A stretch of DNA of 34,064 nucleotides from Oligoflexales bacterium. GTDB lineage: Bacteria; Bdellovibrionota_B; Oligoflexia; Oligoflexales; RGVZ01. This document shows, piece by piece, positions 1 through 34,064 of this stretch. The translations under genes and the position numbers were made by a program. Under the pieces are notes generated by a model. It was not told the DNA's origin. It worked only from the letters and a program-made list of their open reading frames with translations, and searched no databases. The stretch is from contig CANJZQ010000023.1 of the NCBI GenBank assembly GCA_947479535.1, positions 1 through 34,064 of the forward strand. Direction: 5' to 3'. Numbering within the stretch: the stretch's first letter is position 1; each line of letters begins with the position of its first letter.

Positions 1-2
1 AG

Positions 3-1199
3 GTGAAGGGGGATAAGCCACACCAACTTCAAGTTCGCAAAACCCATCGTGGACCACTCGTTGAAATGCCTGCAGGGAGCGGGAAATTTTACAGCCGGCA
101 GTGGCTGCCTTTAAAGCCCGGAAGGCTGGGACTGCCCACCTTGGACCTGAATCGCGCAAAAAACTGGAACGATCTCAATGCAGCCGCTGACCGGTTCACG
201 GCACCTGCCCAGAACATCCTGATCATGGATCGAAAAGGCAACATTGGTTACCGCGCCTCAGGCACCGGCGTGGTCAGGGAAATTTCAGGCCGCATACCAC
301 AACCAGCAAATGCTGGAGAATGGCACAAATTCTCCCCCCCGGCAGAACGCCCGAGATTATGGATCGAGGCAGAGAAAAATTTCAAACCGACATCCATGGC
401 AACCGCGAACCAGCGGATGTGGGTCGACCGCTTCGGGCATGGATGGTACGGCGAAGACCGGCAGGAACGAATCACATCCGTTCTGGCCAGCCGAAATAAT
501 CACCTCCAGGAACAAATGCTCGACCTTCAACTGGATACAACTTCGCGATTCCGGCGTGAGCTGCTTTATTGGTTGGCCGTCAATTCGGTCTCTTCCACTG
601 AGGCGGAAAAAAACATGCAACAAAAGTGGCTGCGTTGGGACGGCTCAGGCCAGAGCGAGCCGAGCGTTTTCGACGAAAGCATTGCGTCCGAGCGCCTCAT
701 GTACAAGGCACTTTTGGGGCGCCTCAAAGATCATTACAAGCCGGATCTCGGGGACAACGAAAAATATCACTGGAAACTGGAGCGCGCATGGCTGGTCGCC
801 TTGATCACGAAAAAAAATAGCTTCACTGCCTTTGGATTAAATGATTCAGACTTGGCCACGGCAATCCTGCAGCAGGTTGCTGCGAATCCCGAAAAAGTCC
901 CCTATCAAGAACGCAACAAATGGAATGGACAACACCCGTTCGTCAAAAACGTGCCCTTTATTGGCTGGTTTTTTAAAGTTGGAAGCCAGACCCAGTTTGG
1001 TTATGCCGATCTCGTTCGAGCGGAAAAACCAGATCATGGGCCATCGGTGCGAATGATCTGGAACCTTGCCCAGCCAAACGAAAGCGTGTGGATGTTCCCC
1101 GTGGGACAATCGGGGCATATAGGGTCCAGTCACTATTCGGACCTTCAAAAAAGATGGGCTGCCGGGGGGATGATGAAAATCATGCCAGAGGCGCTTTAG
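3..1199 (+). CDS. Penicillin acylase family protein, C-terminal part (5' end outside window)
   Basis: This is the C-terminal ~398 residues of a penicillin amidase (Ntn-hydrolase) family protein. These enzymes cleave amide bonds in beta-lactams, acyl-homoserine lactones or related N-acyl compounds, usually in the periplasm. Visible family features are the NILIMDRKGNIGY stretch near residue 72 followed by a glycine/proline-rich turn, an ATANQR motif near residue 133, and the C-terminal block with VGQSGHIGSSHYSD and a tryptophan-glycine pair. Full members have roughly 700-800 residues. The signal peptide, alpha chain, spacer and the beta-chain N-terminal catalytic serine are therefore missing here, and the GTG at position 3 is probably internal. 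The substrate cannot be told from this part. It is followed by a separate promoter and ABC operon, so it looks like the end of its own transcription unit. Confidence 0.85.
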   Translation: MKGDKPHQLQVRKTHRGPLVEMPAGSGKFYSRQWLPLKPGRLGLPTLDLNRAKNWNDLNAAADRFTAPAQNILIMDRKGNIGYRASGTGVVREISGRIPQPANAGEWHKFSPPAERPRLWIEAEKNFKPTSMATANQRMWVDRFGHGWYGEDRQERITSVLASRNNHLQEQMLDLQLDTTSRFRRELLYWLAVNSVSSTEAEKNMQQKWLRWDGSGQSEPSVFDESIASERLMYKALLGRLKDHYKPDLGDNEKYHWKLERAWLVALITKKNSFTAFGLNDSDLATAILQQVAANPEKVPYQERNKWNGQHPFVKNVPFIGWFFKVGSQTQFGYADLVRAEKPDHGPSVRMIWNLAQPNESVWMFPVGQSGHIGSSHYSDLQKRWAAGGMMKIMPEAL

Positions 1200-1203
1200 T
1201 TCC

Positions 1204-1231
1204 TTGCCGGACAGCGCGACATAATTATAAT
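1204..1231 (+). promoter_or_regulatory. Sigma70-type promoter for the ABC operon
   Basis: A TTGCCG -35 box (1204-1209; four of six matches to TTGACA) is followed by a 16-nt spacer and a perfect TATAAT -10 box (1226-1231). Transcription would start near 1238, about 30 nt before the ATG at 1270. It lies in the only gap between the acylase and the ABC operon, where a promoter is needed. Seen directly; activity is inferred. Confidence 0.7.
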
Positions 1232-1269
1232 GCGAACAGAAACAGTTTGAAACTGCGGGGAGGAAACTC

Positions 1270-2199
1270 ATGATTGAGGTGAAAGGTCTGTCCAAACGCT
1301 ATGGACAACTGAAGGCTCTGAACGATGTTTCGTTTACAGTCGAAAAGGGCCAAATCGTCGGATTCCTGGGGGCAAACGGCGCTGGAAAGACAACCACCAT
1401 GGATATCCTTTGTGGATGCAGTGGTGCAGACAGCGGGACTGCAATCATTGCTGGATATGACATCACAGAACAGCCAATCGAAGCCAAGAAAAGATTGGGT
1501 TACCTCCCAGATGTTCCGCCGCTCCATGGAGAAATGTCGGTCGAAGATTTTGTCACCTATGCGGCACAGCTGCACAAGGTTCCATTCAATGCCTTAAACA
1601 CCCGGGTCAATGACACGCTGCAACGCCTGTCTTTGTTCGAAGTGCGCCATCGTCTGGTGGGAAATCTTTCGAAGGGTTTTCGTCAACGCGTTGCCATGGC
1701 GCAAGCCATCGTCCATGACCCTGAAGTTCTTGTCCTTGATGAACCGACAGAAGGTCTGGACCCGGGACAAATTGTTCAGATCCGCGAATTGATCCGCTCC
1801 CTCGGCGGAAAGCACACCATCCTATTGAGCTCTCATATCCTCTCAGAGGTACAAAACACCTGTGACCGGATCGTGATCATCAACAAGGGTCGCATCGTGA
1901 CCCAAGGTACGTACGAGGAACTAACCCGCGACCTGTCGCAGGGCAAAGTGTTCCGACTGCGTGTTGCCCGCTCCGCAAAAGACGCCCTCTCACGGTTGAA
2001 GGGCTTGCCTGGAATCGTCCACGCAAAAATCGAAGACGACCACGGGGAAGACACCATCGAATTTGGCGTTGAAAAATCGGCAAGCGAAAACGCTCCTGAA
2101 GATGTTGCCCGCGCCATGATGGATGGCGGCTTCGGGTTTCGTGAACTGCGTCAGAAAACAAAATCACTGGAAGAAGTGTTCTTCCAGGTCACCAAGTAA
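1270..2199 (+). CDS. ABC transporter ATP-binding protein (GldA-like)
   Basis: This is a cytoplasmic ATPase of an ABC-2 type exporter, 309 aa. Walker A is GANGAGKT at residues 34-41. The signature region LSKGFRQR begins near 133 in an LSxGxxQR context, and Walker B VLVLDEP lies near 153 with the following D-loop and an H-loop in LLSSHI. About 80 C-terminal residues form the accessory domain typical of this export subfamily, whose relatives include GldA, NatA and CcmA-like proteins. The ATG at 1270 has a GGGGAGG Shine-Dalgarno 5-6 nt upstream. It is first in a four-gene operon with a GldF-like permease and GldG-like and DUF4340 proteins. In Bacteroidota GldA/F/G serve gliding motility, but the same module occurs in non-gliding bacteria, so the cargo is unknown. 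Confidence 0.92.
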   Translation: MIEVKGLSKRYGQLKALNDVSFTVEKGQIVGFLGANGAGKTTTMDILCGCSGADSGTAIIAGYDITEQPIEAKKRLGYLPDVPPLHGEMSVEDFVTYAAQLHKVPFNALNTRVNDTLQRLSLFEVRHRLVGNLSKGFRQRVAMAQAIVHDPEVLVLDEPTEGLDPGQIVQIRELIRSLGGKHTILLSSHILSEVQNTCDRIVIINKGRIVTQGTYEELTRDLSQGKVFRLRVARSAKDALSRLKGLPGIVHAKIEDDHGEDTIEFGVEKSASENAPEDVARAMMDGGFGFRELRQKTKSLEEVFFQVTK

Positions 2200-2216
2200 G
2201 GGAGGCAGTGAATACA

Positions 2217-2981
2217 ATGAGTGTCGTATTTACCATCGCCAAAAGAGACATCAAATCCTACTTCGCCTCACCAAAAGGCGGAGCGATCTTGTTTTTCTTT
2301 TTGATCCTCATGGGATCTTTTTTCCAGAATTTTGTCGTGAGCTACATTGAATACGAGCAGCGCGCATCAACAATGGGTGGGCAGGCTCCAACTTTGGAGC
2401 AACTGCTGCGCGCTTTTTTCTACAACTTGAACTTTATCCTAGTGCTGATAGTCCCAGCCGTCACAATGGCTTCCTTCTCAGAGGAAAAACGGAATTCATC
2501 CCTTAGACTGCTTCAGACGGCTCCGGTCAAAGCGATCGAGATCGTGCTCGGCAAATTCCTTGCCACTGCGGGCGTGATGGGAATCGTGCTCCTTGCAGCA
2601 TCGGTTTACCCCTTGTTCCTGGTTAAATATGGCAACCCAGACGGTGGTGTGATCGTCGCGTCCCTGCTCGGCATGTTTCTTTTAATGTGTTCGCAGCTTT
2701 CTTTTGGACTCTGGATCTCCTCCATGACGAACAACCAGTTCATGGCCTTTCTTTTCACGATGTTCGGCCTGTTTCTCCTTCTCGTCTTGAATTGGTTGGC
2801 ACCCTCATTGAGCGGTGGTGGCGTCGCAGAAAAAATCATCAAGTACATTGCATCAACGGACCATCTGGATGTCTTTCTGAAAGGTATGATTTCGGTTGGC
2901 AACCTGGCTTATTTTCTGTGCTTCACAGCCCTGTTCTTGTTCCTTACCAATGTTTCACTTGATTCTGAGCGGTGGAGGTAA
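2217..2981 (+). CDS. ABC-2 type transporter permease (GldF-like)
   Basis: This is an integral inner-membrane permease of about 254 aa with six hydrophobic segments and the ABC-2 pattern. A short N-terminal cytoplasmic part (TIAKRDIKSYFASPKG) leads into the first membrane helix, and the EEKRNSSLRLLQTAPVKA coupling helix follows the second. It pairs with the ATPase just upstream. I place the start at ATG 2217: GGAGG at 2201-2205 is 11 nt away, whereas the in-frame GTG at 2208 is only 2 nt from it. The GTG start would add three residues. The gap to the upstream stop is small and the next gene begins 6 nt after this stop, so translation is probably coupled across the operon. Relatives include GldF and the permeases of DUF4350/GldG-type systems; the substrate is unknown. 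Confidence 0.88.
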   Translation: MSVVFTIAKRDIKSYFASPKGGAILFFFLILMGSFFQNFVVSYIEYEQRASTMGGQAPTLEQLLRAFFYNLNFILVLIVPAVTMASFSEEKRNSSLRLLQTAPVKAIEIVLGKFLATAGVMGIVLLAASVYPLFLVKYGNPDGGVIVASLLGMFLLMCSQLSFGLWISSMTNNQFMAFLFTMFGLFLLLVLNWLAPSLSGGGVAEKIIKYIASTDHLDVFLKGMISVGNLAYFLCFTALFLFLTNVSLDSERWR

Positions 2982-2987
2982 TCATCC

Positions 2988-4622
2988 ATGAGACCTGATC
3001 TACTTTTAATTCCATTTGCATCCGTCCTGGTGGCCGCCATCTCAACCGCAGTCGCCAAGGCATTTCCCGCTATCGTTTGGATCAAATACGGAGGCTGGCT
3101 CTCGGCCCTCGCGCTGATTGTCCTCTGGGTTACCCTGGACCTTGCGAACTTCAAGGCGATGTTCGCCCGCAAGGGCGCAAAATATGGTGCAAGTTCTGGA
3201 TTCGTCGTCTTGATGACTGTTGCCGTGATCACCGCCATCGCCGTTTTGACGTCGCGTCCGCGCTTCGATAAAAACTTCGACTTGACCCACTCCCAGAGCA
3301 ACACTCTGGCGGAACAATCAATCAAAGTGATCGAGACCATTGAAAAGCGACACGCCGAGATTGATGTCCTCGCTTTTTTTCAGGATCAGGAAACGAAAAA
3401 GCAGTTTCAAGATCTGATTGGGCTCTACACGAGCAAAGGCGCCAACCTCAAGATTGAGTACATCGACCCGAACCGGGAACCGACCAAGGCGATTGGCGAA
3501 AAATTGACGTCTGGCAACACCGTCATCTTCAAGGCTGACTCGGGAGGCACGAAGCAAGAAGCCCGGATCACGACTTTCAATGAAGAAAAGATCACCAACG
3601 GCCTGGTGAAGGTTCTCAAAGATAAAGCAAAGCAGATTTTCTTCACCAAGGGCCACGGCGAAAGCGCCCTGCGCGGCACCGATGCGGCTGGCTTGAATGT
3701 GATGGCCGTGGAACTGGAAGGTAACAAATATGAATTGAAGGAACTGCCCCTACTTGAAGAGGCAAGGGTCCCCGAAAACGCCGACCTCGTCGTCATCGCC
3801 GGCCCCAAGTACGACTTCAAAGTGGAAGAAACCCGTTTACTTGAGGATCATTTAAAGCACGGCGGCGGACTGCTGGTGATGGTTGAAGCCATGGTTCCAG
3901 TTCCGACGTTAAACGGTTTGCTCGAAAAATATGGCGTCCAGTTGTCAAATGACCTTTTGATTTTGAGGCCTGATGATCCCAGAACTGTGTTCCTTGGCCA
4001 AAATAACGCTATTGTCAGCGACTTCGACGACTTGAATCCAGTCACGAAGGATTTTGCCGCGCAATCAAAAGTCGCCGTGATCATGCCAGGCAGTCGATCC
4101 GTAAAAGAAATTCCGAACAACGCAGCTGGAATGAAAGTCTCATTGGTCGCCAAGACCGCACCGGTCATCATCAAAGTTAAAAACGTCAATGGCCGCGGCG
4201 ATGTGGGTGGCAACATCAGTAACGACAGGATTGAAACAGGAACATTCCCGGTCATGGCGGTCGCCACCGGGAAATCTGCAGCTCCGGAAACGGCTAACGC
4301 TGAAAAGCCAGAAAATAAGGATGCCAAAGAACCTCTGGAATCTGGCGGCAAGGAAATACGCCTGGTGGTCGTGGGTTCCTCGCAATTTGCGACCAACCAA
4401 TCTGTCAACGGCCAAGAAAACCGCGATTTGTTCCTCAACGCGATCAGCTATCTCCTTCAGGATGATGACTTCATCTCGATCAGGCCCAAGGATGCAGCCA
4501 AAAGCACCCTCAACATCACGTCTGGCTTCAGCCAGTTGTTGTTGTTGGGACTGGCGTGGATCTATCCGTTCTTGTTCTTGGCCGGCGGACTCTTTATCTG
4601 GATGAGGAGGCGGCAGGCGTGA
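2988..4622 (+). CDS. GldG-like ABC-associated auxiliary protein
   Basis: A 544-residue membrane-anchored protein of the GldG / ABC_transp_aux family. Two or three hydrophobic helices fill the first ~85 residues. A large soluble domain follows, beginning near SRPRFDKNFDLTHSQSNTLAEQS, a conserved block in GldG-type proteins just after the anchor. A final transmembrane helix lies near 520-540 (LLLLGLAWIYPFLFLAGG) and ends in a basic MRRRQA tail. The soluble part is thought to lie outside the cytoplasmic membrane and to work with the GldA/GldF transporter. An alanine/glutamate-rich low-complexity linker (around 425-450) interrupts the distal part. The gene overlaps the next by four bases (GTGA), which supports co-translation. 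Its molecular role is not established in any member I know. Confidence 0.85.
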   Translation: MRPDLLLIPFASVLVAAISTAVAKAFPAIVWIKYGGWLSALALIVLWVTLDLANFKAMFARKGAKYGASSGFVVLMTVAVITAIAVLTSRPRFDKNFDLTHSQSNTLAEQSIKVIETIEKRHAEIDVLAFFQDQETKKQFQDLIGLYTSKGANLKIEYIDPNREPTKAIGEKLTSGNTVIFKADSGGTKQEARITTFNEEKITNGLVKVLKDKAKQIFFTKGHGESALRGTDAAGLNVMAVELEGNKYELKELPLLEEARVPENADLVVIAGPKYDFKVEETRLLEDHLKHGGGLLVMVEAMVPVPTLNGLLEKYGVQLSNDLLILRPDDPRTVFLGQNNAIVSDFDDLNPVTKDFAAQSKVAVIMPGSRSVKEIPNNAAGMKVSLVAKTAPVIIKVKNVNGRGDVGGNISNDRIETGTFPVMAVATGKSAAPETANAEKPENKDAKEPLESGGKEIRLVVVGSSQFATNQSVNGQENRDLFLNAISYLLQDDDFISIRPKDAAKSTLNITSGFSQLLLLGLAWIYPFLFLAGGLFIWMRRRQA

Positions 4623-5983
4623 GTAACAGCAATCAATTGAGAACCGCCGGAATCCTGGCGACCGTTTTATTCGCACTTGGCGGCCTTGCGACGTGGGACG
4701 AATGGCAAACCAAACGTGATGAGAAGAAGAAGGAAACCGAGAGCCTTCTTCTTTCGTTCGAAGTGGACAAGATCACGGGTATTGAATTCTCCAACAAGGA
4801 ACCAAAAGACCCTGTGGACATCTCGATTGAGAGATCCCTTGGTAAATGGCGAATCACGCGTCCGATCAAGGTTCTGGCTGATCAACCGGCTGTGGATAAC
4901 CTGTTAACAACCCTACGGGATTACAAATACGAAAAGGTCGTCAGTGAGTCCGTCCAAGACCTTACTAGCTACGGCTTGGACAAGCCGAAGCGGGTGATTC
5001 AACTCAAAACCGAAAAGGGCGCGACGACCCTTCTGGTTGGAGCAAATGCACCGGTTGGCTACTCCGTATACTCCATGGTCGAAGGCTCCGGTAAGGTTCA
5101 CGTTGGCAGCCAACATCTGGCCGTTTCCACCGGAAAGTCTCTTCATGATTTCCGGGACAAGTCCGTGCTGGCAGTCGACTCGACGAAGGTCACCCAGATC
5201 GAGCTGATTCGACCGGGCCACCCTGCCTTGAAGATCGAAAAGAAAGACAACGTGTTCTCCATTGTTCGCCCTGAGGCGTCGCCTGCAGATCAAACTGCAG
5301 TCAGGGTCTTTCTGGATGACATTGGCAGGGCCAACGCCACGGCTTTCTTCGACAATCCTGATGCGAAGTTAAAAAAGGCATTCAACGGTGCCACTCTCGC
5401 TGAAGTGCGTTTGAAATCCGGTGACGATCCTGTGACCAACCTGAAATTCATCGAGAAGGACAAAAAAATCCAAGCCTGGCTGGGCGGCACAGAGCCAATT
5501 GCTGAGCTTAACGATGACATCAAGGGCAAGTTGGCAAAAACCGCATCGGACTTCCGAGACCGTAAGATCTTTAACTTCAGTGGCGACAAGGCCACTCAGG
5601 TCTCCCTCGATGGCAAGGACTTCAAAAAGCAAAACGGGGATTGGTTCAGCGCCGACGATGCCACGAAGCCCGTGCCCCAAATCCGCTCTCTTTTGGTGGA
5701 CCTGGAGTTTGCAAAGGCCACCGACATTCTTGGAATAAAGGACAAGGTCGTCACCGAATCACGGTCCACGCCCCCAACCCATTCCGTGAAGATCTCTTTT
5801 GAAGGCACTGTACCGGCAGTTGAGATCAACATCTGGGAAAAAAAGGGGACGCCAGAGTCCTGGGTTCTAACGCAAACGGAGGCCAATGCTGCAAAGACTG
5901 CTTACGTCATCGGTAAGGCATCGCTCTCTGCAATTGAGGCAACGAAGCAGGCCCCAACGACTCCGGCATTAGGTCACGATTGA
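4619..5983 (+). CDS. DUF4340 domain protein (GldG-operon partner)
   Basis: A 454-aa protein with an N-terminal signal-anchor (residues ~8-24: hydrophobic, followed by WDEWQTKRDEKKKE) and a long extracytoplasmic region matching the DUF4340 pattern: repeated beta-rich units around motifs such as GKWRITRPIKVLADQPAVDNLL, DLTSYGLDKPKRVIQL and FRDKSVLAVDSTKVTQIEL. DUF4340 genes commonly follow gldG-like genes. I chose GTG 4619 because GAGGAGG (4602-4608) lies 10 nt upstream, it overlaps the previous stop as GTGA, and it removes an unlikely N-terminal extension starting at 4556 inside the upstream gene. Function is unknown; context suggests an envelope subunit of the exporter. It is the last gene of the operon and a terminator follows directly. 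Confidence 0.83.
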   Translation: MSNSNQLRTAGILATVLFALGGLATWDEWQTKRDEKKKETESLLLSFEVDKITGIEFSNKEPKDPVDISIERSLGKWRITRPIKVLADQPAVDNLLTTLRDYKYEKVVSESVQDLTSYGLDKPKRVIQLKTEKGATTLLVGANAPVGYSVYSMVEGSGKVHVGSQHLAVSTGKSLHDFRDKSVLAVDSTKVTQIELIRPGHPALKIEKKDNVFSIVRPEASPADQTAVRVFLDDIGRANATAFFDNPDAKLKKAFNGATLAEVRLKSGDDPVTNLKFIEKDKKIQAWLGGTEPIAELNDDIKGKLAKTASDFRDRKIFNFSGDKATQVSLDGKDFKKQNGDWFSADDATKPVPQIRSLLVDLEFAKATDILGIKDKVVTESRSTPPTHSVKISFEGTVPAVEINIWEKKGTPESWVLTQTEANAAKTAYVIGKASLSAIEATKQAPTTPALGHD

Positions 5984-5990
5984 TGCATGA

Positions 5991-6935
5991 TCAGGGGGCG
6001 GGTGAATCCTCTCGCCCCTTGTTTTTATACCTTCCCCGCGAACTCAAAGAAGCTGCCATCGACCCCCCAACGACAAGCCCTGCACCAAGCAATTGAGTCG
6101 AATTTCCCATCAAGGCCGCCGGAATTTCGCCCTGAAAAATTTGCGCCTCCACCATAGAAGCCATGAATGTGATGATTGGAGTGATGGCAAGGATCGCGCT
6201 CACCCGCGGGGCCTCCCAACGCCGGACTGCCTCACCGAAACAGCCATAGGCCACCACGGTGTTCACGCAGCAAAAAAGCAGGTACCAACCCTGGGAGGCA
6301 CTCAGGTTCGCTGCTGCGCCTGGGGACGACACGGGTCCAAGAAAGATCCCGGCCCCGGCATAACCAGCCAGCAGGATAAATGAACTCGGAAAATGAGCAC
6401 CCAACAGTTTTTGAATCAGGGCATAAATGGTCCATGCCAATGCAGCCAGCACGACCAGGATGACTCCTGTGAATTCCGTCGCGGAATGTGGGGGCCCGAT
6501 ATCTGCGCCAAGATTACCTGAATAAAAAAGCCAGAAGCCGGCAAGCATCACAAAAAAACCAGCAAGCTGACGGCGGCGCAATTTTTCCGAAAAAAAATAC
6601 CAACTACCAAGCGCCAAAAACAATGGCCCGGTCTGGATGGTTATTTGCGCCACGGGCGGAGAAACTAGATGTAGGCCTGCAAGGAACAACCAATAATTGG
6701 CAGCCATGGAAACAGCGACCCCGAAAAGCCACGCCAGGTTCCATCGTGTAAACTTTGCAGGAGCCGGCCATTTACCTGACCAGACGTAATAGCTGCCGAC
6801 AAATACGGTGGCGAAAACCAGACGAACCCATGTGATCGTCACAGGATCCAAATGTTGTAAAACCCGTTTCAGTGCAACGGGCAGGATCCCCCACATAAAA
6901 GCTGTGACTAAACTGAGGGCCATTCCACTATTCAT
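5991..6935 (-). CDS. EamA/DMT-family transporter
   Basis: A 314-residue multi-pass membrane protein of the drug/metabolite transporter superfamily. The sequence shows about ten hydrophobic helices in two EamA repeats. Family features include MWGILPVALKRVLQHLDPVTITWVRLVFA near the N-terminus and, in the second half, a glycine/alanine-rich helix followed by RRWEAPRVSAILAITPIITF, where many members have the SPVFA(A)L-type conserved helix. It ends in a basic tail (SSRGRYKNKGREDSPAP). Members export amino acids, nucleotides or other metabolites, and the substrate cannot be predicted. The ATG at 6935 overlaps the lgt-like stop by 8 nt, so it is probably the last gene of the nuo transcript. Its 3' end carries the neighbouring operon's terminator on the other strand. 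Confidence 0.88.
   Translation of the reverse strand: MNSGMALSLVTAFMWGILPVALKRVLQHLDPVTITWVRLVFATVFVGSYYVWSGKWPAPAKFTRWNLAWLFGVAVSMAANYWLFLAGLHLVSPPVAQITIQTGPLFLALGSWYFFSEKLRRRQLAGFFVMLAGFWLFYSGNLGADIGPPHSATEFTGVILVVLAALAWTIYALIQKLLGAHFPSSFILLAGYAGAGIFLGPVSSPGAAANLSASQGWYLLFCCVNTVVAYGCFGEAVRRWEAPRVSAILAITPIITFMASMVEAQIFQGEIPAALMGNSTQLLGAGLVVGGSMAASLSSRGRYKNKGREDSPAP
5993..6025 (+). terminator. Rho-independent terminator of the ABC operon
   Basis: An 8-bp stem pairs 5993-6000 with 6013-6020. It has a six-pair GGGGCG/CGCCCC core and a 12-nt loop, followed by GTTTTT at 6021-6026. It begins 10 nt after the DUF4340 stop. It lies inside the last codons of the convergent EamA gene, so the same bases serve both as coding sequence and as a terminator. 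Confidence 0.8.
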
Positions 6936-7710
6936 GAAGCTTTAGCCTTAGTAAAAGAATTGTCCCCAGAAGGACCATCACCACTGCCAAGGCTTGAGGA
7001 GGGGAAAATAAATACTTTTCGGAAAGATGCAGAGGCGCTCCCCGCCAATCACCGCGCAGATTCTCCAACACAAACCTCACGCACGCATACCAAACCAACG
7101 ACAAGGCCCCGACCACGCCGCAGCCTAAAGCTTGTCCCCGCAAAGCCGCCCGGGATCTAAACGTCCTGATGAGGAAGACGCCAGTAAGGCAACATGCAGA
7201 CTCATACAGTTGGACAGGGTGACGGGAAACAACGCTTTCATGATGGTTAAACAAAAGCGCGGGCAGCCATCTTTGACCCAGCGAAATGGCCGAACCATAG
7301 TCGTCCCCGTTCAAAAAACATCCGATTCGACCAATCGCAAATGCCAACAGAACGGGAAGTGCGGCCGCATCGCCAACGCGCGCCACAGGTATCCTGAAAT
7401 ATCTGGCCGCAACCGATGCACAGATGACTCCGCCAATGATTCCACCGGAAGATGACATGGAAAGGTGCATGTTTTGGCCACCAGAGTGTGACCCGGCTGC
7501 CTCAATAAATTCAGACCAGATCACTGCACCAGCAATAACGCCGAAATAACCTGCCGAGAAAATCCCACTGATAGCCTTTTTGGAAATCCCCTGCTGCAGC
7601 TCGGAAATGGAAATTCGAAAACAAAAAAAAGCCACCAGGGCGGCGGCCGCAAAGAGAAAATGCCAGGCTGGCACGGGAATACCAAGGAAGTGAAAAAGCA
7701 AAGGCCTCAC
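6928..7710 (-). CDS. lgt: Divergent prolipoprotein diacylglyceryl transferase (Lgt-like)
   Basis: A 260-aa polytopic membrane protein of the Lgt family, which adds diacylglycerol from phosphatidylglycerol to the lipobox cysteine of prolipoproteins. Family signals are GRIGCFLNGDDYG (compare GRxGNFxNGELWG), RHPVQLYES (RHPSQLYE) and YACVRFVLENLR, which keeps the Tyr/Arg/Glu spacing of E. coli Y235/R239/E243. However, the usual FHGG motif with essential histidine reads SSSGG, the Asn of RxGN is Cys, the Glu of NGE is Asp, and the N-terminal WYG reads WHF. It is either a divergent enzyme or a paralogue with changed chemistry. I chose GTG 7710 (GGAGG 4 nt upstream, 13 nt after nuoN) over a TTG at 7737 inside nuoN. 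Confidence 0.72.
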   Translation of the reverse strand: MRPLLFHFLGIPVPAWHFLFAAAALVAFFCFRISISELQQGISKKAISGIFSAGYFGVIAGAVIWSEFIEAAGSHSGGQNMHLSMSSSGGIIGGVICASVAARYFRIPVARVGDAAALPVLLAFAIGRIGCFLNGDDYGSAISLGQRWLPALLFNHHESVVSRHPVQLYESACCLTGVFLIRTFRSRAALRGQALGCGVVGALSLVWYACVRFVLENLRGDWRGAPLHLSEKYLFSPPQALAVVMVLLGTILLLRLKLHE

Positions 7711-7723
7711 ACTTCCTCCACGC

Positions 7724-9211
7724 TTATTTGCGGGCAACCTCGGTTGCCGCTCCCACCAAACGGTCCATGATTTCTGCCGGGAGAATCGTCCCCAGCAGCA
7801 GCGTGCTTACCACCGCAAAACCAAGAATCAAATTAGTCAGACTAAAACGTCCCTTGGCAGTGTTGACGGCACCAAATGGAGCAACCGGCTCTGCCATATA
7901 CATGCGGACCACGAGCCGCAGGTAATAAAACAGGGAGATGGCACTTCCGATGATGCCTATGAATACCAACCCATACAAATGGTTGTTCAGGGCAGCGTTG
8001 AAGACGAAAAATTTTCCAATGAACCCAGCGGTTGGAGGCATTCCGCCAAAGCTAAGCATAAACAGGGTCATGGCAAGTGCCAACCCAGGCCTTTTTTTTG
8101 CCAATCCAGACAGGTCGTCGATGGTCAGCTGATCATTTTCAGCAGTCTCCAAAGACATAACCACGGCAAAGGCACCGAGTGAAACGATGACGTAAGTCAG
8201 GAGGTAGAACAAAATTGCCCGGACCGGCAAGTTGGTGTCCGTTGTGGAAAGGGCGCAAACAGCGACCGCCATATAGCCACTGTGTGCAATAGAGGAGTAG
8301 GCGAGCATCCGCTTCAGGTTCGACTGGACGAGGGCCATGATGTTGCCAGCAATGACCGAAAGGACTGCCAGAATGATTAGTGCCGGGTACCAGACGTCGA
8401 TTAAACTCGAGTATGCGCCAGCAAATAAGCGGAGCGCAACGGTGAGGATCATCACCTTTACGGTTGTTGCCATAAAGGCTGTGATCCCGGTTGGGGCTGA
8501 CTCGTAAGCGTCCGGTGCCCACATGTGAAAAGGCACAAGTGCCAGCTTGAATCCAAGTCCTACCAATGTCAGCAACGCCCCGAGGCGCACCCATCCGTGG
8601 CCTGCAATTGGCGGAAGGGCGGCCACAATGCCGCTAAGGCGCATCGTGCCGCACGAGGCATAAAGAAGAGCGAAGCCAAAAAGCAAAATCGCTGCGGCGA
8701 CAGAGCCGAGGATGAAATACTTGATTGCGCCCTCTTGGCTTCGCCGGTTTGGTTGGACGTAGCCCAAAATCACGTACAGTCCAATCGATGCCAATTCCAA
8801 ACCGACAAACAGCGTAACCAGATCATCACTCGACACCAGGACCAACATCCCTGAAATCAACATCAGGAATATGCTGATCACCTCGCCCCGAAAAAAAGCA
8901 GGAGCCGTGTGGTGTTCGCGCATCATCATCATGACTGCGGCGGAAATCATCAGTATCGCCAGTTGAGCAATCCGCACCAGCGTGCCGCTGAGGAGTCCGC
9001 CCGCAAGAAAGCTCGCTTGATCCACAGGCATGGCCACTGCCGCCAAAATTGCAGCAAATATGGTGAGCCATGACACAACTTCAATCGCCCGCTGGGAAGA
9101 ATATCCCCTTGAAACGCCTTGCAGCAGGGTGATCATGCTGCCTGCAACAAGGATCAAGACCGGCGCAGCGGTGTAATAAAATGCCGACGTGATTTCCGGA
9201 AAACTGAACAC
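7724..9211 (-). CDS. nuoN: NADH-quinone oxidoreductase subunit N
   Basis: A 495-residue antiporter-like subunit of complex I (E. coli NuoN has 485), one of the three large proton-channel subunits in the membrane arm. About 14 hydrophobic helices are visible. The conserved core is SIGLYVILGYVQPNRRSQEGAIKYFILGS, with the family's helix-5 glutamate region and channel lysine further on, and VPFHMWAPDAYESAPTGITAFMATTVK, the broken-helix motif of the Mrp-like antiporter fold. The GTG start at 9211 has GAGAGG 6 nt upstream, and the protein begins MFSFPEITSAFYYTAAPV. It is the last nuo gene in the cluster; the lgt-like gene starts 13 nt beyond its stop. Confidence 0.96.
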   Translation of the reverse strand: MFSFPEITSAFYYTAAPVLILVAGSMITLLQGVSRGYSSQRAIEVVSWLTIFAAILAAVAMPVDQASFLAGGLLSGTLVRIAQLAILMISAAVMMMMREHHTAPAFFRGEVISIFLMLISGMLVLVSSDDLVTLFVGLELASIGLYVILGYVQPNRRSQEGAIKYFILGSVAAAILLFGFALLYASCGTMRLSGIVAALPPIAGHGWVRLGALLTLVGLGFKLALVPFHMWAPDAYESAPTGITAFMATTVKVMILTVALRLFAGAYSSLIDVWYPALIILAVLSVIAGNIMALVQSNLKRMLAYSSIAHSGYMAVAVCALSTTDTNLPVRAILFYLLTYVIVSLGAFAVVMSLETAENDQLTIDDLSGLAKKRPGLALAMTLFMLSFGGMPPTAGFIGKFFVFNAALNNHLYGLVFIGIIGSAISLFYYLRLVVRMYMAEPVAPFGAVNTAKGRFSLTNLILGFAVVSTLLLGTILPAEIMDRLVGAATEVARK

Positions 9212-9231
9212 GGGGAACCTCTCTTCAAAAA

Positions 9232-10758
9232 TCAGTGGGAATCAATCGCAAGGCTATAGCTGCGATAATTCTTTGCAAGGTGTTCAATTGATGCTTTGGA
9301 CTTCGCCAGGAAAAAATCTGGAAACACACCCATGATGATCACGAGCAATGCCAGCGGGACGAGATAGCTAAACTCAAGTGGGGACAGGTCCTTCATCTTT
9401 TTGTTTTCATCGTGCGTCACCGGACCAAACAAGAGCTTGCGACACAAGGTCAGCATATAAATCGCCCCTAGAAGGACACCCGTCGCGCTCATGACGGCGG
9501 CCACTGGGGACGACTGGTACGTTCCAAGAAGAATCAAAAACTCACCAACAAAACCGCCTGTCCCCGGCAAACCGACCGAGCCAAGGGTGGCAATAATCAA
9601 CATCACAGAGAACCAGGGCATGACCGATGCGAGCCCACCAAAGTCAGCGAGCATTCGGGTATGCCGGCGTTCATAAATCACTCCAACGAGGAAGAACAAT
9701 GCGCCAGTTGAAACTCCATGATTGATCATCTGGTAAATGGCACCGGTCAACGCTTCGACTGAAAGGCTGCCATCAGCGAGCAGGGAAACGGAACCCACAA
9801 CCACAAATCCAAGGTGCGAAACCGAGGAGTAGGCAACGAGTTTTTTGGCATCTTGTTGAACCCACGCTGTCAGGGCTCCATAGATGATTCCGACCACACC
9901 AAGGAACACCAGAATGGGAGCAAATGATTTGACCGCGAGGGGAAACATGGGGATCGCGAATCGCAGGAAACCATAGGTTCCCATTTTTAGCAGCACGCCT
10001 GCCAGGATGACGGAACCGGCCGTTGGGGCCTCGACGTGGGCGTCGGGCAACCAAGTATGAAAGGGCCACATCGGAACCTTGATGGCAAAGGCCAAGGCGA
10101 AACAACCAAACAACCAGAGCTGGGTCGTGGTATCAAGTGAGGCATTGTAGAGGTCCAGGATGCTCGTGGAGTAAATGCCAGTTTGCCTGTGGTAGCTGAT
10201 GTAAAGGACGATTGCCGCAGCAAGCATCAAAAGCGAGCCGACCACCGTATAAAGAATAAATTTTGTCGTTGCGTAGATGCGGCGGGCCCCACCCCAAATT
10301 CCGATGATAAAATACATCGGGATCAGCATGACTTCCCAAAACACGTAGAAAAAAACCAGATCAAGGGCAACAAGCGCGCCAAGCATACCCGTTTGCAGAG
10401 CCAACAATGCGCCGAAAAAATAACGCAGGTTTGAAACGTGACTATTCCAAAGGCTGAGGATCACCAGGGGAGTGAGGGCCGTAGTCAGCATCACGAGCAA
10501 AAGGCTGATCCCGTCGACACCAAAAATTGCCCTGATTCCAAACTCAGGCATCCACACATAACTTTCGACAAACTGGATCTTTGCCGACCCGGCATTGAAG
10601 TAGTGCCACACGTGAAGGCTGACAAAAAAAGTCAGGATCGATCCGCCGAGTGCCGCAACACGAGCAAATTTATCGTCCGGTACGATAAAAATTGCCGCCG
10701 CCACCATCAGTGGAAGAAACGTCATGATGCTCAAAACATGCGAGTTGAAAAATTCCAT
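9232..10758 (-). CDS. nuoM: NADH-quinone oxidoreductase subunit M
   Basis: The 508-aa middle antiporter-like subunit of the complex I membrane arm (E. coli NuoM has 509). Diagnostic sequence includes the FYVFWEVMLIPMYFIIGIWGG region, with the essential helix-5 Glu in the WE pair, and WPFHTWLPDAHVEAPTAGSVILAGVLLKMGTYGFLRF, the NuoM signature. The channel-lining lysine/histidine segment KKLVAYSSVSHLGFVVVG follows. The ATG at 10758 has an AGGT Shine-Dalgarno 7 nt upstream. It sits between nuoL and nuoN in the usual order, with a 20-nt gap to nuoN and a 56-nt gap from nuoL that contains a small tandem repeat. Confidence 0.97.
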   Translation of the reverse strand: MEFFNSHVLSIMTFLPLMVAAAIFIVPDDKFARVAALGGSILTFFVSLHVWHYFNAGSAKIQFVESYVWMPEFGIRAIFGVDGISLLLVMLTTALTPLVILSLWNSHVSNLRYFFGALLALQTGMLGALVALDLVFFYVFWEVMLIPMYFIIGIWGGARRIYATTKFILYTVVGSLLMLAAAIVLYISYHRQTGIYSTSILDLYNASLDTTTQLWLFGCFALAFAIKVPMWPFHTWLPDAHVEAPTAGSVILAGVLLKMGTYGFLRFAIPMFPLAVKSFAPILVFLGVVGIIYGALTAWVQQDAKKLVAYSSVSHLGFVVVGSVSLLADGSLSVEALTGAIYQMINHGVSTGALFFLVGVIYERRHTRMLADFGGLASVMPWFSVMLIIATLGSVGLPGTGGFVGEFLILLGTYQSSPVAAVMSATGVLLGAIYMLTLCRKLLFGPVTHDENKKMKDLSPLEFSYLVPLALLVIIMGVFPDFFLAKSKASIEHLAKNYRSYSLAIDSH

Positions 10759-10778
10759 CTAAAGACCTGCAACTAAAA

Positions 10779-10804
10779 TGCAATCACAGCCTGCAATCAC
10801 AGCC
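10779..10804. repeat. 13-bp perfect tandem repeat between nuoL and nuoM
   Basis: The 13-base unit TGCAATCACAGCC occurs twice back to back (10779-10791 and 10792-10804). A third partial copy (TGC) follows. It fills half of the 56-nt spacer, the longest gap in the nuo operon. It probably arose by slippage or local duplication. No hairpin or T-tract is evident, so I do not call it a terminator. Confidence 0.85.
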
Positions 10805-10814
10805 TGCTATCGCG

Positions 10815-12737
10815 TTAAACCACCAGAATAAAGAGCAGTACGACTAAACCCAAAACCAAAACCATGCTGTGACGATGCACGCTGCCGGTCATCCGGAAAC
10901 TGGCAAGTCCACCGGCGAGAGCACACACTTGACCGACCCCGTTAACGATGCCGTCAATCAACACGACATCAAAAATTGCCCACAGGAACTCCGACATGTC
11001 ATGCAGTGGCCGCACAATCCACGCATCGTAGAATTCGTCGACATAGTACTTGTTGGTCAAAACATCGTAGGTGCGGCGGAAGCTGTTGGCCCATGTGGCG
11101 AGGACAGGAGCTGGTCCTTTTGCATAAAGGGCAACTGCCAGACCAGACGCAAGAAACATCACCCCGACAGATGCGCCCATCAGACCCAATTCCAAAGCGT
11201 GTTCGTGATGAACCGTCAAGAATGCCCAGTTCTCAGATACTTGTGCCGGAATCATCAAAACTGGATCCAAGTAGTGATGAAAAATATTGTGACCACCCAG
11301 GACTTCCGGAACACCGAGGTAGCCAACGGTAGCACTAAGCAAGGCCAGGACAACGAGGGGTGCCCACATCATCACCGGAGTCTCGTGGAGGTGCTCCCTG
11401 GTGTGATGGTCGCTTCGATTTGGACCGTAGAAAGTCATGCAAAGCAAACGAACCATGTAAAACGCCGTCATCCCAGCGGTCACGGTTCCGACAATCCAAA
11501 GTGCGGGTCCGCCCCCAGTGAATGCCTTCCAAAGGATCTCATCTTTGGAGAAAAATCCGGCCAAACCCGGAAATCCAATGATCGCAAGAACCCCGACCAG
11601 AAAGACGGCGTGGGTGACGGGCATGTACTTTGACAGGCCACCCATCTCCCGCATGTCCTGTTTGTGGTGCATGGCGACGATGACGCTTCCGGCGCCAAGA
11701 AACAACAGGGCCTTAAAGCACGCGTGGGTCAGCAGGTGGAAGACTCCGGCATCAAAGGCACCGACACCGCACGCCATCACCATGTATCCGAGCTGGCTCA
11801 CCGTTGAGTAGGCCAGCACTTTTTTGATGTCATTTTGAACAAGGGCAATGGTCGCCGCAAAGAAAGCGGTAAGGCCGCCAACAACCGCCACAGCCGTCAT
11901 GGTTGACGGAGCCAGGTAGTACAGAAAATTGACCCGGGTCATCATGTAGATGCCGGCCGTAACCATGGTTGCTGCATGGATCAATGCTGAGACTGGTGTT
12001 GGGCCAGCCATGGCGTCCGGCAGCCAGACAAACAAGGGCAACTGAGCCGACTTGCCACAGGCTCCGATAAACAGGCAAATCGTGATCCATCCGACAGCGC
12101 CAAGCTTGATCGCATCCAATGTTCCGCTGCCAACCATCTCTCGCAGCTCACTGAACGAAACCGTACCGAAGTGCTTGAAGGTCAGAAAAATCGCGACGAG
12201 AAATCCAATGTCCCCAATCCGGTTGACAATGAACGCCTTCATCCCCGCTGCAGCATTGGCATCGTCCTGAAACCAATACCCGATGAGCAAGTAACTGCAG
12301 AGGCCAACGCCCTCCCAACCAACAAACATGACCAGCATGTTGTCGCCCAGAACGAGCAGGAGCATCATGAACACGAAAAGATTCAGATAAGAGAAGAACC
12401 GGCTCGTGCTCTTCTCTTCGTGCATGTAACCACCGGCGTAGATATGGATCAGGGATCCGATTCCAGTGACAATCAGAATCATCAGCCCGGAAAGGCGGTC
12501 CAGAATAAGGTTAAAGGGGGCTGAAAATCCGCCTGCAGATATCCACGGAAATCCGTGGATCACCTTGGCCTCACCACCCGATCCCATCAGGTGTGCGAAG
12601 GTCACCGCAGCGCAAGCAAACGATGCCAGCATCGCGCCCACAGCCACAGCATGGGACACGGATTTCGGGGCCTTGCGCAGCACAAGGCCGTTGATGAAGG
12701 CGCCAAGCAATGGGAAAAGAATCATCAACCAGATCAT
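10815..12737 (-). CDS. nuoL: NADH-quinone oxidoreductase subunit L
   Basis: The 640-aa distal antiporter-like subunit of complex I (E. coli NuoL has 613). Its C-terminal extension carries the lateral helix (roughly from residue 490) that runs along the membrane arm. Seen motifs are FVGWEGVGLCSYLLIGYW (helix-5 Glu), LPLFVWLPDAMAGPTPVSALIHAATMVTAG (NuoL signature with the broken helix) and NDIKKVLAYSTVSQLGYM. I chose ATG 12737 (MIWLMILFPLLGAF, the usual NuoL N-terminus) because GAGGAG lies 9 nt upstream; the ATG at 12746 directly abuts that Shine-Dalgarno. It follows nuoK by a short gap. Confidence 0.97.
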   Translation of the reverse strand: MIWLMILFPLLGAFINGLVLRKAPKSVSHAVAVGAMLASFACAAVTFAHLMGSGGEAKVIHGFPWISAGGFSAPFNLILDRLSGLMILIVTGIGSLIHIYAGGYMHEEKSTSRFFSYLNLFVFMMLLLVLGDNMLVMFVGWEGVGLCSYLLIGYWFQDDANAAAGMKAFIVNRIGDIGFLVAIFLTFKHFGTVSFSELREMVGSGTLDAIKLGAVGWITICLFIGACGKSAQLPLFVWLPDAMAGPTPVSALIHAATMVTAGIYMMTRVNFLYYLAPSTMTAVAVVGGLTAFFAATIALVQNDIKKVLAYSTVSQLGYMVMACGVGAFDAGVFHLLTHACFKALLFLGAGSVIVAMHHKQDMREMGGLSKYMPVTHAVFLVGVLAIIGFPGLAGFFSKDEILWKAFTGGGPALWIVGTVTAGMTAFYMVRLLCMTFYGPNRSDHHTREHLHETPVMMWAPLVVLALLSATVGYLGVPEVLGGHNIFHHYLDPVLMIPAQVSENWAFLTVHHEHALELGLMGASVGVMFLASGLAVALYAKGPAPVLATWANSFRRTYDVLTNKYYVDEFYDAWIVRPLHDMSEFLWAIFDVVLIDGIVNGVGQVCALAGGLASFRMTGSVHRHSMVLVLGLVVLLFILVV

Positions 12738-12762
12738 TTGCAGCATCTCCTCGGGGGCTGTT

Positions 12763-13065
12763 TCAGCCGCGCAACAGGCGTAGGAATTCAGTATTTACCG
12801 TGCCGTAACGGCGGAAAAGGGCAATCACCATCGCCAACCCAACGGCCGCCTCACAAGCAGCCACCGTGATGACGAACAGCACCATGATCTGACCGTCCAC
12901 CTGCGCCAAATGACGCGAGGCCGCCACAAAGATTATGTTCACTGCGTTGAGCATCAGTTCAATCGACATCAAGACCATGATGAGATTCCGGCGGAACATC
13001 ACACCCGCCAAACCACACAGGAATACGAGGGACGAAAGGACAAAGTAGTTTTCAACAGGGATCAT
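12763..13065 (-). CDS. nuoK: NADH-quinone oxidoreductase subunit K
   Basis: A 100-aa, three-helix membrane subunit of complex I, the same length as E. coli NuoK. The two buried glutamates of the proton path appear in MSIELMLNAVN (helix 2) and TVAACEAAVGLAMVIALFRR (helix 3), and the C-terminus LFRRYGTVNTEFLRLLRG fits the family pattern of a positively charged end. The ATG at 13065 overlaps the nuoJ stop (ATGA), a sign of translational coupling. Confidence 0.97.
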   Translation of the reverse strand: MIPVENYFVLSSLVFLCGLAGVMFRRNLIMVLMSIELMLNAVNIIFVAASRHLAQVDGQIMVLFVITVAACEAAVGLAMVIALFRRYGTVNTEFLRLLRG

Positions 13066-13610
13066 GATTTTGTTACCCTCTTGTCCTTTTTTGCAATCAT
13101 GACGCAGGCCACGATAGCGAGAAGGATCAGGACAGAAGCAATTTCAAAAGGCCAGAGGAACGCCGTAAACATCCGCATGGCAACGACATAGGTATTACCG
13201 CCTGCCATTTCGATCGCCGCGCTGCCCAGATTTCCCGGCATTGTGAGATCGGGTGCCGTATGCGCCAGCTCCGATCCGACGATGACGAACCCGGCAAGGG
13301 TTATCAAAAGAACCAACGCCTCACCGAGGGAAAAGCGAATCCCGCGAAGGGCATCTGGCTTCAAGTTGAGGATCATGATCACAAAGACGAACAAGACCAC
13401 AATCGCCCCAGCATAGACCAGCACCTGAATCGCAGCGGTAAAATGGGCATCAAGTTGTGCATAGAGTGCCGCGACGAAAAATAAATCGACGACCAGAAAG
13501 ATGGCGCTTGTCACTGGATTGCGCGCCGCGACGACCATGATGGACGACAAAAGGATCAGCCCGGAGATGGCGTAAAAAAGCATTTCCGGAACAAAGTAAA
13601 ACGCTTCCAC
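13062..13610 (-). CDS. nuoJ: NADH-quinone oxidoreductase subunit J
   Basis: A 182-aa, five-helix membrane subunit of complex I (E. coli NuoJ has 184). The family core is VDLFFVAALYAQLDAHFTAAIQVLVYAGAIVVLFVFVIMIL, which contains the helix-3 pi-bulge region (VYAGAIVVLFVFVIML), important for coupling electron transfer to proton pumping. The GTG start overlaps the nuoH stop by one base (TAGTG), with GAGG 8 nt upstream. In many genomes nuoI, encoding the two-[4Fe-4S] subunit, sits between nuoH and nuoJ. Here it does not: the two genes are directly joined. Confidence 0.96.
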   Translation of the reverse strand: MEAFYFVPEMLFYAISGLILLSSIMVVAARNPVTSAIFLVVDLFFVAALYAQLDAHFTAAIQVLVYAGAIVVLFVFVIMILNLKPDALRGIRFSLGEALVLLITLAGFVIVGSELAHTAPDLTMPGNLGSAAIEMAGGNTYVVAMRMFTAFLWPFEIASVLILLAIVACVMIAKKDKRVTKS

Positions 13611-14722
13611 TATTTAAACCTCAACACAGCCAGCACGATAGCGGTCCCGACCACGTTGGCCAGCCCGATCGGCAGCATAAATTTCCATCCAAGGGACATG
13701 AGCTGGTCGTACCGGAACCGAGGCAACGTCCAGCGAACCCATATATAAACCCACATGAAAAAACTGGCCTTCAGGAGCAGCATCAAAATGCCTACCGGGG
13801 CCACGAAGTTGGGGGATCCCAGCATAGCCACGAGAGCATCGTAAGAAACAAAGGGCACCTGCCAGCCACCAAAGAATACGGTAGAAGCCAGACAAGACAG
13901 GACAAACATCGACACATATTCGCCCAAGAAAAAGGCCGCGAATTTTGCTGAGTTGTATTCCGTGTGAAAACCAGCGACCAGTTCACCTTCGGCCTCTGCC
14001 AGGTCAAAGGGCGCCCGGTTGGTTTCGGCGAACATGCAAATCACGAAAATCAACAGCGAGAGGGGCGCAGCAAAGACCCCCCATTGAAAAAAGGAAGTCT
14101 GCGCCTCGACGATCTTTCCCAAATCCAACGTTCCGTAAATCAAAACGATCGGGATGAGGGACATGCCCAGTGGAATTTCATAACTGATCATCTGGGCGGA
14201 AGCGCGCAATGAACCCATCAATGAATATTTATTGTTGCTGGCCCAACCTGCGAGAGAAACGCCGTACACGGCCAAACTGGAAATTGCAAAAATGAATAAA
14301 AAGCCGACGTCCATACGAACGACGCTTAAAGGTATCTTGTAACCATAAATGGTCAGATCAGGGCCGTAAGGAATGGCGCACGCCACAAGGAAGGCCGGAA
14401 ACACACAGAATACCGGCGCAAGATGATAGAAAACCTTATGCGCACCGTCGGGGACGACTTCTTCTTTAAAAATCAGTTTGACCGTATCGGCCAAGGACTG
14501 AAGAAGGCCGTAGAGGCGCCACTTGAAAATCCCGACCCGGTTTGGCCCCCGGCGCCGCTGCATCAAAGCTGGCACCCGGCGCTCGATCCACACGAGCAGC
14601 GGCGGCAACTGGAGCAAGCCTCCCACAAGGATGGCAAACTTCACAGCAAAGGCCACTAGATCAACCGTGAAGTCGTTCCACTGAAGAAGTGACGAAAAGT
14701 CGATACCAAGATTCATTCCCAT
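13610..14722 (-). CDS. nuoH: NADH-quinone oxidoreductase subunit H
   Basis: A 370-aa subunit forming the quinone-chamber base of complex I (E. coli NuoH has 325). Seen motifs are WIERRVPALMQRRRGPNRVG near the N-terminus, LQSLADTVKLIFKEEVVP, and the cytoplasmic-facing loop CMFAETNRAPFDLAEAEGELVAGFHTEYNSAKFAAFFLGEY, the signature with acidic residues lining the quinone cavity. A YDQLMSLGWKFMLPIGLANV helix closes the protein. The start is uncertain. ATG 14722 lies just after the nuoA stop with GGAG about 10 nt upstream; ATG 14716 and GTG 14746 (inside nuoA) are alternatives changing only the first few residues. Confidence 0.96.
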   Translation of the reverse strand: MGMNLGIDFSSLLQWNDFTVDLVAFAVKFAILVGGLLQLPPLLVWIERRVPALMQRRRGPNRVGIFKWRLYGLLQSLADTVKLIFKEEVVPDGAHKVFYHLAPVFCVFPAFLVACAIPYGPDLTIYGYKIPLSVVRMDVGFLFIFAISSLAVYGVSLAGWASNNKYSLMGSLRASAQMISYEIPLGMSLIPIVLIYGTLDLGKIVEAQTSFFQWGVFAAPLSLLIFVICMFAETNRAPFDLAEAEGELVAGFHTEYNSAKFAAFFLGEYVSMFVLSCLASTVFFGGWQVPFVSYDALVAMLGSPNFVAPVGILMLLLKASFFMWVYIWVRWTLPRFRYDQLMSLGWKFMLPIGLANVVGTAIVLAVLRFK

Positions 14723-14726
14723 CCGA

Positions 14727-15080
14727 TCAATCCCACTCCAGCGCACCGCGCCTCACAACGTAGATGTAACCAACCACAAGGATTAAAACGAATACTGCAA
14801 TTTCGATGATGCCCAGCCATCCCAGCTCTTTGAATGTGCGGGCCCACAAATAAAGGAAAACCGTCTCAATATCGAACAGGATGAAAAGGATTGCGGTCAG
14901 GTAGAACTTGACGCTCATTTTTTCCGAACCCGCCGTGACCTTCGGCACGCCGCACTCGTAGGGATCCATCTTTTCCCTGGAGTACTTCTTTGGACCCAAA
15001 AAGGCCGCAAGGCCGGAAAGAATTCCGCCAAGGACAACACCAAAGATTAAAACGATAATTACTGGTATATATGGATTCAT
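14727..15080 (-). CDS. nuoA: NADH-quinone oxidoreductase subunit A
   Basis: A 117-aa, three-helix subunit of complex I at the junction of the membrane and peripheral arms. The diagnostic loop KYSREKMDPYECGVPKVTAG contains the YECG motif with its conserved Glu and Cys, followed by KFYLTAILFILFDIETVFLYLWA, the second-helix signature. It is the first gene of the cluster and is divergent from gpsA with only 26 nt between the starts. The nuo promoter must therefore lie inside the start of gpsA; no clear box was recognised there. In most operons nuoB follows nuoA directly, but here nuoH does. Confidence 0.96.
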   Translation of the reverse strand: MNPYIPVIIVLIFGVVLGGILSGLAAFLGPKKYSREKMDPYECGVPKVTAGSEKMSVKFYLTAILFILFDIETVFLYLWARTFKELGWLGIIEIAVFVLILVVGYIYVVRRGALEWD

Positions 15081-15106
15081 AACCTTCTACCTTGAAGGAG
15101 AACTTG

Positions 15107-16144
15107 ATGGCCACATCTGTCACCGGCGACCGCATTCTGGTGCTCGGCGCAGGCAATTTCGGAACCTGTTTGGCCCAGCACCTTGCTGAAAAAGGCCACC
15201 ACGTAACCCTTTGGGCAAGATCGCCTGAAATCGCTGCCGGTATCAACCAAAACCGGAAAAATCCCAAATACTTGAACGCGCTTACCTTATCACCGCGAAT
15301 TGGTGCGATCAACAACATCACTGACGACTTGCTCGCAGAACATCGCATCATCGTTCTGGCAACTGCCGCACAAGCCCTAGCCCAGGTGCTTAAAAAAGTG
15401 GCAGATTTTGGCACGTCTCCAGATCACGTCATCATCTGTGCCGTAAAAGGGATCGAAATATCGACGACCCGTCTGCCAGGGGCCATCGTTTCAGATTTAT
15501 TAGGCAGTGAGGCGGGAAAAAAAGCGGTCTTTCTGTCTGGCCCTAGTTTTGCTTCTGAAGTCGCCACCCATCAACCCACCGCCGTCGTCGCAGCGAGCCA
15601 TGATGCGTCGCGCGCGCAACTTGTGCAGGCTCTTTTCCACGCACCACAATTTCGGGTCTACACGAGCGACGATCCACTAGGTGTCGAGCTTGCGGGCGCT
15701 TTAAAAAATGTGATCGCCATCGCGGCGGGAGCAGCCGTTGGCCTCGGCTTTCAAATGAATTCACGCGCTGCCTTGATCACCCGTGGGCTTGCGGAAATGC
15801 GTCGCATCGGAGTTGCCATGGGCGCAAACCCGATGACATTTGAAGGCCTCGCCGGAGTCGGCGACTTGTTCCTGACCTGCACGTCTGAAAAAAGCCGTAA
15901 TTTTCAAGTGGGCCTTCGCCTGGGCCGGGGCGAAAGGATCCAAGCCATTCTCGACAGCCTTGGCTCTGTCTCTGAAGGTTATGCCACCACCATGGCCGCC
16001 CGCGACCTCGCCCACAGGCTTGGCGTCGACGCCCCGATCACAGAGGCCGCCTATCAGGTCCTCTATGAATCCCGTCCAATCGCCCAAGCCGTCATGGGCC
16101 TTTTAACCCGCGACGCCAAACCGGAGCTCGACAGCCCCACATGA
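15107..16144 (+). CDS. gpsA: Glycerol-3-phosphate dehydrogenase [NAD(P)+]
   Basis: A 345-aa cytosolic enzyme that reduces dihydroxyacetone phosphate to sn-glycerol-3-phosphate, the head group for phospholipid synthesis. The Rossmann motif LGAGNFGT is at residues 13-20. The KGIEISTTRLPG segment and LSGPSFASEV follow, then the catalytic-lysine region ALKNVIAIAAGAAVGLG near residue 200, and the NSRAALITRGLAEM and GLAGVGDLFLTCTS blocks of the substrate domain. Length matches E. coli GpsA (339). I chose ATG 15107 because GAAGGAG is 6 nt upstream; a TTG at 15092 would lie within that site. It overlaps the cinA-like gene by four bases (ATGA). Confidence 0.96.
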   Translation: MATSVTGDRILVLGAGNFGTCLAQHLAEKGHHVTLWARSPEIAAGINQNRKNPKYLNALTLSPRIGAINNITDDLLAEHRIIVLATAAQALAQVLKKVADFGTSPDHVIICAVKGIEISTTRLPGAIVSDLLGSEAGKKAVFLSGPSFASEVATHQPTAVVAASHDASRAQLVQALFHAPQFRVYTSDDPLGVELAGALKNVIAIAAGAAVGLGFQMNSRAALITRGLAEMRRIGVAMGANPMTFEGLAGVGDLFLTCTSEKSRNFQVGLRLGRGERIQAILDSLGSVSEGYATTMAARDLAHRLGVDAPITEAAYQVLYESRPIAQAVMGLLTRDAKPELDSPT

Positions 16145-17334
16145 CATCAAAGGCAGCCATCATCGCCATTGGCAGTGAAGTCGCCAGCGGCGAGATCCTC
16201 AACACCAACGCCTCCTGGCTTGCCGGGCACCTCGACGCCTGTGGCATTGAAGTTCCCCTGCACCTTGCGGTCCCCGACAACCGGACCGCCATTTTGGATG
16301 CCCTGGACTTTGCTGCAGCGCGCGCCAACTTTATCCTGACCATTGGCGGACTAGGACCGACGAGCGATGACTTTACCCGTGACATCATCACAGAATGGGC
16401 GGGGTTAAAAACTTTCTTTGACCAGCCATCGTGGGACCGGATTGCCGGGCGGTTTCAGAACATGGGGCGCGCTGCCCCAGAATCAAATCGTCAGCAATGC
16501 TTTTTTCCGCAAGGATCACGCATCCTTCTGAATTCGCAGGGCTCTGCCAACGGATTTTCCCTGACCGTTCGCAATGCCCAGATAACCGTCCTTCCCGGAC
16601 CTCCGCGGGAACTGCAGGCCATTTGGAACGATCACCTTCAAAAAGAATTCGAGGCGCTCGGGTCAGAAAGTGGAAAACCCAGGTTGCGCACTTGGGCCTG
16701 CCTCGGGGTTCCGGAATCCACTCTTGCTGAACAGGTGGAAACCATCATGAAAGGCAGCCAACTGCAGCTTGGCTACCGCGCCTCGGCTCCAGTCGTTCAC
16801 GTGAAAGTATGGGTGCCAAAAGGGAGCGAAGAGCAATCCCGGCCTTTTTTAGATCGACTCGATCAGACGCTCGACCCTGTCTGCATCGCCCGCGATGGTG
16901 CTGACCCACTCATGGCACTAAAGGCTAAATTAAGTACGAAAGGCGCCGCCACGCATATCACGCTGCATGATTCCATCACAGCCGGCATCCTCGCCTCACG
17001 CCTTGCCGAACTGCTGCGCCCCATGAAAATTCCCTTCTCTTTGACTTCCGACTTCATATCTCCTGACGCCCTACCCCGTCATTCTGAGCAGCCCCGTCAT
17101 TCTGAGGCGCAGCCGAAGAATCCTCTCCTCTTCCCGAAAGACCCCATTCATATCTTTCTGCGCGACGATGCCGGCATACCGACCATGACCCTGACGTCCC
17201 AAGGCAAATCCATCGACCGGATGTATCCATCGGACCAACTTCCCGCCGCCAGCGATGCGCTGCAAATAAACAGAACACGACTGCTTTTGACCGAGCGCGT
17301 TCTGATCGATTTAAACAAGCACATGCTGAAATAA
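16141..17334 (+). CDS. cinA: CinA-like protein with MoCF domain and degenerate C-terminal domain
   Basis: A 397-aa CinA-family protein. The N-terminal MoCF (MoaB/MogA-like) domain is clear: AIIAIGSEVASGEILNTN, then LTIGGLGPTSDDFTRDII, and VLPGPPRELQAIW near 160, consistent with the pyrophosphatase half of CinA that acts on nucleotides such as ADP-ribose. The C-terminal nicotinamide-nucleotide amidase half is poorly conserved. Where family members have an AES(C)TGG motif, this protein reads HDSITAG, near residue 280. Residues ~311-329 (PRHSEQPRHSEAQPKN and neighbours) come from a repeat-like insertion (see the repeat feature). The amidase function is therefore doubtful. The ATG overlaps the gpsA stop, suggesting co-expression. 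Confidence 0.85.
   Translation: MTSKAAIIAIGSEVASGEILNTNASWLAGHLDACGIEVPLHLAVPDNRTAILDALDFAAARANFILTIGGLGPTSDDFTRDIITEWAGLKTFFDQPSWDRIAGRFQNMGRAAPESNRQQCFFPQGSRILLNSQGSANGFSLTVRNAQITVLPGPPRELQAIWNDHLQKEFEALGSESGKPRLRTWACLGVPESTLAEQVETIMKGSQLQLGYRASAPVVHVKVWVPKGSEEQSRPFLDRLDQTLDPVCIARDGADPLMALKAKLSTKGAATHITLHDSITAGILASRLAELLRPMKIPFSLTSDFISPDALPRHSEQPRHSEAQPKNPLLFPKDPIHIFLRDDAGIPTMTLTSQGKSIDRMYPSDQLPAASDALQINRTRLLLTERVLIDLNKHMLK
17074..17125. repeat. Dispersed-repeat-like element inserted in frame in cinA
   Basis: Two 15-base copies of CCCCGTCATTCTGAG lie exactly 18 bases apart (17074-17088 and 17092-17106), followed by GCGCAGCCGAAGAATCC. The string CGTCATTCTGAG...CGAAGAATC resembles a short repeat that I recall as dispersed through intergenic DNA of many bacterial genomes; its reverse strand encodes the tell-tale RILRLRLRMT. 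Because the period is a multiple of three, the cinA frame stays open. The repeat structure is seen directly; its membership of a dispersed family is from memory and untested. Confidence 0.7.
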
Positions 17335-17349
17335 ATCAGGAACGTTTGA

Positions 17350-17718
17350 TCAGGGAGCGTTCAAGAAAGCGTGAAGGGCCGCGATGTCGCTGGCGAGATG
17401 TGGAAAAACAGGCATCCCCGCACCGGGGCGCTTGGGTTTGTAGCCCTCGGGGTAGGTCCCCTTAAGCAATCGCGCTTCGAGGAGCTCGATGGAACTTCCA
17501 AAAACTTCTGGGCCGACGGTTCCAGCCAATTTTGGATTTGGATTGTGGCAGGAGATGCAGTTTCCTGCATAAACAGATTTTCCGCGTGAACTCAGCGTCG
17601 ACGCCTCGGTTGGAATCGAAACGGGTGCCGAAGTCGGATTCGACGAAGAACAGCGGCAGCCGGCCGAAAGGCCAACCACCGCTGTCAAAACTGCTAAAAT
17701 AATCCGGCGTTCAAACAC
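17350..17718 (-). CDS. Small cytochrome c lipoprotein
   Basis: A 122-residue monohaem c-type cytochrome. The start GTG 17718 gives a short positive N-terminus (FERR), a hydrophobic helix and a lipobox LSAG-C at residue 21, so it should be lipid-anchored on the periplasmic side. The haem motif CISCH is at 54-58, and Met102 in GAGMPVFP is the likely distal ligand. The GTG has GAGGT 8-9 nt upstream and overlaps the stop of the membrane gene by 8 nt, so the two are translated together. In PuuD-type urate hydroxylases the membrane domain carries a C-terminal cytochrome c; here that cytochrome is a separate protein. A longer frame from 17772 starts deep in the upstream gene and lacks support. Confidence 0.82.
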   Translation of the reverse strand: MFERRIILAVLTAVVGLSAGCRCSSSNPTSAPVSIPTEASTLSSRGKSVYAGNCISCHNPNPKLAGTVGPEVFGSSIELLEARLLKGTYPEGYKPKRPGAGMPVFPHLASDIAALHAFLNAP

Positions 17719-18421
17719 GCACCATGACCTCAACCAACAAGTAGAGCACCACAGCCAGACCGAGACCGGCATGGATCACACCTTTGACTGTTGCCAAGGG
17801 GCCTAGCTTGGAACCCTTGACGGCGTTCCATTCGATCGCGCCAAGAACCAGAGCCAAAACCAATGTCAGCAAACCGAAGCTTGCGTCAGGGCCGACCTGA
17901 AGGGGCAAATGCGATGCGGCGCCCATGAAAAAGAGCATTGGAATAGAAAACAGGGTGTTCGTGCGGGATGCCAGCATGGCGCGAGCACCGGCTGCGGCTG
18001 CCGCAGGCAATGCGGGCTGGCCCTTCGCGACGGCCGTGGTCGAAGCGATCACGACTTGCTGCGCAGGCCAGATCACCAGCCAGACGTTCAGGAACATCAG
18101 GGTGCCCAAGGCCGATCCCGTCATGATGTTTACGCCCCAAGACGTCTTGTAGACATCATGGCCGTTCATATTTCCGTACATGCCCAGCATGATCAAGCCG
18201 GTGATAAAGGTAAACATGGCGCCCCAACGAAACCACCAGAGGGCGCGGGGCACGAGCTTTTGAATGTTGTTGGATTTGGTCGGCCCATCCATCTCGGCAA
18301 AAGACGGCATCTGGGTGAAATTAAAGTAGTAAAGATGACCGATCCAGATGATCCCGAAAATAAAATGGAACCATTTGACCAGATAGTAAACTCCGACGTT
18401 TCCGAAAATCGACAGATTCAC
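17711..18421 (-). CDS. PuuD-like (urate hydroxylase N-terminal domain) membrane protein
   Basis: A 236-residue integral membrane protein with about seven hydrophobic helices. It matches the membrane domain of PuuD/urate-oxidase-N proteins, seen in WFHFIFGIIWIGHLYYFNFTQ, which carries conserved His/Trp/Tyr positions, in LVPRALWWFRWGAMFTFITGL, and in a later NVWLVIWPAQQ block. PuuD oxidises urate to 5-hydroxyisourate and passes electrons to its own C-terminal cytochrome c. Here that cytochrome is the next gene. No other purine-catabolism gene is visible, so the substrate is uncertain. I chose GTG 18421 because AGGAG lies 6 nt upstream; the TTG at 18436 has that site within its first codons. Confidence 0.78.
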   Translation of the reverse strand: MNLSIFGNVGVYYLVKWFHFIFGIIWIGHLYYFNFTQMPSFAEMDGPTKSNNIQKLVPRALWWFRWGAMFTFITGLIMLGMYGNMNGHDVYKTSWGVNIMTGSALGTLMFLNVWLVIWPAQQVVIASTTAVAKGQPALPAAAAAGARAMLASRTNTLFSIPMLFFMGAASHLPLQVGPDASFGLLTLVLALVLGAIEWNAVKGSKLGPLATVKGVIHAGLGLAVVLYLLVEVMVRV

Positions 18422-18592
18422 AAGGAACTCCTGCAACAGCGGTGTGGATTCAGCCCCGCCCCCATTTTCGATGGCTGGGCGCGAACGACAACCCTAATGT
18501 CATAACGGACTGGAACTATTGGCGCAACCGCGGTATGTGGCGCCTCACGGGGAGTTTTCCCCCCGAATGGCCTCGGAAGGGGGACTTAGCTC
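18422..18592. other. Divergent intergenic region between the PuuD-like gene and trhO
   Basis: A 171-nt region that must hold promoters for both directions. I find no convincing -35/-10 pair. A small hairpin with a 5-bp stem (GGGGA 18549-18553, TCCCC 18558-18562) and GTTT loop lies 30 nt before trhO and could affect its mRNA leader. An AGGGGG stretch near 18578-18583 may be the trhO ribosome-binding site. Nothing else was recognised. Confidence 0.5.
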
Positions 18593-19399
18593 GTGTTTGC
18601 CATCGCCAATTTTTACCGGTTTGTACGCCTGGAAAACCCAGCGGAGGTCAAAACTGCTGTTGAAGCTGGAGCCAGCGCCCTCGGCCTGATTGGCACCGTT
18701 TTGCTCGGTCATGAAGGCATCAATGCTGGCTTGGCTGGCACCTGCCCCGACACCCTGGCCAACTTCATTGCGTCCTTGGGCACGATCCACCCTGGCTTGA
18801 GCAACCTCGAAGCAAAATGGACCACCGGCACAAGCCTTCCCTATAAGTGGCTGGAAGTTAAAGTAAAAAAATCAGTAGTAACGTTCGCTGGTGAAGACGA
18901 CCCGAACATTGAAGCCATCCTCGCAGCCCCACGCCTGACTCCTGCAGAATTTGATCTTTTCATGGCTGAAAAAGGCAAAAGCGTTGTCTTGGTCGACACC
19001 CGCAACGACTACGAATACGAATGCGGGCACTTTAAAGGGGCGGTTGACCTTGGCTTAAAACACTTCAAGGACTTCCCAGAGGCTTTTCTAAACCGCTTTG
19101 GCGAAGAGCAGAATCAGACTTACGTTTTCTTCTGTACCGGAGGAATCCGCTGCGAAAAAGCGGTCCCTTGGGCAAACGCCCGCGGTTTCAAAAACGTGTT
19201 CCAGATCGACGGTGGTATCATCAAATACCTCGAGCATCACAAAAATCAGGACGGAACTCCAAGTGGCAAGTCCCGCTACCAGGGCAGCTGCTTTGTCTTC
19301 GACCAGCGTAGGGCCATTGACGAGGCGCTGACTGAAACGAGCGCAGATACTCCCAATGCCACATCCACCGTCACCGTGCGGGAACCACCAAAGGCCTGA
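18593..19399 (+). CDS. trhO: tRNA uridine(34) hydroxylase (rhodanese family)
   Basis: A 268-aa protein of the TrhO/YceA (UPF0176) family, which uses oxygen to make 5-hydroxyuridine at position 34 of certain tRNAs. The N-terminal acylphosphatase-like domain begins FYRFVRLENP and includes LLGHEGINAGLAG. The rhodanese domain begins near LTPAEFDLFMAEKG, with VLVDTRNDYEYECGHFKGAVDL. Its active loop is CTGGIRCEK, with C181 as the expected catalytic cysteine (Cys179 in E. coli YceA) and C187 conserved. A C-terminal GSCFVFDQR block follows. The GTG start has an AGGGGG stretch upstream. The eutA-like ATG comes 6 nt after the stop, so the two are probably co-transcribed, although no functional link is known. 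Confidence 0.93.
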   Translation: MFAIANFYRFVRLENPAEVKTAVEAGASALGLIGTVLLGHEGINAGLAGTCPDTLANFIASLGTIHPGLSNLEAKWTTGTSLPYKWLEVKVKKSVVTFAGEDDPNIEAILAAPRLTPAEFDLFMAEKGKSVVLVDTRNDYEYECGHFKGAVDLGLKHFKDFPEAFLNRFGEEQNQTYVFFCTGGIRCEKAVPWANARGFKNVFQIDGGIIKYLEHHKNQDGTPSGKSRYQGSCFVFDQRRAIDEALTETSADTPNATSTVTVREPPKA

Positions 19400-19405
19400 A
19401 TACCG

Positions 19406-20848
19406 ATGATCATCATGGCGGGATTCGATTTCGGCACAACCACTAGCAGCGCCGTTTTTGCGCGGGCAGCGGTCGTAAAGAACGGGATCACGGGCGTGAT
19501 GGAGTACGCAACACCCGAAGTCTTTTTTGCTGCAGAACCAAGGTACACACCGTACCTCGAGGACCGCATCGATGAAGCGGCACTTGCCGGATATATCGAC
19601 GCCTGGCTCGCTGCTGCGAACATCAACCCCAAAGACGCATCGGCCGGCGGAGCCATTGTCACTGGCCTTGCAGCTCAAAAAGAAAATTCGTCCATGATTG
19701 CGTCCCTGATTCGTGCGCGCATTGGCGATGCGGTGGTTGCAACGGCCAACGATCCGTCCCTCGAATCCTGGTTGGCATTCATGGGAAGCGCCCGGGAATT
19801 ATCCCGAGAACTCCCGGACCAGTCCATCATCAACCTGGATATTGGCGGCGGCACCACCAATATGGCCCTTGGCGTGAACGGCGAAGTTCGCAGTACGGGT
19901 TGTTTGTTTATTGGCGCACGCCATGTGCAGGTAACGCCAGGCACCTACCAGATCCAGGCCCTGTCGCCATACGCGAAGCATCTTTTTTCCCATCTTGGGT
20001 TGGTAAAAAACATTGGCGACAGCCTTTCAAAACCAGACGTCGACAGCATCGTTGGCTTCTACCTGAACTTGATGCGCCGGGCGCTCGCTGGACAATCCAC
20101 CGATTTCAGTGATTGTGAGGCACTCCACGAACAGGTTCCTTTTTCGCTGCCGCCTGATCTGTTCCATCCGTCAAACCGCGCGGCCGTGACCATCACGGTC
20201 TCGGGTGGTGTCGGCGAGCTGGTTTACCGGGCGATGGCAGGCGAATCACCCACTGGTGTCACACCTTTTGGTGATCTTGGTTGGGACTTGGCGCTGGGAC
20301 TCGTTGGGGACGAATGGATTTCATCATCGTTAAAAACCCATGTTCCAAAAAACATGGGCCGGGCCACTGCCTTTGGGTTGGCCCTCTACAACACCGAAGT
20401 CTCGGGGACCACGGTCTACCTTCCAAGCGAATCGATCCTGCCGCTCAGGGATTTACCTGTGCTTGGACGCATTTCCCAAGACTCTTCCCCCGCCGACATC
20501 ATCAAGCTTTTGGAACTTGCGGCAAAATCGCGTACCGGTTCCGCCATTCAGGTTCATGGCAGAATCAACGGTCAGGTTAATGCCGGGGCAAATTCCGCCA
20601 AAGAGATTCAGATGTTCAGCACAGTTATTGCGAATGCACTCCGAAATTCGGGCTATCCTCACGACAGGACCCTGGTGCTCTTGATCAATGGAAATGTCGG
20701 GAAAACCTTCGGGTCACTCATCACTTCCTGGGGACGCGATCCCTTCCGGCTCGTTGTGATCGATGAAATTTCCTTGCGCGCGGCAAACTTCGTCAACATC
20801 GGCAGGATGACCCATCAGATTATTCCCGTCTCGTTTTACGGAATGTAG
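19406..20848 (+). CDS. eutA: Ethanolamine ammonia-lyase reactivating factor (EutA-like)
   Basis: A 480-aa ATPase of the actin/Hsp70-like fold. It matches EutA, which releases damaged cobalamin from ethanolamine ammonia-lyase so that fresh adenosylcobalamin can bind. The first phosphate loop is FDFGTTTSS at residues 7-15, the second is LDIGGGTTN at 144-152, and an adenosine-motif-like VSGGVGELVY lies near 268-277. The directly adjacent eutBC fusion, 10 nt downstream, supports the assignment. Start: ATG 19406 gives MIIMAGFDFG; ATG 19415 is equally plausible, and no strong Shine-Dalgarno decides between them. EutA in Enterobacteria is similar in length (467). Other members of the fold, such as MutL/GlmL of glutamate mutase, are less likely given the neighbour. 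Confidence 0.87.
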   Translation: MIIMAGFDFGTTTSSAVFARAAVVKNGITGVMEYATPEVFFAAEPRYTPYLEDRIDEAALAGYIDAWLAAANINPKDASAGGAIVTGLAAQKENSSMIASLIRARIGDAVVATANDPSLESWLAFMGSARELSRELPDQSIINLDIGGGTTNMALGVNGEVRSTGCLFIGARHVQVTPGTYQIQALSPYAKHLFSHLGLVKNIGDSLSKPDVDSIVGFYLNLMRRALAGQSTDFSDCEALHEQVPFSLPPDLFHPSNRAAVTITVSGGVGELVYRAMAGESPTGVTPFGDLGWDLALGLVGDEWISSSLKTHVPKNMGRATAFGLALYNTEVSGTTVYLPSESILPLRDLPVLGRISQDSSPADIIKLLELAAKSRTGSAIQVHGRINGQVNAGANSAKEIQMFSTVIANALRNSGYPHDRTLVLLINGNVGKTFGSLITSWGRDPFRLVVIDEISLRAANFVNIGRMTHQIIPVSFYGM

Positions 20849-20858
20849 GACATTATTC

Positions 20859-23072
20859 ATGAGAAAATTGACGCCCCTCGCAGAAATCCACGTTCCCACA
20901 CCGAAGGCAGACGAATGGTATCGTTTGAACTTCAATGGCTTGGATCACGGCTTTCTTGGGCTCAAAAAACTTCTCGGTGCTGCCGACATCAGCAAAGCTG
21001 GAGATCGTAATGCGGGGCTGGCGGCGCATTCTGAACTCGAACGCGAGGTGGCGCGCACCATTTTGTCATCATTGAGCGTGCAGCATCTGTTTGATCGCCC
21101 GTTGACCGATGATTCAGGGCTGGTGGATTCGGTGATGCGCGTCAACTATGCGATCAATCGTGATGCTTTCGCCGAAATTTCAGCACTCAGTCTTGGTGAG
21201 GTGAAAAACCTCCTGCTTCGCAGTGACGGTGCTGGGATTAAACGCATTGGCAGTGGTTTGACCGGTGTTACGGCTGCCGCCTTGGCAAAAATCATGGACA
21301 CCCATGAGCTGATTTATGTTGCACGAAAAATCGAGCACATCACCAAAGCACGCACCAGGATTGGACTTCGCAAAACCTTGGCGTCGCGCCTGCAACCCAA
21401 TCATCCAACCGATGATTTGCGCGGGATGACCTGTCTGACTTACTTGGGCCTTTCCGTAGGTTCCGGGGACGCCCTGATTGGGGTCAACCCGGCCGTTGAC
21501 ACCGTCGAAAATATTTCTGCCATCCTCGTTCACCTGGACAAGCTCCGCCGCAGCACGAAGGCACCGACCCAGATTTGCGTGCTGGGGCACATGAAAACCC
21601 AGTTGGCATGTTTGGAGGGCGGCGCACCGGTTGAAATCATGTTTCAAAGCCTTGCTGGCACAGAGCGCAGCAACCTGACCGAATTTGACATCTCGGTGGA
21701 ACTGCTGGATCTCGCCTACGTGACCATGCAGAAGAAAGGCGCTTTGGGGCCACAGGCCGAGCAGTTCATGTATTTTGAGACCGGGCAGGGTAGCGAGTTT
21801 ACCTATGGAAAACACAACGGCATCGACATGACGACCGCCGAAGCCCTGTGTTACGGGCTTGCCCGTCGCTACGACCCCTTCATGGTGAACAATGTGACTG
21901 GATTCATCGGACCAGAAACACACCTCGATAACTTTGAAATGATCGCCGCCAACCTGCAGGATCATTTCATGGGAAAACTCCTTGGATTGCCGATGGGAAT
22001 GGCCCCCTGCTACACGCTTCATTCCAAAATCGGCCTCGAAGGCCAACAGATGGCAACCGAATTGCTGACCGCGGCGGGCGCCACTTTTTTCATGGACGTT
22101 TGTTTGAACACGGACCGCATGCTCGCCTATTTTGATACGAGCGGTCACGACAACCAGACCCTGCGCGAGATTCACGACAAGGAACCTGCACCCGACTACC
22201 TTGTTTGGGCAGTGGAACGCGGAATCTTCCGGCGCAATGGCGATGGCCATCTTGTGCGCGGCGAAAACTGGGGCAACCCGCGTATGTTCTGCCAAACAAA
22301 CGCGGAGCTCGAAGACCTGCTCCGGTTGACGCCGAGCGTACCCGGCTTTTCACCCAAGAACCATGCGGGGCCGCGACCGACGAATGACGTGATGCGGGAA
22401 ATCCGCCGGCACCAAGCCGTCGGACGCGCAGCCATTCAAAGCAAACTCGATCTCGCCCGTTTAAGCAGGGTTGCTGATTTCCGCGTCGTCAAAACCAAAG
22501 CCGTCGATAAAGCCAGCCATCTCAATCATCCTGATTTTGGCGCTGAACTGGGAATTGCGATCGGTGGCGGGAATGCGACGCTGTTGACTCCAGAACACAC
22601 CGACATTCAGATTGTCGTTTCCGATGGACTCAGCGCCGATGCAGTGCATCACAATATCGATGACCTTTTCCCCATACTGCTTGCAGGATTGAAGGCCAAG
22701 GGCTTCAAGCTTGGCCAGCATATCCTTGCGCCTTACGGCCGGGTAAAACTGGCGGAGCCCATTGCCAAGGCCCTCGGCACGCGTTGTGTGATCCTTCTAA
22801 TCGGAGAAAGGCCTGGTGGCAGCGCCCTTGCCTCCCGCAGTTTGTCTGCTTATTTGGTTTATCATCTGCTTGATCAAGACGAGCAGCTAAAGGCGGCCAA
22901 GTTTAGCGGTAACGATGACATCCGCTTTGAATATTCTGTCCTGTCGAACATCTACGAGGCGGGGATTCCGGCGGTCGAAGCTGGCAGCGTCATTGTTGAA
23001 AAGATCGAACAAATACTCCGCTATCGTGCAGCAGGAAATCGCCTTGAATCCCTGATCAACCCATCGCCATGA
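20859..23072 (+). CDS. eutBC: Ethanolamine ammonia-lyase, EutB-EutC single-chain fusion
   Basis: A 737-residue protein joining both subunits of adenosylcobalamin-dependent ethanolamine ammonia-lyase (ethanolamine to acetaldehyde plus ammonia). Residues ~1-470 are EutB, a TIM-barrel catalytic subunit, with GVNPAVDTVENIS, CVLGHMKTQLAC, MFQSLAGTERSN and MYFETGQGSEFTYGKHNGIDM. Residues ~530-737 are EutC, the cobalamin-binding small subunit, with IVVSDGLSADAVHHN and LLIGERPGG, where most EutC proteins read ERPGL. A linker rich in charged residues (~475-530) joins them, uninterrupted by a stop. In the EutB part, the region equivalent to E. coli CYTNHAEADQDD reads CYTLHSKIGLEGQQ, so this is a divergent clade. 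ATG 20859 follows eutA by 10 nt. A terminator follows. Confidence 0.9.
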   Translation: MRKLTPLAEIHVPTPKADEWYRLNFNGLDHGFLGLKKLLGAADISKAGDRNAGLAAHSELEREVARTILSSLSVQHLFDRPLTDDSGLVDSVMRVNYAINRDAFAEISALSLGEVKNLLLRSDGAGIKRIGSGLTGVTAAALAKIMDTHELIYVARKIEHITKARTRIGLRKTLASRLQPNHPTDDLRGMTCLTYLGLSVGSGDALIGVNPAVDTVENISAILVHLDKLRRSTKAPTQICVLGHMKTQLACLEGGAPVEIMFQSLAGTERSNLTEFDISVELLDLAYVTMQKKGALGPQAEQFMYFETGQGSEFTYGKHNGIDMTTAEALCYGLARRYDPFMVNNVTGFIGPETHLDNFEMIAANLQDHFMGKLLGLPMGMAPCYTLHSKIGLEGQQMATELLTAAGATFFMDVCLNTDRMLAYFDTSGHDNQTLREIHDKEPAPDYLVWAVERGIFRRNGDGHLVRGENWGNPRMFCQTNAELEDLLRLTPSVPGFSPKNHAGPRPTNDVMREIRRHQAVGRAAIQSKLDLARLSRVADFRVVKTKAVDKASHLNHPDFGAELGIAIGGGNATLLTPEHTDIQIVVSDGLSADAVHHNIDDLFPILLAGLKAKGFKLGQHILAPYGRVKLAEPIAKALGTRCVILLIGERPGGSALASRSLSAYLVYHLLDQDEQLKAAKFSGNDDIRFEYSVLSNIYEAGIPAVEAGSVIVEKIEQILRYRAAGNRLESLINPSP

Positions 23073-23106
23073 AGTTCATTTGCGGGTGCTTTGGACTGCA
23101 TTCATC

Positions 23107-23139
23107 GGGGTAAGGGCCAAAACCCTCTACCCCTTTTTT
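23107..23139 (+). terminator. Rho-independent terminator of trhO-eutA-eutBC
   Basis: The stem pairs GGGGTA (23107-23112) with TACCCC (23128-23133), extended inward by GGG (23114-23116) with CCC (23123-23125) across a small bulge, with a CCAAAA loop and six T residues (23134-23139). It starts 35 nt after the eutBC stop. Its 3' half is also the last codons of the convergent flavoprotein gene. Confidence 0.85.
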
Positions 23140-24125
23140 GTAAACCCAACGAAACGCGCAATGATGGCGCCAGCCGGCTCGATTTTATCGATGCCGTCGA
23201 CGCTTTTTCCTGCCTGCCAAAAGTCCTTGTAGGCCGAACCCCTCTGCAGAGATCGTTTCAGCTGCCAGATCGACTTCAACGTGTAAAACATGCGCATCCA
23301 GTGCTTGGTGCGCGAGTTTTTGAGCAACCACCGCGCAACCGGACCAGCACGAAGGCCCATGCGCGCGATAAAGGGCGTGTTGATCACCGATACCGGCACT
23401 CCGCTGATCTTGTCGGTGGCCACAATGTCGGCGGACGTCGCCTTCAGGATCGCGTCTTTGTAGTCCTGGTGGGTCTTGCATTCGGTCGCAGCAATGAAAC
23501 GGGTCCCCATCTGAACCCCGGCGTAACCCATTTCCAGGGACCTGGCGAAGTCCTGTTCGTTGCCAATGCCTCCTGCGCAGATCAGGGGCTTGCCGAAATC
23601 ACGAAGCGTCTCCACGAGGCGTTCGGGGCTTTCCGCGCCCAGGTGCCCACCAGCGCGATTGTTCACACAGATGAGCCCGTCGATCCCGCCCTCAAGGGCC
23701 TTCTCAGCCCACTTCCGGTCGACGACATCGTGGTAGACGACTCCACCCAAGGGCTTCACCCGGTCAACCACCCAGCGTGGATTGCCGAGGGCTGTGATGA
23801 AAAAACGAACACCTTCCTCCAAGGCGATGTCCAACCAGGCCTTCATCCGGTCCTCGTAACGCTTGGACGATTTTTCAACCAGAAGGTTGAAGCCGACCGG
23901 TTTCGAGGTCAAGGTACGGATATGACGGATGCCCTCACGAAAATCCCATCCATGCACATAAACCAATGATATCGGCTGGATAATACCGATTCCGCCGGCC
24001 TCCGATGCGGCAGCAACGAGCTCTGGATTGCTGCAGGGGTACATGGCTCCGCAAATAATCGGGTAGGCTATCTTTGCATGACGGGTAAAATCAGTTTCAA
24101 GATTAACGGTTTTTTGGTCCAACAT
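23127..24125 (-). CDS. Nitronate monooxygenase / NAD(P)H-dependent flavin oxidoreductase family
   Basis: A 332-aa FMN-dependent TIM-barrel protein of the 2-nitropropane dioxygenase family. Seen features are YPIICGAMYPCSNPELVAAA and GGIGII at the N-terminus, VGFNLLVE, the NNRAGGHLG loop with the conserved catalytic-type histidine, and the phosphate-binding ICAGGIGN and MGYAGVQMGTRFIA motifs. Members oxidise alkyl nitronates or act as quinone or enoyl reductases, so the exact substrate is unknown. The start is doubtful. ATG 24125 gives a normal family N-terminus with only a distant GGGAG (11 nt). A far better Shine-Dalgarno and ATG lie 47 nt upstream but out of frame (see the next feature). The 3' end carries the eut terminator on the opposite strand. 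Confidence 0.85.
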   Translation of the reverse strand: MLDQKTVNLETDFTRHAKIAYPIICGAMYPCSNPELVAAASEAGGIGIIQPISLVYVHGWDFREGIRHIRTLTSKPVGFNLLVEKSSKRYEDRMKAWLDIALEEGVRFFITALGNPRWVVDRVKPLGGVVYHDVVDRKWAEKALEGGIDGLICVNNRAGGHLGAESPERLVETLRDFGKPLICAGGIGNEQDFARSLEMGYAGVQMGTRFIAATECKTHQDYKDAILKATSADIVATDKISGVPVSVINTPFIARMGLRAGPVARWLLKNSRTKHWMRMFYTLKSIWQLKRSLQRGSAYKDFWQAGKSVDGIDKIEPAGAIIARFVGFTKKG

Positions 24126-24172
24126 GGTTTGGTAGTCTCCCGTCCCCCGGACATTGAAGTTGGCGCAGTCAT
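24068..24172 (-). other. Out-of-frame 34-codon ORF with the best Shine-Dalgarno in the window
   Basis: AAAGGAGGT (minus strand, 24187-24179), a full match to the 16S anti-Shine-Dalgarno, lies 6 nt before an ATG at 24172. That frame runs 34 codons and stops at 24068, overlapping the flavoprotein start at 24125 in another frame. It may be a leader peptide coupled to the flavoprotein. Alternatively, a base may be missing from the G run at 24143-24147: one extra G would fuse the ATG into the flavoprotein frame. I cannot tell which. Confidence 0.4.
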
Positions 24173-24231
24173 CACGCCACCTCCTTTCCAGTGTACCGGG
24201 TCGGAAGCATTTTACGAGTACGAGGAATTTT

Positions 24232-26073
24232 ATGGCAAAGCCAACCAGACAAATCACGACCAGCAGCACTGCTGAATATTTTTCTAAAAACCTGCAGCAG
24301 GTTGGTTTTTCTTCTCCGACCAAGGCGGTTTTGACGACCGTCAAAGAGGCGCTGGACAACGCCCTTGATGCTTGTGAGGATCACGGAATTGCCCCCGATT
24401 TGAACGTCTCCGTGGAGAAAGTCGGCAATGGCTCTCTGAAGAACACCGATCGCATCCGGATACGGGTCGAGGACAATGGTCCTGGGATCGACCCTGGAGA
24501 CATTGCGAAGGTCTTTGGCGAATACCTGGCATCATCAAAATTTGGCAGGGGACGCTGTTCCCGCGGCCAACAAGGCATCGGCATTTCAGCGGCTACGACT
24601 TGGGCCATCCAGACCACGGCCAAGGGCGTCACCGTGACCACAAAAACCAAAGGCCAGAAAAAGGCCGTCAAGTGCCTGGTCGAAGTCGACATCAAACACA
24701 ACAAAGGCATCATCCGTGAAAAAGAAACCGTCGACTGGGACCGCCCTTCGGGGACTGCCGTCGAGTTCCTTATCGATGGCCGTGTTCAGCTCAATGGTGA
24801 AGCGGGCCTCGTAAATTATTTGCGGGGCAATGTCCTGGTGAACCCTCATATGAGCATCACCTACACCCTCCCCGAAAGTGGCACGACTAGAATCGAGCGG
24901 GTCACGAAAGATGTCCCGGAAATTCCTGAAGCCATCGAACCGCACCCGCACACAATGAAACTCGGGGAATTCATTTCCCACGCCCGGCTTTTTGGCAAAA
25001 TAAAAACTGCAAATTGGTTGAAACAAGGTTTCTCTCGCCTTAACGACAAGGCGATTGCCGAGATCTGGAAGCAACAAAAACTGGCAAAGGCACTTCTCGA
25101 TAAAAGTGCCGATGGACTGAATGAGAAAGATCTCAGCGGAATTTACGGGGCTATTCAAAACGCCCAGCTCCAACCGCCATCGACCCAATCGGTCATGTCC
25201 ATTGGTGAGGAAGCCCTGTCACTGAGCATCCAACGCCTTGGTGACGTCGATTTCTTTTCAGTCATCAGCCGCAAACCTTGCATCTGTGACTTCAAACCGG
25301 TTCAGATTGAGGTGGCCGTCGCACGATTGAAAGACCGCCGCGGGGAAGACCACGACGAACCGGTTCAGGTTCTGCGCTTTGCCAACCGTGTGCCCCTGCA
25401 GTTTGACAAGGCCGCCTGCGCCATTGTGAAGGCCATCACGACAGTCAACTGGCGGTCTTATGGGATCAAGCAGCCGCGCGATGCACTGCCCCAGGGTCCA
25501 TACATCGTGGCAGTCAGCATGGTTTCCCCTTTCATCAAGTTCAAGAACGCATCCAAAGAAACCATCGATGCCTCGGATGAACTCGTTGAGGAAATTCGGC
25601 GGGCATTGATGCAAGCCGGCCAGAAGCTATCCCGACACATCAACCGCGAAAGCCGCGCCAACGATCACGAAACGAAAATCGCCCACATCGAGCAGTTTGG
25701 TCCGATCCTGATCGACGGGCTCATTCGCCTGACCAAGGCAGATGAAAAACGCCGTGTGAACGCCACCGAAGGCCTGCGTAAGCTTTTGGGTCGCGATGCC
25801 ATTGACAGCGAAAAGGCCCTAAAGGTTGCCAAAGCGCAAAGCGAGGCCTTGGATGCAAAACGGCATCGGATCAAAATGTTCCGCGAAGAGGACCAGGAGA
25901 TGGAATCGCGCGAGGCACAGAAAATTGCCAATGCTGAGGCCGAAGCTGCAGCAGATGAGATGGCAGAAGACACCGATGGTGACGTTGCCGTCGTAACTTC
26001 GAAGGCGAAAGCCACAGCTAAAAACAAAATGAAACCCGCTGCCAAGCAGGTTAAAAAAACCGCCAAGAAGTAA
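24232..26073 (+). CDS. top6B: DNA topoisomerase VI subunit B
   Basis: The 613-aa ATPase subunit of a type IIB topoisomerase, which with Top6A makes ATP-dependent double-strand passages to relax and decatenate DNA. The GHKL fold is plain: N-box EALDNALDA (E39, N43), G1 box EDNGPGID at 80-87, and the ATP lid GRGRCSRGQQGIGISA at 105-120. The helix-two-turn-helix-like middle follows (~255-310), then a transducer with GPYIVAVSMVSPFIKFKNAS. Archaeal Top6B has about 530 residues. The excess is a C-terminal coiled-coil, acidic patch and lysine/alanine-rich tail (residues ~553-613). ATG 24232 is chosen for GAGGA 5 nt upstream; a frame from 24154 adds 26 unsupported residues. It is followed 12 nt later by top6A. 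Confidence 0.94.
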   Translation: MAKPTRQITTSSTAEYFSKNLQQVGFSSPTKAVLTTVKEALDNALDACEDHGIAPDLNVSVEKVGNGSLKNTDRIRIRVEDNGPGIDPGDIAKVFGEYLASSKFGRGRCSRGQQGIGISAATTWAIQTTAKGVTVTTKTKGQKKAVKCLVEVDIKHNKGIIREKETVDWDRPSGTAVEFLIDGRVQLNGEAGLVNYLRGNVLVNPHMSITYTLPESGTTRIERVTKDVPEIPEAIEPHPHTMKLGEFISHARLFGKIKTANWLKQGFSRLNDKAIAEIWKQQKLAKALLDKSADGLNEKDLSGIYGAIQNAQLQPPSTQSVMSIGEEALSLSIQRLGDVDFFSVISRKPCICDFKPVQIEVAVARLKDRRGEDHDEPVQVLRFANRVPLQFDKAACAIVKAITTVNWRSYGIKQPRDALPQGPYIVAVSMVSPFIKFKNASKETIDASDELVEEIRRALMQAGQKLSRHINRESRANDHETKIAHIEQFGPILIDGLIRLTKADEKRRVNATEGLRKLLGRDAIDSEKALKVAKAQSEALDAKRHRIKMFREEDQEMESREAQKIANAEAEAAADEMAEDTDGDVAVVTSKAKATAKNKMKPAAKQVKKTAKK

Positions 26074-26085
26074 CAGGAGTCATCC

Positions 26086-27267
26086 ATGGCCACACGCACG
26101 ACTGGCGGCAACCCGCACCGCAAGAGCAAAGAAGATAAAGTCATCTTGGAACACAGCCTTGAGCTGTGCGAAAAAATGCTGGCAGATCTTGAGAACGGCA
26201 GGCGCCCCAAGCTGACTGCGACGAAATGTGCCCTCGACAATTCCATCTACAACAGCAAAGTCGGCTTTCTCACGCCGGGATCCAAACGCGTCTCCACCGA
26301 GCTTAATGTCAGCTCTGTCAAAAAAATGTCGCGCGCCGTCTTCATGTTGGAAATTTTGCTGCGCAATATCGAGACCGGAAACGTCAACACCAAACGTGAG
26401 CTCTACTACATCAGCAAGGGCGAAGTTAAACACGGCAAAAGTCTGAAGGCTCTTGATTTTACTGATCAGGACGAATCCGATTCCGTGGTGGATTTCATCT
26501 GCGAAATGCTTGAATGCTACCGTGAAGAAATGAATTGCTTCGCCAACGACCGCGGTGGACAGACTTACAGCCAGAATCTTGTCGTGACGGAACGCATGCC
26601 GGACGGAACCGAGGCCGTGATCGACTTGTCCCAACTTGGAACGTCGCCGTTTCAGCCGAAAAACCGGCCACAGAACCTGACGCTCAAGGCAAAGAAAAAA
26701 ATCGACTTCTGCCTCGTCGTCGAGTCTGAAGGCACAGCAAATACTTTGGTGGCAAACGGCTTCGTAAAGCGGCACAACTCGATTGTCGTCGGTGCGCAAG
26801 GCGTCCCCTCAAACGCTGTACGCGGATGGGTCAAGCGCATTCAAGATCAGTTGGCGGTGCCGATCTACTTTTTCGGCGACCTTGACGCCTATACGATGCA
26901 AAACATCTTCCGGACGCTGAAGGCCGGATCCGCAGCCTCGTTGATCCGGAATTCAGATTTCTCGGCACCAGACGTGCGTTTTTTGGGGGTATTGCCTGAG
27001 GACATCAAAAAATACGACCTCAATGATTACCCGGTGAATGAGAGAGACCCGCAGGAAATTCGTGCCTTGAAAAAGGCGCGAGACGCCCTCGCAAACGACC
27101 CGTTCTTCAAGGATAAAAAGAACAAGGGGCTTGCCGAGATCCTGCACTGGCTGATCAACAACAAAAGGCGCTGTGAACAGCAGGCCTTTTATTCGGTTGA
27201 TCCCCGCGACCCGCAAATGGCCGAAAAGATCATCCTCGAAAAGATCGCAAAGGGACATTACGTTTGA
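26086..27267 (+). CDS. top6A: DNA topoisomerase VI subunit A (Spo11-like)
   Basis: The 393-aa DNA-cleaving subunit of topoisomerase VI, homologous to Spo11. The winged-helix (CAP-like) domain carries the catalytic tyrosine in TKRELYYIS, either Tyr107 or Tyr108. The Toprim domain holds VVESEG with E213 as the metal ligand and the DxD pair in GDLDAYTM (D265, D267). The Mg2+ site and active tyrosine are thus intact, so the enzyme should be active. AGGAG lies 6 nt before ATG 26086, and the stop overlaps the mfd TTG by 4 nt. Length is close to archaeal Top6A (~370-390). Confidence 0.95.
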   Translation: MATRTTGGNPHRKSKEDKVILEHSLELCEKMLADLENGRRPKLTATKCALDNSIYNSKVGFLTPGSKRVSTELNVSSVKKMSRAVFMLEILLRNIETGNVNTKRELYYISKGEVKHGKSLKALDFTDQDESDSVVDFICEMLECYREEMNCFANDRGGQTYSQNLVVTERMPDGTEAVIDLSQLGTSPFQPKNRPQNLTLKAKKKIDFCLVVESEGTANTLVANGFVKRHNSIVVGAQGVPSNAVRGWVKRIQDQLAVPIYFFGDLDAYTMQNIFRTLKAGSAASLIRNSDFSAPDVRFLGVLPEDIKKYDLNDYPVNERDPQEIRALKKARDALANDPFFKDKKNKGLAEILHWLINNKRRCEQQAFYSVDPRDPQMAEKIILEKIAKGHYV

Positions 27268-30200
27268 CCGCAATCTACGGCCTTCGCTCGTTTTTGACTC
27301 ATGCAGAAATGGGCCTTGCCCCCGCCTCTGAATCTCGGGGCGTGGTCCCCTCGCGCGCTCCCATCGTTCAGGTTACCGGGGCGTCGGACAGTTTGATCCA
27401 ACTGGCCGTCCTCGGTCTTGTTTGTCACCACCCGAAAAACCGGCGACTGATCGTTGTCTTGCCGGAATCAAAGGACGTCAGCCAGTGGTCTCAATTCCTG
27501 GACCAGGCCGTCGCGGCACTCAACACAAAGAGAGAAACCAGTTCATCAGCCAGGCTACGGGCGGCAGTTCTGCCATATTTCTCGGGCTGGGGTGCAGATC
27601 GCTACATCAATCCAGACCTGTCGCGTCGCCAAAGGGTCTACGCGATGGACCTGCTTGCCCGGACAGAGGTGCCTTCGATCCTTATCACAACCCTTCAGGC
27701 CCTTGCCCAAGCGACCATCTCACCCGGGGAGTTCAGGGAGGCCACGGTTGAATTAAAGCTCAATCAGGAGGTCGACCAGGACGAGCTTTTCAGCAAACTC
27801 GATGACCTTGGTTACCGCAAGGTTCATTCCGTCGAGGAAGAGGGCACCTACGCACCGCGTGGGGCCATTATCGACATCTATCCACCAAACGAAGATAGCC
27901 CTGCGCGCCTTGAATTTTTGGGCGACACCATCGTTTCTATGCGTCACTTTGATGCGAAGGACCAAAAATCGACGGGCTCGATGACTTCCTTGATTATCCG
28001 TCCCACTGCGGAATTCACGACACCAGCAAACAAAAAACGAGAACAAACTCAGGACCTGTACAACTGCCTTATTGAGCAGTCGGTGGAGGCAAGTGACCGT
28101 GATGGAATCATGCAAAGCTTTGGTTTGGGCATAAGGCCCTCGGGCTTTGACATGTTTGCTCCACTGATGCGACGAAACCGGCGCGCGACGGCCATTGACT
28201 ACATTCAGCCCGATGATCTCCTCGTCTTCCCGCGCCCACGCAGCAGTTGCCATGCATCGTACAAGGATTTTCTAGAGGAAATCGATGAGTCCTGGAAACG
28301 CGACATCGAAGCCAAACGCCCATCCATGGAGCCCGGACAGCATTTTACGGCGCTCGAAAAAATGTCTTTTGAAAATTCATCCCTGATTGAATTTGGAAAT
28401 CCATTTTCTGATCCTGCGGCGACAAACCTGCGTTTTGAAGCACGCATGGTCTTGGAAGGCTCACCGGTTTTCTCAAAGGAAAATCCTGTAGAACTTTTTG
28501 ACCAGTGGGTGGATGCCATTCGCTCAGTTCTGAAAAAAGAGGAAGGATCTGTTGCCATCCTGGCACACCACGAGGAGCAGCTCGACCGGATTTCAAACCT
28601 TCTAAGCCACCGGGGGCTTGCCCCCCAACGTCGTGAATCACTGCTTCGCGATATCCTTGCCGGGAAAACGGAATCTGGCAGCATCGCCCTGGGCCTGGGG
28701 GACATCCAGTCACATGTCTGGCTACAAGACACCAACACCCTGGTCCTTCCGGAACATGCCCTCTTTGGGGTGAAAAAACGCCGGCCAAAACCGCCGTCCG
28801 CCAAACTTCAAAACTACTTGAGTTCATTCCGGGATTTAAAGCCGGGCGATCTGGTGGTTCACGTCCAGCATGGAATCGGGCGCTACACGGGCATGATGAC
28901 GATGAACGTTGCCGGCCTGACCAATGACTTTCTAGTGATTGAATATTCTGGAAACGACAAGATCTACATGCCGGTAGACCGTCTGAATCTCCTGCAGCGC
29001 TATAGCTCTGGTGGTGAGGGTGGCCGGGGCACCGTGGACCGTCTTGGTGGCCAAGTATGGGAAAAGAAAAAATCCCGCATCAAGTCAGAAATTAAGGATA
29101 TGGCGGAATCGCTCCTTAAACTTCAGGCCGCCCGTGAACTCGCGGGGGCTCATCGTTACAACCCCCCCGGAGACGACTACTTTAAGCTCGAAGCCGAGTT
29201 TCCTTATGAGGAAACAGAAGACCAGCAAAAAGCCATCGATGATGTTTTTGCAGACATTGTTGGTGAGAAATCAATGGACCGTCTGATTTGTGGCGATGTT
29301 GGATTCGGAAAAACCGAAGTGGCCCTGCGTGCTGCCATGAGAGCCGTCCTTGAAGGCGACCAGGTTCTGGTTCTGGTGCCGACGACGGTCCTTTGTTACC
29401 AGCACTTCAGGACATTTTCCGATCGCCTCTCCCGCCATGGGGTAAAGGTCGGTCAGGTGAATCGCTTTGTTGACGCCAAGACGACAAAGGCCAATCTTGA
29501 TGCACTCTCCCGTGGCGACCTCGATATTCTTGTCGGGACACACCGGCTGCTTTCCAAAGACATAAAACCAAAACGACTTGGATTGCTGGTCATTGATGAA
29601 GAGCAACGCTTTGGTGTTGTTCACAAGGAAAAGCTAAAGCAATTGCGAGCCAACGCGCACGTCCTGACTCTGACCGCGACACCGATTCCGCGAACCCTTC
29701 ACATGTCGATGCTTGGCCTTCGGGACATTTCGATCATTGCGACTCCGCCGCAAGAGCGACTGTCCGTAAAAACTTACATCTGCCGCTTTGACGAAAGCCT
29801 CATCCGCGATGCGATTTTGAACGAGGTGGCCCGTGGCGGACAAGTCTTCTTCCTGCACAACCGGGTTGAAGACATCGAAGAAATGCGCCTTTTCATCAAG
29901 AGCCTTGTGCCCGGTATCGATGTCCGGACCGCCCACGGACAAATGAAGGAGCACCAGCTTGAAGAGGTCATCATTGATTTTATGGAGCAGAAATTTCCCG
30001 TACTGATTTGCACGACAATCATTGAGTCTGGCATTGACATGCCAAACGTTAATACCCTGATCGTCAATCGTGCGGAAAATTTTGGATTGGCCCAACTCTA
30101 CCAGATCCGCGGACGGGTAGGCCGTTCTTCGATGCAAGCCTACGCCTATTTCCTGACTGCCGCGGAAGACACGCTGACGGATGAAGCCAAAAAGCGCCTC

Positions 30201-30869
30201 GAAGTTCTCAGCGCACATCAGGAACTTGGAGCGGGCTTTCAGATTGCCAGCTATGACCTTGAAATCCGCGGGGCCGGGAACCTTCTCGGCGGCGACCAAT
30301 CAGGAAAAATCAGCGAAATTGGCCTGGAGCTGTACACGGACATGCTGGAAACTGCGATTGCCGAGCTGCGCGGGCAGGAGGTCGTTGAAAAAATCGACAC
30401 GGAAATAAAGCTTCCGGTTACCGCATTAATTCCGGCAACTTATATTGAAGCCGAAAACCTGCGCCTGCCACTGTACAAGTCACTGTTCTCTGCCGGCACC
30501 GAGGAAGATCTCCTGCGTCTGAAACGGGAGACTGTAGACCGGTTCGGTCCACTACCTGATGATCTAGCCCGCCTCTTCCGTGTTGCCACCTTGAAGCGGT
30601 GCCTGTCCCAAGCCAAGATGACCTCTCTGGCTGTCGGTGGGCGAAACTTCTACGAACTCAAATTTGGTACCCTGAACGAGGCCCAGATTGATACCATTTT
30701 GGATGCAGTCCGAACTCATCCCGACAAGTACCGGCTGACCCCCGACGGGAAACTATACCTTTATGCCCAGACTTTCGCCCAGCCGGCACCTGCACAGCAG
30801 GACCAAATGATCGCGGAACTGGTAACATTAGTGGATCCGTTGGCAGAAGCCATCTCGCAGAGGAACTAA
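27264..30869 (+). CDS. mfd: Transcription-repair coupling factor
   Basis: A 1201-aa SF2 translocase (E. coli Mfd has 1148). It removes stalled RNA polymerase from lesions and recruits UvrA. The N-terminal UvrB-like module lies in about 1-370, with LPYFSGWGADRYINPDLSRRQRV and the D1b/D2 region. A CarD-like RNA polymerase-interaction domain (PGDLVVHVQHGIGRYTG) lies near 527-580. Helicase motif I GDVGFGKTE starts near 677, the DEEQ box near 778, and the C-terminal motifs TTIIESGIDMPNVNTLIV and QIRGRVGR follow, then the TRCF C-terminal domain. The start TTG 27264 overlaps the top6A stop (TTGA); no strong Shine-Dalgarno is seen and a later ATG at 27312 is possible. It probably shares a transcript with topoisomerase VI. 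Confidence 0.96.
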   Translation: MTAIYGLRSFLTHAEMGLAPASESRGVVPSRAPIVQVTGASDSLIQLAVLGLVCHHPKNRRLIVVLPESKDVSQWSQFLDQAVAALNTKRETSSSARLRAAVLPYFSGWGADRYINPDLSRRQRVYAMDLLARTEVPSILITTLQALAQATISPGEFREATVELKLNQEVDQDELFSKLDDLGYRKVHSVEEEGTYAPRGAIIDIYPPNEDSPARLEFLGDTIVSMRHFDAKDQKSTGSMTSLIIRPTAEFTTPANKKREQTQDLYNCLIEQSVEASDRDGIMQSFGLGIRPSGFDMFAPLMRRNRRATAIDYIQPDDLLVFPRPRSSCHASYKDFLEEIDESWKRDIEAKRPSMEPGQHFTALEKMSFENSSLIEFGNPFSDPAATNLRFEARMVLEGSPVFSKENPVELFDQWVDAIRSVLKKEEGSVAILAHHEEQLDRISNLLSHRGLAPQRRESLLRDILAGKTESGSIALGLGDIQSHVWLQDTNTLVLPEHALFGVKKRRPKPPSAKLQNYLSSFRDLKPGDLVVHVQHGIGRYTGMMTMNVAGLTNDFLVIEYSGNDKIYMPVDRLNLLQRYSSGGEGGRGTVDRLGGQVWEKKKSRIKSEIKDMAESLLKLQAARELAGAHRYNPPGDDYFKLEAEFPYEETEDQQKAIDDVFADIVGEKSMDRLICGDVGFGKTEVALRAAMRAVLEGDQVLVLVPTTVLCYQHFRTFSDRLSRHGVKVGQVNRFVDAKTTKANLDALSRGDLDILVGTHRLLSKDIKPKRLGLLVIDEEQRFGVVHKEKLKQLRANAHVLTLTATPIPRTLHMSMLGLRDISIIATPPQERLSVKTYICRFDESLIRDAILNEVARGGQVFFLHNRVEDIEEMRLFIKSLVPGIDVRTAHGQMKEHQLEEVIIDFMEQKFPVLICTTIIESGIDMPNVNTLIVNRAENFGLAQLYQIRGRVGRSSMQAYAYFLTAAEDTLTDEAKKRLEVLSAHQELGAGFQIASYDLEIRGAGNLLGGDQSGKISEIGLELYTDMLETAIAELRGQEVVEKIDTEIKLPVTALIPATYIEAENLRLPLYKSLFSAGTEEDLLRLKRETVDRFGPLPDDLARLFRVATLKRCLSQAKMTSLAVGGRNFYELKFGTLNEAQIDTILDAVRTHPDKYRLTPDGKLYLYAQTFAQPAPAQQDQMIAELVTLVDPLAEAISQRN

Positions 30870-30872
30870 CCC

Positions 30873-31883
30873 ATGACCGGAAGCCCCATGAAGCGACGCC
30901 TGATCACTGGCGGCATTTGTTTTACCGGGGGAGTGGCGGTGTGGCTTGCCATCAACGGTCACAAAATTTCTGAAGTGAGGGATCGCGACATCCCCTCCTT
31001 TGACAACCTCGATCGCGGATCGATTCTGGTCGAGGTTGCAGACACGCCGATCAATAGCGATGACCTTGAGTGGGAATACAACCTTCATACCAAGGGAATG
31101 ACCGGAGCCGGCGAAATGACGCCCATCCCGGATTTGGGCAGCAAGTTGGAGAAGGAACTAAGCCCACTCAAACAAAGCCTTTTGGCTGGAATGATCGAGC
31201 GCAAACTACTGTTTAAGTACCTCCAGCAAGACCGTAAATTTGACTTGGAAGACCCTTCACGTTTCACATCCTGCCTTAAGGAATGGCAGGTTGCCTTGGA
31301 ATCAAGCCCGGAACTTTTCCAGTCAAATCACTCAAAAGAATTGCTCAAGAATCGCCTTTGCGAGCGTTCCATCATCCTTCAATACACTGAAGCCAGAATC
31401 TTTCCCTTGGCTGTGGCCACCGATGCGCAAATCACCGAATACTATAAAAATCATCAGCCCGAATTCAGATATCCACCCCGGGCAACAATACACCAGGTGG
31501 TTTTAGCCGACGAACCAACCGCTAAAAAGATCAAGCGAGAAATCAACCAGCACAACTTTCAAGCCATGGCCCGACAGCACTCCATCACGCCGGAAGGCGC
31601 GAGCGATGGTGGGAAGGTTGGACCTTTTGCAAAGGGCGAAGTCCCTGCTGTTTTTGACGTGTCATTTGAGATGCAACCAGGTCAAATCAGTGAGATTCTG
31701 AAGTCGACATACGGATTCCACATAATTATGCTCCAAGACAAGCGGCCGAGGCACGAGCTAAGTCTCAAAGAAGCCACCCCGAAAATCCGGGCCATCGTGA
31801 CCGCGAAACGCAAGGAAGAGGAATACCGAAAATGGCTCGAGGCCGCACTCAACGCAATTCCAATCACATCCCCTCGATCATAA
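30873..31883 (+). CDS. PpiC-type peptidyl-prolyl cis-trans isomerase, membrane-anchored
   Basis: A 336-aa periplasmic parvulin. The N-terminus MTGSPMKRRLITGGICFTGGVAVWLAI is a positively charged hydrophobic anchor or signal. A helical SurA-N-like chaperone region spans ~45-170. The PpiC domain lies at about 197-290: IHQVVLADEPTAKKI, a GGKVGPFAKGEVPAVFDVSFEMQPGQISEILKSTYGFHII stretch and a final helix, close to the canonical parvulin pattern. It likely helps outer-membrane or secreted proteins fold. GAGG lies 9 nt before ATG 30873, and the mfd stop is 3 nt upstream. An internal ATG at 30888 (MKRRL) would also give a normal signal. The next gene overlaps its 3' end by 52 nt. Confidence 0.88.
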   Translation: MTGSPMKRRLITGGICFTGGVAVWLAINGHKISEVRDRDIPSFDNLDRGSILVEVADTPINSDDLEWEYNLHTKGMTGAGEMTPIPDLGSKLEKELSPLKQSLLAGMIERKLLFKYLQQDRKFDLEDPSRFTSCLKEWQVALESSPELFQSNHSKELLKNRLCERSIILQYTEARIFPLAVATDAQITEYYKNHQPEFRYPPRATIHQVVLADEPTAKKIKREINQHNFQAMARQHSITPEGASDGGKVGPFAKGEVPAVFDVSFEMQPGQISEILKSTYGFHIIMLQDKRPRHELSLKEATPKIRAIVTAKRKEEEYRKWLEAALNAIPITSPRS

Positions 31884-32827
31884 CTGCTGGCGCCTTGCTG
31901 GTATTTCAGATCTCACCGGCAAATGCTGCAGAGGTATTGGTGGATCGGGTCCTCGGTTCGGTAAATGGGCAACCTTTTCTTTACAGTGATGTTGCCACCA
32001 AAGTCCAAAGTGGTCCCCTCATTACAGTTTCCGAGTTTCCAGCAACGGAACAGTCGCCTCCTTTTGAGAAGGCCATGCAGGACATCATCAATTTCCAGCT
32101 GATCCAACAAAAGGCCAAAGAACTGGACCTTGATGTGGCAGACGACGAACTAGAATCCGAGATCGCAGATTTTTTGAGCAGCAAGGGCCTCGATAAGCGA
32201 GGCTTGCAGTCCTTTCTCTCAAAGGAAAATAAAAGCTACGAAGAGTACAAGCAGGATTTCCGCAATCAAATCATCTTGGGGCGGTTTCAGCGCCGGGTTA
32301 TTGCTCCGTTGATCAAAGTGACTGATAGAGACCTTGAGACCGCATACATGAAACGCTCTGGTGCCGCATCGGATCTGGTTGAAATCACCCTCCGGCAAAT
32401 TTCAATTCAGATCCCTGATGGGTCTGGGCAGGTCATAACTGAGGCAAAGCGGGCCCTTGCTCGCGAGGCCCGCAGTAAGATCGATGCCGGTGTTCCGTTT
32501 GAGGACGCAGTAAAACTCTATTCTGACGATCGCCAAAAAGCCGCCAATGGTGGACTCTTGGAAGCGGTCCGCCTAAAAGACTTGGCGCCAACCATCCGCA
32601 AGGAGATTGAGCGACTAGATACTGGAGGGGTGACGCCACCCATTGAAATTTCTTCCAGTATCCTGATCTTCAAGGTCGAAGACAGGAAGGTGTCATTGGG
32701 TAAGGACATGCAGAAAAAAAGAGCAGAGCTCGAGGCCGAGATTCGCAACGCCGAACTTGCCAATCAAACCCGACGCTGGCTTTCGGAGCAGCGTCAACGT
32801 TCAAAAATTGAAATTATCGCAAAGTAG
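31832..32827 (+). CDS. SurA-like periplasmic chaperone / isomerase
   Basis: A 331-aa secreted SurA-family protein. The signal peptide (ITAGALLVFQISPANA) would be cleaved after ANA at about residue 32, giving AEVLVDRVLGSVNGQPFLYSDV. This is the usual SurA N-domain opening, with a conserved VNGxPI-type beginning. The helical N-domain runs to ~170, and a single parvulin domain lies at about 186-290, with ANGGLLEAVRLKDLAPTIRKEI and GGVTPPIE. E. coli SurA has two parvulin domains and 428 residues, so this is a shorter one-domain version. It probably guides outer-membrane proteins. Its start is 52 nt inside the upstream isomerase gene. Its stop overlaps the convergent permease gene by 14 nt. Confidence 0.85.
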   Translation: MARGRTQRNSNHIPSIITAGALLVFQISPANAAEVLVDRVLGSVNGQPFLYSDVATKVQSGPLITVSEFPATEQSPPFEKAMQDIINFQLIQQKAKELDLDVADDELESEIADFLSSKGLDKRGLQSFLSKENKSYEEYKQDFRNQIILGRFQRRVIAPLIKVTDRDLETAYMKRSGAASDLVEITLRQISIQIPDGSGQVITEAKRALAREARSKIDAGVPFEDAVKLYSDDRQKAANGGLLEAVRLKDLAPTIRKEIERLDTGGVTPPIEISSSILIFKVEDRKVSLGKDMQKKRAELEAEIRNAELANQTRRWLSEQRQRSKIEIIAK

Positions 32828-33908
32828 TCTTAGCCCGCCAACCATCCCAGAGCACGATGGCTAACAAAACGATGTTAGCGGCCCAAGCGCTAATCAAGGG
32901 TGACAAGTTGCCGCGCCGTCCAAGGGCAAGAAAAGAATTGAGAAGAACCCAGTAGCTCATCCCGATGCCAAGGGCCAATAAAGTGCTCTTTGCCGTTTCA
33001 GCGGAGCGTTCTGAACTAAACATGAATTTAAGGCCAAGAAGGCTCACCACGAGGCAGGCGAAAGGAAAAGCCAACTTCACATGGTAGTCAACCTTGAGTG
33101 GCAAAATGTCACGTCCCGAATTCTCCTCGCCATTAATCTGTGATCGCAGTTCTCTCCGACTCATCTCACTCGGCATGCGTCTTTCTTTTTGCAATTTTTG
33201 AACATCGACTGGGATGTGTATCAGCAATTTATCCTGACGGTCGTGCTGCCTGACATTGCCTTGGTCATCAAAACCCATGATTGAAACATCGCTAAGCAAC
33301 CACATGGAATCCTTACCGGTATTCTTTGCAGAGGCAGCTTCCATGGCTTGATCTGGGGTAAAGTCCGGACGAATTCGCGAGACCCTAAGCTGCTGAAAAG
33401 CCTGCAGTTCCGGGTCATATTTCCCAAAATTATAAATCATATTCCCTTGACGCAGCCAGCTCACGCCCTGGGCAATCTCAAAAGATGGGACGCCCTCAAT
33501 TTGAACCTCTTGAACATAATGGACCCGACCAGCAGTAACGGGGATCACATACTCGTTAAGCACCCAACCGGCCAAGGTCAGCAACAAACCACCCGCGAAA
33601 AGAGGCGCCCCAATTCGCATAGGCCCCATTCCAACAGCACGCATTGCGGTCAATTCATTGGTGCGACCGAGCAGCAGCATGCAGGTAACAGAAGCCAAAA
33701 GCGCAGCAATTGGCATCGCCTGCAAAATATGGCTCGGCATTTGGTAGAGATACATTTTCAAAACCAGCCCGGCAGAAGGCTTGTAGCGGGGAAAATACCG
33801 GGTCGTTCTGTGGATGAAATCAAACAGAACAAACAGGAACAACGTCAGGAACATCGCTCCCGCGACGTACTTGAAAAAATCCCTGAGAATATAGTTAAAA
33901 AGACGCAA
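32814..33908 (-). CDS. LptF/LptG family permease
   Basis: A 364-aa inner-membrane permease of the YjgP/YjgQ family, which with LptB2 and LptC extracts lipopolysaccharide and drives it to the outer membrane. The opening MRLFNYILRDFFKYVAGAMFLTLFLFVLFD matches LptG/LptF. Then come a second helix region with MPSHILQAMPIAALLASVTCMLLLGRTNELTAMRAVGMG, the coupling helix, a periplasmic beta-jellyroll domain (~130-255), and three C-terminal helices (KLAFPFACLVVSLLGL onward). I cannot firmly decide between LptF and LptG. The start is TTG 33908, fixed by the family N-terminus; a CAGG lies upstream but is weak. The partial gene before it on the same strand ends 29 nt away. Confidence 0.9.
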   Translation of the reverse strand: MRLFNYILRDFFKYVAGAMFLTLFLFVLFDFIHRTTRYFPRYKPSAGLVLKMYLYQMPSHILQAMPIAALLASVTCMLLLGRTNELTAMRAVGMGPMRIGAPLFAGGLLLTLAGWVLNEYVIPVTAGRVHYVQEVQIEGVPSFEIAQGVSWLRQGNMIYNFGKYDPELQAFQQLRVSRIRPDFTPDQAMEAASAKNTGKDSMWLLSDVSIMGFDDQGNVRQHDRQDKLLIHIPVDVQKLQKERRMPSEMSRRELRSQINGEENSGRDILPLKVDYHVKLAFPFACLVVSLLGLKFMFSSERSAETAKSTLLALGIGMSYWVLLNSFLALGRRGNLSPLISAWAANIVLLAIVLWDGWRAKTTLR

Positions 33909-33937
33909 TGGCCTGCCAGCCGAATTTTAATTTGCGT

Positions 33938-34064
33938 TCAAGATTTATTGGGCTCGGGTTCAGGGGACGTACGGATGGCAGATGCCATCACGACTGGAAG
34001 CCCTTTTTTCCCGTTACCCACGATGCCTAGAACCTTAACGTTTTTGCCTTGCCTGGTGCCAAGA
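33938..34064 (-). CDS. Unidentified protein, C-terminal 41 residues (gene continues outside window)
   Basis: On the minus strand a frame open to the window edge ends with TGA at 33938-33940, 29 nt before the permease gene. It encodes about 41 residues with a pattern of alternating hydrophobic and glycine residues (KVLGIVGNGKKGLPVVMASA) and a proline/glutamate tail (SPEPEPNKS). The beta-strand-like pattern suggests the end of a folded domain. I do not recognise the family. It is probably co-transcribed with the permease gene. Confidence is moderate because the piece is short. Confidence 0.4.
   Translation of the reverse strand, partial: LGTRQGKNVKVLGIVGNGKKGLPVVMASAIRTSPEPEPNKS

Follow-up and report, generated by a model that had tools for sequence, protein, structure and literature searches.

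The window, the whole 34,064-nt stretch analysed here (positions 1 to 34,064 of contig CANJZQ010000023.1, assembly GCA_947479535.1, Oligoflexales bacterium), contains an ORF that codes for a 397-aa CinA-like protein. Within this ORF, the 15-mer CCCCGTCATTCTGAG occurs as two exact copies, at 17074-17088 and 17092-17106, giving an 18-base period. The second copy is followed by GCGCAGC and then by the tail CGAAGAATCC at 17114-17123. The initial annotation had described two 15-base copies with an 18-base period and a tail, lying in frame inside cinA, and both points were confirmed in the window sequence. Its estimate of an insert of about 18 residues (311-329) was close; the repeat actually codes for 17 residues, 312-328. 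When up to three mismatches were allowed, the window held four matches to the 15-mer, as compared with a mean of 1.06 in shuffled sequences, and none of 100 shuffles reached four. The two 15-base copies correspond to the left arm (hereafter "head") of a hairpin repeat, CGTCATTCTGAG-loop-CGAAGAATCC, whose parts are listed in Table 1. An Rfam scan of the window gave no family at gathering score.

Table 1. Features of the repeat-bearing segment in the cinA-like gene (positions in the window).
Feature	Position	Strand	Remarks
cinA-like gene	16141..17334	+	MoCF_biosynth domain; weak CinA_KH below cut-off; C-terminal domain unrecognised
Possible decayed outermost head	17054..17076	+	Suggested by comparison with G001 and G003
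Extra 18-base head unit	17077..17094	+	CGTC tag, ATTCTGAG arm and array-specific spacer; without a tail of its own
Complete 29-base hairpin element, CGTC-ATTCT-GA-GGC-GCA-GCC-GA-AGAAT-CC	17095..17123	+	46.0 bits to covariance model R1, whose training set includes this element's own sequence
Outer stem, 5' arm ATTCT	17099..17103	+	Holds the covarying pair
GA, side 1 of tandem G.A	17104..17105	+	Invariant in A4; letters set by the collecting pattern
Inner stem GGC/GCC with GCA (GNA-type) loop	17106..17114	+
GA, side 2 of tandem G.A	17115..17116	+	Invariant in A4; letters set by the collecting pattern
Outer stem, 3' arm AGAAT	17117..17121	+
Pyrimidine 3' flank CTCTCCTC	17123..17130	+	Variant of the family's CTTTCTT flank

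The initial annotation had suggested that the segment is a dispersed repeat with further copies in the host genome, and a genome search found such copies in abundance. In the genome of origin (G000; 2.40 Mb in 72 contigs), GTCATTCTGAG occurred 57 times exactly, the cinA pair included, and GTCATCCTGAG 189 times, with reversed controls of 0 for both; the 15-mer with up to two mismatches was found at 168 places (control, 2). The full hairpin pattern TCATYCTGAG-N3..14-GAAGRATC had 144 matches in G000, 137 in the sister species (G001), three and two in the remaining members of the genus (G002 and G003, respectively) and 44 in G008. It had none in the other five family members searched, and the reversed control was 0 in all ten genomes. 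REPs in the broad sense are dispersed, high-copy repeats of 20-40 bases; the present pattern spans 21-32 bases, with 144 copies against a control of zero.

REPs in this sense also keep a stem-loop by compensatory change. We examined 117 full copies from 59 G000 stretches. The search pattern set both GA steps and the outer-stem letters other than those of one variable pair, where either letter was accepted on each side regardless of the other and pairing was thus free to fail. The variable pair was C-G in 73 copies, T-A in 43 and mismatched in one (116/117 matched); outside the genus, it was matched in 98/99 copies from G008, G024, G038 and G039. Among 42 distinct elements, the variable pair was C-G in 24 and U-A in 18, with no mismatch, and the second inner pair was C-G in 26, G-C in 15 and U-G in one; the two innermost pairs were unpaired in 22 and 19 of the 42 rows. 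The covariation score of 0.244 was reached by 0/500 shuffles and dropped when the partners were slid. Two of five covariation measures were not above the shuffles (both-sides-changed pairs, 441/500; further pair types, 434/500).

The stem consists of 5 bp, a tandem G.A step, in which GA stands opposite GA between the outer and inner stems, and usually 2-4 bp more. The loops of the 117 G000 copies were mainly GNA closed by C-G (70), GNNA (17; 13 GNYA and four GNRA) and GNAB (11), and 117 fetched copies from G001 had 64 GNA and 36 GNNA loops; GNA or GNNA loops closed by C-G were present in 87/117 G000 and 100/117 G001 copies. ANA loops were about as common as GNA loops in G008 (17 and 18 of 44) and G039 (9 and 8 of 22). 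GNRA tetraloops, which an RNA should favour, were a minority of the GNNA loops (4/17 in G000). When at least two G-C pairs are present, hairpins with GNA or GNNA loops are described as extraordinarily stable DNA mini-hairpins (PMC4686876). The loop type suggests that a hairpin of single-stranded DNA, not of RNA, may be the structure that matters. The window segment did not fold clearly better than shuffled sequences (z = -0.31 for 52 nt and -1.04 for the 34-nt element). Two-storey hairpins were seen in six other stretches (L106, L118, L134, L138, L139 and L142), with a nested module CCCTGAGCG-AGCGAAGGG that also places GA opposite GA. In L093, L108, L126, L133 and others, elements were paired tail to tail over a short spacer, often one C-type with one T-type.

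Location was scored for clusters with at least two exact heads, leaving out 16 clusters with one exact head, and neighbouring genes were called by a simple codon score, for which the window served as training sequence; 23 clusters had no recognised neighbour within 700 bases. Among the 22 scored clusters, 19 lay between genes (11 convergent, eight in the same direction and none divergent) and three inside genes, a distribution expected of REPs in the broad sense, which lie mostly between genes but not between divergent ones. The gene-internal arrays were those in cinA, in mutL and in a helicase gene. Tail-less single heads inside ORFs in L101, L114 and L119 were chance-like matches and were excluded from this group. 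In mutL (L112:402-2261; G000:C12:8111-9967; orthologues L147, L148 and L149), the repeat is antisense and lies between recognised domains, and its arrangement differs between G000 and G001. The helicase gene (L137:1-1554, G000:C50), truncated at the start of its contig, contains three elements in complete form; Pfam gives UvrD_C, and we read the gene as AddA/RecB-like. At the repeat position, the segments of its G003 and G002 orthologues are much shorter. Both the mutL and the helicase arrays sit in variable parts of the proteins.

The cinA segment was absent from all five aligned CinA proteins of the sister genus (5/5); a sixth sister-genus genome, G005, gave no CinA match. The alignment with relatives indicated that the segment is an in-frame insertion, and conservation in CinA proteins of unrelated bacteria, which the initial annotation had named as the contrary outcome, was not found. 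The low conservation of the CinA C-terminal domain, and the difficulty of aligning it, would allow an ancestral piece of the fold, or a chance similarity, to be mistaken for a repeat; with reversed controls of 0, identical units elsewhere in the genome and a sister genus without the segment, we consider this explanation vanishingly improbable.

The MoCF_biosynth domain of the protein (P0001) was recognised by Pfam (PF00994, E = 3.4e-27). The CinA deamidase domain PF02464 was not reported in P0001 or in three of four relatives (L062, L063 and L070), and it was present in the fourth, L078, of the same order (E = 5.4e-30). In each of the four species of the genus, the reading frame is open beyond the insert; in G003, whose match contains one marked TAA, the ORF continues as far as the last few residues. 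Three parts of the gene gave dN/dS values of 0.11 (to residue 246), 0.20 (residue 246 to the insert) and 0.46 (beyond the insert) between G000 and G001; the values for the same three parts between G000 and G003 were 0.09, 0.16 and 0.20. Against G002, it was 0.13 in the first part and not measurable beyond, because synonymous sites were saturated. As judged by these sequence comparisons, the C-terminal domain is divergent but still constrained rather than dead, because dN/dS was 0.46 or lower wherever it was measurable. The domain had been called degenerate in the initial annotation, which holds in so far as it is divergent and PF02464 is missing; it does not hold in the sense of a domain ruined by the insert. 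AlphaFold prediction of P0001 with two relatives gave a mean pLDDT of 43, too low for a fold search.

All four genomes of the genus that we examined keep some form of the cinA segment. G000 has two heads and G001 has three (PRHSEQPRHPEQPRHSEAQPKNP). In G003, a remnant is left whose C-type tail is intact but in which no head is clearly recognisable; it aligns with G000 and G001 through CAGCC-GAAGGATCC. G002 has a single decayed element, CGTCATCCCGAGCGCAGGGAAGGACCC, that matches the common consensus at 24/27 bases in a different head frame. G002 and the tail of G003 show the C-type stem, and G000 and G001 the T-type, except for one C-type head among the three of G001. Because decayed or partial versions occupy the same site in G002 and G003, the insertion is probably not recent. 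The 24/27 identity in G002 and the G003 tail suggest that it probably predates the genus. Thus, the capture of a dispersed repeat in cinA, as initially proposed, was borne out, except that only the present head number appears to be young.

The G002 copy and the G000/G001 array could, however, be separate arrivals at one permissive hot spot, as the different stem types and the different head frame in G002 would allow. The covariance model lends little support to the G002 site (8.5 bits, E = 1.8) and, with hits accepted up to E = 10, found nothing at the G003 site. An array at L131 (G000:C28) is built from a unit identical to that of cinA, GTCATTCTGAGCAGCCCC, so that conversion or re-insertion at cinA is possible. 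An array at L141 (G000:C59) has nearly the same 18-base unit, and the L131 and L141 arrays are possible sources of the cinA head units. On the other hand, G002 has repeat copies at only four places with up to three mismatches to the consensus and at three others by the full hairpin pattern; one of these seven is at cinA, which is unlikely to be a coincidence. The mutL repeat, the other old site, is likewise relic-like in G002 (11.6 bits, E = 0.18), and the G003 sequence aligns with G000 and G001, as given above. We therefore regard independent insertions as rather unlikely and favour a single ancestral insertion, which would be the simplest history, with head units later replaced, or added, in the stretch that separates the ancestral loop from the ancestral tail.

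A typical array consisted of n units of a head with a 6-9 base spacer, one complete hairpin and a pyrimidine flank close to CCTTTCTT. Successive heads were mostly 17-20 bases apart, and an array usually kept to one step length. The G000 stretches contained 128 head-head intervals of up to 30 bases when one mismatch per head was allowed (71 with exact heads) and two exact tail-tail cases, which we interpret as a larger repeat present in two copies; in G001, there were 95 head-head intervals (42 with exact heads) versus one tail-tail case. The tail-tail counts with one mismatch (21 and 28) were dropped, since most of these matches lay on the opposite strand or were due to chance. Between arrays at L095 (G000:C3, near 11 kb), L097 (C4, near 70 kb) and L185 in G001, there is what seems to be a larger intergenic segment in repeated copies.

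When 59 and 42 stretches of G000 and G001 were compared, 33 aligned repeat sites were found in common, of which 31 were informative, cinA and mutL among them; two pairs (L094 and L106) were excluded because their aligned parts lacked heads. The head number differed at 28 of the 31 sites; therefore, the positions are inherited and the head number is the part that changes. We infer that the head half was duplicated by replication slippage at the hairpin, mostly in steps of 17-20 bases. The intervals were divisible by three in 1/1 case at cinA and 6/6 at mutL versus 61/174 in the other stretches, a figure that includes 3/4 from the third gene-internal array; intervals within one array are not independent events. 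Between genes, any step would be tolerated, and inside genes selection would keep the ORF, which 18-base steps satisfy. The helicase array has intervals of 18, 19, 36 and 36 bases, one of the four not being a multiple of three, so that frame keeping is imperfect step by step.

Taken together, we estimate a probability of roughly 80% that the cinA segment represents a REP-like hairpin repeat, inserted into the gene in frame, probably before the genus diversified, and subject since then to turnover in head number. The hairpin would have entered a variable part of the C-terminal domain, and the insertion would have been kept because the reading frame stayed open. The protein insert is most likely a tolerated passenger without a function of its own. 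Its persistence in all four genomes, together with the two other arrays in variable protein parts, could also be explained if the repeat-coded peptide or an mRNA hairpin had been recruited in cinA, for example as a flexible linker or for transcript stability or regulation. Such recruitment appears improbable to us, as the segment ranges from three heads to a short remnant, its head frame has changed in G002, its fold is not clearly more stable than shuffled sequences and 19/22 scored clusters lie outside genes.

We compared the repeat, read as a tolerated REP-like insertion, with known classes. The CGTC REPs, which include Neisseria dRS3 and Rickettsia RPE-4 and RPE-6, are described as having a CGTC end, A-T first stem pairs, stems of 8-9 bp, loops of 4-5 bases and mostly a CCA end, and apparently lack a dedicated transposase (PMC3733652). 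The cinA repeat resembles them in having CGTC at one end, a short loop and an unpaired C-rich end, in being intergenic and sometimes intragenic, as RPE-4 and RPE-6 also are, and in having no dedicated transposase known (PMC3733652). CG preceded TC in 112/117 copies and TG in three, where the collecting pattern had set TC and not the preceding bases; A-T and T-A were the first two stem pairs in 42/42 distinct elements, with letters set by the collecting pattern. The stem and loop rule given for CGTC-1 to CGTC-4 does not describe the cinA repeat, whose stem is broken by the tandem G.A and whose loop is mostly of three bases, and its 3' end is CCTTTCTT-like rather than CCA. Head-only tandem arrays are common here, whereas head-tail dimers are called negligible and groups rare among CGTC REPs (PMC3733652). 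Palindromes with two or more mismatches were removed in that survey unless they were dimer partners (PMC3733652), so that a stem with a tandem G.A would tend to fail its filter. We set the family apart from CGTC-1 to CGTC-4 provisionally, by the described stem and loop rule rather than by their consensus sequences, and it may be identical with one of them.

The Rickettsia palindromic elements RPE-1, RPE-4 and RPE-6, as presented in the same survey (PMC3733652), are similar in that a short in-frame palindrome is tolerated in genes. They are recognised by in-frame insertion relative to homologues without the element, which is what the comparison with the sister-genus CinA proteins gave. The present repeat differs from them in host lineage and stem build, and its internal copy number differs among species. 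REPINs and BIMEs, which are associated with RAYT transposases, resemble it in being hairpins often paired in opposite orientation, but carry a GTAG tag (PMC6006769), whereas the cinA repeat carries CGTC. REPs mobilised by RAYTs have a cognate Y1 transposase; the Y1 domain PF01797 was absent from G000-G003 (draft genomes, about 90% complete) and was present in G005, in G008 and in 5/14 control genomes. Intragenic in-frame tandem repeats (VNTRs) are a known class, and the cinA array is like them in that its 18-base units vary in number without a frameshift; it is unlike them in that one half of a hairpin element dispersed through the genome, rather than a private local repeat, forms the unit. 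Gene invasion by hairpin repeats is already known in other bacteria, and the cinA case is not a new kind of event. Searching the literature with exact sequence strings, we recognised no paper about this repeat among the matches listed.

The family is patchily distributed. At least one match was found in 13/58 genomes of the class, and the phylum-level search covered the same 58 genomes. A 35-base consensus query gave close matches in three of 72,556 records at E up to 0.01: two Calothrix plasmids (26 and 25 bases, both at 100% identity) and a Granulicella plasmid (28 bases at 96.4%). We take the hosts of these plasmids to be Cyanobacteria and Acidobacteriota, so that close matches extend to two other phyla. 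The cinA site offers a multi-species series at a single gene position, from empty in the sister genus through decayed and partial forms to two and three units, and the polar growth of head arrays provides a testable handle on repeat expansion without a known transposase. Where CGTC REPs lie within genes, these are often repair genes, and recB and uvr genes are among those reported to contain REPs (Di Nocera et al. 2013, PMC3733652). A more far-reaching proposal, which we hold to be doubtful, is that these repeats form an undescribed REP superfamily with an ultra-stable single-stranded DNA hairpin, made so by the tandem G.A and the GNA loop, whose polar head arrays would arise through slippage and persist where genome-maintenance proteins are variable. 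If so, array changes that keep the frame of mutL and of the AddA/RecB-like gene could affect repair capacity and, through it, the instability of the repeat itself.

Apart from the repeat, the window contains at 20859-23072 (+) a single 737-aa ORF in which EutB and EutC, the large and small subunits of ethanolamine ammonia-lyase, are fused, next to EutA.

Follow-up and report, generated by a model that had tools for sequence, protein, structure and literature searches.

A bacterial topoisomerase VI encoded directly before mfd: probable replacement of topoisomerase IV and a probably positional gene linkage

Topoisomerase VI (topo VI) is familiar chiefly from archaea and plants. Why does a bacterium of the Oligoflexales encode both of its subunits, and why directly in front of mfd, the gene for the transcription-repair coupling factor? 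The locus lies in a stretch of 34,064 nucleotides (contig CANJZQ010000023.1 of assembly GCA_947479535.1; hereafter the window), and a preliminary description had read the pairing with mfd as a sign that the enzyme relieves topological stress around stalled transcription or repair. We favour, and hold to be probable, another answer: the enzyme would serve as a decatenase and relaxase that replaces topoisomerase IV (topo IV), would have been largely inherited within the group, and would be linked to mfd by position rather than by function.

The first gene of the pair, top6B (24232-26073, + strand), encodes topo VI subunit B, a protein of 613 residues that, in the ORF reading, starts at an ATG preceded by GAGGAA and that matches NF003218 (491 bits, above the cut-off), PF09239 (152 bits) and PF02518. 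Its layout comprises a GHKL ATPase, an H2TH domain, a transducer and a tail of ~115 residues with a Lys/Ala-rich end. Alignment with solved topo VI chains, Top6B of M. mazei and of S. shibatae, revealed that the ATPase motifs, N-box and G boxes, are kept (Glu39 and Asn43 in KEALDNALDAC, DNGPGI and GQQGIGIS), as is the transducer Lys442 in FKNASKETID. After a gap of 12 nt, top6A (26086-27267, + strand) encodes the 393-residue subunit A, which scores well above the Pfam cut-offs with PF21180 (134 bits) and PF04406 (53 bits) and slightly below the cut-off of 424 bits with its best NCBIfam model, NF003335 (392 bits), and which aligns with M. jannaschii 1d3y at E=1.4e-36. In the alignment with 1d3y and 2q2e, the catalytic Tyr108 of the WHD falls in RELYYIS, and the Toprim residues fall in VVESEG (Glu213) and GDLD (Asp265 and Asp267). 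Both subunits carry the sequence features of type IIB enzymes, Top6A in its WHD Tyr and Toprim Glu/DxD, Top6B in its GHKL ATPase and Topo-VIb transducer. The adjacency with a 12-nt gap, the intact ATP-binding, Tyr, Glu and DxD residues and the completeness of a bacterial topo VI, all put forward in the preliminary description, were borne out by the ORF coordinates, by the alignments with solved chains and by the matches of both subunits to curated families, respectively. The complete enzyme is presumably active.

The C-terminal tail of Top6B (25700-26073 in the window) has counterparts across Bdellovibrionota, where it extends a median of 101 residues past the aligned core in 108 sequences (relatives include L125, L090, L079 and L064). 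More than one quarter of its last 70 residues are Lys or Arg in 44% of these sequences, and it is histone-H1-like in some relatives (KKTAKKKATKKK); the archaeal-type copies L113 and L114 are without this tail.

Within the genome collection, the window is most closely related to uncultured Oligoflexales-like MAGs, several of them labelled Pseudobacteriovorax or Oligoflexus at NCBI. Top6A is carried by 30 of the 58 genomes in the GTDB phylum of the window and by 149 of the 241 genomes in the sister group, that is, the set reached through a Bdellovibrionales genome (Bdellovibrionota s.s.). Topo VI had been described as sporadic in bacteria, which is true of bacteria in general (PMC11302465) but, as these fractions attest, fails for Bdellovibrionota. 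Since the enzyme is widespread in the group and has already been published for Bdellovibrio bacteriovorus and other bacteria (Allen & Maxwell 2024, PMC11302465), its presence in the genome of the window is to be expected. A recent gain from archaea by this single genome, with the genes landing beside mfd by chance, would accord with the chiefly archaeal occurrence of topo VI and with the several transfers to bacteria that have been proposed (PMC11302465), but the large share of carriers among related genomes, the 72-81% identity of Top6A to that of other Bdellovibrionota in the loci listed and a linkage to mfd that spans three families all speak against such an event, which we consider extremely unlikely and rejected. 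We take the enzyme to be largely inherited within Oligoflexia-like Bdellovibrionota. The best 80 matches of a contig search were all Bdellovibrionota-like. Separately, six Bdellovibrionota genomes (G110, G114, G121, G126, G132 and G138) encode a much more archaeal-like Top6A (200-210 versus about 130 bits), apparently a separate acquisition; the two copies that were read (L113 and L114) are 31-32% identical to Top6A of the window.

What the enzyme would do depends on the company it keeps. The genome of the window encodes a single GyrB and a single GyrA; GyrA is divided between two contig ends and bears the GyrA box QKRGGKG. ParE and ParC were found neither in this genome nor in nine other genomes of family f1, and, since the genome is 91% complete, the absence of topo IV leans also on these relatives. 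The survey of gyrase and topo IV proposed earlier returned the constellation that a replacement of topo IV calls for in this 91% complete genome, with gyrase present and both ParC and ParE undetected. Bacteria with topo VI are often without topo IV (PMC11302465). In the sister group we counted topo VI only in 140 genomes, topo IV only in 68, both in 2 and neither in 22, which corresponds to a p of about 1e-36 if genomes are treated as independent, but the enzymes are clumped on the GyrB tree, where independent pairs are too few and the exclusion is not significant. Nor is it significant in the phylum of the window, where 7 genomes have both enzymes and 20 have neither. A strong claim of mutual exclusion was therefore lowered to suggestive. 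Both enzymes occur in family f11, and in three of its genomes (L103, L125 and L127) one contig carries both gene pairs, with about 7-13 kb between parE-parC and top6B-top6A. The Silvanigrella-like family (f13) mostly has neither, which means that gyrase need not be accompanied by a decatenase; this family includes genomes up to 98% complete in which gyrase is the sole detected type II topoisomerase.

Mechanistically, topo VI would use ATP to pass one duplex through a double-strand break, linked to Tyr108, in another; in this way it would separate sister chromosomes and remove positive supercoils, covering the job of topo IV in a genome where gyrase alone was detected among type IIA enzymes. 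Archaeal topo VI acts preferentially in decatenation (PMC8837201), and an E. coli parE mutant is reported to be complemented by topo VI of M. mazei (unpublished data in PMC11302465), which makes replacement of topo IV the best reading. Alternatively, topo VI could be specialised in relaxing the positive supercoils that arise ahead of replication and transcription, with gyrase both supercoiling and decatenating. Gyrase alone in the Silvanigrella-like genomes indicates that it can suffice for decatenation, and the coexistence of topo IV and topo VI in the seven genomes of the phylum would also fit a dedicated relaxase, but the preference of the archaeal enzyme for decatenation (PMC8837201) and the rarity of co-occurrence in the sister group render it unlikely.

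The gene that follows, mfd (27264-30869, + strand), encodes a protein of 1201 residues that exceeds the cut-off of TIGR00580 (986 versus 800 bits) and has CarD/TRCF RID, UvrB-interaction, DEAD, Helicase_C and TRCF domains, a complete Mfd/TRCF module set with its RecG-like translocase (PF17757, PF02559, PF00270, PF00271 and PF03461). Its start codon is a TTG that overlaps the stop of top6A as TTGA (gap -4 nt), in agreement with the 4-nt overlap reported before. A mis-call of this TTG was rejected on two grounds: the four species of the genus share an identical TTGA overlap, and Mfd of another family has an ATG start and a matching N-terminus (MTSVYGY versus (M)TAVYGL in the window). The row continues past mfd, unnoticed in the preliminary description, with the genes for two peptidyl-prolyl isomerases, the first of PpiC/SurA type (30873-31883, + strand; PF00639, PF13145) and 3 nt after mfd, the second SurA-like (31832-32827, + strand; PF09312, PF13624, PF00639) and overlapping the first. 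Isomerase gene 1 lies downstream of mfd in most fetched relatives of the phylum, and isomerase gene 2 belongs to the same conserved row. A convergent gene for an lptG-like LPS export permease (32814-33908, - strand; TIGR04408, 245 bits) forms the right edge, and a nitronate monooxygenase-like gene (23127-24068, - strand; PF03060; start by homology from tblastn) is divergent from top6B. From the spacing, the proposed co-transcription with mfd is probable, and top6B, top6A, mfd and both isomerase genes likely share one transcript, the promoter of which should lie between the nitronate monooxygenase-like gene and top6B; expression of mfd would then depend on that promoter. Promoter and terminator scans gave counts equal to those of shuffled sequences and carried no information.

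When adjacency was checked in relatives, mfd was located directly downstream of top6BA in 14 of the phylum's 30 topo VI genomes, and in 5 it follows in the same orientation with an insert in between; in the others it lies on the opposite strand (1), on another contig (9) or was not detected (1). Direct and insert linkage together span three families, and the spacing, -4 nt throughout the four species of the window's genus, is +8 or +9 nt in a second family (six genomes) and, depending on the start codon, ranges from a few to about 70 nt in the third. The inserts measure about 1.1-3.7 kb and contain opposite-strand genes (f1g2, G020). Among the best 80 matches, mfd fell within the fetched flanks in 9 loci, all from the window's group, and no near top6-mfd pair turned up in the sister group, where the shortest distance on a shared contig, among the pairs listed, is 270 kb. 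With topo VI and mfd unlinked in most topo VI genomes elsewhere in Bdellovibrionota, a universal top6-mfd operon was rejected.

Gene order in the relatives suggests an origin for the linkage. Families f9 and f13 have gpsA immediately before mfd (L100, L102, L135 and L136), with a 4-nt overlap in L102; in f3, two topo IV genomes have the order gpsA-sodB-mfd (G004 is among the topo IV genomes with that order); and the nuo cluster adjoins mfd in the sister group, with nuoA beside mfd (L104, L106 and L110). Mfd is kept where top6BA is missing (L131 and L139), and a topo IV-bearing relative has an empty gpsA/mfd site with mfd intact. In the linked genomes, the window included, gpsA lies upstream of top6B, with sodB intervening in f3. 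The order in the window runs from nuoH and nuoA (13610-15080, - strand; PF00146, PF00507), divergent from gpsA and forming the left edge of the old locus, through gpsA itself (NAD glycerol-3-phosphate dehydrogenase; 15092-16144, + strand; PF07479/PF01210), a cinA-like gene and later inserts including a eut block to top6BA and mfd. (At 20859-23072, beside eutA, the large and small subunits of ethanolamine ammonia-lyase, EutB and EutC, are fused in one 737-aa ORF.) The gpsA-mfd-isomerase row of relatives has the same mfd and downstream isomerases as the window but no top6BA between gpsA and mfd. Judged from genomes without the linkage, the older order would be nuo / gpsA-mfd-isomerases, and, given that gpsA is upstream of top6B in linked genomes, placement of top6BA between gpsA and mfd in the ancestor of several related families is the simplest reading. 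Since then, the row from top6B to the second isomerase gene would have been transcribed together, with mfd relying on the promoter before top6B.

Phylogenies bear on the number of such events. On the Mfd tree, all linked genomes but one fall in one clade (SH-aLRT 92), which also holds the unlinked families f2 and f5; f8-f11 and f13 lie outside it, as does the exception, a linked f3 genome (L088) on a very long branch. The linked families are not grouped together on the Top6 tree, so repeated insertion at the gpsA/mfd junction is conceivable; a single placement is likely. Rooting the Top6 tree on the archaeal-type Bdellovibrionota copies produced a root branch of about 5 changes per column, and no root is claimed.

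A pair of genes placed into an older row is not in itself proof that topo VI and Mfd work together. The operon could nevertheless reflect function, with topo VI relaxing the supercoils that arise from stalled or displaced RNA polymerase and from Mfd translocation, and with both co-expressed for transcription-coupled repair. Such a role would suit the tight spacing kept in three families and the presence of UvrB and a UvrA-family protein, which emerged from the suggested check for UvrABC and which provide Mfd with its usual partners. Yet topo VI without mfd nearby is usual elsewhere in Bdellovibrionota, inserts with opposite-strand genes split the pair in f1g2 and G020, and mfd is equally tight behind gpsA, the gene for a lipid-precursor enzyme, in the related family f9. 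Because the upstream partner of mfd varies (gpsA or topo VI), because the genes after it encode periplasmic isomerases and because mfd is retained in genomes that have no top6BA, also at the empty site of the topo IV relative, adjacency tells little about shared function, and the proposal that topo VI acts at stalled transcription or repair is unsupported; we regard the functional operon as very unlikely. Very improbable, too, is that in the linked families topo VI is a transcription-linked topoisomerase, its level set with that of Mfd, which relieves supercoils where RNA polymerase is removed, gyrase alone decatenating.

As to the Uvr proteins themselves, the sole UvrA detected in the genus and in family f1 is divergent (about 780 bits; L144, G000:C49), and no canonical UvrA was found in the family's ten genomes; elsewhere in the phylum, genomes carry this divergent class together with canonical UvrA (about 1300-1375 bits).

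We thus return to topo VI as a probable substitute for topo IV with a probably positional tie to mfd. The locus offers an insertion for which the states before and after are both visible (gpsA / top6BA / mfd), and it illustrates that a tight conserved gene pair can come from placement and not from shared function. An order whose members have topo VI, topo IV, both or neither also constitutes a natural comparison of when a second type II topoisomerase is needed beside gyrase.

The topo VI of B. bacteriovorus and others (PMC11302465) likewise pairs Top6A with Top6B in a bacterium that has gyrase and no topo IV, and it too comes from the broad group Bdellovibrionota; the top6 pair of the window differs in standing directly before mfd, and the main text of that paper mentions neither mfd nor operons. 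Bacterial topo IV (ParC/ParE) does the work that is proposed for topo VI in the window, namely decatenation alongside gyrase, but is a type IIA enzyme with a cleavage subunit unrelated to that of topo VI, and is undetected in the genome of the window. M. mazei topo VI (2Q2E; PMC13040014) and the enzyme of the window are alike in domain order, catalytic Tyr, Toprim Glu and Asp pair, GHKL motifs and transducer Lys, and both have a WxxY motif (WRSY in the window, WKQY in M. mazei). They differ in the Toprim motif, which is GDLDAYT in the window and DGDPW in M. mazei, and at the C-terminus, where the M. mazei domain has no sequence match in the window and the protein of the window instead has its tail with a Lys/Ala-rich end.
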